Shown: positions 1 through 64,000 of the stretch, piece after piece | How positions within the stretch are numbered: the first letter of the stretch is position 1 | How the letters are laid out: each line of letters begins with the position of its first letter | Assembly (NCBI GenBank): GCA_021732845.1 | Contig: JAKFUF010000022.1 | Location: 1-64,000, forward strand | Source: Planctomycetaceae bacterium | GTDB taxonomy: Bacteria; Planctomycetota; Planctomycetia; Planctomycetales; Planctomycetaceae | DNA: 64,000 nt | Direction of reading: 5' to 3' | Program-made: the position numbers and the translations under genes | The notes under the pieces: generated by a model | Databases searched by the model: none | What the model was told of the DNA's origin: nothing | What the model saw: the letters and a program-made list of their open reading frames with translations, nothing else

Positions 1-593
1 GGGCTGGGGTTGAGCCACAGCATGGGGGCGAGGCAGACGGCGGACCAGACCAGGGCCAGGAACGACAGGTCGAGTGCCGAGAGATGCAGCAGCCGGCGGC
101 GGATGCAGATGTTGGCCAGGGCGTAGCCGGTGGGCACCGAGCCGGCGAGGATCAGATCCAGCAGCGGTATTGCCCGCTGGTGCGTGTCGACCAGCATCAG
201 CAGCAGAAAGACGAGTGCTCCCAGCACACCCACGACCTGCCGCGGCGACGGATAGACACCCAGCAAAGGGATCGACATCAGCACGGTGACCAGGGGCACA
301 AAGCTGACGGACATCCCCGTCAGTGCTCCGCCGTGGCGGGCCACGAGAATCGGCTGGATGGTGTATGGCAACGCATAGCCGATCAGAATCACCAGTGCGA
401 GCGGCAGCCAGTCGGAGCGGCGGACTTTCCAGCGGCCGCCTTGCAGCCACCAGAACAGGCCCAGCACCACCATCCCGCCCAGCACCCTGCCAAAGGCGAT
501 CTCGACGCCGGAAAACGCCGTGCCCGCCACCTTCATCAACATGAAATTGCTGCCCCAGATGAAGCAGATGAGGAGGAACAGCAGGTAGGGCAT
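1..593 (-). CDS. EamA/DMT-family membrane transporter, 3' end cut off by window edge
   Basis: Reading the reverse complement from the ATG at 593 gives 197 residues with no stop before the window edge. The protein is almost wholly hydrophobic, with about six membrane segments. It opens with MPYLLFLLICFIWGSNFMLM; the WGSNF turn after the first helix is typical of EamA (drug/metabolite transporter) proteins. The family usually has ten helices and about 290-300 residues, so roughly 100 residues lie outside the window. Substrate cannot be predicted. No clear Shine-Dalgarno precedes the ATG; an in-frame TTG lies seven codons upstream. The start sits in one arm of an inverted repeat. Confidence 0.8.
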   Translation of the reverse strand, partial: MPYLLFLLICFIWGSNFMLMKVAGTAFSGVEIAFGRVLGGMVVLGLFWWLQGGRWKVRRSDWLPLALVILIGYALPYTIQPILVARHGGALTGMSVSFVPLVTVLMSIPLLGVYPSPRQVVGVLGALVFLLLMLVDTHQRAIPLLDLILAGSVPTGYALANICIRRRLLHLSALDLSFLALVWSAVCLAPMLWLNPS

Positions 594-766
594 TTGGGAG
601 GAATGACTCAATGACCAAGGAAGCAATGACCAATGCTTTTTGGCCACGGTTACACAGAGGTCACAGCCATTGGAGGGATACAGAGGAAGAGTATTGGTTC
701 AGTCACCGGACCGACGCTCCCCAACAACCATTGGTCATTATTTCATTGGTCATTGGGGCATTCCCT
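594..766. repeat. Inverted-repeat element with 7-8 nt iterated arms (CATTGGT family)
   Basis: The gap between the transporter start and the next gene holds two facing arms. The right arm (728-766) is a run of units CATTGGT, CATTATTT, CATTGGT, CATTGGGG, CATTCCC. The left arm (about 594-635), read on the minus strand, is CATTGGT, CATTGCTT, CCTTGGT, CATTGAGT, CATTCC. The roughly 90 nt between the arms contain ACACAGAGG/ATACAGAGG motifs. The arms could fold into a long imperfect hairpin between two same-strand genes. Confidence 0.75.
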
Positions 767-768
767 CG

Positions 769-3700
769 CTATTCGACATGCAAAAACTCATTGCTGCCGA
801 AGATCGTTCTGAGGTAGGCCGCGAGGGATTTGACTCCGGGGTTGTCGATCTTCGCAGCTTTCAGCTCCTCCCGGTAGGCTGCCAAAAACTCCGTGGCTTC
901 CGTCAATTCAGGTGGAGTCAATGCCCGCCCGCAGCCACGTTTCCAGGCGGTCTCCACAAGCCGCGCATCGCTGTTGCTGGATTGTTCGCCAAGACTAGCC
1001 AGCAGCCGTTCCGCCCACTTCTCTGCACTGCGATGCACGAATGGGTCATTGAGGAAGTACAACGCCTGCGTGGGCACCGTGGTTCCCAGCCGTTCGGGTG
1101 TGGTGGCGTTGGGGTCGGCTCCGTCGAACAGGGCCAGGAACGGGTGCCGCCGAAGCCGTTGGGTCATCAGGTAGACGCTGCGTTTGTTGTGGTCGTATAC
1201 GGCGCTAAACGGGCCGTGCTGCGAGTAGCCAAAACCAATCGGTGAGGGGAACGGATGCGCTTGCGCCGGAGTTGCATCGAGTTCACCGCTGACCGCAAGA
1301 ATCGCATCGCGGATCTCCTCGGCGCTGAGCCGTCTTCGGGAAAACGATGCGAGGAGATCCATGCCGGCGGCCTTGGCCTCGCCCTCGGCAGACTGCTGAT
1401 AGGTCGCGCTCAACAGAATCAGCCGGTGCATCGCTTTGATCGACCAGCCACCGCGCATGAACTGCGTGGCCAGATGATCGAGGAGTTCTGGATGCGTGGG
1501 CGGCAGGCCACGGACACCGAAGTCGTTGGAGGTTTTGACCAGCCCCTGGCCGAAGTGGTACTGCCAAATACGGTTGGCCATGACGCGCGCTGTCAGGGGA
1601 TTGCCGGGTTTGGTGAGCCACAGGGCGAGTTCCAGGCGTCCGCTGCCCGCGACATCACTCGCGAGCGGTCCACCGCCCAGGACGCTGATGAATCCGCGCG
1701 GAACTTCAGGTCCCAATTGGTCGGGCTCGCCACGCAATTGGGTGCGCACGGCGTGCGGTGTCCCTTCGGCCATGCCGTAGGTCATGGCAAACGGGCCATC
1801 GGTCAGCAAGGTGTTGAGTTCCTCGGCCGACTGTGTGGCTCGGGTCTGCAGCGCCGCCAGTTGCCTGTGCAACTCCAAAACCCTGGACCGGCGCGTGGCC
1901 CGTTCGGCGAGCGACTTGGGCTCCAGAATGGCGTCCAATGATGGCAACGCTTTGTCGCCGATTACGAAATTGTCGGCATCCAATGCCGGCCGCACGCCGC
2001 CAATGTGCCCATAACTGTCGATGAACGTGTAGTCGATGCCGCCATCCCAGCCACTGGCGAACTGCCCGGCAAACTCGGTCTTGCCCCTAGGCGATGCGAG
2101 TACGCCAGTGTAAGTCCGGGCCTTTAAATTCAGTGTCAGTTGGACCTGGTACCACTCGCCCAGGGTAAGCGGGCAGACCGGTTCGCGGGCATCGGCACTG
2201 CGGCGGAAGAACTCCTTGCCGTTAAAAAACAATTCGACCGCGGCCGAGACGCCGGGACCATGCCCGATGTAGTACCGCCATGAACCATCGCCGCCCGCCG
2301 CCGCACAGCGAAAATCAAAACTGACGAACAGGCGGCTCTCGCTGTCGGGCTGAACGTTGGACAGTGTCTGGCCGAAGCCGTCGTATTCCCCTCGGTTCGG
2401 CATGTGGATGCCAAGTTCACCAGGAGCAAACAGGTTGGAAAACGGGCTCTGCGAACTGGTCGAAAGCCGGACCACACTGTTGGGACCGGGACCCCAGGGG
2501 GTGGTCGGTGGCGCATCTTTCGTCTGCAATTCAAAGTCGCCATCGATTCCTCCCAGTACCTGCACTTGTTTGGCGAGGACCACCGGGTCAATGTCGCCGT
2601 TTGCCGGAGCCACATTGGGCGAATCCGTGGTCACGGGAGCGAGCGGAGCGTCTTGAACGCCGACATTGTCGAATTCAATCGCGGGCAGTCCTGCGGTGTT
2701 TGCGGCGTCGAGCCACAGCCCGGCAATGGCTCCCGGCCAATTCAACGCCAGCGGTGTCCGGGAGAACTCCTGAATGGCACCTGGTTTCCCAACCCGCCCC
2801 GAGACCATCCGTCCCTGCAGATCGAGGACCAGTTGCAGGTTGTGCCACTGGTTGGGCTGCAAAGTCAGGGTTTCAAAAGTCTCTCCTCCGGCCTTCAATC
2901 CGATCGACTCGGCGGAGATGTGGACTTCGAAGGCCGGCACGCCACGGGTCGAGACCAGACACAGCCGATGCGCCCCTCCCTTGCCTGCGGCCAAACGGAA
3001 GTCGAGATTGACGGAGAGGGTGTCGCAGTTTTCGCGGGAGCGCAGCGGATGGATTGCCTGTTCGATCCGGTAATCGCCGGCATCCGCCGGGACGCTGGCA
3101 CCCACTCGGCCCTGAGGGTGCAGGTTTTTGAACGGACTTTGGGCCGCGTTCGTGACGGCGATCTTGCCGCGGTAGAGCCATGGCGGGACGAGGACGCCGT
3201 TGCTGCCGCCGGCCGCGGGGGCCTGCAGTTCAAAATCGCCATCCATGTCGGTCAACGACCGCAGCACGGCGGCGGGCACGGGCCGTTTTTGGCTGGAGAG
3301 TTCGCCGGTCAGTTGAGCCACGCGCTGTTCGAACCCCTGCCATTGCCGTTGGGCTTCGGCGGGCGGAAGCAGTGGTACCATGGACCGCACCTTCTGCTTC
3401 TGCTCGGAGCCGGGAAACGCATAGCGGCTGCTGTCGAAGATCCCATACAGCCCGTAATAGTCGGTGGTGGTCAGCGGGTCGAATTTATGGTCGTGACAGC
3501 GGGCACAGCCGAGGCTCAGGCCCAGCACCGACTGGCCGAGCGTGTCGATGGTGTCCTGAATCGTGAGGTGATGGTAGTTCTCGGAGTCGAACCCGAACCG
3601 GCGGGAAATCGCCAGGTAACCCGTGGCCGTGACCCGTTCGGCATACTTTTCCGGCGGCCCCTGATTGGCCAGCACGTCGCCGGCGATCTGCTCGCGCAGG

Positions 3701-4521
3701 AACTCGTCATACGGCTTGTCCTGGTTGAAGGCGTCGATCACATAGTTGCGATACTTCCAGGCGAGCGGCACCGGGTAGTCGGCGGTCTCCCCGGCCGTGT
3801 CGGCGTAGCGGACCACGTCCAGCCAATGCCGGCCCCAGCGCTCGCCGTAGGCGGGCGATGCCAGCAGCCGGTCGATGACGGTCGCATATGCCGCCGGGGA
3901 ACTGTCTGCCAGGAAGGCATCGACTTCCGCGGGCGTGGGAGGCAGGCCAGTGAGGTCGAACGTCACCCGCCGCAGAAGTGTCAGCTTGTCCGCCTCGGGC
4001 GCAGGTTGTATGGCGGCGGTCTCTTGTTTCGACCGAATGAATCCATCAATGCTCGTTTTGACCCAAGCTCGATCTTGCACCTGCGGGACCGCCGGATCCC
4101 GGATCGGTTCAAACGCCCAGTGGCGCGTGGCTTCAAACTTCGCCGACTTGGCTGGCCAGACCGCCCCCGCCTTGACCCAGGTCACAAAGTCCGCGACCTG
4201 GTCCGGCCGCAGCGCCTTCTCCTTGTCCGGCGGCATCGCCGCGACATCCGGCAGCCGCCGGATTGCCTGGATCAACAGGCTTTCGTCTGGATCGCCCGGG
4301 ACCAGCACCGCCCCGGCATCGCCCCCCTTGAGCAGTGCCTCGCGCGAGTCGATCCGCAGTCCGGCGGAAGTCTTGGTGTCGCCGTGGCAGCGAAAGCAGG
4401 TCGCGGCCAGCACGGGACGGATTTTGGCCTCGAAAAAGTCGTCCCGCTCATCCGCACGCGTGGCTCCACCCTGCAACGCCAATTGGGCACACGCCACCGC
4501 CACAAGAATCAATCGTCGCAT
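769..4521 (-). CDS. Secreted PSCyt1/DUF1549/DUF1553 protein with two tandem lectin-like inserts
   Basis: The 1250-residue protein has a signal peptide (about 1-23), then a planctomycete cytochrome c domain (PSCyt1) with heme motif CFRCH at 42-46. DUF1549 follows (about 150-370), ending in a second CxxCH motif, CARCHDHKFDP near 339. DUF1553 fills the C-terminal 300 residues. Between DUF1549 and DUF1553 lie two homologous modules of about 200 residues (about 425-625 and 665-860), each opening with DGDFELQ and sharing QSPF-NL, FDFR and DN--V landmarks. They look like concanavalin/laminin-G-type beta sandwiches. Family function is unproven; a periplasmic or compartment-located role in complex-substrate turnover is usually guessed. 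No DUF1501 partner is adjacent. Confidence 0.93.
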   Translation of the reverse strand: MRRLILVAVACAQLALQGGATRADERDDFFEAKIRPVLAATCFRCHGDTKTSAGLRIDSREALLKGGDAGAVLVPGDPDESLLIQAIRRLPDVAAMPPDKEKALRPDQVADFVTWVKAGAVWPAKSAKFEATRHWAFEPIRDPAVPQVQDRAWVKTSIDGFIRSKQETAAIQPAPEADKLTLLRRVTFDLTGLPPTPAEVDAFLADSSPAAYATVIDRLLASPAYGERWGRHWLDVVRYADTAGETADYPVPLAWKYRNYVIDAFNQDKPYDEFLREQIAGDVLANQGPPEKYAERVTATGYLAISRRFGFDSENYHHLTIQDTIDTLGQSVLGLSLGCARCHDHKFDPLTTTDYYGLYGIFDSSRYAFPGSEQKQKVRSMVPLLPPAEAQRQWQGFEQRVAQLTGELSSQKRPVPAAVLRSLTDMDGDFELQAPAAGGSNGVLVPPWLYRGKIAVTNAAQSPFKNLHPQGRVGASVPADAGDYRIEQAIHPLRSRENCDTLSVNLDFRLAAGKGGAHRLCLVSTRGVPAFEVHISAESIGLKAGGETFETLTLQPNQWHNLQLVLDLQGRMVSGRVGKPGAIQEFSRTPLALNWPGAIAGLWLDAANTAGLPAIEFDNVGVQDAPLAPVTTDSPNVAPANGDIDPVVLAKQVQVLGGIDGDFELQTKDAPPTTPWGPGPNSVVRLSTSSQSPFSNLFAPGELGIHMPNRGEYDGFGQTLSNVQPDSESRLFVSFDFRCAAAGGDGSWRYYIGHGPGVSAAVELFFNGKEFFRRSADAREPVCPLTLGEWYQVQLTLNLKARTYTGVLASPRGKTEFAGQFASGWDGGIDYTFIDSYGHIGGVRPALDADNFVIGDKALPSLDAILEPKSLAERATRRSRVLELHRQLAALQTRATQSAEELNTLLTDGPFAMTYGMAEGTPHAVRTQLRGEPDQLGPEVPRGFISVLGGGPLASDVAGSGRLELALWLTKPGNPLTARVMANRIWQYHFGQGLVKTSNDFGVRGLPPTHPELLDHLATQFMRGGWSIKAMHRLILLSATYQQSAEGEAKAAGMDLLASFSRRRLSAEEIRDAILAVSGELDATPAQAHPFPSPIGFGYSQHGPFSAVYDHNKRSVYLMTQRLRRHPFLALFDGADPNATTPERLGTTVPTQALYFLNDPFVHRSAEKWAERLLASLGEQSSNSDARLVETAWKRGCGRALTPPELTEATEFLAAYREELKAAKIDNPGVKSLAAYLRTIFGSNEFLHVE

Positions 4522-4590
4522 TCGCTGTCGCCTCGGGGGTCAAATGGCCAGGGTCCATGATACCAAGTCCGGGGAACAGCCGTCCTATGA

Positions 4591-4632
4591 GGGGATTTTC
4601 GATTTTTTTTGATCTCAGGATTTTCGATCGGC
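4591..4632. repeat. GATTTTCGAT iterated repeat in a 332-bp intergenic gap
   Basis: In the gap between divergent genes (4522-4853) two copies of GATTTTCGAT lie at about 4593-4602 and 4620-4629, separated by a T-rich spacer. The same motif occurs in inverted orientation, as two copies of ATCGAAAATC, at 36213-36249. I see no gene and no clear promoter in the remainder of this gap. Confidence 0.55.
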
Positions 4633-4853
4633 TGCCGCGCTCGTTCCGCAAGACGTCCGCCTTTTGTCGGAGACCTCAATGTTGTAGCGCACCTTCAGCA
4701 GGAGCTGGAGCCCTCCCGCCACGTCGACTCACGGACCCAGCGCCACCCAGCGCCCCCGGGCACATCCACTCGTTTCGGGCCTACACTCTTCGCGGTGGGG
4801 GCGGTATTCTTACAGGTGTGAGGTGCCGGGGCTGCAACAGGGAGGGGATGCCG

Positions 4854-7049
4854 ATGAGACTCAAGTTCACGCTTGTCATGGCCGCGTTGATGCTGGCCTG
4901 GGCCATGGTTTGGGGTGTTGCTCCTGTCCAGGCACAATCTCCGAACCAGGCGGCAGGCCTCGTGCGGGACTGGTATCAGCGGTATCTCGAACGGGACGCT
5001 GGTGCCGAATTGACCGCCTGGGTGGAGCTGCTGCGGCGTGGCTCCGCCGAAATTGACGTTGAAGCGGCAATTCTCGGCTCCGACGAGTATTTTCAACGCT
5101 GCCGCCAGAACCCGCAGCGGTTTGTTTCCACGCTCTACGCCGATGTGGCCAGCCGCAACCCCTCGCCGCAGGAGCTGCGCCGCGGTGTCGACCGGCTGAC
5201 GACGCTGGGCAATGACCGCACCGAATACGCCCGCGAGTTCATCATCGCCTCGCGGCCGCCCGCCGGACCGGGCCTGCCCGGTGCTCCCAACATCGATCCG
5301 CTCGACACCGCCCGCCGGCTGGCCGCCGCCGGACCACTGTTCGTCGATTCCGTGCATATTGAGTTGGCGGGGACATCACAGGGACGGCAATTGGAGATTC
5401 GCGGCAATGCCATGACCGACGTGGCGGAGGAACTGGTGGAGATCCTGCGGAAGGATTCCAGCAATCTGGCGCGTGTTCAAGGGGCGTTGCAAAACATCGA
5501 CCGGGCCTATGACGCGCTGCAGGAAAGCCTCGGCCGACCAGCGGGAACCGCGCCTGCGGCCGCGGCGATCGCCCGGCAGATGCGGGGCTGGATTGTCTCC
5601 CTGCAGCGTCAGTTGAGTGGCCCGCCGGGTCCGCCTCCCGGCCCACCTGGCCCTGGTGGGGGCAGTGACTATGATGTGGAGACGCTGTCGGGCCTGGTCG
5701 CGTCGATTTCCCGGAACACACAGTCGGTGATCGCCCTCGTGGCTCGAAATGGTGGCCAGCGTGATCGGTCATTTCTCGTGCGCAACCTCGAGAGTTTTTC
5801 TTCGGACCTCGACTCGTTTGAATCGCAGATCGAGCGCGGTGCCCCACGCGTCCGGGTCATCAACCAGTACCGCCTGCTCAGCGAGCAGGCCTCCAGCCTC
5901 GGCAACCAGCTTGCCCCCTATCCAGCCGCCCGCACCCTGTGGGTCAGTGTCGGACAGGGCGTCCGCCGGATCGGTGAAGCGCTCAACATCAACGGCGGCT
6001 TCGTCCCGCCGATCACCAGCATTGACGGCAACCTCGTCGTGGCTCAGGCAGACCGCGCCGTGGCCGAACTCGACGCCTTCAGTTCCGCCCTCAATCCGCT
6101 CCTGCTCAGCATCCCCCAGGTGCCACGGGTGCATTCCCAGGCCCGCGGCCTGCGCAACAGCCTGTCCGACGTGCGGCAACTGGCCATTCGTGGAGGGGAT
6201 GCGGGCGACCTGACGCGAGCTGTCGAGAAATGCGGCGGGCAGTTCGAGGAGCTGAACCGCACCTGGGAACGGTCGTTGGGGCAAATCCGCATTTTCAACC
6301 CGCCGAGCCTGCGGCGCGTTGGGGTCTCCATCGCGGCACTGCAGCAACTCGTGAGCGCCGGACCGGGCGGCCGCCCGCAGACGCTCGTTCCGGACCTCAC
6401 CGGGTACTGGCAGTTCGGCAACCGCCCCGTGGAAGTTCAGCCACTGATCATCCAAACGAACCTCAACCTGCAAATCACCAATGAGCTGGGGGAACAGGCG
6501 ACTGGCCGCTGGATTGATGAGCGGACGATCGAAGCCCGCTGGCTGGGCGGCGTCATGACGGCACGGGTGGACCGCGACGAGATTGTCTGGGCCAATCGCA
6601 CGGTCTGGCGACGACTGCCGCTGACGGGCTGCTGGTTTGAAAATGGCCGCCCGGTCCAGGCGGTGTTTCGCAACAACTGCATTGCCTTCATCGGCCTGGA
6701 TGGCCGCGTGTTTCGCGGCGCGGCGCTCGAACCTGGCTTGTGGGGCGTTCCCGACCTGAAGCTCACCGGACGCTGGAGCGACCGCGGAATCGCCTGGTCC
6801 AGCGGCGTGAACTGGACCGATCCCACGTGGCTCGCCGGCATCTGGGACTTTAACGGCTTGCCGTGCCGCATCGCGCAGGATGGCGCGAGTCTCAATTTCG
6901 TCAACGAAAAAGGCGAAACATCGCGCGGTCTGATCCTCGACCCGCGGACCGTGCAGGCCACCGATTGGAAAGGGCTGGCCGGCACCCTGGATCGCGACCA
7001 ACTTCGAATCCGCTGGGCCAATGGCGACGTGTGGGCACGGGTGCGATAA
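4854..7049 (+). CDS. Secreted protein with a C-terminal Trp-rich beta-repeat region
   Basis: The start is set by GGAGGGG at 4841-4847, spaced best for ATG 4854; ATG 4848 is possible and longer frames upstream are not. The 731-residue product has a signal peptide (MRLKFTLVMAALMLAWAM, cleavage after about 24), then a region with SRNPSPQEL resembling DUF4214/linker-type repeats, a proline-glycine hinge near residues 256-270, and a C-terminal part (about 514-731) with repeated GxW...NG and IVWANxxVWxR-like strands, probably a beta-rich fold. Function is not recognised. It is directly coupled (TAA then ATG) to a prepilin gene, which suggests co-expression at the cell surface. Confidence 0.85.
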   Translation: MRLKFTLVMAALMLAWAMVWGVAPVQAQSPNQAAGLVRDWYQRYLERDAGAELTAWVELLRRGSAEIDVEAAILGSDEYFQRCRQNPQRFVSTLYADVASRNPSPQELRRGVDRLTTLGNDRTEYAREFIIASRPPAGPGLPGAPNIDPLDTARRLAAAGPLFVDSVHIELAGTSQGRQLEIRGNAMTDVAEELVEILRKDSSNLARVQGALQNIDRAYDALQESLGRPAGTAPAAAAIARQMRGWIVSLQRQLSGPPGPPPGPPGPGGGSDYDVETLSGLVASISRNTQSVIALVARNGGQRDRSFLVRNLESFSSDLDSFESQIERGAPRVRVINQYRLLSEQASSLGNQLAPYPAARTLWVSVGQGVRRIGEALNINGGFVPPITSIDGNLVVAQADRAVAELDAFSSALNPLLLSIPQVPRVHSQARGLRNSLSDVRQLAIRGGDAGDLTRAVEKCGGQFEELNRTWERSLGQIRIFNPPSLRRVGVSIAALQQLVSAGPGGRPQTLVPDLTGYWQFGNRPVEVQPLIIQTNLNLQITNELGEQATGRWIDERTIEARWLGGVMTARVDRDEIVWANRTVWRRLPLTGCWFENGRPVQAVFRNNCIAFIGLDGRVFRGAALEPGLWGVPDLKLTGRWSDRGIAWSSGVNWTDPTWLAGIWDFNGLPCRIAQDGASLNFVNEKGETSRGLILDPRTVQATDWKGLAGTLDRDQLRIRWANGDVWARVR

Positions 7050-8084
7050 ATGCTGGCAACCCGTGGCGCATGTGGCACGGCCTTCACCAGCCGGGGGCGA
7101 ACCGCGAAGCGAGGGGCGCCCCAGGTCGGGCTGAGAAGCCCTGCCGACGGTTGTGTCCGCCGTGGCTGGAGTCTGCTCGAAACATTGGTGACGGTGTCCA
7201 TCGTGCTGGTGGCAGTGGCGTTGCTGTCCAGCGGCGCGCTGGTGCTGCGCGAGAAGTCCCGCCAACTCACCTGTGTGCAACGCCTGTCAAAGTTGCATGA
7301 GCGGACCGAGGCCTACCGAAGCGATAATGGCGACCACTGGCCGCTCTTGGAAGATGGCCAGATGGGCTGGCCCCAGTTGGTATTCAAAGAACTGCCCAAG
7401 ACGGCGGAGGGGACCGTAGACCCCGAGGGGCGGATCCCCGAACTGCTTTGTCCGGCAGACTTTGCCCGCACCCGGCAGGACGGCGGGTTGAGCTACGTGT
7501 TCAACGGAGGCTTCGGAGATTTTCCGGTCTCGGCGGAGGGTGTTCACGAGAGGGTGCCGCATCAGGTCGCGTTGGACATTGACGGAGATGGGAAAGTCAC
7601 CCCCAACGAAGAGCAGATCAACTTAGCCACCGGTGTGGTTTGGCGGCCGCACCGGCTGCGGATGACCGGAGCCATGATCGAAGAGGGAGACGGACAGGAA
7701 TGGACGCTTCTGGCCACCGAAAACCTGAGCGCGCGCCGCTGGGCCTCGCGCGAAACCGCGGACTTGGCGGTTGTTCTGGGCCGGGGCCAGTTGCGGTTTA
7801 CAAAGTCCCCTACCGGGCCAGAGGCGCTGTCGCTGGTCCCGTTCGACCTCGGACCGTTTCGGCCGTCCAGCCAGCAGCCCGCCCGGCCGGGATTGTCACC
7901 CGCCCCCAGTTCCTGGCATGACGGGGTGGTGAACGCCCTGTACTGCAGCGGCAGCGTCCGCCCGCTGAATGTCACCATCGACCCCAAGGTCTACGCCGGG
8001 CTGATGACACCGCTTGGAGGGAAGTACGGGGAACATGGCGCTGCGCAGGCTGACGCACCTGCAGACCGCGCGCATTCTCAGTGA
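7050..8084 (+). CDS. Type II pseudopilin-like protein with N-terminal methylation motif (DUF1559-like)
   Basis: The 344-residue protein has a long basic leader (about 40 residues) followed by RRGWSLLETLVTVSIVLVAV. This matches the prepilin peptidase site G|xxxxE followed by a hydrophobic helix, so it should be processed and methylated by a PilD-type enzyme. The C-terminal part contains SSWHDGVVNALYCSGSV, close to the H-x9-DG pattern of planctomycete DUF1559 proteins. Its ATG immediately follows the stop of the upstream secreted-protein gene, so the two are probably one operon. The true start could be an internal GTG or ATG because the leader is unusually long. Confidence 0.85.
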   Translation: MLATRGACGTAFTSRGRTAKRGAPQVGLRSPADGCVRRGWSLLETLVTVSIVLVAVALLSSGALVLREKSRQLTCVQRLSKLHERTEAYRSDNGDHWPLLEDGQMGWPQLVFKELPKTAEGTVDPEGRIPELLCPADFARTRQDGGLSYVFNGGFGDFPVSAEGVHERVPHQVALDIDGDGKVTPNEEQINLATGVVWRPHRLRMTGAMIEEGDGQEWTLLATENLSARRWASRETADLAVVLGRGQLRFTKSPTGPEALSLVPFDLGPFRPSSQQPARPGLSPAPSSWHDGVVNALYCSGSVRPLNVTIDPKVYAGLMTPLGGKYGEHGAAQADAPADRAHSQ

Positions 8085-8139
8085 GCCAGTCGAGTGTTGA
8101 ACAGGTGCAGGCCGACATTGCCAATCCGGACGGTGCCTG

Positions 8140-8166
8140 GCCGACGCTAACTAACGCGTGCCGGCG
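8140..8166. repeat. Copy of the CAGCCGG/GTTAGCG intergenic repeat
   Basis: The sequence CCGACGCTAACTAACGCG followed by TGCCGGCG is a short copy of the repeat seen at 14307-14344 and 18228-18267. It lies in the 170-bp gap between the prepilin gene and the truncated dehydrogenase; nothing else is seen in this gap. Confidence 0.6.
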
Positions 8167-8256
8167 CATTGGCGAATCAACGAATCGAAATCTGGATCTG
8201 CTTTTTACATGAGCAGCCGAGATTGCTGACGCCGGCTGACGACCTGGGCTATCGGA

Positions 8257-8805
8257 TCATGCCTGTTCGATGGCTCCGGCAGCGACGACGGGGTCGTGCA
8301 CGAGGACGCGGCATTTGAAGGCGCGGAGGCGCGACACGACTTCGCGGCCGATGCGGCCGAAACCGACGGTCATGTCGCGCAAGGCTCGCATCTGGTCGAG
8401 GGCCGTGGCCAACCCCCATTGCCCGCCACGAATCTTGACGCAGTTCGACACCACCTGACGGGTGCTGGCCAGGATGAACGCCAGCGTGTGGTTGGCCACT
8501 TCGTCGATGCAGTAGTCGGGGACATTGCAGACGGGGATGTTCCGCGCCCGTGCCGCTTCAAGGTCGACGTTGTCGACGCCGATCCCATACCGCACGATGA
8601 CCTTCGCCTGCCGCATCGCACCAATCACCTCGGCGTTGACCGGCGCGAACTGCGTGATCACCGCATCGGAATCGCCCACAAAGGCCGCGATCTCAGACGG
8701 CGGACGCTTGTCCTTCAGGGCGACAAGTTCATGCCCGAGCGGACGCAGAATGCCCTCTTCGATGCCAAGGTCGGGAAAGGAATAGTCGGTGATCGCGATC
8801 TTCAT
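8257..8805 (-). pseudogene. Truncated D-2-hydroxyacid dehydrogenase (C-terminal part missing)
   Basis: From ATG 8805 (MKIAITDYSF) the frame codes for 182 residues. They match the N-terminal substrate-binding half and the start of the NAD-binding domain of D-isomer 2-hydroxyacid dehydrogenases: VRYGIGVDNVDLEAAR is a typical family segment, and GFGRIGREV stands where the Rossmann glycine motif GxGxxG is expected. The frame stops just after the second strand (VLVHDP). The rest of the NAD domain and the catalytic Arg-Glu-His residues are absent; family length is about 310-330. I found no continuation in the next 170 bp in any frame, so this looks like a deletion remnant rather than a single frameshift. 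A short expressed protein cannot be excluded. Confidence 0.75.
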
Positions 8806-8877
8806 GGGCGGGGAAGGGTAATCGGGTTTAAGTTGGGAGGAGAGGAGCCACACACGGAATGAACATGGATTTCATGG

Positions 8878-10369
8878 TCATCCGGGAGTGGCAGAGCCGT
8901 TCATGGCGCAAGCAAAGGGGGAACCACGATTCTCATGAATAATCCCCTGGACCACATTTCCCGCCACATCGGTCAGCCGATAGTCGCGGCCCGCGTGGCG
9001 GTAGGTCAGTTGTTCATGATTAAGACCGAGCAGGTGCAGCAACGTGGCCTGCAGGTCGTGCACATGCACGTGATCTTCGACGACGTTGTAGCCAAAGTCG
9101 TCTGTGCGGCCGTGGACGTGGCCGCCTTTGGCGCCGCCGCCGGCGATCCAGCCGCTGAAGGCGTTGGGGTGATGGTCGCGGCCCTCTTTGCCTGCGGCGC
9201 TGCCGCGGCGAACCTCGCCCATCGGCGTGCGGCCGAACTCGCCGACCCACACGATCAGCGTTTCATCCAGCAAGCCACGCTGCTTGAGATCCATGATCAG
9301 CGCCGCCGTCGGCTGGTCGGTCATGCCGCAGTTGTTGGCGAGCTTGTGGTTCAGGTCGCTGTGGTCGTCCCACGAGGTGTGCAGCAGATGCACGAACCGC
9401 ACGCCACGCTCGACCATGCGGCGGGCGAGCAGGCAGTTGGTCCCGAAGGCCCGCGTCTTGTCCTGGTCGAGCCCGTACATCGCCCGCGTGGCTGCCGTCT
9501 CGCCGCGGAAGTCGAGCAGTTCCGGCGCGGCGGTCTGCATCCGGAACGCCATTTCATAGTTGGCGATCCGCGAGGCGATCTCGGCGTCGCCCGTCTGCTG
9601 CTCGTGCATCAGGTTGAGGTCGTGCAGGGCGTTGAGCCGCGCGCGTTGCGTGGCGGCACTGATCCCCTGCGGCCGGCCCAGGTGCAGCACTGGATCCGCC
9701 GAGTTGCGGAAGGTGATGCCGCGATGAGTCGAGGGCATGAACCCGCTGCCCCACAGTGCGCTGCCCGCCCCCTCCAGACCATGGCCGTCGTCCGAGATCA
9801 GCACCAGATAGCCCGGCAGGTTTTGGCTCTCGTTGCCAAGGCCGTAGTTCACCCACGAGCCGAAGGTGGGGTTGCCGAACAGCGGCGTGCCGCAGTGCAG
9901 CAGCAGTTCGGCGGCGTCGTGCGTGCTTTGCTCGCAATGCAGCGAACGGATGAGGCAGATCTCATCGGCCACGGTGGCGGTGTGCGGCAGCAGTTCCGAC
10001 AGTTCCATCCCGCACTGGCCGCGTGGCTCAAACTTCCGCGGGCTGGCCATCACCTTGTCGAGCACCCCGCCGGTGGCGCTTTTCTTGGCTTCGACGAGCG
10101 AAGCCGGCATCGCTTCGCCGTGCAGCGGAGCCATCTTTGGCTTGGGGTCGAACAGGTCCAGGTGCGACTGCCCGCCGACCATGAACATGAAAATCACATG
10201 CTTGGCCCGGGCCGCGAAATGTGGCTGCGGTGTGGCGGCCCGGCCCTCGTTGGCGAGCAGGTGCCACAGGGCCATCGCCCCGAAACCGTGTGAGCCACGG
10301 ACGAGCATGTCCCGGCGCGAGAGCCGGCACGAAGACGGATGCGAAGGAGAGAAAGCGTGGTTCACGGCG

Positions 10370-10395
<26 letters not shown>
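8878..10395 (-). CDS. DUF1501 domain-containing secreted protein
   Basis: The 505-residue protein has a twin-arginine-like leader (LSRRDMLVRGSHGFGAMALW, residues 25-45). Conserved features include VGGQSHLDLFDPKP, FGRTP and GRDHHPNAFSGWIAGGG. These are the metal-site-like segments of DUF1501, a family related to the alkaline phosphatase/sulfatase superfold. It is expected outside the cytoplasm, beside its DUF1549/DUF1553 partner. The start overlaps the end of the upstream gene by about 26 bp, so the two are translationally coupled. A GTG near 10366, just after the upstream stop, is an alternative start. Catalytic activity of the family is not established. Confidence 0.92.
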
Positions 10396-12973
<2,578 letters not shown>

Positions 12974-13195
12974 GGTCAGGTCTCGCCCACAATCTTAAGC
13001 GAGCCCTCCCATGCTCGTCATGCTCACATCGGAGAAAATCGATCCGAGGGCGTCTGGTGTGTCGCGACCTGGCAATTCGATCCGATGGAAAAGGCTTCTT
13101 CTCAAAGGAGAACTCTCGGAACTATGATGTCACTGCCGTCATTGCAAACTGGCATCTGCGCGAGGTGCAGGTTTGGCGACGCTAGAGGAGCGACC

Positions 13196-13615
13196 ATGAA
13201 GATTTCAGAAGCTGTGCGGAAACTGATTCGGCTGGGCGAGGTGAGTCGGGAATACTGGGACAGGGAATTGCCCAAGGCTTTTCCGCGTTACCCCATTGTT
13301 CGTCCGGGAGAAGTGGATCCGCCGGCACCGCCAGAGGACGCACAGATCGAGTCGCTTTTGAAGCGCCTGTCGGAAGAGCAAATCTACGCCCTCATTCTGC
13401 TGATGTACATCGGCCGCGGCAGTTACAGTGCGGATAAACTCGTGGCTGCCTACGAGAATGTCAAAGAAAAGTTCTTCAGCAAGGAACTGGCAATTGCCCA
13501 AATGACCAGTGATATCGGGCTGGCGGAATACCTGACAGATGCACTTAGCGAGATGCAGAAGCGGCACATCGACATTGACCACATGAATCTCGCCAGTCCA
13601 GTCGCCGCCAGTTGA
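13196..13615 (+). CDS. DUF3775-like small protein
   Basis: The start is fixed by GAGGAG at 13185-13190 before ATG 13196; the longer upstream frame is not coding-like. The 139-residue product is mostly helical. Residues 59-75 (SEEQIYALILLMYIGRG) followed by an Ala-rich helix and an AEYL segment fit my memory of DUF3775 proteins, whose function is unknown. No catalytic motif is visible. The HEPN-domain gene starts 25 nt downstream on the same strand, so the two are likely co-transcribed. Confidence 0.8.
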   Translation: MKISEAVRKLIRLGEVSREYWDRELPKAFPRYPIVRPGEVDPPAPPEDAQIESLLKRLSEEQIYALILLMYIGRGSYSADKLVAAYENVKEKFFSKELAIAQMTSDIGLAEYLTDALSEMQKRHIDIDHMNLASPVAAS

Positions 13616-13639
13616 CATGGCGACCTTGGGAGTTTCGCT

Positions 13640-14212
13640 GTGCCGTCGAATGCGCTTACTTATCATCTGGATCAGCTTCTGAAGGATGCTGCAGAACTCG
13701 ATGAAATCCACAATCAGTCGAGGACGGGGCTTCCTGGAAGGCCGTATGGAGTGGCATCGCTGAACCGGGCCGCTGTTGTGATCAGCGTTTCTGCGTGGGA
13801 ATCATATGTTGAGGAACTGCTGCGGGAGGCACTTGAGGCACTTCGTCCACCAATTCCCCATCTCGGGAACTGGCCGGCATTGAACGCCTTTATTCGCGGA
13901 GAACTTGGGCGGTTCAACACCCCCAACTCCAACAATGTCGCCAATCTGATCAACCGCTGTCTCGGACTTCCGGATGTGACCACTTCCTGGAAGTGGCAGA
14001 ATTGCACTCCGGCACAGGCCATCGGTTTCCTTGACTCCGCCTTGGACCTGCGCCATGAGATTGCTCATGGCGTGCATCCCCGGCCGATCATCCACCTCAG
14101 CTATTCGAAAAGGCTGGCAGTTTTCATCCAGAGACTGGCCCGCTGCACGGACGATGCTGTCCGCAACCACCTGACCACGACGCTGGGCCTCGTCAACCCG
14201 TGGCCAGCATGA
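13640..14212 (+). CDS. HEPN-domain protein (RiboL-PSP/MAE_28990-like), possible RNase
   Basis: The 190-residue protein starts at GTG 13640, preceded by GGGAG about 9 nt upstream; the ATG at 13617 is out of frame. The helix VVISVSAWESYVEELLREAL (46-65) and the motif RHEIAHG at 138-144 are diagnostic of HEPN domains. R138-x4-H143 is the Rx4-6H ribonuclease signature. Such proteins act as toxins in toxin-antitoxin, abortive-infection or RNA-repair-linked systems. Here the partner would be the DUF3775-like gene just upstream, but no classical antitoxin is seen. Nuclease activity is inferred only from the motif. Confidence 0.85.
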   Translation: MPSNALTYHLDQLLKDAAELDEIHNQSRTGLPGRPYGVASLNRAAVVISVSAWESYVEELLREALEALRPPIPHLGNWPALNAFIRGELGRFNTPNSNNVANLINRCLGLPDVTTSWKWQNCTPAQAIGFLDSALDLRHEIAHGVHPRPIIHLSYSKRLAVFIQRLARCTDDAVRNHLTTTLGLVNPWPA

Positions 14213-14306
14213 GCGTTGGGTGCAGACGACAGCACGTGCTAAGGATCGCGGCAACAATAACATGGTGAAGTTGCTTGGGATGGACGCCGATTGAGGGCAG
14301 ATTCAT

Positions 14307-14344
14307 CAGCCGGCACGCGTTAGCGCGCGTTAGCGTCCGGTTCG
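14307..14344. repeat. CAGCCGG/GTTAGCG intergenic repeat copy
   Basis: CAGCCGGCACGCGTTAGCGC followed by GCGTTAGCGTCCGGTTCG. The reverse complement of 18228-18267 is nearly identical. It sits in the 406-bp gap 14213-14618 between the HEPN gene and the next cytochrome gene. Apart from this repeat I see no gene in that gap. Confidence 0.75.
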
Positions 14345-14618
14345 TGGCGTTGGCGTCTTCCGATCATCCTCCAACCGGGGGCTAAGGCCATCCGGCTCAT
14401 TGGCTGTGCGGCTCGTCAAAAATCGACAGTTATTCTTGCCGCGGTCCTAACGGCGCCATCCTCCGGAAACACGCTCGATCTTCAATTTGCACAAGACGCA
14501 TCACTCCGACAAATGTTATTCTGTTGATGCGACTGATCTGCTGAAGAGGCAGACCAACGGAAGCAGCGAAAATTCCATCGCCGGGCCGCATGCGGATAGC
14601 GAGAACGGAGACAGCAAC

Positions 14619-17600
14619 GTGAAAGCATTGATCGCCTTGGGAATGGTGGTGTTTGCCGCGACTTGGGCGCAAGCTGCCGAACCGGCGGTGGACTACCTGC
14701 GGGAGATCAAGCCGATCTTCAAGGAGCGGTGCTTCGCCTGTCACGGGGCCCTCAAGCAGCAGGCGGGGCTCAGGCTCGACACGGCCGCTTTCACCCAAAA
14801 GGGCGGCGACAGTGGTCCGGCGGTGGTGGCCAAGAATCTCGACGAAAGCCTGTTGATCGACCGTATCAGCGATCCCGAGCCATCGACGCGGATGCCTCCG
14901 GAAGGGATGCCGCTGACCGCCGAGCAGATCGCGCGGATCAAACTGTGGATTGAACAGGGGGCAACTGGCCCTGCGAACGAGGAGCCGGAAAAGGACCCGC
15001 GGCAGCATTGGGCGTTCCAATCGCCGGTCCGTCCGGAACTTCCCAAACTGGAGCGGATTGAAGCCACGGGGCATCCGGTGGATGCCTTCATCCTCGCCCA
15101 GCTCGAACAGCAGGGCCTGACGCCACGTCCATTGGCCGAGCGGCATGTTCAACTGCGACGCCTCTACCTGGATCTCATCGGAGTGCCTCCCACGGCGGAG
15201 GAACTGAAGAGTTTTGTCGCCGATCCCTCCGCGACGGCGTACGAAACGGTCGTCGATCGCCTCCTGGCAGACCCGCGCTATGGCGAGCGCTGGGCCAGGC
15301 ATTGGATGGATATTTGGCGGTACAGCGACTGGTACGGTCGGCGGCATGTGCCGGACAACTGGAACAGCGTTCCCCAGATCTGGCGATGGCGCGACTGGAT
15401 CGTGAACTCACTCAATGCCGATCACGGCTACGATCGCCTCGTCCGCGAGATGCTGGCCGCGGATGAGATCGTTCCGGAAGACGACGAGGCTGTGGTCGCC
15501 ACGGGCTATCTGGCCCGCAACTGGTACGCCCTCAACCCGAACGACTGGATGCGCAACACGGTGGAGCACACCGGCAAGGCGTTCCTCGGGCTGACCTTCA
15601 ATTGTGCCCACTGCCACGACCACAAGTACGACCCCATCTCCCAGGATAATTATTTTCAGTTGCGGGCCTTCTTCGAGCCGATTGGACTCAGGCAAGACCG
15701 CGTCCTCGGCCAGGCCGAGCCGGGTCCATTCGTGGAATACAGCTACGGGGTGCTGCGGAAAATCGAGCGGTTGGGACAGGTCCGCATATTCGACAAGACG
15801 CCGGACGCCACCACGTGGTTCTATACCGGCGGTGACGAGCGGAACCGCGTCAAAGAGCGTGGCTCAATTCCCCCAGCCGTGCCCGCGTTCTTGGGTGGGG
15901 ACCTCAACATCAATCCCGTCGAGTTTTCCCCCCGCGCCTGGTATCCCGGCCTGCGTCCCGCCATCCGCACGGCCATTCTCAATGACGCCCGCGTGGCTCT
16001 GGTCCGCACCGAGGTGGAAGTGAACAGCGCCCGCAAGAACATCGCGCCCGTGCCTCCCGAGGTCCGGGACCGGATCGCCCAGGCGGAAGCGGCGTACGAT
16101 GCCGCGCGCAGTGCAGCCACGCAGGCCGGACAGCCCGGCGCGCTGGGCGGGCAGCAGTCGCTCTGCCTGGATGCCACTCAGGGACGACGGGTGCTCTCCA
16201 ATACGCTGCCTGGACTGAAGACCTTCGAAGATGGGTCGACGTTCGAGTTCCAGTTGCTGGTGGTGAAGGACGCGCATGTCAACATGCAGTTTGCCAAGGA
16301 TCTCGTGAAAGGATTGACCGCCCTGTATGTCGGGTTCGACAGTGGGAGGATTCTCGCCTACCAGCCGGGCACGTTCACCGAGTTCGAAACGGGTCGTTAC
16401 GACTTTGCCGCCGGGCAGAAGCGGTTCCAAGTCAAACTGGCGATGGAGACCAAGGCCGACCGCGCCCTGCTGACCGTCCGCTCTCTGGGTGATGACAAGC
16501 TGCTCGTCGATGCCGTCCCCGTGGCTCTCAACGGTTGGAACCCCGTGGGTGATGCCACGAAAGGGTTCAGCTTCGATGCGCGGACGGGCAGTGTGGCGGT
16601 GGTGGACGAAGTGTTCCTGAGTGGCCCGCCCGCCGGTACGACCGACACCACACCGGCACGGCTGGTGACCTTCGACTTTGAAGCTCCCCACTACACCGAG
16701 GGGCGCGATGTCGTCGGGATCGGTGGCTGGGACGCCTCGCCCTTCGGCTCGGCACCCGCCACCTCGCAGGTCTCGGCCATCTCCGGGAACGACATGCTCC
16801 GCGAGCTGGCCCAGAATGTCGCCCTGGCGCGGCGGGCGGCGCGAGTCCCAGCGCTGCTGCAGCAATCCGCCGACGCGTCCCTGCTGGCGGCACAGTTGAC
16901 GCTCCAAAGCGTGGAAGCCCGCCTGACCGCGGATGAGGCGCGCTACAGCAATGCCACTGCAGCCAATCTTGCGGATCTCATTCGTTCGGCCAGCACGCTG
17001 GAGCGCACCGCCGCCGTGAAAGCTGCCGAGTCCGCCATCCTGGTGCAGGAACTGGCGGTGGCGAACGCGGAAGCCAAGCCAACGACCGACGCCAATCGCC
17101 CAAAGCAACTGGAGACGACCGGCAAGGCGCTGGCCGCAGCCCAAACGGCATTGGTGAAGGCCCAAGCCACGTTGGCTGATGCCGCGCAGGCCGAGAAGTA
17201 CACGGCCTTCAGTCCGACCTATCCGCAGAAGAGTACCGGACGCCGGAAGGCTCTGGCCGAGTGGCTCACCCGGCGGCAGAACCCGCTCACGGCGCGGGTG
17301 GCGGTCAATCACATCTGGGGCTGGCACTTCCAGCAACCGCTGGTCGCCACCGTCAGCGACTTCGGCCGCAACGGCGCTCTGCCTTCGAACCCCGCGCTGC
17401 TTGATTGGCTGGCGGTGGAATTCATGGACTCCCACTGGAGCATGAAACATCTGCACCGGCTGATTGTCACGAGCGCCGCCTATCGTCGGGTCTCTTCAGT
17501 TCAGCCCGGTTCGGAAGCACTGGCCCGCGACCCGGAAAACAAGCTGCTGTGGAGAATGAACGCCGGACGGATGGAGGCCGAAGTTGTTCGCGATAGTCTG

Positions 17601-18098
17601 CTGTCTGTTGCTGGCAAGCTGGATGTGACGCTGGGCGGCCAGGAGCTGGAAAACTCCGAGGCGCTGAAGACGTTCCGCCGAAGCCTGTATTACTCGACGA
17701 ATCCCGAGGGGGATGGGAAGAACGAGATGGGGGCGCTGTTCGACGCTCCCGACCCGCTCGACTGCTATCGCCGTTCGCGGAGCATCGTTCCCCAGCAGGC
17801 CCTGGCGCTCACCAACAGTGACTTTGTCCACCAGATGGGAGGTCTGGCAGCCACGGCCCTCTGGCCAGCCGGCGAGACCGCCGATGACGCCGCACGCACC
17901 CGTGGCTTCATCGTCGCCGCTTACGAACGCATCCTGTCCCGCGCTCCGACGACGGAAGAAATCGCTGCCTGCACCGAGTTTCTCACCCAACTTACGACGC
18001 TCGGCACCGAAACCAAAACGGCTGAACCTGCCCAACGGGCACGGGAGGCGCTGGTCCGGGCACTGCTGAATCACAACGATTTTATCACCATCCGCTGA
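14619..18098 (+). CDS. Secreted PSCyt1/DUF1549/DUF1553 protein with long central insert
   Basis: I place the start at GTG 14619 because a clean signal peptide follows at once (KALIALGMVVFAATWAQA) and CGGAGA lies about 10 nt upstream; an ATG at 14487 adds 44 polar residues. The 1159-residue product has PSCyt1 with CFACH at 38-42, and DUF1549 with CAHCHDHKYDP at 329. A central insert of about 500 residues includes a beta-sandwich-like part (about 515-700) and an Ala-rich coiled coil (about 780-865). DUF1553 follows to the C terminus. The DUF1501 gene downstream forms the usual pair. The last five codons and stop are part of a 76-bp sequence repeated 218 bp downstream. Confidence 0.93.
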   Translation: MKALIALGMVVFAATWAQAAEPAVDYLREIKPIFKERCFACHGALKQQAGLRLDTAAFTQKGGDSGPAVVAKNLDESLLIDRISDPEPSTRMPPEGMPLTAEQIARIKLWIEQGATGPANEEPEKDPRQHWAFQSPVRPELPKLERIEATGHPVDAFILAQLEQQGLTPRPLAERHVQLRRLYLDLIGVPPTAEELKSFVADPSATAYETVVDRLLADPRYGERWARHWMDIWRYSDWYGRRHVPDNWNSVPQIWRWRDWIVNSLNADHGYDRLVREMLAADEIVPEDDEAVVATGYLARNWYALNPNDWMRNTVEHTGKAFLGLTFNCAHCHDHKYDPISQDNYFQLRAFFEPIGLRQDRVLGQAEPGPFVEYSYGVLRKIERLGQVRIFDKTPDATTWFYTGGDERNRVKERGSIPPAVPAFLGGDLNINPVEFSPRAWYPGLRPAIRTAILNDARVALVRTEVEVNSARKNIAPVPPEVRDRIAQAEAAYDAARSAATQAGQPGALGGQQSLCLDATQGRRVLSNTLPGLKTFEDGSTFEFQLLVVKDAHVNMQFAKDLVKGLTALYVGFDSGRILAYQPGTFTEFETGRYDFAAGQKRFQVKLAMETKADRALLTVRSLGDDKLLVDAVPVALNGWNPVGDATKGFSFDARTGSVAVVDEVFLSGPPAGTTDTTPARLVTFDFEAPHYTEGRDVVGIGGWDASPFGSAPATSQVSAISGNDMLRELAQNVALARRAARVPALLQQSADASLLAAQLTLQSVEARLTADEARYSNATAANLADLIRSASTLERTAAVKAAESAILVQELAVANAEAKPTTDANRPKQLETTGKALAAAQTALVKAQATLADAAQAEKYTAFSPTYPQKSTGRRKALAEWLTRRQNPLTARVAVNHIWGWHFQQPLVATVSDFGRNGALPSNPALLDWLAVEFMDSHWSMKHLHRLIVTSAAYRRVSSVQPGSEALARDPENKLLWRMNAGRMEAEVVRDSLLSVAGKLDVTLGGQELENSEALKTFRRSLYYSTNPEGDGKNEMGALFDAPDPLDCYRRSRSIVPQQALALTNSDFVHQMGGLAATALWPAGETADDAARTRGFIVAAYERILSRAPTTEEIAACTEFLTQLTTLGTETKTAEPAQRAREALVRALLNHNDFITIR

Positions 18099-18156
18099 GA
18101 ATGGCTTTAAGAGAGACCAATCAGCCGGAGGCCGTTAGGCCCCGGTTCTGGATTAT
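18081..18156 (+). repeat. 76-bp direct repeat, first copy (overlaps gene end)
   Basis: It begins TTTATCACCATCCGCTGAGA, which encodes the last residues FITIR and the stop of the preceding gene, and ends in CCCCGGTTCTGGATTAT. A second copy with two visible mismatches lies at 18299-18374. Confidence 0.9.
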
Positions 18157-18227
18157 AAAATGTGCCGCAACTCAATATAGATGCTTGAACTACTGTTCGG
18201 GCAATGAGTCCGGTTAGGCATGCGTCG

Positions 18228-18267
18228 GAACCGGACGCTAACGCGCGCTAACGCGTTCCGGCTGATT
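18228..18267. repeat. CAGCCGG/GTTAGCG repeat copy, inverted relative to 14307
   Basis: GGAACCGGACGCTAACGCGC followed by GCTAACGCGTTCCGGCTGA. It lies between the two 76-bp direct-repeat copies. A shorter GTCCGGTTAGGC stretch just before it may be a partial copy. Confidence 0.75.
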
Positions 18268-18298
18268 TTTGAGTACTGGCCACCACTGTAAAAGTCAC

Positions 18299-18374
18299 TT
18301 TATCACCATCCGTTGAGAATGGCTTTAAGAGAGACCAATCAGCCGGAGGCCGTTAGGCGCCGGTTCTGGATTAT
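18299..18374 (+). repeat. 76-bp direct repeat, second copy
   Basis: It reproduces 18081-18156 at an offset of 218 bp, including the FITIR-stop coding end (here CGT-TGA) and the CAGCCGGAGGCCGTTAGG motif. It is non-coding in this position. The rest of the 356-bp gap 18099-18454 contains only repeat-related sequence and the leader of the DUF1501 gene. Confidence 0.9.
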
Positions 18375-18454
18375 CGAAACGCTCACGCCGGCTCGCCCGG
18401 TCCATCCCACAACACAGCACAACGACTTTTAACAGCCTTCTAAGAGAGACCCAT

Positions 18455-19957
18455 ATGCTCTCCTCACTTCCGATTCTCGATGCCTCGCAGCCCGGCCACA
18501 CCAGCCGCTCGCGGCGGTCGTTTCTGGCCGACATGGGGATGGGCTTCACCGGCCTGGCACTGGGGGCGATGCTGGCTGACGAGCGCCGCGTGGCTGCGGC
18601 CGAGGCGGCACCGCATACGCCCGGCACGCTGCATTACGCCCCAAAAACGAAATCGATCATCTGGGTGTTTCTTTCGGGTGGGTACAGCCATCTGGAGACG
18701 TTCGACCCCAAGCCGGCGCTCAACCAATATGCGGGGATGACGTTTGACAAGACGCCGTTCGAGAACCCGGTCAATTCGCCGCTGCACAAAAAACGCTTCC
18801 GATCCGTGGCTGCGGAAGAGATCAACGTGCGGGATGTGTACCCGACCATCTACCCCATGCAGGTCGGTTGGCAAAAATATGGCCAAAGCGGCATCGAGGT
18901 CACCGATTGGTGGCCGCATCTGGCCAAGCAGGTCGACGAACTGTGCATCGTTCGAAACATGTGGACGACCGACAACGACCATGCCGCCGAGAATCAGATT
19001 CATACTGGGCGGCACCGCCTGGATGAGCCACAGCCGAGCTTGGGGGCCTGGGCGCACTACGGCCTGGGGACGCTGAACGAGAACCTGCCCAAGTTCGCCG
19101 TGCTGGGCGGGCCGACCCGCTCCGACACGCGGCTTTCACTGGATTCGCTGTACCTGGGTCCGCAGCACGCCGGCGTCCCGCTGGCGCTCGACCCAAAAAA
19201 TCCCCTGCCGTTTGGACAGCGAAAGGCGGGGCAATCCGTGGACGAGCAGCGGATGGAGTACGCACTCATCAACCGCCTCAACGCGCTCTCCGCCGTCGAA
19301 TACCCGGAGGACCAGGAGCTGTTGGCCCGCATTCGGGCCTACGAGCTGGCCTTCCGGATGCAGGCGGCGGTGCCCGAAGCGATCGACTTCGCCCAGGAAA
19401 CCGCGGCCACCCGCACGCTGTACGGCATCGACAACGACGTGACGAAGACGGCGGGCGAACGGATGCTCGCGGCGCGGCGGTTGGTCGAGCGCGGCGTGCG
19501 GTTTGTCCAGGTCTACCCCTCCGCCTACGGCACATGGGACTCGCATCAAAAGCTGAAGGACAACCACACCCGCCTTTGTGCCACGGTCGACCAGCCGATC
19601 GCGGGCCTGATCCAGGACCTCAAACAGCGGGGGTTGATGGATGAGGTGACGGTCGTGTTCTGCACGGAGTTCGGCCGCACACCCGGCCTGGAACTGCGTG
19701 GCGGCGGCAAGGACGGCCGCGACCACCACCCCAACGGCTTCACCATCTGGATGGCCGGGGCGGGCATCAAGAAGGGGTATGTGCACGGAGCCACGGATGA
19801 ACTGGGCTACAACGCCCTCGGCGACGGCCACTACGTCACCGACCTGCACGCCACCGTCCTCCGCCTCCTCGGCCTCGACAACCGCCGGTTAGAATTCCCC
19901 GGCCGCAAGCGGCTGGACATCGATCATGGCAAGGTGATGGAGGATGTTCTGGCGTGA
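18455..19957 (+). CDS. DUF1501 domain-containing secreted protein
   Basis: The 500-residue protein opens with a Tat-like leader (SRRSFLADMGMGFTGLALGAML, about 18-40). DUF1501 landmarks are all present: SGGYSHLETFDPKP, CTEFGRTPG and GRDHHPNGFTIWMAGAGIKKG. It pairs with the PSCyt1/DUF1549/DUF1553 gene 356 bp upstream on the same strand. That gap is much larger than the overlap seen in the 8878-12973 pair, and is inflated by the 76-bp duplication. AAGAGAGA lies about 12 nt before the ATG. The family is proposed to be hydrolase-like but is not characterised. Confidence 0.93.
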   Translation: MLSSLPILDASQPGHTSRSRRSFLADMGMGFTGLALGAMLADERRVAAAEAAPHTPGTLHYAPKTKSIIWVFLSGGYSHLETFDPKPALNQYAGMTFDKTPFENPVNSPLHKKRFRSVAAEEINVRDVYPTIYPMQVGWQKYGQSGIEVTDWWPHLAKQVDELCIVRNMWTTDNDHAAENQIHTGRHRLDEPQPSLGAWAHYGLGTLNENLPKFAVLGGPTRSDTRLSLDSLYLGPQHAGVPLALDPKNPLPFGQRKAGQSVDEQRMEYALINRLNALSAVEYPEDQELLARIRAYELAFRMQAAVPEAIDFAQETAATRTLYGIDNDVTKTAGERMLAARRLVERGVRFVQVYPSAYGTWDSHQKLKDNHTRLCATVDQPIAGLIQDLKQRGLMDEVTVVFCTEFGRTPGLELRGGGKDGRDHHPNGFTIWMAGAGIKKGYVHGATDELGYNALGDGHYVTDLHATVLRLLGLDNRRLEFPGRKRLDIDHGKVMEDVLA

Positions 19958-20036
19958 TGTGTCGTGAGTGGGGACATACAAAGCCAAAAAGGCGCAAAGG
20001 ATGTGGCCGACAAACGTCGCGTTTGCCATCCAAGAC

Positions 20037-20292
20037 GAATCTCAAATCTCAGATTTCACAGATTGGTGCAACGACTTTGCAGGCACGAATTGCGGCGCAC
20101 CAGCGTGGGTGGAAATTCTGTGAGATTTGAGATCTGAAATTTGAAATCCTGTCTCGATCACAAATATCACGGTGAAGTCCGCCAAACCAACTACCATCGA
20201 ATCACCCGGTCCGTCCCAAGAATGACCCTCGCCCCACAACTCACCGTTTGCACAAAGACCTTTTACTGTGAAATTTGAAATCTGAAATTCCC
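20037..20292. repeat. Iterated 7-nt inverted repeats (GAAATTT/GAGATTT family)
   Basis: The left arm at 20037-20065 (CTCAAAT, CTCAGAT, TTCACAG) faces a right arm at 20112-20150 built of GAGATTT, GAGATCT, GAAATTT, GAAATCC. A further single arm, GAAATTT, GAAATCT, GAAATTC, CCTC, lies at 20269-20293. The same arm recurs at 63831-63850, again just before a gene. The gap 19958-20400 otherwise shows no gene; the minus-strand frame through it is built from these repeats. Confidence 0.7.
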
Positions 20293-20400
20293 TCGCGTCC
20301 ACCCTGCATTGACGCCCGTCTTTCCCGGTGGCAGACTGAAGCCTCTTTCTCGCAATTCTGCGGGCGGCAGTTCGAGTTTGCTGAAGTCGGGGCCAGATTC

Positions 20401-20931
20401 ATGCAGATTTCCATGCGTTGCTACGATGCGAAGCACAAGGGTGAAGAGTGGGTTTTGCAGCTTGGGAAGAAGGGGGCGCGGGTGCTGGATGAATACGGCG
20501 AGGTTCGCGCCGAATTTACTCGCGGCGAGGCCGCCGGCTCCTTTGTATTGCCCAGCTTTGCCCAGAGCATCAAGCATTTCTGTGTGCCAATCGACGGCCA
20601 GATCTGGCACTTCGACGTGTCCAAGCCCGAGATTCAACAGATCAAGTCCTTCATGGACCACTCCGTCGTCGCCGCCGGCCCCGCCGCCGTCCAGGCCGTC
20701 CAAACCCAGGCCATCCGCAACCTGCTGATCGGCATCGCCGCCACCATCGGCGGCACGGTCCTCACCGTCGGCAGCCTGGTCATGGCCGCCCAACAAGAAG
20801 GCGGCGGCCGCTACGTCGTCACCTACGGCCTCATCATCTACGGCCTCGTCATGGTCGGCAAAGGGATCTATGGCTTCGTCCAGCACGGGAAACTGCAGGG
20901 GATGACACGGGGGCGGGATGAGTCGGAGTGA
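20401..20931 (+). CDS. Small protein with C-terminal pair of membrane helices, function unknown
   Basis: The 176-residue protein starts at ATG 20401 (MQISMRCYDAKHKG); upstream in-frame sequence is repeat-derived and unlikely to be translated. The first 100 residues are soluble and mixed. Two hydrophobic helices follow at about 108-130 and 138-160, separated by a Gly-rich turn, so the N-terminal domain is tethered to a membrane. No family is recognised. It lies on the same strand as, and 537 bp upstream of, the large STAND-like gene, but there is no sequence evidence that they form a unit. Confidence 0.7.
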   Translation: MQISMRCYDAKHKGEEWVLQLGKKGARVLDEYGEVRAEFTRGEAAGSFVLPSFAQSIKHFCVPIDGQIWHFDVSKPEIQQIKSFMDHSVVAAGPAAVQAVQTQAIRNLLIGIAATIGGTVLTVGSLVMAAQQEGGGRYVVTYGLIIYGLVMVGKGIYGFVQHGKLQGMTRGRDESE

Positions 20932-21468
20932 CGGGTTAAACCATGGACAACCGCGCCCTGCGCGGTGCCTCTTCCCGAAGAGTGTGCACTTCGCTTTTCG
21001 CTACACGATGTAATTCTGCATCCAGTTATCAAGGTCGCGTCGGAAGACAGATGCAGGGACCCGCGATGCGAATTGATACTGTCCGGCGATTGGAAACTTC
21101 ACCCAGGATAGCATTTCGTCCGCACGTCAAAGCCAGAATTTGCCCGCCTAAATTGGAACTTCACCGCCATCTCGGTATGCTGGAAATTTGCAACGATTGG
21201 CACAAATTGCCCAGTGGTAAAGGCTGGCGACTATCTCCCCTGTGATAGCTTTTAGTCACGCAAGATTCTCGCCACGAGGGATTTTGTGCATGCAAAAATT
21301 GACGATCAGAAAGCGGACGAATTTGCGCGATCTGCGGTTGGCATGGTCAAAGCTAGAACACATCGCACTGCCCACCAAGCTGACCCACGGCATTCACGTC
21401 TGTCGACGGTGACACGCGCGCTGCAAGCCGCCGTGATGGGGAATCTGTCCTTAGGGAGAAGGCCCGAC
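20932..21468 (+). other. 537-bp gap upstream of the STAND-like gene; contains short direct repeats
   Basis: No convincing gene is seen; a 100-residue frame at 20943-21245 lacks a ribosome site and family features. ATTGGAAACTTCACC (21089-21103) and ATTGGAACTTCACC (21152-21165) form a direct repeat 63 bp apart, followed by a looser GCAACGATTGGCAC segment. Spaced repeats of this kind occur at ends of IS21-type elements, but no transposase is present. The gap is less GC-rich by eye than the flanks. Confidence 0.4.
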
Positions 21469-24400
21469 ATGTGGAATTTAACGGCGAATGATCTCCTGAA
21501 ATTGCAGGGCAGTGGCGGAGTTCCCTTCGCGGATTTCATGAACCGCCTCATCCGCGCGGAAGCCATGCGCTGCGGGCTCGCACAGTCAGAGATCCAAACG
21601 CAAAATCGCACAAATATTAGCGATGGTGGCATTGACGCGGTTGTTCACAAACCAATTGTCAGCAAGAACTGGGATTGGTTTTCGACACCAACATGCTGGC
21701 AGTTCAAGGCAGAAATGACTTCTACGCGTCCGCAGCTCAAGAAGGAAATCAACAAGGGGTTTGTGAAGGAGCTTCTTTTGCAGGGTTACGCCTATCGACT
21801 TTGCATTCTAGGAGATTTGACCGCAAAAAAACTCAAGTCGAAGGCCCCGTCCAAAGTCGAGTCGTGGGAGCAACTCCTGCAGGAGGAAGCCGCAAAGATC
21901 AATCCAGCCGCCCCGCCGCCCCGTGTCATCCATGGCGGCGACCTCATCCATTGGGCGGGCGAGTTCCCAGCTCTCGTCAAGCAACTGCGTCCGGAATTGA
22001 TTCCGGGCATCCTCTGGGATGTCTGGAGTGCAGCATGTCGCGAGGTTACGCCGCACTATGTGGCAAACGCCGCCTGGCAAGAGGCCCGCAGCAAGATCCA
22101 TTCTCATGTCGATTTTTCAGCAGTTTGCAAGCTGGCATGCCTAGCCATCGGCGGGGAGGCTGGTGTGGGCAAGACCAGGCTTGTCTTCGAGTCTCTCGCG
22201 GAAATAGATGCTGCCCCTGGCCTCGTGATTCAAACTTTCGATGACCAGACCGCGAAACAGTTTGCCGCGTTCTTCGCTGCCATCGGGGAAAATCGAAATG
22301 TCATTCTCGTTGCGGACGAATGCCTTCCGGAAACGGAAGAGGCGCTCAACAATATGCTCCTGGGCCACACCAAGAGGATTCGCGTAATTTGCATGAACAC
22401 TAGCCGGGCGCGACTCCCAACGGCGTCGCGCCCGGTGTGGCTCAAGTCTAGGGATCTGACGAACACGGTCGAAATCTTGAAGGCGAACTTCCCGCTGGTT
22501 TCAGAAGATCGACTCAGGCGCAATGCCGATATCGCTGGAGGCTTCGTGCGACTGGCCGCCGACATGTGCGAGCATGAACCGGAGTCTAGCCACGCGGCTC
22601 ACCTTGAGATCCCCGATCGCATCACTACTTATGTCGAACTTCGGCTCGGTGAGTTTCGTCCCTTGATTTCATTCATCGCGTTGTTCCACAAAGTTGGCTT
22701 CAAGGACGACGTGGAGGATGAACTCCAGGCACTCTGCAGAATGTCAGGGCAGCATGCGCAGCAGTTCCGCGACGCGGTTCGTAGCGTGAAAGAGTCTCCT
22801 GGTTTCGTTGTTCAAGCGGGCCGTTATTGGTACATCAGCCCTCAAATCGTCGCGCAACTGCTGTTCAACGAAGGCTGGAATCACTGGGTAAAGAACGATC
22901 TGAAATCTTTCTTTTCGAACTTGCCGGAACCGCTTGTTGCTCAATTCATCGAACGAGCCGGACAATTGGGGAAAGTCGAGGTGCGCGACTCGGTCGCGGC
23001 GTTTTTTCGGTTCTGGTTCGGTTCCCTGACCATCGAACAGCTTGCTGATTCGGCCGCCATTCGCCGCATTGAAGCGGTTGTCGAGAACGCGCCCGGTGAG
23101 TTTCTTCCGCAGCTTCGCAGCCTCATTGAGTACAGTTCCGGGGAAAGACTGCTCGGCATCCTAGGCGACTCTCCGACAGCAAGTTGGGGTCCGCGAAGAA
23201 CTGTTGTCTGGCTGCTGGAACGACTTGTTTCCTTCCAGGAGTATTTTGTCGACTGCGAAGCATGTCTGTTTCAACTTGCGCTTTATGAGTCTGAACCGAG
23301 CATTGGGAACAATGCCACGGCAGTCTGGCGAAACCTATTCGGAGTTCATTTGTCCGGCACGGCAGCGCCGTTTGCGGCGCGGCTGGAGATTTTGAAGGAG
23401 AGGATTCGAAATTCGACGGGTGCCGCGCTGACGTTGGCATTTCAGTCGCTGAAGGACATCCTGCAACCGGCAACCGGCCACATCGTCGGCCCGTCATTGG
23501 TGTCGGGACGCATGCGGCCTCCCGAGTGGACTCCCGCATCTCAAACTGAAGAGCGGGCGTGTTACAGGATGGTACTGGAATTTTGTTCCGAATTGATGCG
23601 AGAGCACGGGACTGTCCGCCGTGAACTGGCGGTTCACACGCTAATCCGGCGCATCATTTTCTTGGTTAGAAAGGGATTGCTGGGCGTTTTGATGGACGTG
23701 TTGAGACCGGACCGACTCAGTGTAGACGAGTCTGCACAATTATTGCGTGAACTTGACCGCTTTCTGGAGGCCACTCTCACACTGGAACCAGAACGAATTG
23801 ACGAGAAACGCCCCTACGCCGCCAAATTGCGAGAGTGGCTCGCCTTGTTCCGCCGGTCCGATCTGGATGGCCGACTTCGTGAACTCTGCGCCAGGGAACC
23901 CTGGGATCGTCGGTTCGCTTATGAGAGGGCGGCGACGACCGACGAAATGGATGTGCTGGCGGGCGAAATTGTTCAGAATCCGCGGCGTCTGGAACCTCAC
24001 CTTGAGTGGTTGGGAACAGCAGAGGCCACGTCGGCGGAGAGGCTGGGATTCGCGGTTGCGCGTTTAGATGATTCGTTTATCTGCGCGGAGTTGATATTCA
24101 GACAGTCGATTGAGTTTAACACCGCCGCACTGCTGCGGGGCTATGTGCGAGGAGTGGTTAGTTCCAGGCGGTCGCCCAGCCAGGGAGTGTTGGATCTCAT
24201 GGATCAATTGCAGGCGTCCAGGCCCGAAATCGCCGCCGATATCCTCGTCGTTGGCGGTGACGATTTTGATGCGGTCAACCGCGTTCTGCAACTGGTCGAA
24301 ACTGCACTGCTCACCCCAAACTGGCTGTCAACCTTTGCCATGGGGGTTGGGAGTCGGTGGTTGACGGTAAGTGAAATCGGTCGGATTTTGGCCCCGATGG

Positions 24401-25191
24401 TGAAGTCAGCGGCGAGTGGCGATCAATATTCTGTCGAGGCGGGAATCCGCTTCGTTTATCGCGTGCTGCGTAACGAGGAACGCCATACGACAGGGCGGTG
24501 TCTTGACGAGACAACAATATGTGGCGATGTGGTGACTCTAATCGAGCATGCAACTCATTTAGTTGGAAAGCGACTGTCCTCCGAATGGGCTCATATCGCG
24601 AAGGCACTAGCCGGTTATGATGCTCAGAAGGTCATACCCATGCTGGCCTCGGCGCTGGCCAGCGACAGTCTGGCACTCGCAGACGAAGCCGAAAAGTCGT
24701 TGGAGGAATTAATTCCAACCCATGGACAAGAAGTTTTGGAGGGTTTCGGATCAGTCCTATTGGACCCAGACCAGGGATGGCGGCTCCAGATACGGGTCTA
24801 TCGAGACTTGGTTAGGCAGCTTTCCTCCGGAAGTGTGTTGGACTGGATTCGTGGTCGCGGGCTGGCCGCCGCGCGGGCGATTGCCAGACATCTTCCAGCG
24901 CCCTACATTGACGGCGAAGGGAATCCAATCGTGCCCCATTTGCTGGATGTGGTCCTTCGCGAATTCGACGATGAAAAAGTTCTGCTGAATTTCCAATGTG
25001 GCATGCACTCACATGAAGCTTGGAATGGGGACGATTCGGCGAGATTTCGACAAGAAGCCGATGAAGCCCGGATGTTCCTTCGGCATCCGAATCCCCGTAT
25101 CCGTGAATGGGCGACCGCGGAGATAGCCGACAGAATGGCATTCGCGGAGATGGAGGACCGCCAGAGCGAGGAGCAGTTTTTGCCTTCATAG
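21469..25191 (+). CDS. Large nuclease-NTPase: predicted N-terminal PD-(D/E)xK domain, P-loop NTPase, long helical C-terminus (STAND/Avs-like)
   Basis: The start at ATG 21469 is supported by GGGAGAAGG upstream; an ATG at 21286 would add 61 residues. The 1240-residue protein has three parts. Residues about 15-130 contain SDGGIDAVV (51-59) and CWQFKAE (76-82), matching the D...QxK core of Mrr/Cap4-type PD-(D/E)xK nucleases. Residues about 195-420 form a P-loop NTPase with Walker A GGEAGVGKT (228-236) and Walker B-like VILVADE (278-284). The remaining 800 residues are helical, probably superhelical repeats. This three-part design matches antiviral STAND sensors (Avs type), where the C-terminal repeats recognise phage proteins and the nuclease executes. 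Composition appears less GC-rich than neighbours, and a transposase remnant follows. Function is inferred from architecture only. Confidence 0.87.
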   Translation: MWNLTANDLLKLQGSGGVPFADFMNRLIRAEAMRCGLAQSEIQTQNRTNISDGGIDAVVHKPIVSKNWDWFSTPTCWQFKAEMTSTRPQLKKEINKGFVKELLLQGYAYRLCILGDLTAKKLKSKAPSKVESWEQLLQEEAAKINPAAPPPRVIHGGDLIHWAGEFPALVKQLRPELIPGILWDVWSAACREVTPHYVANAAWQEARSKIHSHVDFSAVCKLACLAIGGEAGVGKTRLVFESLAEIDAAPGLVIQTFDDQTAKQFAAFFAAIGENRNVILVADECLPETEEALNNMLLGHTKRIRVICMNTSRARLPTASRPVWLKSRDLTNTVEILKANFPLVSEDRLRRNADIAGGFVRLAADMCEHEPESSHAAHLEIPDRITTYVELRLGEFRPLISFIALFHKVGFKDDVEDELQALCRMSGQHAQQFRDAVRSVKESPGFVVQAGRYWYISPQIVAQLLFNEGWNHWVKNDLKSFFSNLPEPLVAQFIERAGQLGKVEVRDSVAAFFRFWFGSLTIEQLADSAAIRRIEAVVENAPGEFLPQLRSLIEYSSGERLLGILGDSPTASWGPRRTVVWLLERLVSFQEYFVDCEACLFQLALYESEPSIGNNATAVWRNLFGVHLSGTAAPFAARLEILKERIRNSTGAALTLAFQSLKDILQPATGHIVGPSLVSGRMRPPEWTPASQTEERACYRMVLEFCSELMREHGTVRRELAVHTLIRRIIFLVRKGLLGVLMDVLRPDRLSVDESAQLLRELDRFLEATLTLEPERIDEKRPYAAKLREWLALFRRSDLDGRLRELCAREPWDRRFAYERAATTDEMDVLAGEIVQNPRRLEPHLEWLGTAEATSAERLGFAVARLDDSFICAELIFRQSIEFNTAALLRGYVRGVVSSRRSPSQGVLDLMDQLQASRPEIAADILVVGGDDFDAVNRVLQLVETALLTPNWLSTFAMGVGSRWLTVSEIGRILAPMVKSAASGDQYSVEAGIRFVYRVLRNEERHTTGRCLDETTICGDVVTLIEHATHLVGKRLSSEWAHIAKALAGYDAQKVIPMLASALASDSLALADEAEKSLEELIPTHGQEVLEGFGSVLLDPDQGWRLQIRVYRDLVRQLSSGSVLDWIRGRGLAAARAIARHLPAPYIDGEGNPIVPHLLDVVLREFDDEKVLLNFQCGMHSHEAWNGDDSARFRQEADEARMFLRHPNPRIREWATAEIADRMAFAEMEDRQSEEQFLPS

Positions 25192-25349
25192 GCTCAATCC
25201 TCGTTCATTTCGGAGGTGCTCCGTGCCGGCCCGCTTTCACCGGCTTGCTGGATGGCCTTTTCAGGCCGAAGGCTCGCGTGTTGCCCGGTGGGACTCGTGA
25301 CGGATCGCTGTCACGCTGCTGGCGGAAGGTTGGCGCGACGAACTGTTTA

Positions 25350-25764
25350 AGGTTGGGCGGTGCGGCCAATAAGGTGAGTTGCCAATCTTTGATTGTTGGT
25401 GGCGTTGCGGATCATGTCCACATGCTGTTTCAACTGGGACGAACGATTTCCGTATCGGAAGTATTGGGGACGATCAAATCCAATTCATCGCTGTGGTGGT
25501 CTTGCTCGCTCCGGAACCCGTGGCGCGGATGGGCGGCTCGCGCCGCCTTCTCCATCCGCTGTCGGGGTTCCTCGCTCGCTGGGGGTCAACCAGACCCGCG
25601 GCTTGCCGAACGCGTTTCACTGGCAGGGCGGATACGCTGCGTTCTCGGTGAGCCAGCCGAAACTTGAGGCGGTGCGGGAGTACGTCCGCCGGCAGCCCGA
25701 ACATCATGCCACGCAATCAAAACCCTCCCTCAAAGCAGCCGGTCGGTTGCCCCCAAATCCGTGA
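25350..25764 (+). pseudogene. Decayed REP-associated (Y1/IS200-like) transposase fragment
   Basis: In one frame (about 25366-25499) the sequence reads SLIVGGVADHVHMLFQLGRTISVSEVLGTI. This matches the HUH-containing core (here HVH) of REP-associated tyrosine transposases. About 120 nt later, in another frame, NAFHWQGGYAAFSVSQPKLEAVREYVRRQPEHHAT matches the C-terminal part of the same family. The two parts are separated by unrelated GC-rich sequence, and the N-terminal half is not recognisable in 25192-25350. It is therefore a multiply disrupted relic, next to the STAND-like gene. Confidence 0.8.
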
Positions 25765-25843
25765 CGGGCAGCAAATTTCAAATTTCGCTGCCACCGCCCG
25801 GAAAGCCCCGCGATATGGTTTTCGCGGGGCATCCAGAACTTTG

Positions 25844-27247
25844 TCACAGCGTCCAGCCTGCGCGGTAGTCGGTGTGGACGAACTGGTTCAAGCCGGGGTT
25901 GTTCTTGACGGTTTGGTGTTCCGCATCCCATTCGAGCCGCGTTCCTGGAGCACGCAACGCCAACACGCCCAGTAGGACGGTTTCCGTCATGGGTCCGGAA
26001 TAGTCGAAGCTGGCCACCGGCTTGGGGCCGCCTTTGCAGGCCTGATAGAACTCCTCGTAATGGCCCGGCGAACGGGTCATCGACTTGGGGACGTGGCTGG
26101 CGGCTTCGTGCAGGCTGGCGGGCAGCAGGGTGGGCATGCCGCCGTGAGAGCCATGATACATCTTCCCCTTGCTGCCGACATACAGGACGCCGTTGCCGGG
26201 GAGCTGCTGGCCAGCGGGAAGTTCGGCCGGCGCGGCGGGCATCAGGCCGCCGTCGTACCACGTCATTTTGACGGGAGGCAGCGACCCACGCGCCGGAAAG
26301 TCAAAGTAGATGATTGCCGCGATCGGGAAGGTTTCGAACATCGGCTTGTTCTTGCTGTCGAAGCTGCCGTCAATCGTGGTGCGTGCCTCCACCGACGTGG
26401 GAGCGCCCAGGTTCAGCGCCCAGACCGGGTGGTCGATGATGTGGCAGCCCATGTCGCCCAGCGCACCGGTGCCGAAGTCGCGCCAGCCACGCCAGCCGAC
26501 GGGGGCGTAAGCCGGACTGTAGGGGCGCTCCTGGGCGGGGCCGAGCCACAGGTTCCAGTCGAGCGTGCCGGGAGCGGCGGGTGTGTCGCTGGGACGGCCG
26601 ATGCCTTGTTTCCACAGGGCTCCCGCGCGGTCGGACCAGACATGCACCTCGCGCACTTCGCCAATGATGCCGGCCTGAATCCACTCGTTGGTCAGGCGAG
26701 CGCCTTCGGTGGCATGGCCCTGGTTGCCCATGGAGGTCATGACTTTGGCGTCCATCGCCGCCTTGGTCAGCGCGCGGCATTCATGCAGCGTATGGGTCAG
26801 TGGCTTCTGGCAGTAGACATGCTTCCCGGCGCGGATGCCGGCCATGGCCGCGACCGCATGCACATGATCGGGGGTGCCGACCGTGATGGCATCAATGTTC
26901 GCGGCCTCCTTGTCCAGCATCACACGAAAGTCTTTGTAGCGCCGGGCCTCTGGATGAGCGTTGAACGTGCCGCGGGCCCGCTCCTCGTCCACGTCGCACA
27001 GGGCGACAAAGTTCGCCCCCAGCTTGGTGAACGTGGCGATGTCTCCGCCGCCCATGCCGCCGGCGCCGATGCCGGCGATGTTGACACGCTCGCTGGGAGC
27101 CACGAACCCCGCGCCGCCCAGCACGTGGCGTGGCACGATGGTGAAGCTGAACGCCGAGGCTGTCGCCGCCGCGAGAAAGGTTCGCCGGCTCTGTCCGGCC
27201 TTGTCGTCCGGAGTCGCTGCGCCAGCGGGTTGCTGTGCCTTTTCCAT
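25844..27247 (-). CDS. Gfo/Idh/MocA-family oxidoreductase with Tat signal
   Basis: The start is at ATG 27247 (MEKAQQPAG), with GAGG about 11 nt upstream; a 22-residue longer frame has no support. The 467-residue protein has a twin-arginine leader (QSRRTFLAAATASAFSFTIV, 19-38). A Rossmann motif, VNIAGIGAGGMGGGDIA, follows, then the family signature around GKHVYCQKPLTHTLHE, which holds the usual catalytic lysine of EKP-type motifs (here QKP). The C-terminal alpha/beta domain is complete. These exported NAD(P)-dependent enzymes act on sugars or inositols and are very numerous in planctomycetes. The substrate is unknown and the gene stands alone. Confidence 0.92.
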   Translation of the reverse strand: MEKAQQPAGAATPDDKAGQSRRTFLAAATASAFSFTIVPRHVLGGAGFVAPSERVNIAGIGAGGMGGGDIATFTKLGANFVALCDVDEERARGTFNAHPEARRYKDFRVMLDKEAANIDAITVGTPDHVHAVAAMAGIRAGKHVYCQKPLTHTLHECRALTKAAMDAKVMTSMGNQGHATEGARLTNEWIQAGIIGEVREVHVWSDRAGALWKQGIGRPSDTPAAPGTLDWNLWLGPAQERPYSPAYAPVGWRGWRDFGTGALGDMGCHIIDHPVWALNLGAPTSVEARTTIDGSFDSKNKPMFETFPIAAIIYFDFPARGSLPPVKMTWYDGGLMPAAPAELPAGQQLPGNGVLYVGSKGKMYHGSHGGMPTLLPASLHEAASHVPKSMTRSPGHYEEFYQACKGGPKPVASFDYSGPMTETVLLGVLALRAPGTRLEWDAEHQTVKNNPGLNQFVHTDYRAGWTL

Positions 27248-27533
27248 GGTCTCAAATCCTCGTTGGGGAACGCACGAGTCTGGACTGCGCCGAGAGCACG
27301 CATCGGCAGGCATTTAATCATGTCGGGATGTGGTTGGAAACCGCGTGGACGAATACGTGCCGTTTTGGTTCGTCTCCATTCACCGACCGGCGTGGCGGGA
27401 GGGCTCTGGTCGGCTCTGGTCCTCCAGTGCCGCGAGCCACGGCAGATTCGAGTGTCCGGTAGGATTTGGCAAACAGCCGCGAGCGAAAAGACGCTGAAAA
27501 CGAAATTGGCTTTCTCGGCAATCTTCCGTGGTT

Positions 27534-28352
27534 CTATCCGCCGCTCCCTTTTTCAATGTGCACGGTCGCCAGGGCGGAGTTCCACACCTCTGGCTCCTGC
27601 CGGAAATAACGCACGTGCTGCGGAACGGTCATGCCGCCGGAGATGATCGCCTGCAGGGTGTCGTCCATGTCCCACTCCAGGTCGACGACCTCTTTTTCGG
27701 GGGCCATCACCAGAAAACCCGAGGTGGGGAACGGGGCCATTGGCACAAAAATGCAAAGAATGGTCTGCCCGCTGGTCAGGTCGACGCAACTGGAGGTGAC
27801 AAAGCCGGCGGTGCGCAGGCCGGTGCTGGGAAAATTCACCAGCACAACACGGCGTTTCCCCTGTTTCCCCCCCGCCTGTCCCATCGACTTGAAGACGCTG
27901 CTGACCGCCTTGTACACATGCGTGACCAGCGGCACCCGCAGCAGCAGCCAGTCAATCGCCCGATGGATCCGGGAGCGGACAAACAGCCCAAGAAACCAAA
28001 GAATCAACAGAATTAAACCAATGGCAATCAGCGACTGGAGGACTGATTCCGCCCAGGCGAAGTGCGACAGCCGCTCCGCCATTTGAGCCGGCATCACCTG
28101 GTGAATTCCAAACCGCACCGCGTAGGCCACCGGGCCAATCAGGTAGAGCTGCAGGATGGAATAGAGTTGGTACAGGATCCAGAAAGTGATGGCAACCGGC
28201 AGAATGACCAGCAGCCCGCCAATGATCCGGGCCTGAACGGCATTCGCCACCGCTCGCAGCGCGGCCAGCTCGGGTTCCAGCGCCTGGCGGCGCACACCGT
28301 CGATCTGCGGCTCTTCCGGCATGTCGATGTCGATCCTCGGTGTGTGCCTCAC
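27534..28352 (-). CDS. DUF502 family membrane protein
   Basis: The 272-residue protein has two N-terminal membrane segments (ARIIGGLLVILPVAITFWIL, about 41-60, and LIAIGLILLILWFLGLFV, about 107-125). A soluble domain follows with VPLVTHVYKAVSSV, VVLVNFPSTGLRTAGFVTS and IFVPMAPFPTSGFLVMAP. This order is characteristic of DUF502. The family lacks an assigned reaction. An in-frame ATG at 28322 (MPEEPQIDG) could be the true start. It is on the same strand as the cytochrome-type gene 99 bp upstream. The 286-bp gap downstream, 27248-27533, holds nothing I recognise. Confidence 0.9.
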   Translation of the reverse strand: MRHTPRIDIDMPEEPQIDGVRRQALEPELAALRAVANAVQARIIGGLLVILPVAITFWILYQLYSILQLYLIGPVAYAVRFGIHQVMPAQMAERLSHFAWAESVLQSLIAIGLILLILWFLGLFVRSRIHRAIDWLLLRVPLVTHVYKAVSSVFKSMGQAGGKQGKRRVVLVNFPSTGLRTAGFVTSSCVDLTSGQTILCIFVPMAPFPTSGFLVMAPEKEVVDLEWDMDDTLQAIISGGMTVPQHVRYFRQEPEVWNSALATVHIEKGSGG

Positions 28353-28451
28353 AATGAATCATGCACTGCGCTGAGAATCGTATCGCAGGCCATGTGGAGT
28401 TTCCATCTTCCTGTTGGTGACGGATGCCGGGCAAGGCCACGCTGCCGTGGC

Positions 28452-30896
28452 TCACCGCACCAACTGGAACTCCGGCAGCATCAAGACTGCCCACAGCAGG
28501 TCTTCGACGCTTTGGGCCGTGGATTCGTTCCCCAGCGCATCACGGGCGAGGGCGAGTTCTTCGGCTGTGGGCGGTCGCGACAGGGCGGCCAGGTAGAGTT
28601 TCGTCACCAATACCGTCGCATCCACCGGCGTGGCTGCCTCGGTGAGCCACCGCTTGGCACCGAGGGCCAGGGCATCGGCCAGCGTCTGACCGTTGGCCAG
28701 GTCGATCGCTTCCAAGGTGGTCAGGTCGGAGGGACGCATGGTGACAATCTGGTCGCGGTTGGGCCGGCCCAGGGCCCGCATCAGTTCATCGGCTTTGACG
28801 AGCGAGGCCCGCACCATTTTGGTGGCGGCGTTTGAGCCACCGGCAAGCGTGGAGGCCAATGCGGGGTTCACGCTGGCCCAGACTTCGGGATTCTGCACCG
28901 GAACGGCGGGTTTCCAGTCCGGTGGCTCGGCGGCGAACTTGCCGGCCGCATTGGGAAGCGTGGCGGTCCATTGCCATTCGGCGTTGCTGGCCAGGGTGGT
29001 GACCGTGCCGTCCGCCGCCTTGAGCCGCGCCTCGAAGAACAGGGCCGCCGGATTGGGGCTGTTGCCGAGGTTCTTGGCGACGATCATGAATTCGTTCTTG
29101 CCGACCCGCAGCGCACGTTCCAGGCCCACCGCTTCGACGGTGTCCCATGCCTCGTCGGCCGCCAGCTTTTGATTGTTGACGTACAGGATGTACCCGTTGT
29201 CACAGGTGATGACGCCCACGGCGCGGACGGGGACTTGTTTCAACTCAATCGTCCGCCTGAGGGCGATCGTCTCCCCCGCCTTGGGGACGGCCCCCGACCC
29301 CTCCGCATACGACCAGATCCATTGTCCGGTGAGGGCCTCAGCGGGAGTTGTTGATTGACCCACGGCTGCCGGAAGTTTGGCCCGGACCACCTGGGCGTCG
29401 AACCGGGTGGGTGCGGTTCCCGTGAGCTGCCAGACGGAGTCCATGAACTGTTCGGCCGTCATCCGCCGGGCGAGCGGACCGTGAAAGACATACGCGTTGC
29501 CATCCTGCGGGGCCTCGACCGGCGTGGTCTGTGCCTGATACGCCTGCGAGGTGCAGATCAGAGCGAGCGTCGCCTTGAGGTCGTGATTCTGGTCGGCAAA
29601 ATTCACCGCCAGAAAGTCCAGCAGGTTGGCGTTCCAGGGTTCGGTGTGCATGGCATCGACGGGATGCACGATGCCGCGTCCCAGCAGGCGCTGCCAAAGG
29701 CGGTTGACAATGGTCCGGGTGAAGCGACCGTTCTCGGGATGGGTCATCAGTCCGGCGAGTTGCTTCAACCGTTCCGGCTGCGAAGCTTTGGCGTCGATCT
29801 GCCCCAGCTCGGGAAAGATCCAGGCGGCCTGGGCATCGGCACCGGTCGGCTTGTCGCAGCGGTGAATGGGGAGCGGAGCTGTCGCATAGATGGCGGCCAG
29901 CCCATAGGCTTCGCTGAGCTTCCAGCGGTCAATGAAACTGTCATGGCACGAGGCGCACTTCATGTTGATGCCCAGAAACGACTGCGAAATGCTCTGGGCG
30001 AACTGCACTTCCTGAGACTGGCTGGCACTGACATTGCCGCGCCAGCGAATGCCCTGGATGTACCCTTCGGATTCGGGGCCAGGCGCGATCAGTTCCCGCA
30101 CAAACTGGTCGTACGGCTTGTTGTTGACCAATGCTTCATAGAGCCACTTGGTGATCTGCTTGCGGCCACCGGTGATGAATCCCGTGCCGGTGTAGTCGTT
30201 CCGCAACAAATCGTTCCAAAACGTGAGCCAGTGCTCGGCATAGGCGACATCGTCGGCCAGGAGATCCCGCACCAGCCGCTCGCGCTTGTCGGGCCGTGTG
30301 TCCTGTTCAAACGCTTGCAATTGTTCGGGGGTGGGCAACAGACCCACGAGATCCATCGAAACACGCCGGATGAACACGGCATCGGTTGCTTGCACCGGGC
30401 GTGGCAGCTTTTTTTCGGCAAAATAGGCGTCGACAATCCGGTCGATCGGGTTGGTCCGCCCGTCCACCGCCGCAGGCAGCTCTGGACGCCGTGGCTTAAG
30501 CGGTGGCTCATACGCCGCCTGCTTGAACGAGAACCCCGCTTCCCACGGCAGTCCGGCATCGACCCAGCCTTTCAGCAGGGCGATCTCCTTCGCTGACAGC
30601 CGCGGCCCATCCGGCGGCATCCGCAGCGTTTCGTCCTGCGTGACGATCCGCTCGATCAACTCACTCGCCCCGCTCTTTCCCGCGACCACCACCTTGCCGC
30701 CCTCTCCACCGGCGAGCAGCGCCTCACGCGTGTTGAACGACAGGCCGCCCTTCTTCTTGTCACCCGTGTGACAGCTTCCGCAGTGCTGCTTCAAGACCGG
30801 CACGATGTCGTGGGCGAAATCGATTTCAGCCGCACAGGCAGGCTGAATGAACCCGATCACGGCAACGGTGACAAACAACAGGGACGAGTGAGACAT
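28452..30896 (-). CDS. Secreted PSCyt1/DUF1549/DUF1553 protein with jelly-roll insert; DUF1549 CxxCH context altered
   Basis: The 814-residue protein has a signal peptide (about 1-22) and PSCyt1 with CGSCH at 39-43. DUF1549 is followed by DUF1553, into which a beta-sandwich of about 110 residues is inserted (contains VITCDNGYILYVNNQKL and GKNEFMIVAKNLG), resembling galactose-binding jelly rolls. In the DUF1549 domain the second heme motif reads CASCHDSFID; the usual CHDHKFDP is lost, so the second cysteine pair and histidine remain but the following conserved residues differ. No DUF1501 gene is adjacent. The leader start is unambiguous. Confidence 0.92.
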   Translation of the reverse strand: MSHSSLLFVTVAVIGFIQPACAAEIDFAHDIVPVLKQHCGSCHTGDKKKGGLSFNTREALLAGGEGGKVVVAGKSGASELIERIVTQDETLRMPPDGPRLSAKEIALLKGWVDAGLPWEAGFSFKQAAYEPPLKPRRPELPAAVDGRTNPIDRIVDAYFAEKKLPRPVQATDAVFIRRVSMDLVGLLPTPEQLQAFEQDTRPDKRERLVRDLLADDVAYAEHWLTFWNDLLRNDYTGTGFITGGRKQITKWLYEALVNNKPYDQFVRELIAPGPESEGYIQGIRWRGNVSASQSQEVQFAQSISQSFLGINMKCASCHDSFIDRWKLSEAYGLAAIYATAPLPIHRCDKPTGADAQAAWIFPELGQIDAKASQPERLKQLAGLMTHPENGRFTRTIVNRLWQRLLGRGIVHPVDAMHTEPWNANLLDFLAVNFADQNHDLKATLALICTSQAYQAQTTPVEAPQDGNAYVFHGPLARRMTAEQFMDSVWQLTGTAPTRFDAQVVRAKLPAAVGQSTTPAEALTGQWIWSYAEGSGAVPKAGETIALRRTIELKQVPVRAVGVITCDNGYILYVNNQKLAADEAWDTVEAVGLERALRVGKNEFMIVAKNLGNSPNPAALFFEARLKAADGTVTTLASNAEWQWTATLPNAAGKFAAEPPDWKPAVPVQNPEVWASVNPALASTLAGGSNAATKMVRASLVKADELMRALGRPNRDQIVTMRPSDLTTLEAIDLANGQTLADALALGAKRWLTEAATPVDATVLVTKLYLAALSRPPTAEELALARDALGNESTAQSVEDLLWAVLMLPEFQLVR

Positions 30897-31121
30897 CGGA
30901 GGCCTCGGGGATCAGCCGGAATCTGCTGCGTTTACAAATTTGGCCGCGCTTCAGCTTGGCAGCGATGTTCACTCCAAGCATCAGGCTGGCACAGTCAATA
31001 AGAGTCTCACTTACCTCGCCGCCACGCAATGCGAGCGGCTTCCCGCTTCACGCCTTGCCGCTGAAGCATGCAAGAGCTACAGCTCGTTCCGCGGACACAA
31101 TCCGCTTTCGCACTGCCAACT

Positions 31122-31269
31122 CTTCGTTACCTTCGTTTCCTTCTGTTCAAAATTTTTCTCGGGGGTGTGAGGTATTTCAGAACCCGTGGCTTAACAGAAT
31201 TCTGATACGAGGAGTGTCGACAAACCATCCTTAAGAAAGGTTGAACAGAAGGAAACGAAGGGAACGAAG
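31122..31269. repeat. Inverted repeat with 9-nt iterated arms (CTTCGTTAC family), copy 1
   Basis: The left arm (31122-31157) is CTTCGTTAC, CTTCGTTTC, CTTCTGTTC. The right arm (31241-31269) is GAACAGAAG, GAAACGAAG, GGAACGAAG, its inverted counterpart. The loop is about 85 nt. It lies in the 462-bp gap 30897-31358 between two minus-strand genes; no gene is seen in that gap. A second copy lies at 45766-45860. Confidence 0.85.
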
Positions 31270-31321
31270 CTTTGGCGCGGAACTCGCCCCTGGGGTCAAG
31301 GCGTTCGGTTTGACATACGCG

Positions 31322-31350
31322 GGAACCGGACGCCAATGCGTCCGGCTGAT
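31322..31350. repeat. Divergent copy of the CAGCCGG repeat
   Basis: GGAACCGGACGCCAATGCGT then CCGGCTGAT. It has the same ends as the copy at 18228-18267, but the core GCTAACGCG is replaced by GCCAATGCG. It is adjacent to the right arm of the CTTCGTTAC element. Confidence 0.6.
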
Positions 31351-31358
31351 GGGCCTGC

Positions 31359-32396
31359 TCAACGATGCACCTGCTCGTGGTGCCAGCAGGCCACCAGGTG
31401 TTCGCCGTCCACGGAGCCCGGCAGCGACACCAGCGGTGGCTCCTGTTTGCAGAGATCGGTCGCCCAACGGCAGCGTTCACGAAAGCGGCATCCTGCGGGG
31501 AAACGCGTGGCTGCCGGCACCGAGCCCTCAATCGCCTCCAGCCGGCCCCGCTTTTCATCAACGCGCGGCAGGCTCTTGAACAGCCCCACGGTATAAGGAT
31601 GGCGGGGGTTGTCGAACAGTTCCTGCACCGACGCCCGTTCAACAATCTGGCCCGCATACATCACGGCCACATGGTGTGCCACCTCGGCGACTACTCCCAG
31701 GTCATGCGTGATCAGCAGCATCGCCATCCCGCGCTCGGCCTGCATCTGCCGCAGCAGGTCGAGGATCCGCGCCTGAATGGTGACATCCACCGCAGTGGTC
31801 GGTTCGTCGGCAATCAGCAGTTTTGGATTGCACGAGAGCGCCATGGCGATCATCACCCGCTGCTTCATGCCGCCAGACAATTCGTGCGGGTATTGGTGCA
31901 GTCGGCGCTCGGGGTCGCTGACGTGCACCGCCTTCAGGCTGGCAATGACCTCGTCCTTCACGGAAGTCGTCAGCCGCCGGTGCAGGCGGATCGCCTCGCC
32001 CACCTGCTGCCCGATGGTGAAGACCGGGTTGAGACTCGTGCCCGGCTCCTGAAAGATCATGGCAATGCTGCCGCCGCGGATCGCCCGCAACTCTTCCGCC
32101 TTCAACTTGAGCAGGTCGCGTCCGGCAAAGCGGATCTCGCCCGAGACGAATTCGCCGGGCGGACGGGGGATCAACTGCAAAATGCTGAGCGCGGTGACTG
32201 TCTTGCCTGAACCACTCTCCCCAACGATTGCCAGCGTCTCTCCGGCGGCGATGTCAAAGCTGATTCCGTCCACCGCCTTGGCGGCCCCGGCATCGGTGTG
32301 AAACCACGTTCGCAGGTTGGAGACGGCAAGCAGTGGCTGGGCAGCCGGTGCCGCAGACGTGGCGGGCGTGGCTGAAGCGGCGGGGGAATCAGGCAT
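31359..32396 (-). CDS. Oligopeptide/dipeptide ABC transporter ATP-binding protein (OppD/DppD type)
   Basis: The ATG at 32396 shares one base with the stop of the upstream gene (TGATG), so the two are translationally coupled. The 345-residue ATPase has Walker A GESGSGKT, signature LSGGMKQR, Walker B LLIADEP and switch histidine ITHDLG. The C-terminal oligopeptide-type extension ([12 protein letters not shown], then a Cys-rich [14 protein letters not shown]) assigns it to peptide/nickel importers of the OppD class. No OppF, permease or binding protein is present in the window, so it is an orphan subunit here or has partners elsewhere. Confidence 0.92.
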
Positions 32397-32998
32397 CAAC
32401 GGGAGGCATCCTCGGCGACATAAGCCTTGAGCAGGCGGAGAAATTCACGCAGGAACGGCGTGTTGTCGTGCCAGGTGCGGGCCGAAACCAGGTTGCCGTC
32501 CACAACGCACGGTTCGTTGACGAAGATCCCGCCGACAAACGTGGCGTCCAGGGCGCACTTGGCAACGCTGGTGATCCTCCGCCCCCGCAGACAGTCGGCC
32601 GCGGCGGCAATCTCGACGCCGTGGCACACCGAAGCCACCGGCTTGTTGTTGGCAAAGAAATGCCGGGTGACATCCAGCAGATGCGGGTCGTACCGCAGAT
32701 ACTCCGGAGCCCGCCCGCCCGAAAGAAACAGCCCCACATAATCGTCGGGCTCGATATCGCGAAAGGCGATGTCCGCCTGCAGGTGGTAGCCGGGCGTCTC
32801 CTGCGTGATGTCCCACGGCACCTGGCCGGGCGCTGTCGGCGGACGCTCGTGCAGCACCATGTGGTACAGCCGTTTTTCGGGCGCGGCGACCACGACCTCA
32901 AATCCATCCTCGGGAAGACGGAAGTATGGATACATCGTGTCCAGAACTTCCGTTGCATCGCCGATGACGATCAACACGCGCTTTGGATCGGCGGTCAT
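32396..32998 (-). CDS. DJ-1/PfpI family protein
   Basis: I choose ATG 32998 ([20 protein letters not shown]), since the family fold begins there; an upstream ATG at 33067 would add 23 polar residues. The 200-residue protein is a class I glutamine-amidotransferase-like domain. [10 protein letters not shown] carries the nucleophile-elbow cysteine followed by the typical histidine, and [14 protein letters not shown] is the acid-containing GG-R loop. Family members are chaperones, deglycase-type enzymes or proteases, so the exact role is open. It is coupled to the ABC ATPase gene (one-base overlap), an unusual pairing. Confidence 0.9.
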
Positions 32999-33063
32999 GT
33001 CACACCCTTTGTCGGCTGTTTGAGTCGCATCGAACCCGGCGGAAAACGCCGACGGCATCTCAC

Positions 33064-33471
33064 TCATACAAGCCGATACACACCATTTTCGGGGTCGTGT
33101 TCAATCTTGTCCTTGTGATTGTAGATGCTCTGGTAAACGGTGGCGTGAAAGTTCTTGCTGAAGGTCTTGTACCCGCCCGCGAGAATCTGATCCGCGAGTT
33201 GGTGCAGATCGAGGCCCTTCTTGTTGGACGCCAGGATTTCCATGCAGAGGGTCAGCACGCTCTTGGCGTTGGCACCCTTGCGGCGGCGCACCTTGCGAAC
33301 CGGTTTCGGCTCGGGAACAACGCCCCCGATCCGCAGAATCCGTTCTTCGACGGATTCCAGCCTCTTGCGCAATTCGACACGCAGCTTTTCAAGCTGCGCC
33401 AGCTTCGCCTTTCTGGCCTCCGACAGCTTCTGAATCACAAGTTTGGGTTTTGGCTTCTTTGCAATCGCCAT
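33064..33471 (-). CDS. Small basic protein: N-terminal coiled coil, C-terminal winged-helix-like domain
   Basis: The 135-residue protein has a Lys/Arg-rich coiled coil (about 14-50), a basic linker (KPVRKVRRRKGAN) and a C-terminal domain with LCMEILASNKKGLDLHQLAD and KNFHATVYQSIYNHKDKIEH ending in a beta wing (GVYRL). This resembles HARE-type or related winged-helix domains and suggests nucleic-acid binding. It ends 65 bp before the DJ-1 gene on the same strand. Similar small proteins occur in planctomycetes, to my knowledge without an assigned role. The 233-bp gap upstream (33472-33704) shows nothing. Confidence 0.8.
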   Translation of the reverse strand: MAIAKKPKPKLVIQKLSEARKAKLAQLEKLRVELRKRLESVEERILRIGGVVPEPKPVRKVRRRKGANAKSVLTLCMEILASNKKGLDLHQLADQILAGGYKTFSKNFHATVYQSIYNHKDKIEHDPENGVYRLV

Positions 33472-33704
33472 GTGTCCTGCCGTCCTCCGAGCGCCGCCCT
33501 GAATTTCCGCACGTTGCCAGCATCGCGCAGACTATCAATCACATGCACATGCGTCAATTCGCAGGGGTGGGCTGATGGGCTGACCTGCGTTGATTGACCG
33601 ATGCTGGCATGGTGTGAACCGACGCGGCTGACCCACAGGGCGACGATGTGGAACACGAACGCCACGAGTTGGTCAGCCAGCGCTGCAACCGAAAATGCGC
33701 CGAT

Positions 33705-36080
33705 TCAGTCCAAAAACAAAAACTCGTTCGCGTTCAGCAGCGCGTGGCATAGATCGACAAGGGCCAGCGCCTTGTGGCTGTCTAGAAATTTCGGATACGG
33801 CCGCGGCAAAAGTCCGCTGGCAATCTGGGACTTCTCTTCCGCCGCCAGTTCTTGAGCCACCAGGAACTCGGTCGCGGCGGCCGTCTCCTCACTGGTGGGC
33901 AGGCGGTTGAACGCCAGTTGCCAGGCCTCCTCAATCGCCTGCCGTGGCTCAGCCTCGGGGTTGTCCAGCAACAGCCGCCCGGCAAACGCCTGGGCGTAAC
34001 CCACGACCAGTTCGCTGTGGAACAGCATCAGCGCTTGCGGAGCCGTGGTCGTTTCCATCCGCCGGGCACAGCTTTCGTGCATGTCGGGCAGGTCGAATGC
34101 CTGCAGCAATGGATATGGCAGATTGCGCTTTGCCATGATGTACACCGACCGCCGCTGCTGGTCCGACTTTTCGCTCGAGACCGGCCAGGCTTCGCGACCG
34201 GAATATTTGGGCGGCAGAGCCGGCAGGACCGGCGGACCATGCAGCTTGGAATTCAACACGCCACTCACGGAGAGGAACGCATCGCGAATCGACTCCGCGT
34301 CCAGCCTGCGGCGGGGATAGTGCTGCCAGGCAAACGGTGTCTGGTCGGCAATTCCATCGGTGACATGCCGCGACGACTGGCGATAGACGTTCGACAACAC
34401 GATCAACCGATGGAGTCGTTTCAAAGTCCACGGCGTGCCGACTGATTCCGTGGGTGTGACCAGTTCCGCCGCCAGCCAGTCGAGCAGTTGCGGCAGCTCT
34501 GGGGCGGCAGTTTGGACGCCGAAGTCGTTGGCGTTCTCGACGAGACCAAGGCCGAAGTGCGACTGCCAGACCCGATTGGCGATGACCCGCGCGGTCAGCG
34601 GATTGGTGGGGCTGCCGAGCCACGCCGCCAGCGTGGACCGCCGGCCGGGAACGCCCTCCCGCGGAGCCTTGATGGGCGCGACGTAAGGCTTTGTCACATC
34701 CAGTGCCACCGGGAAGCCCGGCTGGAGTTCTTCTCGGGGCTTGTTGTAGCTGCCTCCACCCAGAAGGAAGGTTTTGGGAGTCTCCCGCCCATCGACCGCC
34801 GCCATGGCGGCCATCTGCCCCGGTGGCTGCGGCTTGGTGGCTTCACGGTCCTTCAACGCCTGCTGCAACGCTGATTGACGCTCACGTTCTTCGGGTTTCA
34901 GCGCTTTCAGCAAGGCCGCCTCTTTCACATCGATCTGTCGTTCGCTGTAAAAGCTGAGCTGATGCTGGAGGGCGGTGCGTTCTTCCTTGGGTGTGTCGAT
35001 CGCCTTTAAGACCACAGCGGGGAACTTGACCCGTTTGTCGGCAGCGGCCCGCGTCTGCGCGAGAATCTCCAGTTGCCGGAGTTCGTGGCGCAATTCCGCC
35101 GTCTCGACCAGCCACGCCTGAAGCTGCTGTTCATACGTCAGGATTGCGTCGGGTTGAGCCACGGGAACGCGATCGACAGGGATGACCCCCGCGAAAAACG
35201 CCTGCAGGCGGAAATAGTCTTCCTGCGTGATCGCGTCGAACTTGTGATCGTGGCACTGGGCACAGGCAATCGACTGCGCCAAGAACACGGCCCCGACGTT
35301 CCCCGTCAGTTCGTTCAACTGATCCTGCCGCGCCAATTCGACATTCGAGGCATTGCTCTCGTCCGGCCCGAGCCGCAAATACCCGGTGGCGATGAGCGCC
35401 TCGGCACGCTCCGGAAACAGTTCGTCTCCGGCCAGTTGCTCCTGAATGAAGCGGTCGTACGGAGTGTCGTTGTTGAAGGCGTCGATCACATAATCGCGGT
35501 ACTGGTAGGCCAGCGGCCGGACCGGATCGGCGTTGTAACCGGCGGTGTCCGAATACCGCACGATGTCCAGCCACAGCCGCCCCCAGCGCTCGCCGTGATG
35601 CGGGCTGGCCAGCAACCGGTCAACCACCCGTTCATAAGCCAGGTCGATTCCCGAATCCGCGATGTCTGTCAGGAACGCCCGCGCCTCGTCCGGCGTCGGC
35701 GGCAGCCCCGTCAAATCAAACGTGATTCGCCGCAGCAAGTCCCGTGGCTCAGCCGGCAGATTGAACGACAGGTTCTTGGCTTCGAGATGTTTCAGCACGA
35801 AGGCATCGACGGGGGTCCGCGCAAGGCCCGCATTCCGTACCGCGGGAACTTCCGGACGGGTCACGGCCCGATAGGCCCAGTACTTCTGTTCGCCTTGTTC
35901 GCTTGCGGGAGTCTCGGCATGAAGCGCGGAGAAACCACTGAACCATGCCGTCAGGGCGCACAGCCAGACAATTCTGTTGCGGATGAACACGCTCCAAACC
36001 ACGGAAGCCCTCGCAAACACCAGCGGCCATTGATCCACCGTGAGAGGATGATACCATTTTTTGTGGGAAAGGCACATCAT
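33705..36080 (-). CDS. Secreted DUF1549/DUF1553 protein lacking the N-terminal PSCyt1 cytochrome domain
   Basis: The 791-residue protein goes from a hydrophobic leader (about 36-55, IVWLCALTAWFSGFSALHA) directly to DUF1549 (FDLTGLPPTPDEARAFL, then CAQCHDHKFDAI) and DUF1553 (LAAWLGSPTNPLTARVIANR). The N-terminal CxxCH domain of its paralogues is missing, although the DUF1549 CxxCH motif is intact. The annotated start has no ribosome site; a GTG at 35990 (VFIRNRIVWL) would give a more normal signal peptide. No DUF1501 partner is adjacent. Confidence 0.92.
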   Translation of the reverse strand: MMCLSHKKWYHPLTVDQWPLVFARASVVWSVFIRNRIVWLCALTAWFSGFSALHAETPASEQGEQKYWAYRAVTRPEVPAVRNAGLARTPVDAFVLKHLEAKNLSFNLPAEPRDLLRRITFDLTGLPPTPDEARAFLTDIADSGIDLAYERVVDRLLASPHHGERWGRLWLDIVRYSDTAGYNADPVRPLAYQYRDYVIDAFNNDTPYDRFIQEQLAGDELFPERAEALIATGYLRLGPDESNASNVELARQDQLNELTGNVGAVFLAQSIACAQCHDHKFDAITQEDYFRLQAFFAGVIPVDRVPVAQPDAILTYEQQLQAWLVETAELRHELRQLEILAQTRAAADKRVKFPAVVLKAIDTPKEERTALQHQLSFYSERQIDVKEAALLKALKPEERERQSALQQALKDREATKPQPPGQMAAMAAVDGRETPKTFLLGGGSYNKPREELQPGFPVALDVTKPYVAPIKAPREGVPGRRSTLAAWLGSPTNPLTARVIANRVWQSHFGLGLVENANDFGVQTAAPELPQLLDWLAAELVTPTESVGTPWTLKRLHRLIVLSNVYRQSSRHVTDGIADQTPFAWQHYPRRRLDAESIRDAFLSVSGVLNSKLHGPPVLPALPPKYSGREAWPVSSEKSDQQRRSVYIMAKRNLPYPLLQAFDLPDMHESCARRMETTTAPQALMLFHSELVVGYAQAFAGRLLLDNPEAEPRQAIEEAWQLAFNRLPTSEETAAATEFLVAQELAAEEKSQIASGLLPRPYPKFLDSHKALALVDLCHALLNANEFLFLD

Positions 36081-36212
36081 TTTCTGTCGGTGCGTCGATG
36101 CGCCGCCGTCGTGTAGGTTCCACCCTTCACCAGCAATGCGTGCAGCATGCCATGGAAGCCGGCAAAGTCACCGCAAACCACCGGAAGTCGCGATCGCAGC
36201 AGCTCATCATCG

Positions 36213-36249
36213 TCCAATCGAAAATCGTAATCCAAAAATCGAAAATCCG
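36213..36249. repeat. ATCGAAAATC iterated repeat
   Basis: AATCGAAAATCGTAATCC is followed by AAAAATCGAAAATCC, two ATCGAAAATC units about 18 nt apart. It is the inverted orientation of the motif at 4591-4632. It lies in the 242-bp gap between the divergent DUF1549 gene and cydA; nothing else is seen there. Confidence 0.55.
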
Positions 36250-36322
36250 GCCTCTTCCCCGCCCTCGTCATCCGGCGTCCGATCGTCATAATGTCCCTGC
36301 AAATGGTTGCAGGGATTGACTC

Positions 36323-37675
36323 ATGAGCACGCTGACCGCCGCCCGGATGCAGATGACGCTGTCGTTGGCGTTTCACATGATTTTCGCCGCCGTGGGAATC
36401 GGCCTGCCGCTGTTGCTGGTGATTGTCGAAGGGCTGTGGCTCAGGACCAAAAAAGAGCACTACCGCCAACTGGCGCGGGTCTGGGCGCGGGCCACGGCGG
36501 TGCTGTTCGTGGTCGGTGCAGTTTCGGGCACCGCACTGGCGTTCGAGCTGGGGCTCCTGTGGCCGAAATACATGAAACTGACCGGGGCCGTGGTCGGGCA
36601 CATCTTCGCCTTGGAAGGCTACGCCTTTTTCATTGAGGCGATCTTCATTGGGTTGTACCTGTACGGCTGGGACAAGCTGAGCCCCATCGCCCACTGGTGG
36701 TGCGGCGTGGTGGTCGCTCTGAGCGGAATGATTTCCGGCGTGCTCGTGCTGGGCGTCAACTCGTGGATGCAGTTGCCTGTCGGCTTTCAAATGGAAGCGG
36801 GGAAGGTGGTCGTTTCCGATCCGATCGCCATTTTCAAGCAGCCGGTGTGGATGCACATGGCAATCCACTCCACGCTGTCGTGCTACATTTCGGTCGCCTT
36901 TGCCACTGCGGGGATCTATGCCTTTACTTGGCTGCGGGGCCGCCGCGACGCCTACACGCGGTCGGCCATCGTGGTCTCGATGGGTGTCGGGGCGGTCACG
37001 GCATTCATCCAGCCGATCAGCGGCGACTCGCTGGCCAAGTTCGTGTTTCAGACGCAGTCGACCAAGTTCGCGGCGATGGAAGGAAATTTTAAAACACAAA
37101 AGTACGCTCCTCTACGGATCGGTGGTTTTCCGGATGTCAAAGCCCGCGAAACAAAGTGGGCGATCGAGATTCCTGGTGGCCTGAGCTTCCTCGCCGCGCA
37201 TGACTTCTCGACCGAAGTTCCGGGGCTGGACCAGACGCCGGAGTCCGACTGGCCCAATGTCGAACTGACGCACATGGCGTTTCAGGTCATGGTCGGGTGC
37301 GGCACGCTGCTGATGTTCGTGGGCCTCTGGTTTTGGGTATCGTTGTGGCGGGGCTGGGGGTGGCCACTGGTGTATGTTCCCGCGGCCATGAACCGCGCGC
37401 AGAACTGGCTCCTGTGGGCCATCGTGGTCTGTGGTCCGATGGGGTTCCTGGCATTGGAAGCAGGCTGGGTGGTGACCGAGGTGGGGCGGCAGCCGTGGAT
37501 CATTCACAAGGTGATGCGGACCCGTGACGCGGTGACGCCCGCTGCCGGCGTGCCCGAGATGTTTTACGCCTTCGGGCTGCTGTATCTGTTTCTGGCCTTC
37601 ACCGTTGTCATGGTGCTCTGGCAAATGGGAGCCACGTCCCGCCGCATGGCTGCGAAAGGATTGAAGTCCGCATGA
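36323..37675 (+). CDS. cydA: Cytochrome bd-type ubiquinol oxidase subunit I
   Basis: The 450-residue integral membrane protein has about nine helices. Landmarks are SLAFHMIFA with H18 as the likely heme b595 ligand, GHIFALEGYAFFIEAIFIGLY with the two conserved glutamates near 98 and 105, HMAIHSTLS near 178-186 for the b558 region, and EVGRQPWIIHKVMRTRDAV. The loop between helices 6 and 7 is short, as in the cyanide-insensitive/short-Q-loop type. The enzyme reduces oxygen to water with quinol at low oxygen tension. AGGGA lies about 7 nt before the ATG, and it overlaps cydB by four bases. Confidence 0.96.
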   Translation: MSTLTAARMQMTLSLAFHMIFAAVGIGLPLLLVIVEGLWLRTKKEHYRQLARVWARATAVLFVVGAVSGTALAFELGLLWPKYMKLTGAVVGHIFALEGYAFFIEAIFIGLYLYGWDKLSPIAHWWCGVVVALSGMISGVLVLGVNSWMQLPVGFQMEAGKVVVSDPIAIFKQPVWMHMAIHSTLSCYISVAFATAGIYAFTWLRGRRDAYTRSAIVVSMGVGAVTAFIQPISGDSLAKFVFQTQSTKFAAMEGNFKTQKYAPLRIGGFPDVKARETKWAIEIPGGLSFLAAHDFSTEVPGLDQTPESDWPNVELTHMAFQVMVGCGTLLMFVGLWFWVSLWRGWGWPLVYVPAAMNRAQNWLLWAIVVCGPMGFLALEAGWVVTEVGRQPWIIHKVMRTRDAVTPAAGVPEMFYAFGLLYLFLAFTVVMVLWQMGATSRRMAAKGLKSA

Positions 37676-38745
37676 CTCACGAGAACTTGGTGTACCTGGG
37701 CGCTGCCGTCGCCCTGCTGGGCTTGATGCTGTACGCGCTGTTTGGCGGTGCCGATTTTGGCGGCGGCGTGTGGGATCTGCTGGCCAAGGGGCCGCGCAAG
37801 CAGGCCCAGCGCGATGCCATCGCGCGGGCGATGGGGCCGGTCTGGGAGGCCAATCACGTCTGGCTGATTTTCGTGGTTGTCGTGCTGTTCACCTGTTTTC
37901 CCAATGGCTATGCCCCGTTGGGAATCGTGCTGTTCATGCCGTTTCATTTCGCCATTGTGGGGATCATGCTGCGCGGCGCGGCGTTTGTTTTTCGCAGCCA
38001 CGGCGCACATCGGCACGAATTTGAAGGGGCCACGGAGGCAACCCCGGCACTCAAGGCGGCGCGGAAGGCCGGAACGGCCGTGGCTCCGCAGCCACCGGGG
38101 GCGGGCTGGGGCATTCTCTTTGGGGTGACTTCGGTCATTTCTCCAATCTTTCTGGGAGTGGCGTTCGGCGTCGTGACCCAGGGGAACATCCAGATTGATG
38201 ACTTCGGGAATGTTCGGGACCTGGGAACGTCCACGTGGCTCAGCCTCTATCCCGTTTCCTGCGGGATCCTCGCGCTCTCTGCGTGTTCGTATCTCGCCGC
38301 GGTCTATCTGACTGTGGAGACTGACGGCGAACTGCGCGAAGACTTCCGCGAACGGGCAATCTTTGCCGGCACCTCCACGGCAGGTTTGTCGCTGCTCGTC
38401 CTGGTTGTCGCCTGGTACCAAGCCAACGGTTTTTTCTGGGAACTGCTCAGCGTGCGGTCGATCCCAGTCATGGCGGGCGGCCTGTTCTGCTTCGCCGCCT
38501 CGGCCTGGGCCGTCTTCGGGAGGCACTACCATCTGAGCCGGATCTTCGCCGCTGGCGAAATCGTGCTGCTGCTTCTCGGCTGGGGCGTGGCTCAGCAACC
38601 CTACCTGATCTACCCGAGCATGACGCTCATGCAGGCGTCGGCCCCCACACCGACCATTGCCTTCATGCTGTTGACCATCCCCTTGGGCGGCTTGTTCTTG
38701 ATCCCTTCGCTGTGGCTGCTGTTCAAGGTGTTCAAGTCAACATGA
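37672..38745 (+). CDS. cydB: Cytochrome bd-type ubiquinol oxidase subunit II
   Basis: The 357-residue membrane protein opens with an ATGA overlap with cydA. FGGADFGGGVWDLLA (25-39) and GPVWEANHVWLIFVVVVLFTCFPNGYA are hallmark CydB segments. Eight or so helices follow. It pairs with CydA to form the bd oxidase; a small CydX-like subunit is not evident. Its stop overlaps the start of the PTPS/QueD-like gene, so three genes are translationally coupled. Confidence 0.96.
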   Translation: MTHENLVYLGAAVALLGLMLYALFGGADFGGGVWDLLAKGPRKQAQRDAIARAMGPVWEANHVWLIFVVVVLFTCFPNGYAPLGIVLFMPFHFAIVGIMLRGAAFVFRSHGAHRHEFEGATEATPALKAARKAGTAVAPQPPGAGWGILFGVTSVISPIFLGVAFGVVTQGNIQIDDFGNVRDLGTSTWLSLYPVSCGILALSACSYLAAVYLTVETDGELREDFRERAIFAGTSTAGLSLLVLVVAWYQANGFFWELLSVRSIPVMAGGLFCFAASAWAVFGRHYHLSRIFAAGEIVLLLLGWGVAQQPYLIYPSMTLMQASAPTPTIAFMLLTIPLGGLFLIPSLWLLFKVFKST

Positions 38746-39221
38746 GCTACCGCGTTCGCGTCACCAAAGATCATCTCGTCTTCAGCGCCGCGCATTTCAT
38801 CACCTTCAACGGCAACGTGTGCGAGCGGCTGCATGGCCACAACTGGCGGGTGGCCGTCGAACTGGCCGGCCCGTTGGACGAGAACCGCTACGTGTTCGAC
38901 TTCATCGCCCTCCGCGACGCCACGCAGCAGATCGTGAACGAACTCGACCACCACATGCTGCTGCCTTTGTCTCATCCCACCATTCGCGTGCGGGAAGACC
39001 CCACGGAAGTTGAAGTCACGTTCGAAACGCGGCGCTGGGTGTTCCCAAGAGAAGACTGCGTCATCCTGCCCATCGAAAACACCACGGCCGAAGAACTCGC
39101 CGACTGGATCGCCACGCAGCTCACGGACCGGCTCAAGCTGGCAGCTTCCACAATGACAGAGTTGCAGGTCGAGGTCGAAGAGAACTTCGGCCAGTGGGCG
39201 GTCTGCACGCGGCTCATTTGA
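38742..39221 (+). CDS. 6-pyruvoyl-tetrahydropterin synthase / 6-carboxy-tetrahydropterin synthase (QueD-like)
   Basis: The start at ATG 38742 overlaps the cydB stop (ATGA), which is preferred over a frame starting inside cydB. The 159-residue enzyme shows FSAAHF and CERLHGHNW, i.e. the catalytic cysteine and three zinc histidines, plus FDFIALRD and LDHHMLL with the conserved His. This family either makes the queuosine precursor 6-carboxy-tetrahydropterin or acts in pterin synthesis. No other queuosine gene is nearby. Its coupling to cytochrome bd oxidase is unexpected. Confidence 0.92.
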   Translation: MSYRVRVTKDHLVFSAAHFITFNGNVCERLHGHNWRVAVELAGPLDENRYVFDFIALRDATQQIVNELDHHMLLPLSHPTIRVREDPTEVEVTFETRRWVFPREDCVILPIENTTAEELADWIATQLTDRLKLAASTMTELQVEVEENFGQWAVCTRLI

Positions 39222-39308
39222 GCAAGATGCAACCGGGCCGCAGGCTGATATGATGAATTCGCAACGTTGATTGCGATCACCAGACCCTTCGCCATGGCCG
39301 GGGCGCAC

Positions 39309-42300
39309 ATGTCCACGGAAACCGTCAGCAACTCCAATCTCGAGTATCTGCTCCGCACCGCGCGGCAGCTTTCCCGCTTGGTGTTTTCCCTGCGCACGGC
39401 TTGTCTGTGGGTCGCGGGCCTGCTGATCGCTGGGCTGGTAGCCATCGTGGCGGATGGGCTGCTGGGGTTTCCTGGCTGGGCGCTGGTTAGTGTGGATCTG
39501 CTGGCGATCGCTGCGCTCCTGCTGGGGGCTGGATGTGCGTGTCGCGAACTGATCCCGTCGCGGGTCGACCCGCGGAGCACCGCGCGGGCCGTCGAGCATC
39601 GGCTGGGCCGGCGGGACAACGCCTTCATCAATGCCTGGGATCTCTCCTCCAGCGCTTCGCCGGCGGCCAGTGCCGCTCTTGTCCGCCGCTCCGTCGAAGC
39701 TGGGAATCAACTGGCATTCGAAACTCCAATGGGGCGGACGCTGCCCGTAGTGGCTTTGTTTCGCGCGTTTCGGTTGGTGCTGGTGGTGGTGCTTGCGGGG
39801 GCGGTCTGCTGGCTGGCAATGCCCGGGTTGTTTGCCGCCGTGCTGCCGCGGTTTCTGGATCCGCGCGGAGATCACCCACCGTTCACGCTCGTGGAGTTCG
39901 ATGTCGAGATCGAGCCCTCGCCACTTTATGCCGGACGCCCGGCCACCGTCCGTGTCCATCTGGGTGGTCCGGAGTTGATCGAGCGGGGGAACTTGGTGTT
40001 CTTTGAACCGCTGTCGGCAGCCACGAAAGGGCCTCCGGAATCGATTCCCCTGTTGAATGTTGAACCGCGAAAATTTCTCGCGGCCCTGTCGCCGGTCGAC
40101 CGCAATCGCGAGTTCTACATCGACACTTCCCGCGGACGCAGCAAACGCTTCAAGCTGGAGGTGCTGGCGGTTCCGATCTTTGAAACCGCCGAAGCGAAGC
40201 TGCGTTTTCCCGAGTACACCGGCTGGCCCGAGACGAAGCAGTCGCTCGCCTTGCCGTTCGTCGAGCCGTTGCCGAGCGAAAACAAGCCATCCTCAACGAA
40301 GCCACCGCCGGGTTCTGGCCAATCTACAATCCAGGCCCTCGTCGGCACGCAGGTCGAACTGCGGGTGACCAGCAACATGCCCTTGAAATCCGGGACGATC
40401 GAGATCCGCGAGCGGGTGGATGACGACAGCCAGCCCGTGCCAGCGGCGGAAGCGGGGACGGACAAGCCGCCCACAGATGGTAAGGCCGTTGGAAAAAAGG
40501 CTCCGCCTCGGGTTATCCGGCATGAGTTGACTCCCACCGCTGACGGCCGGACGGCAGCGGGATCGTTTGCCGTCGAGTTCAACGCGGTCTATGAAGTCGT
40601 CCTCACCGGAACAAACGGTGCGGTCAGTCCGCAAAAGCTGGAAGGAGTGATCACGGCGATTCCAGACGTGGCTCCGCGTGTCGACATCCTTGAGCCACAG
40701 CAGATGCTGCTGGCGGTTGAGGGCTTCAAGATCAATGTGCGGGCCATTGCTCAGGACGATATCGGCGTGGCTGAGATGAAACTCGAACGCAAGGAGCCGG
40801 ATGGCAGTTGGACGCCGTTGCCCGCCACAGTTGAGTTCACACAGAAAACGCTCGCCACTGCGGGGTTTGAGTTCGATCTTGGCACTCTCGGCACAAAAGC
40901 TGGAGAGTCGGTGACGTATCGAGCCACGGCCGTGGACAACCACCCTCAGCGCCAGTCCGCAGGATCCGCCGAATACACGATTCGCGTCATCAAAGAGGAG
41001 GAATACCTCGCCCTCGTTCGCGGCGAAATGACGCCGGAAGATCTGTTGAAGGAAGTGGAAGAACTGCAAAAGCGACAGGAAGAGCTTTCCGATCGGCGGA
41101 AGAAACTGGACGAGCTGGCTGAAGCTCTCAAGCAGGAGTTGAACAAAGAGGGCGAACTGACACCCGACGAGCTGCAGCAACTGGCACAGTTGCAGAAAGA
41201 GTTGGAAAAGTATGCCGAGGATCTGGAAGCGCTGGCCCGCGACCTCGAAGCCCGCGCCGACCAGCCCCAGGCGTTTGCCGCAGAAGAGGAAATGGCCGAG
41301 ACGCTGAGGAAGCTCAGCAAGGAAAAGCAGGAGCAGGCGGCTGAGGCCCGCAGCGCGGCAGAGAATGCCCGACAGCTCGGCGCCCAGTCGCAAAGCCCCG
41401 AGCTGCGGGCCGCGCTGCAGCAGGCACTGGAAGAAATGGCCAAGCAAGGCGAAGCCCAGGATCAAGAATCGCTGGATCAGTTGCAGCGGTTGACCAAGGA
41501 TCTGAAATCGCTCAAACACCTGGATCAAATGCAGGCGGACGCCGAACAGCTCAACGAGGCGGTCGAGAAGCAGGAGCAGCTCGCGGAGGAATTCAAGAAG
41601 CTGGAAGAGCCTTCGAAGATGACCGAACAGGAGCGGAAGGAGAAGTCCGAGGAACTGGCCCGCCAGCAGGAGCAGATGGCGCAGGAGGTTGACGACCTCG
41701 CGCGGCGTCTGGAGCAGGCGGCTGAGCAGACCAAAGAGTCGCTGCCCAAGACATCCGCCGATGCCAAAGAGTTGGCTCAGAAACTCAAGGAGATGCAGGT
41801 TTCGGAAGACCAGCGCCAGGCAGCGCGCGACGCCCGCTCGGGCCAGGGAAAGTCGGCGGGCGAGAAAGCGGATGCGGCGGCGGAAAGTCTCAAATCCCTG
41901 CAGAAGGAAGCGCAGCAGGGGGAAGGTGAAGGCGGCGAGATGCCCGTCGACGCTGGGTTGTCGCTGTCGCGACCTGGGATGCAGCAGACGCTGAAGCAAC
42001 TTTCCCAGGCGCGGAAGTCGGCGCGGGCTCGTCAGAAGAGCGGTCAACAGCCGGGTGAGCCACAGGGTCAGCCCCAGCCGGGCCAGTCCGGCAAAGCGGG
42101 CCGCGAGGCGCGGCAGTCGATTGGCTTGGCCGGGCCGCATGTTCCACGCCTGCAGCAGCAACGGCGGCAGGCCACGCGCGACGGGAATGACGGCGACGGA
42201 CCGTCGAAGCTGAATTCCGCCCACGCACCGCTGGCGGTGGAGTCGCTGACACCAGGCACCCAACGCAGCCGTGGCTCAGCCACCGGCCAACTGCGCGGCG

Positions 42301-42377
42301 TGCCAATCAAGTACCGCGACCAGGCAGCGGCGTTCTTTGAGCGCCTGGCCCGCGAGCGGGCGGGGGAGAAGCCGTAA
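39309..42377 (+). CDS. DUF4175-type membrane protein with long coiled coil
   Basis: The start is uncertain; ATG 39309 and ATG 39294 are both possible and neither has a clear ribosome site. The roughly 1022-residue protein has two N-terminal membrane helices (about 30-75), a third near 155-180, a beta-rich region (about 200-570), then a long Glu/Gln/Lys-rich coiled coil (about 575-870) with many EELARQQEQMAQE-like heptads, and a basic, Gln/Pro-rich tail. This resembles DUF4175 proteins found in planctomycetes and Bacteroidetes. Function is unknown; a structural envelope role is plausible. Confidence 0.87.
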   Translation: MSTETVSNSNLEYLLRTARQLSRLVFSLRTACLWVAGLLIAGLVAIVADGLLGFPGWALVSVDLLAIAALLLGAGCACRELIPSRVDPRSTARAVEHRLGRRDNAFINAWDLSSSASPAASAALVRRSVEAGNQLAFETPMGRTLPVVALFRAFRLVLVVVLAGAVCWLAMPGLFAAVLPRFLDPRGDHPPFTLVEFDVEIEPSPLYAGRPATVRVHLGGPELIERGNLVFFEPLSAATKGPPESIPLLNVEPRKFLAALSPVDRNREFYIDTSRGRSKRFKLEVLAVPIFETAEAKLRFPEYTGWPETKQSLALPFVEPLPSENKPSSTKPPPGSGQSTIQALVGTQVELRVTSNMPLKSGTIEIRERVDDDSQPVPAAEAGTDKPPTDGKAVGKKAPPRVIRHELTPTADGRTAAGSFAVEFNAVYEVVLTGTNGAVSPQKLEGVITAIPDVAPRVDILEPQQMLLAVEGFKINVRAIAQDDIGVAEMKLERKEPDGSWTPLPATVEFTQKTLATAGFEFDLGTLGTKAGESVTYRATAVDNHPQRQSAGSAEYTIRVIKEEEYLALVRGEMTPEDLLKEVEELQKRQEELSDRRKKLDELAEALKQELNKEGELTPDELQQLAQLQKELEKYAEDLEALARDLEARADQPQAFAAEEEMAETLRKLSKEKQEQAAEARSAAENARQLGAQSQSPELRAALQQALEEMAKQGEAQDQESLDQLQRLTKDLKSLKHLDQMQADAEQLNEAVEKQEQLAEEFKKLEEPSKMTEQERKEKSEELARQQEQMAQEVDDLARRLEQAAEQTKESLPKTSADAKELAQKLKEMQVSEDQRQAARDARSGQGKSAGEKADAAAESLKSLQKEAQQGEGEGGEMPVDAGLSLSRPGMQQTLKQLSQARKSARARQKSGQQPGEPQGQPQPGQSGKAGREARQSIGLAGPHVPRLQQQRRQATRDGNDGDGPSKLNSAHAPLAVESLTPGTQRSRGSATGQLRGVPIKYRDQAAAFFERLARERAGEKP

Positions 42378-42567
42378 CATCACATGTTCATCGCCATGGA
42401 TTGCAGGCAGGCCCAACCGGTCGAACTGTCGGCAACCATGTCGTGCGCCCGTGCTGGGGCAACTGGGCGGACCCACCTTGTCCGAATCAGAATCTTCGTA
42501 TACGATTCATAGCCAATTCAGAGGCTTGTCGCTCAATCGTCCTATCTTCTATACTCAACAGGACTTG

Positions 42568-44625
42568 ATGATGTCTCGTACTCCCCTGCGCGCGACTTGG
42601 ACTGTGGCTTGCGCGTTTTTGCTGCTCGTGGCGTCGACGTTCGCCGCTCAGCAATTCGTGCCGCCCGCCGCCGCCGACTTGTCCGAGATCGCGCGGTATG
42701 TCGTGCAGATGATTGAAGCCAATCATCTGAGCCAGGGGCAGGTCGACGACAAGGTCTCCGAGAAGCTTGTCGCCCAGTGGGTCAAGGATCTGGACTCCCA
42801 GAAGAAGTACTTCCTGCAGGCCGACATCGATCAAATTTCCCGCTACAACACGCGGCTGGATGACCTGCTGAAGGCGGGCAATGTCGACTTCGCCCTGCAG
42901 TCGTTCGACCTTTACCTCAAGCGGCTTGATGAGCGCGTCGAATATGCCCACAAGCTCATCGACATGCCGCAGGACTTCACGCTCAATGAAACCATTGAGA
43001 ACGATTTCAAGTCCCTCGCGTGGGCGAAGTCGGTGGAAGAGATCAATGAACGTTGGCGGAAGTGGGTGAAGTACGAATTCCTCACGCTGATGCTCGACCC
43101 GTCCATCAAGGAAGAGGGCAAACAGGAAGAGATCCGCAAGCGGCTGCACCGCCGCTACAAGACGATTCACGACTCGATCCACAAGACCGAGAAGGACGAA
43201 ATCTTTGAGATGTACCTGTCGGCCCTGTGCAATGTCTTCGACCCGCACTCCAGCTACATGTCGCCCCGCACCAAGGCCGACTTCGACATCCACATGAAGC
43301 TCAAGCTGACCGGCATCGGTGCCGTGCTTCGCTCGGAAGACGGCCAGACGATTGTCGCCGAAGTCGTTGCCGGCGGCGCGGCGGCCAAGGACGGACGGCT
43401 GAAGGCTGGCGACAAGATCATCGCGGTCAGCGGTGACAATGGCGAGATGATCGACATCGTCGAGATGAAGCTCACCAAGGTGGTTGACAAGGTCCGCGGC
43501 AAGGAAGGAACGATTGTCAAGCTGACGGTCATCCCCAAGGACTCCCCCGAACCCAAGATTTATGAACTCGTGCGGCAGGTCGTGGAGATCAAGTCGCAGG
43601 AGGTGAAGGGCGAAATCATCGAGACTGGCAGCCGCCTGCCGGGTACCGCGGGCAAGATTGGCGTGATCCATGTCCCCAGCTTCTACCGTGACTTCCAGGG
43701 ATTTGAAAACGGCGATGCAGACTCGAAAAGCACGGTGACCGACATGCGGGCCGTGCTCCGCGATTTCAAAGCCAAAGGCGGTGTGGATCTGGTGGTGGTC
43801 GACCTGCGGAACAACCCAGGCGGCGCACTGGCTGAAGCGATCGAGGTCTCCGGTCTGTTCATCGATAAGGGTTCGGTGGTGCAGGTCAAGGATCCGCGGG
43901 GCCGCGTGAAGTCCCTGAATGACGATGAGCCCGGCGCGCTGTGCAAGGAACCGCTCGTGGTTCTGATCAACCGCCATTCGGCTTCCGCTTCCGAGATTTT
44001 TGCCGGCGTCATCAAGGACTATGGCCGTGGCGTGGTCATCGGCGACACGACAACGCACGGCAAGGGCACCGTGCAGAGCGTGATGAATGTCGGACCGAAG
44101 TTCCAATTCCAGAACGGACCGGACCGCGGTGCGCTGAAGCTCACCATCCAACAATTCTACCGTCCAAACGGTGAAAGCACCCAGAAGAACGGTGTTCCCG
44201 CCGACATCGTGCTGCCCTCGGAACTGGATGCCAGCGACGAAGGTGAGGCCGGCATCGACGGGGCGCTGCCATTCGACAAGGTTGATTCGGCACGCTACGC
44301 CCGCCTGGGAATGATCGACAACCAGATGATCGCCTCCCTGCAGGACGCGAGCCACAAGCGTGTGGCGGCCGATGCGGAATTCCAGAAGACCGCCGCCTGG
44401 GTCAAGCGGTTTGAAGAACGGAAGCAACGCAAAACGGTCTCCCTGAACTTTGAAGAGCTGAAGAAAGAACGGCTCTCGAACGATCCGCTGAATGGCGAAG
44501 AAGAGCCACCCCAGCGGGCGACCGATGCCCCGATCTTCCCCGTCAACAACTACAACAACGAAGTGTTGTCGCTGTCGCTGGACTATCTGAAGCTGATTCG
44601 CGAAGCCAAGACCGCCCGCAAATAG
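42568..44625 (+). CDS. prc: Tail-specific (C-terminal processing) protease, S41 family
   Basis: AGGA before ATG 42568 sets the start (42571 is equally possible). A signal peptide follows (TWTVACAFLLLVASTFAA). The 685-residue protein has the N-terminal helical domain of Prc/Tsp, a PDZ domain (GIGAVLRSEDGQTIVAEVVAGGAAAKDGRL is its core), and the S41 protease core with the nucleophile in NRHSASASEIFAG and the general-base lysine in THGKGTVQ. A C-terminal Tsp-type extension ends near LIREAKTARK. It degrades periplasmic proteins from their C termini. It is followed by a strong terminator. Confidence 0.95.
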   Translation: MMSRTPLRATWTVACAFLLLVASTFAAQQFVPPAAADLSEIARYVVQMIEANHLSQGQVDDKVSEKLVAQWVKDLDSQKKYFLQADIDQISRYNTRLDDLLKAGNVDFALQSFDLYLKRLDERVEYAHKLIDMPQDFTLNETIENDFKSLAWAKSVEEINERWRKWVKYEFLTLMLDPSIKEEGKQEEIRKRLHRRYKTIHDSIHKTEKDEIFEMYLSALCNVFDPHSSYMSPRTKADFDIHMKLKLTGIGAVLRSEDGQTIVAEVVAGGAAAKDGRLKAGDKIIAVSGDNGEMIDIVEMKLTKVVDKVRGKEGTIVKLTVIPKDSPEPKIYELVRQVVEIKSQEVKGEIIETGSRLPGTAGKIGVIHVPSFYRDFQGFENGDADSKSTVTDMRAVLRDFKAKGGVDLVVVDLRNNPGGALAEAIEVSGLFIDKGSVVQVKDPRGRVKSLNDDEPGALCKEPLVVLINRHSASASEIFAGVIKDYGRGVVIGDTTTHGKGTVQSVMNVGPKFQFQNGPDRGALKLTIQQFYRPNGESTQKNGVPADIVLPSELDASDEGEAGIDGALPFDKVDSARYARLGMIDNQMIASLQDASHKRVAADAEFQKTAAWVKRFEERKQRKTVSLNFEELKKERLSNDPLNGEEEPPQRATDAPIFPVNNYNNEVLSLSLDYLKLIREAKTARK

Positions 44626-44651
44626 CTGGTGAGACGAGGCAAAAAATTCAG

Positions 44652-44679
44652 AACCCCCGGTTGCCGCCGGGGGTTTCTG
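44652..44679 (+). terminator. Rho-independent terminator after the S41 protease gene
   Basis: ACCCCCGG (44653-44660), loop TTGCCG, CCGGGGGT (44667-44674), then TTCTGTTT. It is a GC-rich 8-bp stem with a short U-rich tail, 27 bp after the stop. Confidence 0.85.
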
Positions 44680-44795
44680 TTTGGCCACTCGCCTTGCGCG
44701 CATGTCAGGCAAAATTCGTCTTTTCGAAAATTCGCCGTGCGGGCACAATGCGTCCGGAAGGTGATGCTTTCGGGTCCATGATGAGGAGAAGTGCC

Positions 44796-45746
44796 ATGCT
44801 CCGCGGGTCGCTCAAATGGGTTCTGGCCATCGCCGGGCTTGCGCTGCCGGCTCTGCTGGCCGCACAGGACGGCCAGCCGGGTGCCGACCGGGTGCTGGTC
44901 GTGGTCAACGGCGAGCAGATTCGCGAAAGCGAACTGCAGCGGTGCCTGCAATCGCGGCGGATCCCGGAAGACAAGCGCGACGGACCGGTGCGCCAGGAGT
45001 TTTTGGGACAGCTCATCGATACGCATGTGATGAAGAAGTACCTCGCCAGCCGGGATGCCCTCCCCAGCAAGGCCGAAGTCGACGCGGCTGTTGAGAAGGT
45101 GCGGCTCCTGGCGGCAAAGGGCGGCCGCGATCCTTCGGAAGCTTTGGAACAGACCGGCTACACCGACGAGTCGTTGCGGGACGAAGTCATGCTGCCCTTG
45201 GCCTGGTCCAAGCATATTCGACGGGTGATGACCGAGAAGCAGGTCAAGGATTTTTTCACCCTGCATCACCGGGAGTTTGACGGGACCAAGGTCAAGGCGA
45301 GCCACATCTTTTTGAAGGTGGCCACAGACCGTGAAACTCCCAAGCTGCGCCTGGCCGAAGACCGGCTGCGCGATATTCGTGCGCGGCTTGCCGGCCAGCA
45401 GATCACGTTTGCGGAGGCCGCACAGCAGTACTCGGAAGGCCCCAGCGCCGCCAAGGGCGGCGACCTCGGCGAGTTCACCTGGACCGGCAAAATGCCCGTC
45501 TCCTTCTGCAAAGTCGCCTTCTCACTGCCCGTCAACCAGGTCAGCGAGATCATTCGCAGCCCGTTTGGAGTTCACCTGTGCATGGTGACGGAGCGGACTC
45601 CCGGCAAGGCCAGCCTGGAAGACGTCCGGCAGGAGGTGGTGACGCAACTGGCCCAGGAGCTGTGGAAGACCACCGCCGCCGAACAGCGGACCAAGGCGAA
45701 GCTGGAGTGGAAGAGCCAGGAAGATGCGCCGCGGAAAGACCAATAG
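44796..45746 (+). CDS. PpiC/SurA-type peptidylprolyl isomerase, secreted
   Basis: AGGAG at 44784-44788 supports ATG 44796; the longer frame runs into the terminator. The 316-residue protein has a signal peptide (WVLAIAGLALPALLAAQ), a SurA-type N-terminal helical segment (VVVNGEQIRESELQRCL), and a parvulin domain with KASHIFLKVATDRE, GGDLGEFTWTGKMPVSF and IIRSPFGVHLCMVTER. It isomerises Xaa-Pro bonds in exported proteins. Placement next to the Prc protease suggests a shared envelope-quality-control role, although a terminator separates them. Confidence 0.93.
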   Translation: MLRGSLKWVLAIAGLALPALLAAQDGQPGADRVLVVVNGEQIRESELQRCLQSRRIPEDKRDGPVRQEFLGQLIDTHVMKKYLASRDALPSKAEVDAAVEKVRLLAAKGGRDPSEALEQTGYTDESLRDEVMLPLAWSKHIRRVMTEKQVKDFFTLHHREFDGTKVKASHIFLKVATDRETPKLRLAEDRLRDIRARLAGQQITFAEAAQQYSEGPSAAKGGDLGEFTWTGKMPVSFCKVAFSLPVNQVSEIIRSPFGVHLCMVTERTPGKASLEDVRQEVVTQLAQELWKTTAAEQRTKAKLEWKSQEDAPRKDQ

Positions 45747-45765
45747 GCAATGTCGTTGGCTCATC

Positions 45766-45860
45766 GTCTTTCCTTCGTTACCTTCTGGTCAATTTTTTAA
45801 TCGGAGAACGGCAGACTATGCCTCTCAAATTTGGAACAGAAGCAAACGAAGGGAACGAAG
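45766..45860. repeat. Inverted repeat with 9-nt iterated arms (CTTCGTTAC family), copy 2
   Basis: Left arm: CTTTC, CTTCGTTAC, CTTCTGGTC, AATTTTTTAA. Right arm: GAACAGAAG, CAAACGAAG, GGAACGAAG. It lies between two convergent genes, so it could act as a bidirectional terminator. It is homologous to 31122-31269. Confidence 0.85.
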
Positions 45861-45909
45861 AAAACTGTCTGCCGCGCAACAGCGGAAGTCGCATCGGTTG
45901 AACTCGGCC

Positions 45910-47820
45910 TCAGTTCAATTCACTGGCCTCTTCCCAGTGTTCGTACAGTTGGGCCAGCTTCTGTTCCAGCGTTTCACACTCCTTGTGAATCTCCCGCGCT
46001 TTCACTCCATCACGCAGAACTTCGGGTCGCATCATGCTTTCCTGAAGTTCTGCCAGCGTTGACTCGGTCTTGGCAATGTCGGCCTCAATGTCGGCGACTT
46101 TGCGGTAGGGAAACACGCGCTTTCGCTTTGTCGCCGTGACCTCGGGCTTGCGCTGGGCCGTCGCGGTTTTCTCGGCCGCGGCCGCCGCGCGGGCCGTTGA
46201 CTGGGCGGCTTCCTGAGCGGCACGTTTGCGCGAATCGACATAAGCCGAATAGTTGCCGTTGTACAGCCGCCAGCGATCCGGTTCCAAGGCGAACAGTTCG
46301 GTCGCCACGCGGTCCAAAAAATAACGGTCGTGGCTCACAAACAGCAGCGTTCCGTCGAACGCCAACAGGGCGGTCTCAAGCGAGTCGCGGGCCCAGATAT
46401 CCAGGTGGTTCGTCGGTTCGTCCAGCACCAGCACGTTGGCATTGAGCGCTGCGATTCGGGCCAGGGCGACTTTGCTCTTCTCGCCACCGCTGAGGCTGCC
46501 CACCGACTGTGCCACCAGTTCGCCCTTGATCCCAAACTTGGCCAGCAAGTCCCGCATATGGGCGGGAAGAAGATTTGGATTGTTGGGCGGACGCACCGCT
46601 TCAATGCAGTTCAGCGTGGGGTCGACGCTGGTCAGCTTCTGGTCGTAATAGGCGATGTCGACATTCGTGCCGAATCGGACCTTGCCACCGTCCGGCTTGA
46701 GTTCCCCCAGCAGCGTTCTTAAGAGTGTCGTTTTTCCGCTGCCGTTTGGACCAAACAGTCCCAGCCGGTCGCCGCGCGGAACCTGCAGATTCACCTCTTT
46801 GAACAATGGCTCACCGCCGAAACCCTTGGTCAGATCGGTGGCTTCCAGCACCCAGTCGCCTGTGCGGCGGGGCTTGCCAAAGGCCATCGTCAGCGTGGGG
46901 ATGTCCTTGATCACCTCGACGCGCTCCAGCCGCTCCAGCTTCTTCTGCCGATCGTGGGCCTGCGAGGCCTTGCTGTAAAAGTTCTTGCGGATGAACTCTT
47001 CTGTTTTCTCGATGAACTCTTGCTGCTTCTCCGCTGTCTTTTGTTGCAGCTCCTGCCGTTCGCCGCGCAGCCGCCAATACGCGGAGAAATTCCCCGGATA
47101 GTCGGTCACCCGGGCGCTGAACAGTTCCAGCGTTCGCTGCGTCACGCGATCCAGAAAGTACCGGTCGTGGCTCACCACCAGAATCGCCCGGTCGCTGCCG
47201 CTCAGGTATTCCTCAAGCCACTCCGTGGCGGCGATGTCCAAATGGTTGGTCGGCTCGTCGAGCAGCAGCAGGTCGGGGTCCGAGAGCAGCAGCCGGGCGA
47301 GAGCAACGCGGTTTTGCTGTCCGCCGCTGAGCACCGACATCGGCTGGGAAAACTGGTCCGAGGTGAACCCCAGGCCTTCGAGGACTTCCACCACACGGTG
47401 GTCAATGTTGTACGCCGACAATCGATGCAGTTCCTGCGTGGCGGCATCGTACCGCTTCTGCCACCGCTCCCGCGCCTCCGGGTCGGTCTCCGTCGCCATC
47501 TTCTCCGCGAACTCCAGTGACTGCGCCTGCAGCGCGTAAAGCGGTGCCAGGCCGGACTTGGCCTCTTCGAGCAGTGTCGTCTCCGGTCCGAAGTGGTGTT
47601 CCTGATCCAGCAGCCCGATGCGGGCCGACGAATGCAGCTCCACCGTGCCCGAATCCGGTTCGTCCTCGCCGGTCAGGATCCGAAACAGCGTCGTCTTCCC
47701 CGCCCCGTTCGGCCCCACCAGCCCCACACGCTCGCCCGGCCGAATGTCGAACGAAACACCGTTCAGCACCGGGGCGAAATCGAACTGGCGAACAACGTCA
47801 TGGACCGCGAGCAGAATCAT
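45910..47820 (-). CDS. ABC-F family ATPase (duplicated ABC domains)
   Basis: The start at ATG 47820 (MILLAVHDVV) fits the ABC fold; a longer frame adds 25 unrelated residues. The 636-residue protein has two ABC modules with Walker A GPNGAGKTTL and GPNGSGKTTL, signatures LSGGQQNR and LSGGEKSK, and DEPTNHLDI twice. Between them is the P-site-tRNA-interacting linker helix pair. It has no membrane helices and a C-terminal coiled coil (ADIEADIAKTESTLAELQES) as in Uup-like proteins. ABC-F proteins act on the ribosome during translation stalls or antibiotic protection; Uup-like members also influence replication repair. Confidence 0.95.
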   Translation of the reverse strand: MILLAVHDVVRQFDFAPVLNGVSFDIRPGERVGLVGPNGAGKTTLFRILTGEDEPDSGTVELHSSARIGLLDQEHHFGPETTLLEEAKSGLAPLYALQAQSLEFAEKMATETDPEARERWQKRYDAATQELHRLSAYNIDHRVVEVLEGLGFTSDQFSQPMSVLSGGQQNRVALARLLLSDPDLLLLDEPTNHLDIAATEWLEEYLSGSDRAILVVSHDRYFLDRVTQRTLELFSARVTDYPGNFSAYWRLRGERQELQQKTAEKQQEFIEKTEEFIRKNFYSKASQAHDRQKKLERLERVEVIKDIPTLTMAFGKPRRTGDWVLEATDLTKGFGGEPLFKEVNLQVPRGDRLGLFGPNGSGKTTLLRTLLGELKPDGGKVRFGTNVDIAYYDQKLTSVDPTLNCIEAVRPPNNPNLLPAHMRDLLAKFGIKGELVAQSVGSLSGGEKSKVALARIAALNANVLVLDEPTNHLDIWARDSLETALLAFDGTLLFVSHDRYFLDRVATELFALEPDRWRLYNGNYSAYVDSRKRAAQEAAQSTARAAAAAEKTATAQRKPEVTATKRKRVFPYRKVADIEADIAKTESTLAELQESMMRPEVLRDGVKAREIHKECETLEQKLAQLYEHWEEASELN

Positions 47821-48122
47821 GAGGGTGGGAAATTCGGGAAAGACTCCGGAGGCACATCGACGAACCAGGCACCACATGCACCCCCGCGACAGCAATACAG
47901 AGAATAGGACAGTTTCCTAAAAGCGGAAAGCCCCGAGTAAGACTTGCGGGCTTCGAACGTAGTAGCTTGGGCCTGCACACCACACACCACACTGTGCGGA
48001 ACTTCAAAACAAGCACCAGAGACTGATATGCTGTTCCTCGATAAGATTGCACAGGGCGGTCCAGCGCAGAATGCCACCAGTCGTATTGTCGTCCGTAGAA
48101 GGGAATCGCGTCGGCCCGCCTC
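47821..48122. other. 302-bp divergent intergenic region between the ABC-F gene and priA
   Basis: Promoters for both divergent genes must lie here. I see no strong -35/-10 pair, no repeat element and no convincing small gene; frames covering it are extensions of the neighbours. Confidence 0.4.
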
Positions 48123-50432
48123 ATGTCCGACTCTGTTAGGCCCCCACTTTCGAAGTCGAACGTCACCCCCTCGCTGTTCGGTCCCGAGCCCGAGCCGTGG
48201 GAAGAGGCCGATCAGGGCGATATCCAGTGCGCGCAGATCGTGTTCGACCTGCCGATCGACGCCGTGTTCGACTATGTCGTTCCGGATGACCTGCGCGGGC
48301 AACTGCAGGCGGGCCAGCGGGTTCGGGCGCCGTTTGGCCGCGGTGACCGGCTGGTCGTCGGTTACTGTGTGGGCATTGGGCCGCCGCAGCGGTGGGACCG
48401 GCTCAAGCGCCTGGAACGGATCGTCGACCGTGAGCCACTGCTTTCGCCGAGAATGCTGGAGCTGACACGGTGGATCGCTGATCGCTATTTGTGTGGCTGG
48501 GGACAGGTGTTGGAGAGCGTGGTACCGGCGGGCGTGAAGAAGCAGGCGGGGACGCGGGAGGTGCTGCTGGTGCGGCTCAATCCCGAGGCCACGGCTGAGA
48601 TGACGGCCAAGCTCAGCAAGAAGCAGGCAGCTATCGTGGAGGCCCTGCGGACCGCAGGGACGCCGATGACGACGGCTGCCATTCGCGAGCTGGCGCAGTG
48701 CGGCGACGGACCGATTCAACTGCTGCGGCAGAAGGGGATTTTGCAGGCGGCGACCGAACGCTCGCAGGTGGGAGCAGCGCATGAAGCCACGTCTCTCGAA
48801 ACACCCAAGCCGATCCATCTCAACGGCGACCAGCAGGGGGTGCTGGACCGCGTCCTCAAAGCGCTGCGCGAACGGGAGCACAAGACGTTCCTGCTGGCGG
48901 GGGTGACCGGCAGCGGCAAGACGGAGGTCTACATTCGGGCGATTGAGGAGGTCGTGAGCTACGGTCGGCAGGCGATCGTGCTGGTCCCAGAGATCAGCCT
49001 GACTCCGCAGACGATCCGCCGGTTCAAGAGCCGCTTCCCGTCGATCGCCGTGCTGCACAGCCACCAGTCGGATGTCGAACGGCATGCCCACTGGCAGCAG
49101 ATTGCCCGCGGCCAGGTGCAGGTGGTCGTTGGAGCCCGGAGTGCTGTCTTCGCCCCCACGCCGCATCTCGGGTTGATTGTCATTGATGAAGAGCACGAAA
49201 CCTCATTCAAGCAGGACATCACCCCGCGGTACCACGCCCGCGAGGTGGCCCGCAAGCGGTCTGAACTCGAAGGCGTGCCATTGATCCTGGGTTCGGCAAC
49301 CCCCACGCTCGAGTCGTGGCTGCGGGCCAAGACCGGTGTGGACGAATTGCTGCGGATGCCGCGCCGCGTCGAAGGCCTGCCGATGCCGCCGGTGACGATT
49401 GTCGACATTCGCGAAGACGCCATGTGCCTCGGCGGAGCCTCGATCGGCCGCGCCCTGTCACACGCCATGCAGCACGCGCTGGAGAAGGGCGGGCAGATCA
49501 TCCTGTTCCTCAATCTGCGGGGTTACTCGACGGTGGTCTGGTGCAAGGCCTGCGGGGCGTCGATGAAGTGTCCGCACTGCGATGTTTCGCTCACGTGGCA
49601 CAAGGAGGCCCAGACACTGCTATGCCATTCGTGCGACTATCGCACGCCGCCGCCGGTGATGTGTCCCAGTTGCGAACGGCCCGGCCTGCGGTATCTCGGC
49701 ACCGGGACCCAACGCCTGGAGCAGGAAGTGCGGACGAGATTTCCCGGTGTCGCCTGCACGCGGATGGACAGCGATTCGATGAAGCGGCCCGGCAGCCACG
49801 ACAAGGCACTCGAGGCCTTTCGCCATGGAGACACCAAGATCCTCCTGGGAACGCAAATGATCTCCAAAGGGTTGGACTTCCCCAACGTCACGCTCGTGGG
49901 CGTGATCGACGCCGACACGATTCTGCATCAGCCGGACTTCCGTTCGTCGGAGCGCACTTTTCAGTTGATCGCACAGGTTGCCGGACGGACCGGCCGCAGC
50001 AAGCGCGGCGGGCGGGTGCTGGTGCAGACTTCCGCCCCGCAGGAACCGGCGATCGTCCGGGCCTCCCGCCATGACTATGTCGGCTTTGCCGGCACCGAGA
50101 TGGAGCATCGGCGGCAGATGCATTACCCACCGTTCAGCCACATCGCCCGCGTGATTCTCCGTGGCCCGGTGGAGAAGGACGTTCACGACGAATCAGCGCG
50201 GCTGGCGACCGTGTGCGAGGCCGAAGCGTTGCGGCTGGGCCTGCAGATCGGCCTGCTCGGCCCGGCTCCCGCCCCCGTCGCGCGGCTCAAAAGCAACTTT
50301 CGTTATCACCTGCAGCTCTCCGCCGATGAACTGCTGCCCTTGCAGACCCTCTGGCGCAGCGTCGGCCCCAATTTCAAGCCGGTGCGAGAGGTTGAACTTT
50401 CGGTCGATGTCGACCCGCTCAACCTGCGTTGA
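48123..50432 (+). CDS. priA: Primosomal protein N', replication-restart helicase
   Basis: The 769-residue protein has a poorly conserved 30-residue start, then the 3'-binding domain (FDYVVPDDLRGQLQAGQRVRAPFG). The helicase has Walker A GVTGSGKTEVY (260-270), DEEH at 355-358 and motifs LGSATPTLES, MISKGLDF and QVAGRTGRS. Four cysteine pairs near 473-517 (CKAC, CPHC, CHSC, CPSC) bind two zinc ions. It reloads the replisome at stalled forks. A possible earlier or later start (ATG 48123 used) cannot be decided. Confidence 0.96.
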   Translation: MSDSVRPPLSKSNVTPSLFGPEPEPWEEADQGDIQCAQIVFDLPIDAVFDYVVPDDLRGQLQAGQRVRAPFGRGDRLVVGYCVGIGPPQRWDRLKRLERIVDREPLLSPRMLELTRWIADRYLCGWGQVLESVVPAGVKKQAGTREVLLVRLNPEATAEMTAKLSKKQAAIVEALRTAGTPMTTAAIRELAQCGDGPIQLLRQKGILQAATERSQVGAAHEATSLETPKPIHLNGDQQGVLDRVLKALREREHKTFLLAGVTGSGKTEVYIRAIEEVVSYGRQAIVLVPEISLTPQTIRRFKSRFPSIAVLHSHQSDVERHAHWQQIARGQVQVVVGARSAVFAPTPHLGLIVIDEEHETSFKQDITPRYHAREVARKRSELEGVPLILGSATPTLESWLRAKTGVDELLRMPRRVEGLPMPPVTIVDIREDAMCLGGASIGRALSHAMQHALEKGGQIILFLNLRGYSTVVWCKACGASMKCPHCDVSLTWHKEAQTLLCHSCDYRTPPPVMCPSCERPGLRYLGTGTQRLEQEVRTRFPGVACTRMDSDSMKRPGSHDKALEAFRHGDTKILLGTQMISKGLDFPNVTLVGVIDADTILHQPDFRSSERTFQLIAQVAGRTGRSKRGGRVLVQTSAPQEPAIVRASRHDYVGFAGTEMEHRRQMHYPPFSHIARVILRGPVEKDVHDESARLATVCEAEALRLGLQIGLLGPAPAPVARLKSNFRYHLQLSADELLPLQTLWRSVGPNFKPVREVELSVDVDPLNLR

Positions 50433-50491
50433 GCGGTCCGAAGGCTGCATGCCAACGGCGAATAGAATCGACAGTCGGTGACGATTTAGGG

Positions 50492-50622
50492 GAACCACGA
50501 ATCTGCACGAATTTGACGAATCACGCGAATAAAAAGACATCGATCTCGTCTGACCGCGATGCATGTCGGTTGGTCATTCGTGAAGATTTGTGAGATTCGT
50601 GGTTAAAACTCTAACCGTTCGA
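50492..50622. repeat. Inverted repeat with 9-10 nt iterated arms (CACGAAT family), copy 1
   Basis: Left arm AACCACGAATCTGC, ACGAATTTG, ACGAATCAC, GCGAATAAA. Right arm ATTCGTGAAG, ATTTGTGAG, ATTCGTGGTT. It lies between convergent genes priA and the HtrA protease. The gap 50433-50680 contains no gene. The near-homologous copy is at 63603-63733. Confidence 0.85.
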
Positions 50623-50680
50623 TGTATGAATCGTGTTGTCCATTACTCACTGCCTTGAGTCACCGGTCGTCGGTGGCCCC

Positions 50681-51898
50681 TCACGGCATCTCCGGACCGG
50701 GGCCAGGCTGGGCGATGTCCGCGGTGCTGGTCAACACCACTGGCACGCGGATCTGTTTCCCCTGCCGGATCAGCAGCAACTGCACAGTGTCGCCCGGCTT
50801 CAGCGATTCGATGTAGCTCAGCAGATCGTCCGCGGTGACCACCTTGTGGTCGTCGATACCGATGATCAGGTCGGCGACGCTGCGGTCGACCGACTCGACA
50901 TTGAACAGGCCGCGGCGGCGGACGACGATCTGCGGACCGCGCAGGCCAGCCTTCTCGGCCGGTCCACCGGCCTGCAGCTTGGCAACCAGAAGACCGTGCT
51001 CCGTCTGATACACGCGCTGAATGCCGATTTCCGGTCGTACGACCTGGCCATGGGCGATCAACTGGGGCACGATCCGCGAGACGAGGTTCACCGGAATCGC
51101 GAACCCCACCCCGGCACTCTGGCCGGTCTTGCTGGCGATGGCGGTGTTGATGCCGATCAGCCGCGAATGGGAATCGAGCAGCGGCCCGCCGGAACTGCCG
51201 GGATTGATCGCGGCGTCAACCTGGATGATCTGCCGGATCGTGCGGTTGCCGTGGATCTGCAGCGATCGGTCGAGGCTGGAAATGATTCCCGTGGTCAAGG
51301 TGCGTTCCAGCCCGAACGGGTTGCCGATGGCAAACACCCGCATCCCCACCAAGAGATGCGAGGAGTCACCAAAGAGTACGGGGAACAACACGGCGGCCGG
51401 GGCGTCAATCTTGATCACCGCCACATCGTTGGCCGGATCTGCTCCCACGAATTTGGCGTCGTAGGACTTGCCGTCGAACAGGGTCACGTTGACCTGCCCG
51501 GCATCCTCGATCACGTGATAGTTGGTCAGCAGATGCCCCGCCTTGTCGATCACGCTGCCCGAACCGGCCCCTTCGGTGGGAACCTCGCCCGTGAAGAATC
51601 CGTCCTGCCGCGCCCCCCGCGTGGTGATATGCACGACACTGCGGTTGACGGTCTCATAGACCGAGATGTTGATCTTCTCCTCGGGCGAGAAGTCGGCATC
51701 CACAGCCCCGGCCAGCGGCACAGGTGCCTGCAAGCGTGGCTTAGGCTGGCCCCGCGCCGGGTCTTCCGGAAACCGTGGTCCCTGCGCGACTTGGCGGTCC
51801 TGCGCTTCAACAAGATTCAGGGGCCGTGGCCCCAGGCAGATCACTGTCACCACCGCGCCCAGCACCGCCGAGCAGAAGCATCCCAGCATGAATCGCAT
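50681..51898 (-). CDS. HtrA/DegP-like trypsin-family serine protease with PDZ domain
   Basis: I take the start at ATG 51898 (MRFMLGCFCSAVLGAVVTVI), a membrane anchor or signal peptide. The 405-residue protein contains the complete catalytic triad in TNYHVIED, NDVAVIKI and NPGSSGGPL, and a C-terminal PDZ domain (QAGGPAEKAGLRG, LIIGIDDHKVVTADDLLSYI). Only one PDZ is present, as in DegS-like members. It should cleave misfolded envelope proteins. There is no adjacent sigma-E system. Confidence 0.94.
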   Translation of the reverse strand: MRFMLGCFCSAVLGAVVTVICLGPRPLNLVEAQDRQVAQGPRFPEDPARGQPKPRLQAPVPLAGAVDADFSPEEKINISVYETVNRSVVHITTRGARQDGFFTGEVPTEGAGSGSVIDKAGHLLTNYHVIEDAGQVNVTLFDGKSYDAKFVGADPANDVAVIKIDAPAAVLFPVLFGDSSHLLVGMRVFAIGNPFGLERTLTTGIISSLDRSLQIHGNRTIRQIIQVDAAINPGSSGGPLLDSHSRLIGINTAIASKTGQSAGVGFAIPVNLVSRIVPQLIAHGQVVRPEIGIQRVYQTEHGLLVAKLQAGGPAEKAGLRGPQIVVRRRGLFNVESVDRSVADLIIGIDDHKVVTADDLLSYIESLKPGDTVQLLLIRQGKQIRVPVVLTSTADIAQPGPGPEMP

Positions 51899-51979
51899 TG
51901 CACATACCCTTGGCAAAACCGCTAACCGTTAGTCCCAAGCATTGTACGCTGGAGACGGTTCAAGAGGCAGAGGAATGGC

Positions 51980-53104
51980 TTAATCCTCGCGTTCTTCCAG
52001 CGGCACATACGTTCGCGTGGCGTGTCCGATGTAGCGGCTGACGGGGCGGATGAGGCGGTTGTTGCCGGCCTGCTCGATGACATGGGCCGACCATCCCGCC
52101 ACGCGGCTGGCGACAAACAGCGGTGTGTACAGGTCGACCTCCAACCCCAGGTAGCGGTAGAGCCGGGCGCTGGGCCAATCCAGATTTGGCGGCAGGCCCT
52201 TCTCCTGGCGGACCACGGTCTCCAGTGTGTCCGCGATCAGTTCGAACTTGGTGTCTCCCTGTTCGAGTGCCAACGACCGGCAGTAGTCCCGCAGGATGAC
52301 CGCGCGGGGGTCGCCGTCCTTGTAAACCCGGTGGCCAAACCCCATGATCCGCCGCCTGGTGGCCAGGGCATGGCGCACCCAAGGCTCGGCATTCTCCGGC
52401 GTGCCGACCTCTTCCAGAACTTCGAGCACACGTTCGTTGGCACCGCCATGCAGCGGCCCCTTGAGCGCGCCGACCGCAGCCACGATGGCGGAGTACAGAT
52501 CGGACTGGGTGCTGGTGACGACGCGGGCGGTGAACGTCGAGGCATTGAACTCATGCTCGGCATAGAGGATCAGCGACACATCCATCGCGTCCTCTTCCGA
52601 CTGGCTCGGCTCCCGGCCGTTGATCATCTGCAGCAGGTTCCCGGCAAAACTGCCCTCCGGGTCGGGAGGGACCAATTCCAAGCCCTGACGGAAGCGGTGC
52701 CGGGCAGCGATCAGCATGGGGATTTGAGCCAGCAGGCGCGTCGCCTTGGCGATGTTCGCCGATGGGCTTTCATCATCGAGTTGCGGATCAAAATGGGCCA
52801 GCATGCTGATCCCCGTCCGCAGCACATCCATCGCCCCCACATGCAGCGGAATCTTCTTCAGAAACTCGTAGATCGCCGGGTCGATCTCGGCGGACTCGAT
52901 GAGGATCGCCTTGAAGTCCGCCAGTTGCTCGGCGGTGGGCAGTTCGCCATGCAGGAGGAGATAGGCGGTCTCGACAAACGACGAGGAGTCCGCCAATTCA
53001 GTGACCGAATACCCTCGATACTCAAGGTCGCCAGCAATGGAAGACACCGCCGTCTCGCCGGCAATCACCCCCTCAAGTCCCGGAAAATACTGCTCGCTGC
53101 TCAT
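51980..53104 (-). CDS. gltA: Citrate synthase
   Basis: GAGGGGAG upstream and the family start MSSEQYFPGLEGV support ATG 53104. The 374-residue enzyme shows the active-site segments LKGPLHGGANE and IMGFGHRVYK (catalytic histidines) and VDLYTPLFVASRVAGWSAH (aspartate region and helix). It is the short dimeric type, without an N-terminal zinc domain. It condenses oxaloacetate and acetyl-CoA; a 2-methylcitrate synthase role cannot be ruled out by sequence alone. No other TCA gene is adjacent. Confidence 0.94.
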   Translation of the reverse strand: MSSEQYFPGLEGVIAGETAVSSIAGDLEYRGYSVTELADSSSFVETAYLLLHGELPTAEQLADFKAILIESAEIDPAIYEFLKKIPLHVGAMDVLRTGISMLAHFDPQLDDESPSANIAKATRLLAQIPMLIAARHRFRQGLELVPPDPEGSFAGNLLQMINGREPSQSEEDAMDVSLILYAEHEFNASTFTARVVTSTQSDLYSAIVAAVGALKGPLHGGANERVLEVLEEVGTPENAEPWVRHALATRRRIMGFGHRVYKDGDPRAVILRDYCRSLALEQGDTKFELIADTLETVVRQEKGLPPNLDWPSARLYRYLGLEVDLYTPLFVASRVAGWSAHVIEQAGNNRLIRPVSRYIGHATRTYVPLEERED

Positions 53105-53196
53105 GAAAGCGCTCCCCTCGCGGACTGGATGATGCATTCTACCCAGCCAGTGAGCGGGAAACAGTGAAGCTTGTTTGCAGTCAGGGAAGCGTGCTT

Positions 53197-55605
53197 TTAT
53201 TCTTTCTCCGGTCCATATCGTGGCTCCGGCCACTTCAAATGCCGGTGCAGGAACCGGAATGTACCCTGGCCGTGGATGGTGTGCGGTCCGTCGAAGAATT
53301 CCAGCTCCGCTCGGTCCGCGAGGCCAAGTTGATCGTAATGGCGGCGGACTTTGCCGAATTCACCAGCGACCAGTTCCGTCGGCTGTCCGCTGTCGCGATG
53401 CCCGGCCTCGACCATGAACGGGCGCGGAGCCATCAGCATCGCCAGTTCGGCGTGGCTCGCCACATGCGCCATGTTCCACTCGGGCACCTCGTACTCGGTG
53501 GTGAAAATGTAGCCGTAGCGGTCTTCGTTCGTGGCGACGGCTTTCACCCAATCGGTAAAGTCGCCGGAACAGATCGACAGGCAATACCGGTCCACGAACG
53601 GTGGCACGCGCACCGCCGTCTTGCCGCCGTAGGACAGTCCATAGAACGCTATCCGTGAGGCATCCACGTGCGGCAGCGTCGCCAGCCAGTCCAGCGTCTG
53701 TTCATGCTGCGCAATCATGCAACTGAACAGCGACAGCATGAGTGGATTCAGCTTTCGCTGGAGCGATCGGAACCGCTCGCCGCCGCGGTAGGGATTCTGC
53801 GGGGCGTAGACGAGGAAGCCACGGTTGACGAGTGTTTCGGCGAACGCCTTGTAGTAGCGGAAGGCAGACTCTTCGTGGGACATGGTGTCCAGCGGCGTGC
53901 CTTCGAGACCGTGCTGGCAGACGATCAACGGGCGTTTCTCGTTCTCCCCCACGTTCTTGGGAAGGAGCAACAGTCCCGAGGCGATTACGTCCTCCTGCAC
54001 ATCCAGCATGACTTCATAGGCAATGAAGATGGCAGTCTCCCGCACCAGCCGAGTTCGCGGATTGGCCGGCATGCGCCCTGTGGCCATGCGTCCAATGACT
54101 TCGTCATGCACCCAGTCCCGCAGTCGTTTTCGCGGTTCTTCCCAATCCGCCAAGGTGCCCGGCGGTTGGACCCATTTGGCGTTTCGAACCAGCGGACTGC
54201 GGCGGAGCAGGGTCTGCACGTGCTCCTGCAATTCCTGGAATTGTCGTTTCTCGCGGGCCGCCGCCTGAGGCTGAGCGCGTGCAGGATCGGCCATCCGTTC
54301 CTGGTCCTGCCAGGCTGCCGTCTGCTCATCGAGCTTGAGATCCAAGCCCTTCGCAAAGGCCTGCAATGCCACGTCTGTTCCCGCAGGACCTGTGCCCGCC
54401 GGACCGCTGACCGCCAGATGGAGGTCCTGACGCATGCCAAGAGACCGACCGATCGCCGTGGCTCGTTCGAACTCGGCTTTGACCGAATTGAGAGTATTGT
54501 TCACGATTCTCCCCTGTGCCGCGCTCAGGCGGCGACCTTCCCGCAGAGCTGGCGGGCCGGCGACCTCGACCGCGCCGCTGGCTTCGATGATCAGCCGCCG
54601 TGGCGCGATCCGTGCGGCGAGTTCAGCATCGCCGAACTCTGTCAGCAGACCCCAGACGTTGCGATAGATCGGCTCCTGCCAGACCCCCTCGCGCTCCTGG
54701 AAGTAGCCACAGACGAGCGTCGAGCGGAGGCGTGGATCGACCGCCGCCGCATACAGGGCGATCAACCCTCCTTCACCGACACCCGCCACGCCGATTGGGA
54801 ACGGCTCCTTACTTCGTTGGGCATCTCGAGCGTGCCATTGCTCCAGCAGATCGACGGCAGCAAGCACCTTCTGCACTTCATAGCCGATGATGTGCCGCCC
54901 GACCTCGAATGCCTGCCGGTACAGAAATTCGCGGTGTGGCTGATTCGTGTAGGCCACATGGGGATGTCCGGAAAGCTGATCCGCGCGGCTGATCAACATT
55001 GGCACGGCCACGATGCAACCCGCAGCCGCCAGCCGTCGCACGAAGGTCACCGACTCCGGCAATCCGGGGGTGAGGCCGCAGAACATCTCCGGTGTCCAGT
55101 CGGCATCGGGCAGAGCCACGACCCCTGCGCGAGGCACATCGGGCACCAACAACAGCCCTTCTGCCGTCACGCCCTCCAGGACCGGCCAGCGGACGGCATG
55201 CACCGTCACCCGGCCTGCCCGCGCGATCACCGACGACCAGTCGAGCGTGGATGACAGTTCAAACCGGAGTTCAGGCGCTGGCCCGGACGTGACTCGCACG
55301 TCGACGACCCCGATGGCCGCCCGGAAGCGTTGACGGTTTGCTTCGATGCTCTCGGCAGGCCCCGGCAGGCTGGAGAAATCACGACTCCAGTTACGCGACC
55401 GACGTTCCCGCGCAGCCGCCAGCTCACGCAGGCTGAACCGCTGCAGCCCCGCCAGCATCACCTCGTCGAGCGGTCGTTCCTCAGTGAGCGGCCCCGTGCC
55501 CGGCAAGGGATTGTCAGCCGCGCGGAGGCTGCCAGAAACGCACGCTATCAGCATCGCGAGACACGCCAAGCCGATTCGCACCCGCACTGCTGTTCGTTGA
55601 CTCAT
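53197..55605 (-). CDS. Secreted protein with two alpha/beta-hydrolase domains; first lacks the nucleophile serine
   Basis: The 802-residue protein has a signal peptide (RIGLACLAMLIACVSGSLRA) and two hydrolase-like halves of the dienelactone-hydrolase/acetyl-xylan-esterase type. In the first (about 100-390) the nucleophile elbow reads GVGEGG, with Glu in place of Ser. In the second (about 520-800) it reads GLSYGG, a normal Ser elbow, followed by GHRDSG and a C-terminal FFDGPHTIHGQG with the expected His. Hence only the C-terminal half is likely active. Such proteins are abundant in planctomycetes and presumably deacetylate polysaccharides. Confidence 0.9.
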   Translation of the reverse strand: MSQRTAVRVRIGLACLAMLIACVSGSLRAADNPLPGTGPLTEERPLDEVMLAGLQRFSLRELAAARERRSRNWSRDFSSLPGPAESIEANRQRFRAAIGVVDVRVTSGPAPELRFELSSTLDWSSVIARAGRVTVHAVRWPVLEGVTAEGLLLVPDVPRAGVVALPDADWTPEMFCGLTPGLPESVTFVRRLAAAGCIVAVPMLISRADQLSGHPHVAYTNQPHREFLYRQAFEVGRHIIGYEVQKVLAAVDLLEQWHARDAQRSKEPFPIGVAGVGEGGLIALYAAAVDPRLRSTLVCGYFQEREGVWQEPIYRNVWGLLTEFGDAELAARIAPRRLIIEASGAVEVAGPPALREGRRLSAAQGRIVNNTLNSVKAEFERATAIGRSLGMRQDLHLAVSGPAGTGPAGTDVALQAFAKGLDLKLDEQTAAWQDQERMADPARAQPQAAAREKRQFQELQEHVQTLLRRSPLVRNAKWVQPPGTLADWEEPRKRLRDWVHDEVIGRMATGRMPANPRTRLVRETAIFIAYEVMLDVQEDVIASGLLLLPKNVGENEKRPLIVCQHGLEGTPLDTMSHEESAFRYYKAFAETLVNRGFLVYAPQNPYRGGERFRSLQRKLNPLMLSLFSCMIAQHEQTLDWLATLPHVDASRIAFYGLSYGGKTAVRVPPFVDRYCLSICSGDFTDWVKAVATNEDRYGYIFTTEYEVPEWNMAHVASHAELAMLMAPRPFMVEAGHRDSGQPTELVAGEFGKVRRHYDQLGLADRAELEFFDGPHTIHGQGTFRFLHRHLKWPEPRYGPEKE

Positions 55606-56027
55606 TGGAATGCTGCTCCCGTTGCCGCAGGCGGTTCAACCCACGCGGCACGGCTGCCCTTCCCGTGTCGCCTGTCCGGTTCGTTCTTATCTTCAATGAT
55701 CCGCATCCGCCACCGGACGTGGTCAGGTGACCCGACAAAAGCCGGGCCTTGCCTCAATCGAATTTCAGATTTCACTGTCAACCGACTTTTGCGCAGCATA
55801 TGTGATGCCAGGCGATGAACTGCCGAAAGCTCCACCAGCCTGCGTTGAGCGACGCGGCGCACGAGCCTTCAAGAAATTCACCAATTTGACTCAAGTTCCC
55901 GAAATCTGGCAAAAATGCATATTGACGGTCAAGATTGATTCAAGTACCTTCCGCGCTTGTCTGACAGGTTGGTTGCCACGGGCGGTTTCCACGGACTGGA
56001 GCCGCCTTCTTGGGGGGGAGATCAAGG
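55606..56027 (+). promoter_or_regulatory. 422-bp intergenic region; weak candidate promoter for the sugar cluster
   Basis: No gene is visible. TTGACG at about 55922 is followed after 17 nt by TACCTT, a poor but correctly spaced sigma-70-like pair, about 75 nt before the ribosome site of the GHMP kinase. This is only a guess. Confidence 0.25.
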
Positions 56028-57095
56028 ATGATCATCAGCCGGACCCCGTACCGGGTTTCGTTTTTTGGCGGCGGTACAGACTACCCGGGCTGGTACAAGG
56101 CGCATGGCGGTGCGGTTCTCGCAGCCACGATCGACAAGTACTGCTACCTGAGCTGCCGCTACCTGCCCCCGTTTTTCGAGCACCGCACGCGCGTCGTGTA
56201 CTCAAAAATTGAAAGTGTCCAGCAGGTCGATCAGATCAGCCACCCTTCGGTCCGGGCCGTCCTCAAGTATCTGGACATGGACCGCGGCCTCGAAATTCAC
56301 CACGACGGCGACCTGCCGGCGCGCAGCGGCATGGGCTCCAGCTCGGCCTTCACGGTCGGCCTGCTGCATGCCCTGTATGCCCTGAAGGGGCAGATGCCCA
56401 GCAAACGGCAGCTCGCCCTCGAAAGCATTCACGTTGAACAGGAAGTCCTGCAGGAAACCGTCGGTTCGCAGGACCAGGTGATGGCCGCCTATGGCGGACT
56501 GCGGCATGTGCAGTTCCTGCCCAACGGCGAAATCTCAGTCCGGCCGCTGACGCTGACGCAGCACCGGATCGACGAATTCAACAACCACATGATGCTGTTT
56601 TATACCGGCATCATCCGCACGGCCTCGGACGTGGCCAAGAGCTACGTTGACGACATTCAGGCCAAGCGGCGGCAACTGCGGATCATGAAGGATCTGGTCG
56701 AGGAGAGCATCTCGGTGCTCACCGGTGGCGGCGACATCAACGTCATCGGGCACCTGTTGCACGAGGCCTGGCAGGCCAAGCGGAGCCTCAGCCCGCAGGT
56801 CTCGAATCCCCAGGTGGATGAACTCTACCGCACGGCCCAGGAAGCGGGCGCTCTCGGCGGCAAGCTGACCGGCGCGGGCGGCGGCGGGTTCCTGATGCTG
56901 TTTGTGCCTCCGGCACAACAGGCCGACGTCAAGCAGGCACTGAACCGGCTGATTCATGTGCCGTTCAAGTTTGAACCGGCTGGCAGTCAGATCATCTTCT
57001 ACGAACCGGGTCAGGATTACTCGATTCAGGAAGAAGAACGCAACACACAGAACATCGACGAGTTCCGCGAGCTGCATCTGTTGAAGGCGGCGTGA
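56028..57095 (+). CDS. GHMP-family sugar kinase (D-glycero-D-manno-heptose 7-phosphate kinase-like)
   Basis: GGGGGAG precedes ATG 56028 with good spacing. The 355-residue protein contains TPYRVSFFGGGTDYPGWY, the N-terminal signature of HddA-type kinases, the GHMP ATP loop DLPARSGMGSSSAFTVGLL, and the C-terminal loop KLTGAGGGGFLMLF. HddA phosphorylates heptose 7-phosphate at C1 on the way to GDP-heptose; related enzymes phosphorylate fucose or mannose derivatives. It is first in a plus-strand cluster of nucleotide-sugar genes. GmhA, GmhB and HddC partners are not in the window. Confidence 0.9.
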   Translation: MIISRTPYRVSFFGGGTDYPGWYKAHGGAVLAATIDKYCYLSCRYLPPFFEHRTRVVYSKIESVQQVDQISHPSVRAVLKYLDMDRGLEIHHDGDLPARSGMGSSSAFTVGLLHALYALKGQMPSKRQLALESIHVEQEVLQETVGSQDQVMAAYGGLRHVQFLPNGEISVRPLTLTQHRIDEFNNHMMLFYTGIIRTASDVAKSYVDDIQAKRRQLRIMKDLVEESISVLTGGGDINVIGHLLHEAWQAKRSLSPQVSNPQVDELYRTAQEAGALGGKLTGAGGGGFLMLFVPPAQQADVKQALNRLIHVPFKFEPAGSQIIFYEPGQDYSIQEEERNTQNIDEFRELHLLKAA

Positions 57096-57177
57096 CGCGG
57101 CCCTCGCTGACGCGATTGGTGCGAAGACGCAAGGAAGCGGTCTTACTCATTTCTCTACTCCAAGCGGGGGGACATCC

Positions 57178-58149
57178 TTGGAGCGGCATTCGCAGATTTA
57201 TGTCGCCGGCGGCGACACCCTGGTGGGTGCGGCGCTGTTGCGCGAGCTGAAACGCCAGGGGTTTACGAACCTGGTGGGTGAGCCACCGACGGAACCGGAC
57301 CTGACCAACAAGGTCGAGGTCGACGAGTTCTTCCGGATTCACGACATCGAGTACGTGTTTCTGGCGGCCGGCAAGGCCGCGGGGATTCGCGGCAACCAGC
57401 TCTACCCGGCGACGTTGATGCTCGACAATCTGTTTGTCGAGTGCCACGTGATCGATGCGGCGCACCGTTTCGGGGCGAAGAAGCTGCTGTATCTGGCAAG
57501 CTGCTGCACCTATCCCAAGTTGTGTCCGCAGCCGATGGCGGTCAGCTCGCTGATGACCGGTCCGATGGAGCCGACGAACGAAGCGTATGCCCTGGCCAAG
57601 ATGGCCGGCATCACGCTTTGTCAGGCTTACGCCCGCGAACACAAATCCAACTTTATCGTCGGCATCCCGGCCAACATCTTCGGCACGGACGATCACTTCA
57701 CCGCCGACGGCGGCCACGTGATCCCCGCCCTCATTGCCCGGCTGCATGCCGCCAAGCTCGAGGGCAGGCCCACGGTGGAGATCTGGGGCACGGGCAATGC
57801 CCGCCGCGAGTTTCTGTTCGCCGACAGTCTGGCCGATGCCGCGCTGTTCGCCATGCGGGAATACACAGACACGCAGACGCCGCTCAACCTCGGCGGGGGG
57901 GAAGACCTCTCCATCCGGGAGACGGCGGAGGCGATCAAGGAAGTCGTCGGATACCGGGGCGACCTGGTGTTCGACGTGACGAAGCCTGATGGAATGCCGT
58001 TGAAATCCCTCGACTCTTCGCCGCTGTTGCGGATGGGATGGCAGCCCCGGACGACGTTCGTGGCCGCCTTGGCGGAAACGTATGAAGCCTTCTTACGCGG
58101 TGAGCACAACAAGGCACAGGAAGGAATCCATGCACGAGCAGTTCTATAA
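57178..58149 (+). CDS. NAD-dependent epimerase/reductase of the GDP-L-fucose synthase family
   Basis: Translation starts at TTG 57178 with GGGGGG upstream. The 323-residue short-chain dehydrogenase begins YVAGGDTLVGAALL (GxxGxxG-type loop). It keeps the catalytic triad of the family: Ser in LASCCTYP and the YxxxK pair in NEAYALAKMAG. GTDDHF and NARREFLFADSLADA are typical of fucose synthase and its relatives ColC and DmhB, which epimerise and reduce GDP-4-keto-6-deoxysugars. Its final codons overlap the next gene by 20 bp. Confidence 0.9.
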   Translation: MERHSQIYVAGGDTLVGAALLRELKRQGFTNLVGEPPTEPDLTNKVEVDEFFRIHDIEYVFLAAGKAAGIRGNQLYPATLMLDNLFVECHVIDAAHRFGAKKLLYLASCCTYPKLCPQPMAVSSLMTGPMEPTNEAYALAKMAGITLCQAYAREHKSNFIVGIPANIFGTDDHFTADGGHVIPALIARLHAAKLEGRPTVEIWGTGNARREFLFADSLADAALFAMREYTDTQTPLNLGGGEDLSIRETAEAIKEVVGYRGDLVFDVTKPDGMPLKSLDSSPLLRMGWQPRTTFVAALAETYEAFLRGEHNKAQEGIHARAVL

Positions 58150-59110
58150 GTCGTTGTTCCGCATCCGCCGCGTCGAAGAAGAGATTGCGCGCATCTACCC
58201 CACCGACAAGCTGAAAAGCCCGGTCCATCTTTCCATTGGACAGGAGGCCGTGTCGGTGGCGGTGTGCGAGGCGCTTCGTCCCGAGGACGTTTGCTTCGGC
58301 ACCTATCGCAGCCACGCGATGTATCTCGCCAAGGGCGGGGACATCAACGGCATGGTGGCTGAGATGTATGGCAAGCAGACCGGCTGCACCAAGGGCAAGG
58401 GCGGGTCGATGCACCTCGTCGACACGAAGGCGGGTGTCATGGGCACCTCTGCCGTCGTGGGGACGACCATCGCCAACGCCGTGGGCTATGCCTACGCCAT
58501 GAAGCTGCAGCGGAAGAAAGTCGTCACGACCGTGTTCTTCGGTGACGGAGCCACGGAAGAGGGCGTGTTCCCGGAAAGCCTGAACTTCGCCGTGCTGAAG
58601 AACCTGCCGGTGTTGTTCATCTGCGAGAACAATGGCTATGCCATTCACACCTCGCAGGCCAAGCGGCAGGGACATCCGCACATCACTGAGCGGGCGAAAG
58701 CCGCCGGGGTGCAGTCTTCCTGTGTCGAAGACAACGACTGCCTGGAGCTGCACGGCCAGGTGAAGTCGGCCGTCGAAGCGATGCGAGCCGGCACCAGCGG
58801 GCCGCGGTTCTTCGAATGCAAGACCTATCGCTGGAAGGAACATGTCGGGCCGAACGAAGACTTCGGTCTGGGCTATCGCACCCCGTCGGAAGCCAAGCGC
58901 TGGATCGAGAACGACCAGGTGACCAAGATCGCCGCCCTCGTTCCGGAAGCCACGCGCAAGGCGATCGAGGCCGAAGTCGAGGCGGAAGTCAAAGCCGCCT
59001 TCGAGTTCGCCGAGGCCAGTCCGTTCCCGGACGTGAGCGAACTGATGACGGATGTCTTCCATACTCCCTGTGCCGCGACTCCTTCTGAAGCCGTGAGAAA
59101 GGCTGCTTAA
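58130..59110 (+). CDS. TPP-dependent dehydrogenase E1 component, alpha subunit
   Basis: GGAAGGAA before ATG 58130 supports this start, 20 bp inside the preceding gene. The 326-residue protein has the thiamine-diphosphate motif GDGATEEGVFPESLNF...ENN, SVHL-type substrate segment SPVHLSIGQEA, and GTYRSHAMYLAKGG. It matches pyruvate/acetoin dehydrogenase E1 alpha. No E2 or E3 gene accompanies it; instead it sits inside a sugar-nucleotide cluster, so it may transfer a two-carbon unit to a keto-sugar rather than feed lipoyl-E2. Confidence 0.92.
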   Translation: MHEQFYKSLFRIRRVEEEIARIYPTDKLKSPVHLSIGQEAVSVAVCEALRPEDVCFGTYRSHAMYLAKGGDINGMVAEMYGKQTGCTKGKGGSMHLVDTKAGVMGTSAVVGTTIANAVGYAYAMKLQRKKVVTTVFFGDGATEEGVFPESLNFAVLKNLPVLFICENNGYAIHTSQAKRQGHPHITERAKAAGVQSSCVEDNDCLELHGQVKSAVEAMRAGTSGPRFFECKTYRWKEHVGPNEDFGLGYRTPSEAKRWIENDQVTKIAALVPEATRKAIEAEVEAEVKAAFEFAEASPFPDVSELMTDVFHTPCAATPSEAVRKAA

Positions 59111-59113
59111 CTT

Positions 59114-60226
59114 ATGGATACCACACTCTGTGTTGAACAGTCTCAAACGGCCGAGGCGGCGGACATCGTCGCGATGCCCAAAGAGCGGACGCTGACTTAT
59201 ACCGAAGCGATTCGTGAAGCCACGGACATGGAAATGGCCCGCGATCCCAACGTGATCGTGTTCGGCCTGGATGTCGACGACCCCAAGGCGATTCAGGGCA
59301 CCACCAAGGGCCTTCTGGACAAGTACGGTTCCGAACGCGTGTTCGGCACCCCATTGTCTGAAGACGCGATGACCGGCGTGGCCATCGGTGCCGCACTGGC
59401 CGGCCTGCGGCCGATCCATGTGCATATCCGCATGGATTTCCTGATGCTGTCCATGAACCAACTGGTGAACGTGGGGGCCAAAAGCTCCTACATGTTCGGC
59501 GGTGCGGTGCATGTGCCGCTCGTCGTCCGGTCGATGATTGGCAAGAGCTGGGGCCAGGGCGCGCAGCACTCCCAGGGGTTGTACTCCTACTTCATGCACG
59601 TTCCCGGCATGAAGGTCGTCTGCCCCACGACCCCGTATGACGCCAAGGGCTGTCTGATCGAGGCGGTTCGTGACGACAACCCGGTCATGTTCGTCGAGCA
59701 CCGGATTCTGCACTTCCAGAAGGGGCCGGTGCCCGCCGCCTCCTACACCGTGGCTCCCGGCAAGGCCCGCATCACCGCCGAAGGTGATGACATCACGCTC
59801 GTCGGCATCAGCTACATGCAGTTGGAGTGCCTGCGGGCGCAGCGGTATCTGGCCGATGTCGGCATCAACGCCGAAGTCATCGACCCGATCTGGCTGGCAC
59901 CGCTGGACATCGACACCATCGCGGCGTCGGTCCGCAAGACCGGCAAGCTGTGCGTCGTCGACAACGGCTGGACGACCTGCGGCGCTTCCGCCGAAATCGT
60001 CGCCCAGGTGCTGGAACGGCTGCAGGGCACCCGCGACATCCGCGTCATGCGGATGGGCTTCGCCAACACCGCCTGCCCCACGTCGCCCACGCTGGAAGCC
60101 GAGTTCTATCCAGACGCCCGCCGCGTGGCCTCCGCCGCCTACGACATGGTCCACGGCCGCAAGAAGAATTGGATGCCCGAAGAACGCGTCGATCTGCGTC
60201 AGATCGAGTTCAAGGGTCCGTTCTAA
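59114..60226 (+). CDS. TPP-dependent dehydrogenase E1 component, beta subunit
   Basis: Starting three bases after the alpha-subunit stop, this 370-residue protein has the transketolase pyrimidine-binding domain (LTYTEAIREATDMEMARDPN, VFGTPLSEDAMTGVAIGAAL with the conserved Glu) and the C-terminal transketolase domain (VVDNGWTTCGASAEIV). It forms the heterotetramer with the alpha subunit. An unusual 25-residue N-terminal extension precedes the fold. The substrate is unknown. Confidence 0.92.
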   Translation: MDTTLCVEQSQTAEAADIVAMPKERTLTYTEAIREATDMEMARDPNVIVFGLDVDDPKAIQGTTKGLLDKYGSERVFGTPLSEDAMTGVAIGAALAGLRPIHVHIRMDFLMLSMNQLVNVGAKSSYMFGGAVHVPLVVRSMIGKSWGQGAQHSQGLYSYFMHVPGMKVVCPTTPYDAKGCLIEAVRDDNPVMFVEHRILHFQKGPVPAASYTVAPGKARITAEGDDITLVGISYMQLECLRAQRYLADVGINAEVIDPIWLAPLDIDTIAASVRKTGKLCVVDNGWTTCGASAEIVAQVLERLQGTRDIRVMRMGFANTACPTSPTLEAEFYPDARRVASAAYDMVHGRKKNWMPEERVDLRQIEFKGPF

Positions 60227-60243
60227 GGAACTGACAACCCGGC

Positions 60244-60270
60244 GAGCGGGGGCCATTGAAACCCCCGCTC
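60244..60270 (+). terminator. Hairpin after the E1 beta gene
   Basis: GAGCGGGGG (60244-60252) pairs with CCCCCGCTC (60262-60270) across a 9-nt loop. There is no U-run, so it may be an attenuating or mRNA-stabilising hairpin rather than a full terminator. Confidence 0.5.
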
Positions 60271-60301
60271 GGCCGGAGCGTCCACACGATTGCCGCAAAC
60301 C

Positions 60302-60550
60302 ATGCCTCAAATCACACAAATTCCGCTGCCGGGTGATGCTGGGCAAACCCCCACGGGTGCCCTCCAGTTCGAAGACGACTGGCCGGGAATGTTCATCCGC
60401 GGTGATTCGGCATTCTTTGTCATGACCGCGATTCGGCGGCTCCAGACGCACTTTCAAGACTCTCAGGCAGAGGACGTGACGGCGGCCATGGCCGTCCTCG
60501 AATCGCTGGCCGACAACATTGACCAAAACGTCGTTGTCCACTGTTCCTGA
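60302..60550 (+). CDS. Small conserved-looking protein of unknown function in the sugar cluster
   Basis: ATG 60302 gives 82 residues; a TTG at 60290 is the alternative. It starts MPQITQIPLPGDAG, continues with FEDDWPGMFIRGDSAFFVMT and ends in a helical half. There is no signal peptide, membrane helix or known motif. The frame fits the gap between the E1 beta and DegT genes and shows GC-rich third positions, so I treat it as real. Its role is unknown. Confidence 0.6.
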   Translation: MPQITQIPLPGDAGQTPTGALQFEDDWPGMFIRGDSAFFVMTAIRRLQTHFQDSQAEDVTAAMAVLESLADNIDQNVVVHCS

Positions 60551-60605
60551 CCGTCGCCGCCAACACAACCAACACATTACGCTCCCATCCGACAGGAAGT
60601 CGTCC

Positions 60606-61820
60606 ATGCAACCGGTGAAGTCCCTCAATTGGCCCTTGATGCGGAACAACATCTCGCGCAGCGATCTGGATGCGCTGATCGGCTTCTTGCAGCAGGACGA
60701 CCCGATTCTGACGCAGTCGGCCAACGTCAAGGCGTTCGAACAGGAATGGGCGGACTGGCTGGGCGTGAAGCATTGCGTGTTCATGAACTCCGGCGCGTCG
60801 GCCAACCTGCTGACGATCACCGCCCTGCGTGAACTCTGTGGCCTCGGCGAGGTGCTCGTCCCCACGCTGACGTGGGTCTCGGACATCTCCGCCGTGCTGC
60901 AAAACAACATGACGCCCGTCTTCTGCGACATCGACCAGCGGACGCTGGCGATGGACGAGGACGAAATCCTGCGGAAGATCACCCCCCGCACCAAGGCAGT
61001 GTTCCTGACACACGTCCTCGGCTACAACGGCCTCTCGCCACGGCTCCTGGCGGAGCTGGAAGCCCGCAAAATTCCGCTCATTGAAGATGTCTGCGAATCG
61101 CACGGCGCGACGATGAACGGCCAGAAGCTGGGTTCGTTCGGCTGGGTCTCCAACTTCTCCTTCTATTATGCCCACCACCTGAGCACGATCGAAGGCGGCA
61201 TGGTCTGCACCAACGACTCGCACCTCTACGAGGTGATCCGCATGCTGCGGTCGCACGGCATGGTGCGTGAATCGACCTCGCCTGCCCTCAAGCAGGCCTA
61301 TTACGAACAGTACCCCGACTGCAACCCGGACTTCATCTTCGCCTTCCCGGCGTACAACGTCCGCAGCACGGAACTCAACGCCGTCATCGGCCGGGCCCAA
61401 CTGCCGCGGCTCGACGAGAACAACCTGAAACGGACCGAGAACCTGCTGACGTTTCTGAACAATCTCGACCCGACCAAGTATCAAACGGACTTCGCCACCG
61501 AAGGCAGCAGCAACTACGCCCTGACGCTGGTGCTGCAGGAAAACAACCCCATCCTGGCGCAAAACGTCGTGTCGGCCCTGAAGCAAGCCGGCGTCGAATG
61601 TCGCCGTGGCTTGTCGGGCGGCGGCAGCATGGTCCGCCAGCCGTTCCTCCGCAAGGTCGTCGGTGAGCACGCCTGGAAGGACTTCCCCAACGTCGACCAC
61701 GTGCACTTCAACGGCTGGTACATCGGCAACTACCCCAGCCTCGAGACTTCCAAGATTCTCGACCTGTGCAATCTGCTGAACAGTCTTCCGGCGGCGGCGG
61801 TGCGCAAGGCGGCGGCATAA
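60606..61820 (+). CDS. DegT/DnrJ/EryC1/StrS-family PLP enzyme with His replacing the PLP lysine (ColD/RfbH-like 3-dehydratase)
   Basis: The start at ATG 60606 (MQPVKSLNWPLMRNNISRSD) is preferred; the longer frame lacks family similarity. The 404-residue protein has the PLP phosphate-binding segment NSGASANLLT (61-70), the pyridine aspartate in IEDVCESHGA (D161) and the active-site segment SFYYAHHLSTIEGG (185-198). Aligned with the family motif SFHxxKxxxxxEGG, position 190 is His, not Lys. That substitution is the hallmark of the 3-dehydratases ColD and RfbH, which remove the C3 hydroxyl of 4-keto-6-deoxysugars using glutamate or an iron-sulfur reductase. Aminotransferase activity is therefore unlikely. 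Confidence 0.92.
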   Translation: MQPVKSLNWPLMRNNISRSDLDALIGFLQQDDPILTQSANVKAFEQEWADWLGVKHCVFMNSGASANLLTITALRELCGLGEVLVPTLTWVSDISAVLQNNMTPVFCDIDQRTLAMDEDEILRKITPRTKAVFLTHVLGYNGLSPRLLAELEARKIPLIEDVCESHGATMNGQKLGSFGWVSNFSFYYAHHLSTIEGGMVCTNDSHLYEVIRMLRSHGMVRESTSPALKQAYYEQYPDCNPDFIFAFPAYNVRSTELNAVIGRAQLPRLDENNLKRTENLLTFLNNLDPTKYQTDFATEGSSNYALTLVLQENNPILAQNVVSALKQAGVECRRGLSGGGSMVRQPFLRKVVGEHAWKDFPNVDHVHFNGWYIGNYPSLETSKILDLCNLLNSLPAAAVRKAAA

Positions 61821-61925
61821 CCCAGACACTCTTCACGGACATGCAGGCGGCCTGCCTGCCCACCAACCTCAACCTCGGCCTCTTCCGAGATCGACCGCAT
61901 AAAATACTAGGAGAGTTTGAATATC

Positions 61926-63452
61926 ATGTCCGTGAAACCTGATGTCGTTCTGATCAATCCACGCAGCCGCAAGATGGTTTACCAGGGGTTGGGAACCGAA
62001 CTTGCCGCCATCGAGAATCCGGTCTGGGCCGGGCTGATGGCCACCTATGTGCGCAAGCAGGGGTTGTCCGCCGAGATCATTGATGCCGAAGCCGAAGAGC
62101 TGGACCATGACGAGGTCGCCCGCCGCGTGGTCGACCTCGATCCGGTCCTGTCGGTGGTGGTCGTCTACGGACATCAGCCGTCGGCCTCGACGCAGATCAT
62201 GCCGGCTTCCAGCGCTTCCGTGTCGGCCATCAAGGCCGCCAAAAGCGACATGCCCGTGCTGATGGTCGGCGGCCATGTCGCCGCGCTCCCTGGCAAGACG
62301 ATGGAAGACGAAGTCTGTGACTACGTCGGCTCCGGCGAAGGCCTGTTCACCATTGTGGAACTGGCCCGCGCGCTCAAGGCGTCGCCCAAGCGACCCGAAC
62401 TCGAAAAGGTTCGCGGCCTGTGGTATCGCGACAACGGCAAGTTGAACTTCACCCCCAACGCGCCGCTGCTGCAAAACCTGGATGTGGAAATGCCCGGCAT
62501 CGCCTGGGACCTGATCCCCACCGACAAGTACCGCGCCCACAACTGGCACACGTTCGGCAACCTCGAACGCCAGCCGTACGCCGCCATCTACACCACCCTG
62601 GGCTGCCCCTACCATTGCAGTTTCTGCTGTATTCAAGCTCCGTTCAAGGACGGTGAAAAAGAACTGGGACTGAAGGAAACCACCAACAGCTACCGCTACT
62701 GGAGCCCTGCCGCCGTCGGTGCCGAACTGGACATCCTGGCGAAGAAGGGCGTCCGCAACATCAAGTTCGCCGACGAAATGTTTGTGCTCAACCGCAAGCA
62801 TGTGATGGGCATCGCCGACCTGATCATCGAACGGGGCTACGACTTCAACATCTGGGCCTACGCCCGCGTCGATACGGTCAAGGAAGGGATGCTGCCCAAG
62901 CTGAAACAGGCCGGCTTCAACTGGCTGGCGTTTGGCATCGAAACCGCCAACGACCGCGTCCAGACCAACATCGAAAAGCGGTTCTCGACCGCCGAGATCT
63001 ACGACACGGTTCGCAAGGTGAAGGAACACGGGATCAACATCATCGGCAACTACATCTTCGGCCTGCCCGAAGACGACCATGCCAGCATGCAGGAAACACT
63101 GGACATGGCACTGGAACTCAATTGTGAGTTCGCCAACCTGTACTCGGCGATGGCCTACCCCGGCTCGCCGCTGTACACGATGGCCCTGGCCGAAGGCTGG
63201 CAGCTTCCCGCCGCCTGGTCCGGCTACTCGCAGCACTCCATCGACAGCACGCCGCTGCCCACGAAGTATCTGCCCGCCTCCGAAGTCCTCAAATTCCGCG
63301 ATGAAGCCTTCACCAAGTACTTCACCGCCCCGAGCTACCTCAAGCTCGTGCAGGACCAGTTCGGCAGCGAAACCATGGCCCACCTCCGCGACATGTGCAA
63401 ACACACGCTGACCCGGAATTTGTACAAGCAGGAATCGAAAGCGGCGGCATAA
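61926..63452 (+). CDS. B12-binding-domain radical SAM protein
   Basis: ATG 61926 begins MSVKPDVVLINPRSR; AGGAG lies 12 nt upstream, so a TTG at 61917 is also possible. The 508-residue protein has a Rossmann-like cobalamin-type domain (about 1-180), then a radical SAM domain with CPYHCSFC (C227, C231, C234) binding the 4Fe-4S cluster. AFGIETANDRV and IIGNYIFGLPEDD are conserved in this class. The B12 DxHxxG motif is not obvious. These enzymes methylate unactivated carbons or rearrange cyclic substrates. In this cluster a C-methylation of the sugar is the simplest guess. Confidence 0.92.
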   Translation: MSVKPDVVLINPRSRKMVYQGLGTELAAIENPVWAGLMATYVRKQGLSAEIIDAEAEELDHDEVARRVVDLDPVLSVVVVYGHQPSASTQIMPASSASVSAIKAAKSDMPVLMVGGHVAALPGKTMEDEVCDYVGSGEGLFTIVELARALKASPKRPELEKVRGLWYRDNGKLNFTPNAPLLQNLDVEMPGIAWDLIPTDKYRAHNWHTFGNLERQPYAAIYTTLGCPYHCSFCCIQAPFKDGEKELGLKETTNSYRYWSPAAVGAELDILAKKGVRNIKFADEMFVLNRKHVMGIADLIIERGYDFNIWAYARVDTVKEGMLPKLKQAGFNWLAFGIETANDRVQTNIEKRFSTAEIYDTVRKVKEHGINIIGNYIFGLPEDDHASMQETLDMALELNCEFANLYSAMAYPGSPLYTMALAEGWQLPAAWSGYSQHSIDSTPLPTKYLPASEVLKFRDEAFTKYFTAPSYLKLVQDQFGSETMAHLRDMCKHTLTRNLYKQESKAAA

Positions 63453-63470
63453 CCGCAAGCAAGGCGAACA

Positions 63471-63499
63471 AACGCGGAACGGTTGTTCCGCGTTTTTTT
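63471..63499 (+). terminator. Strong Rho-independent terminator ending the sugar cluster
   Basis: AACGCGGAAC (63471-63480), loop GGTT, GTTCCGCGTT (63485-63494), then TTTTT. It has a perfect 10-bp stem, 19 bp after the radical SAM stop. Confidence 0.95.
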
Positions 63500-63602
63500 A
63501 TGCCGCGTGAACGTTCTCAGATAATCTCAAGATTTCAAAGTCTGTTGTGGACCAGAGTCAGCAAAATTGCGATCGACGGCCGACCATAACCAACGAGAAG
63601 AA

Positions 63603-63733
63603 GAACCACGAATTTACACGAATCAAACGAATGACACGAATAAAACAATAGATCTCATCACCAGCGATGAGGAGCCGGTTCTCTATTCGTGTAATTCGTA
63701 AAATTCGTGGTCAACTTTACTACCATTCGATCT
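63603..63733. repeat. Inverted repeat with 9-nt iterated arms (CACGAAT family), copy 2
   Basis: Left arm ACGAATTTAC, ACGAATCAA, ACGAATGAC, ACGAATAAA. Right arm ATTCGTGTA, ATTCGTAAA, ATTCGTGGT. Flanking GATCT and CATTCGAT segments also match copy 1 at 50492-50622. It lies between same-strand genes. The 422-bp gap 63453-63874 has no gene. Confidence 0.9.
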
Positions 63734-63827
63734 AGGCACCGTATCGTTGGATCAACTAAACCGTCGATCCAGAGGCGTTTCTCGTCCGCTGATTCTCCAC
63801 GCGTTTGCCGCCATCTTGCACAGCGTA

Positions 63828-63850
63828 CTGTGAAATTTGAAATTCCCTCC
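63828..63850. repeat. Single GAAATTT-family arm upstream of the glycosyltransferase
   Basis: ACTGTGAAATTTGAAATTCC then CTC. It matches the arm at 20266-20293, which also precedes a gene; here it ends 25 bp before the ATG. Confidence 0.55.
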
Positions 63851-63874
63851 TCTCGTCCGCCTGGCCGCACCGCG

Positions 63875-64000
63875 ATGCCCGATTTCAGCCTGATCCTCCC
63901 CACCCGCGAACGTCCCGCGCTTGTCGAGCGGACACTCGATTCATTGTGTGCCACGGCGACGCGGCCGGAACAGGTGGAAGTGGTGCTGTATGCGGACGAC
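63875..64000 (+). CDS. Family 2 glycosyltransferase, N-terminal fragment at window edge
   Basis: The ATG at 63875 starts MPDFSLILPTRERPALVERT, followed by LDSLCATATRPEQVEVVLYA and then DD. This is the typical GT2 opening (strand, helix, strand and the D-x-D-like end). The frame runs open to the window edge at 42 residues. It probably belongs with the sugar cluster but has its own terminator-separated start. Confidence 0.8.
   Translation, partial: MPDFSLILPTRERPALVERTLDSLCATATRPEQVEVVLYADD

Follow-up and report, generated by a model that had tools for sequence, protein, structure and literature searches.

A gene in a stretch of 64,000 nucleotides from a Planctomycetaceae bacterium (contig JAKFUF010000022.1; the whole stretch is referred to as the window) encodes, with a probability of roughly three in four, a member of the PD-lambda-4_A family that acts on its own as an NLR-like anti-phage sensor-effector, for which we propose a sense-oligomerise-cut mechanism. 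Computational analysis shows that the protein combines an Mrr-like nuclease domain, whose catalytic residues are conserved, with a STAND-type NTPase module and a solenoid made up of helices, and that it is homologous to PD-lambda-4_A of E. coli from end to end (Table 1). The initial annotation of the sequence had described a large open reading frame with nuclease and NTPase motifs and had interpreted it as a mobile defence gene of the Avs type. The observation was confirmed, and models, Foldseek, and profile comparison agree that one chain holds a nuclease, a STAND NTPase, and a long helical sensor; of the interpretation, the three-part layout and the isolated, mobile-looking gene stood, but not the Avs assignment.

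Table 1. Features of the gene and its flanks (window positions; residues are those of the 1240-aa protein)
Feature	Residues	Position	Strand	Basis
Gene, PD-lambda-4_A family, nuclease-STAND-solenoid	1-1240	21469..25191	+	Coding 21469-25188, stop 25189-25191
Shine-Dalgarno-like AGGGAGAAGG, 5' of ATG 21469		21453..21462	+	Sequence
Mrr-like PD-(D/E)xK nuclease domain	1-178	21469..22002	+	AlphaFold topology, Mrr catalytic domain profile match
DGGID, predicted catalytic D56	52-56	21622..21636	+	D56 in 33/33 aligned rows
QFK, predicted catalytic K80	78-80	21700..21708	+	K80 in 33/33 aligned rows
STAND-type P-loop NTPase core	180-380	22006..22608	+	Foldseek/VIA matches to Avs3, Apaf-1, NLRs, STAND 6mfv; AAA_16
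Walker A GEAGVGKT	229-236	22153..22176	+	Sequence, alignment
Walker B VILVADE	278-284	22300..22320	+	Sequence, alignment
Helical bundle and winged-helix-like segment of STAND module	381-480	22609..22908	+	Model secondary structure; NLR alignments to 472-480
Conserved first part of helical region	481-700	22909..23568	+	Mean pairwise identity 38% in clade
Family hallmark NNAT...LSGT	614-631	23308..23361	+	Two family alignments
Variable all-helical solenoid, proposed sensor	701-1130	23569..24858	+	Identity 25%; HEAT/ARM-like model
Conserved C-terminal cap	1131-1240	24859..25188	+	Identity 38%, 15 pairs
Broken IS200-like transposase (Y1_Tnp), two frames, adjoining the gene, outside the protein		25362..25695	+	Pfam

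The open reading frame spans positions 21286-25191 of the forward strand (1301 codons). The ATG at 21469, already assumed as the start, is favoured because the Shine-Dalgarno-like element ends 6 bases upstream and because 4 of the 11 relatives aligned at the N-terminal end, two of the 4 being near-identical, show an MW start at the same place. The gene is indeed less GC-rich than its surroundings (GC 0.558 overall; GC3 0.61 vs 0.77-0.83 in six neighbouring ORFs), and the transposase relic suspected beside it was found by Pfam as two Y1_Tnp pieces at 25362-25499 (E 4.6e-6) and 25603-25695 (E 0.0017, under the cut-off), in agreement with the view of an isolated, mobile-looking gene. In principle, a decayed or silent defence gene could have been left behind by a mobile element, as the adjoining transposase is broken, the GC content is lower, and the genome is a draft of 262 contigs. 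However, the 1240 codons contain no stop, the catalytic and Walker residues are intact, and a ribosome site is present, which makes such a remnant very unlikely. PADLOC detected no defence neighbours among 37 scanned ORFs of the window, the other matches being weak or of a generic ABC-ATPase kind, and this weighs against the sensor-effector reading. The mad3/mad8-type matches at 31362-32399 and 45913-47895 were rejected as neighbouring defence genes, as we take both ORFs, from the look of their sequences and general family knowledge, to be generic ABC ATPases.

A nuclease fold at residues 15-130, on which the initial annotation had staked its reading, is present in the AlphaFold model. The order of elements (helix 15-34, strands 42-44, 57-59, and 75-80, helices 87-94 and 97-104, strand 108-113) is the alpha-beta-beta-beta-alpha-beta core of PD-(D/E)xK nucleases with its D and (D/E/Q)xK. 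The motifs lie where they had been placed, with SDGGID at S51-D56, QFK at Q78-K80, GGEAGVGKT at 228-236 (including K235), and VILVADE at 278-284. D56 and K80 are invariant in the alignment of 33 rows (32 distinct), and Q78 is exchanged for Ser in two distinct relatives (L002 and L017). The profile of the N-terminal domain scored 33.3 against the Mrr catalytic domain; 200 column shuffles did not exceed 19.7, and eight other family segments of 178 residues did not exceed 18.0. The GDGGID and QxK motifs of EcoKMrr align with those of the window nuclease, whereas Mrr itself acts alone as a restriction enzyme and has neither an NTPase nor a sensor. Of the proposed Mrr/Cap4 core, the Mrr likeness is supported by the profile, but the predicted nuclease appears to be nearer to Mrr than to Cap4, as far as tested in a comparison with Mrr only. 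The hhalign probability of the match to Mrr was 61%, Pfam Mrr_cat matched neither the window nuclease (search of its own genome, E 0.01) nor any of 13 relatives at E <= 0.1, and neither the Avs4-type nuclease of a Moraxella osloensis relative (L014) nor an annotated restriction endonuclease gave a match in single-sequence comparisons; these results count against the sensor-effector reading.

In the NTPase module, a P-loop NTPase with Walker A and B motifs is followed by a winged helix, as seen in the model and in the alignments with NLR and STAND proteins, and this is the arrangement of STAND proteins. K235 of Walker A is kept in 31 of the 32 rows that reach this position (exception L041). In the structure prediction and Foldseek check envisaged at the outset, Avs3 was the top match of the N-half model (E 2.4e-7, at a low TM-score of 0.25 and an rmsd of 17.6), and NLR-type proteins and other AAA+ ATPases were close behind, with Apaf-1, NRC3, and Sso1545 next in Foldseek. 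In the VIA comparison, which covers the families on the VIA lists and barely tests the nuclease part, the STAND protein 6mfv reached Z 10.3 over 257 aligned residues, and the AAA+ proteins ORC, NSF, and RFC tied with the STAND proteins on Z. The equal AAA+ and STAND scores and the low TM-score with Avs3 also speak against the sensor-effector reading. At the level of domain profiles, Pfam AAA_16 matched the NTPase with E 0.0021, under its cut-off, nSTAND_NTPase5 matched 1 of 13 relatives, and NCBIfam gave no match to the window protein. A single-protein phmmer search of the PDB found no match, and profile searches with three family alignments gave weak ones, the best being a de novo designed ATPase (6e-5), followed by matches from 0.09 (FtsY) upward. 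With the NLR/STAND switches Apaf-1, plant NLRs, and 6mfv, the protein shares an NTPase and winged-helix segment that aligns at a Z of about 10, whereas sensors and effectors are different and a sequence relation is undetectable in the PDB phmmer and profile searches.

Family placement came from comparisons over the whole chain. The PADLOC profile PD-Lambda-4_A matched residues 226-690 with E 5e-26, and as the matches at E <= 1 were all to PD-Lambda-4_A models and none to an Avs profile of PADLOC, membership in Avs1-4 was rejected. BLASTP aligned residues 1-670 to E. coli PD-lambda-4_A with E 3e-25 and about 22% identity, a distance from the tested protein that weighs against the sensor-effector reading. 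The window protein falls into a separate clade of Planctomycetota and Cyanobacteria, apart from the E. coli-type clade, and profile comparison of the two clades gave E 1e-17 for the nuclease, 1e-29 for the NTPase, 4e-25 for the middle part, and 2e-23 over 520 columns for residues 700-1240, compared to 0.07 and 0.52 for two mismatched control regions. Homology to PD-lambda-4_A therefore spans the whole chain, including the sensor, and by these comparisons the window protein is a distant full-length homologue, of similar size (1240 vs 1283 aa) and with the same catalytic and Walker motifs. In one domain table, a P-loop NTPase is the sole domain given for the E. coli protein. A further difference concerns the partner gene: PD-Lambda-4_B had no match in the genome of the window, whereas the control detected B in E. 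coli, and it was also absent from the examined stretches around other relatives, including E. mori. A two-gene PD-lambda-4 system was therefore rejected, and the missing B gene is a point against the sensor-effector reading.

Two AlphaFold models judged good (pLDDT 84.7 and 85.3) show residues 470-1240 as almost wholly helical, with an all-helical solenoid of about 750 residues, where some 800 helical residues had been noted after the NTPase. Structure comparison indicates a HEAT/ARM-like solenoid, with condensin and cohesin-loader rows among the matches. Within the clade, mean pairwise identity is 38% at residues 481-700 (49% at 561-640) and drops to 25% at 701-1130 (19% at 961-1040). This variable sensor between conserved parts was counted in favour of the sensor-effector reading. 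As HEAT/ARM-like solenoids such as those of the condensin and cohesin-loader rows can bind DNA, and as the nuclease profile matches Mrr, a restriction enzyme for modified DNA, a type IV-like restriction enzyme would also be conceivable, in which modified or foreign DNA itself, rather than a protein ligand, would be recognised by the NTPase and the solenoid and then cut by the Mrr-like domain. We consider this unlikely, since the NTPase and winged helix align lengthwise with NLR/STAND switches, the solenoid is most variable in the part expected to recognise a protein ligand, and no DNA-modification reader or translocase was recognisable in the family scans.

The C-terminal part had been described as unlike any known Avs subtype, and this was borne out, as the sensor is homologous to PD-lambda-4_A instead. 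Avs sensors are of the TPR type, whereas the window solenoid is modelled as HEAT/ARM-like. TPR is also given for Avs5, and Avs1-4 are stated to recognise terminase or portal (PMC12931631). The family could still be Avs in function, as a further Avs type whose solenoid recognises terminase or portal like Avs1-4: the layout of N-terminal nuclease, central STAND NTPase, and C-terminal helical sensor is the same, Avs3 was the best Foldseek match, and the M. osloensis relative carries an Avs4 nuclease (E 2e-67), which gave no profile match to the window nuclease, on an NTPase and body of the PD-lambda-4_A type. With no Avs model matching and a sensor of PD-lambda-4_A descent, we regard this as a possible but rather doubtful alternative to a PD-lambda-4_A-type receptor.

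The initial annotation had also named homologues in conserved housekeeping loci as an outcome that would speak against it, and what we found was a patchy family, present in 9 of 392 genomes of the phylum including that of the window, with no single conserved housekeeping locus. An empty insertion site was not seen: for the two flanking genes, searched in 37 genomes, the best matches lay on different contigs or in different genomes, among the matches listed. Family members occur in 21 plasmid records, and PADLOC, run on 19 neighbours of relatives picked by eye (9 + 10; the first 9 include a few weak or empty results), found type I restriction (L004, L026), PDC-M54A (L031), and a HEC-01A-like ATPase (L035) beside relatives. 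No relative was found in phage records at E 0.01, among 344 stretches of viral contigs, or among the 45 stretches from an initial scan of genome contigs. STAND proteins also serve in transcription, and the window has no phage context, as would suit a cellular STAND regulator of the MalT kind with a degenerate nuclease and no relation to phages. The patchy distribution, the plasmids and defence genes near relatives, the invariant catalytic residues, and a homologue tested as anti-phage make such a regulator highly improbable.

From the distant tested homologue and the context, we infer that the window protein acts in phage defence; its antiviral function, trigger, and activity would be as follows. 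The resting protein would be inactive and ADP-bound until the fast-evolving solenoid (from about residue 701 to 1130) captures a phage product. Binding of ATP via K235 would then lead to oligomerisation, by which the nuclease domains would be brought together to cut DNA, and this cutting would kill the cell or destroy the phage DNA before progeny release, so that the infection aborts. The PD-lambda-4_B partner would be dispensable in the window clade, and the gene would spread by horizontal transfer.

With this placement, the orphan E. coli defence system PD-lambda-4 gains a likely and testable mechanism class. Handles are offered by the nuclease and NTPase residues, by the variable sensor for a scan of phage ligands, and by the natural effector swap with Avs4. 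We see about even odds that PD-lambda-4_A, together with its bacterial and haloarchaeal relatives, forms a sixth-type Avs-like class. Each NLR-like receptor of this class would be a single protein that has an Mrr-like nuclease, a HEAT/ARM-type sensor, and an effector that is swappable with that of Avs4, and most would work without PD-lambda-4_B; the window gene would represent a planctomycete and cyanobacterial branch whose members may recognise some phage protein that is neither terminase nor portal. To our knowledge, few defence proteins have been tested in Planctomycetota, and NLR-like immunity would be extended into this phylum.

The window gene is real, well formed, and of defence type. 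The initial annotation had described an Avs-like protein with a nuclease, a P-loop NTPase, and a helical sensor, and its motifs were recovered at the residues that it had named. The lower GC content was confirmed as well (GC 0.558 and GC3 0.61, compared to a GC3 of 0.77-0.83 in six neighbouring ORFs), and the suspected transposase relic is a broken IS200-like transposase that follows the gene. Upstream, Pfam identified a gene pair, PSCyt1/PSCyt2/PSD1 and DUF1501, and downstream a GFO_IDH_MocA gene. The gene is present in one copy in its own 9.25-Mb draft genome.

Features of the window gene and its surroundings
Feature	Window position	Strand	Remark
Window gene, 1240 codons	21469-25191	+	ORF
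NNAT...LSGT, residues 614-631	23308-23361	+	Among the best conserved stretches family-wide; outside nuclease and NTPase
IS200-like transposase, split over two frames	25362-25695	+	Pfam; domain without its first third

The encoded protein has a three-part architecture. The model of residues 1-480 reached a pLDDT of 84.7 and a pTM of 0.84, and Foldseek against the PDB placed Avs3 at the top (E 2.4e-7, TM 0.25), followed by Apaf-1, NRC3, Sso1545, and NRC4, and then by ORC, SAMD9, RuvB, and CED-4. With VIA, the N-half model matched the STAND protein 6mfv (Z 10.3, 257 residues, rmsd 7.3) and RPP1 (Z 10.1, 256 residues), and ORC and NSF equalled these on Z, with a coverage of mostly ~180-200 residues. 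As the VIA list spans residues 161-472, it carries little information on the nuclease. Residues 470-1240 were modelled as helical (pLDDT 85.3, pTM 0.58) and matched HEAT/ARM solenoids, SF3B1, transportin, and importin (49 matches at E <= 0.001; Z at most 13.2), which with such folds may reflect a common arrangement only.

The predicted catalytic residues of the nuclease, D56 and K80, are conserved in the family, being invariant in all 33 aligned rows (32 distinct), and the Walker A lysine K235 is present in 31 of 32 aligned rows. In a relative from a Deltaproteobacteria MAG (L041:9950-11371), whose gene runs off the contig end, Walker A reads GPIGSGTSR without the lysine and Walker B is also altered; it is perhaps an NTPase-dead form. 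The N-domain profile of the family matched a seven-protein Mrr alignment with a score of 33.3 (E 8e-5, probability 61%), with the GDGGID and QxK motifs lined up, compared to null scores of at most 19.7 in 200 column shuffles and at most 18.0 in eight other family pieces. In comparisons with single sequences, E. coli Mrr gave P 6e-4, and no match was obtained with the Avs4-type nuclease of locus L014 (0.10), an annotated restriction endonuclease of L006 (0.14), or three unrelated controls (0.17-0.63). The Pfam model Mrr_cat did not pick up the N-domain. We assign an Mrr-like fold to it with fair confidence.

The window protein is a homologue of PD-lambda-4_A over its whole length. PD-Lambda-4_A was the sole PADLOC model matched (E 5e-26); in Pfam, AAA_16 and AAA_22 each stayed under their cut-offs, and NCBIfam gave no match. 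When window-type and E. coli-type proteins were aligned separately (8 rows each), the two profiles matched in every region, namely nuclease (E 1e-17), NTPase (1e-29), middle (4e-25), and sensor region (residues 700-1240, E 2e-23 over 520 columns), compared to 0.07 and 0.52 for controls pairing mismatched regions. In a 28-row tree of residues 180-700, the window protein falls within an 8-row clade of Planctomycetota and Cyanobacteria (support 100/99), and the E. coli protein is placed far from it.

At the E. coli locus L045, the PD-lambda-4_A gene (2518 bits) has a PD-Lambda-4_B gene of 303 aa (653 bits) after it. PD-Lambda-4_B had no match in the source genome and none in the fetched loci L001-L043 (phmmer, E 10), and among L001-L053 it was found in the two E. 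coli loci only (tblastn, E 0.1); these stretches are mostly local, and a more distant B gene may occur there. The window gene is therefore a PD-lambda-4_A homologue, but it does not form a two-gene PD-lambda-4 system. In E. coli EC71 (L044:10898-11810), PD-lambda-4_A is intact and PD-lambda-4_B is broken into two frames. In 14 control genomes, the PD-Lambda-4_B profile was positive in the E. coli control and the PD-Lambda-4_A profile in none.

The family is patchily distributed. Full-length relatives with 31-33% identity occur on a Cyanobacterium plasmid and in the Planctomycetota genome G285, and a profile scan of genome contigs with the family alignment yielded 11 loci from Cyanobacteria, Planctomycetota, Acidobacteria, a deltaproteobacterium, Leifsonia, and Poribacteria. 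Counting the source genome, the protein had matches in 3 of 59 related genomes (one of the other two matches is a fragment of 40 residues where a contig ends) and in 9 of 392 Planctomycetota genomes; 21 of 72,556 plasmid records matched. The PADLOC profile was likewise positive in 3 of the 59, own genome included, weakly in G047 and with a close PD-lambda-4_A in G058 (984 bits; along its length 33% identical to the protein of E. coli), where no PD-lambda-4_B was found in the 1.6 kb of contig remaining downstream. An Acidobacteria MAG (L040:8782-9462) carries the nuclease part alone, a 226-aa ORF stopping inside the contig, which is a truncated copy or a frameshift.

Ten neighbours of relatives were picked for their defence-like look, and nine matched PADLOC at E <= 1e-5, the failure being the Dnd-annotated gene of L005. 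Type I restriction genes adjoin the relatives L004 and L026, and a PDC-M54A-type pair adjoins L031; L035 has an HEC-01A-like ATPase as neighbour, L042 an OLD/AriA-like one, and L028 a gene that matched pAgo. Among nine further neighbours, only the Fic protein by L007 matched well, the others weakly or not at all; at the window gene and at relatives including L027, L030, L032, and L036, no defence-like neighbours were seen by eye. Directly 5' of the family gene and on the same strand, plasmids of Leptospira interrogans (L015:1404-8253) and Rhizobium (L010:1762-9789) have extra ORFs of 1242 and 1372 aa, respectively, both with weak PADLOC matches. The protein of a Moraxella osloensis plasmid (L014:5338-9084) is a hybrid of an Avs4-type nuclease (residues 3-248, E 2e-67) and, from residue 163, the PD-lambda-4_A NTPase and body, and effector exchange has occurred in this relative.

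Vassallo et al. (2022) recovered defence systems by a phage-based selection and cloned each of them, and all lowered plating of their own selecting phage according to the authors (PMC9519451); the name PD-lambda-4 was not found in that main text. A review table credits PD-lambda-4 to this study; the system is entered there as a P-loop NTPase and not as a PD(D/E)XK nuclease (PMC10952713). The literature searched, which mostly excluded subscription papers, otherwise contained a genome survey merely listing the system, and no description as a nuclease-STAND protein was found, though one may exist. Avs1-4 act through nuclease effectors, and what they recognise is terminase or portal (PMC12931631, PMC12724215).

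Pairs of proteins from the window clade share on average 37-38% identity in the nuclease, the NTPase, the winged helix, and also residues 481-700; the value drops to 25% over residues 701-1130 (19% at 961-1040) and returns to 38% at the C-terminal end. Such a variable stretch flanked by conserved ends fits a ligand-reading part. The solenoid would bind a phage ligand, ATP would drive oligomerisation, and the nuclease would then cut DNA, with abortive infection as the probable outcome.
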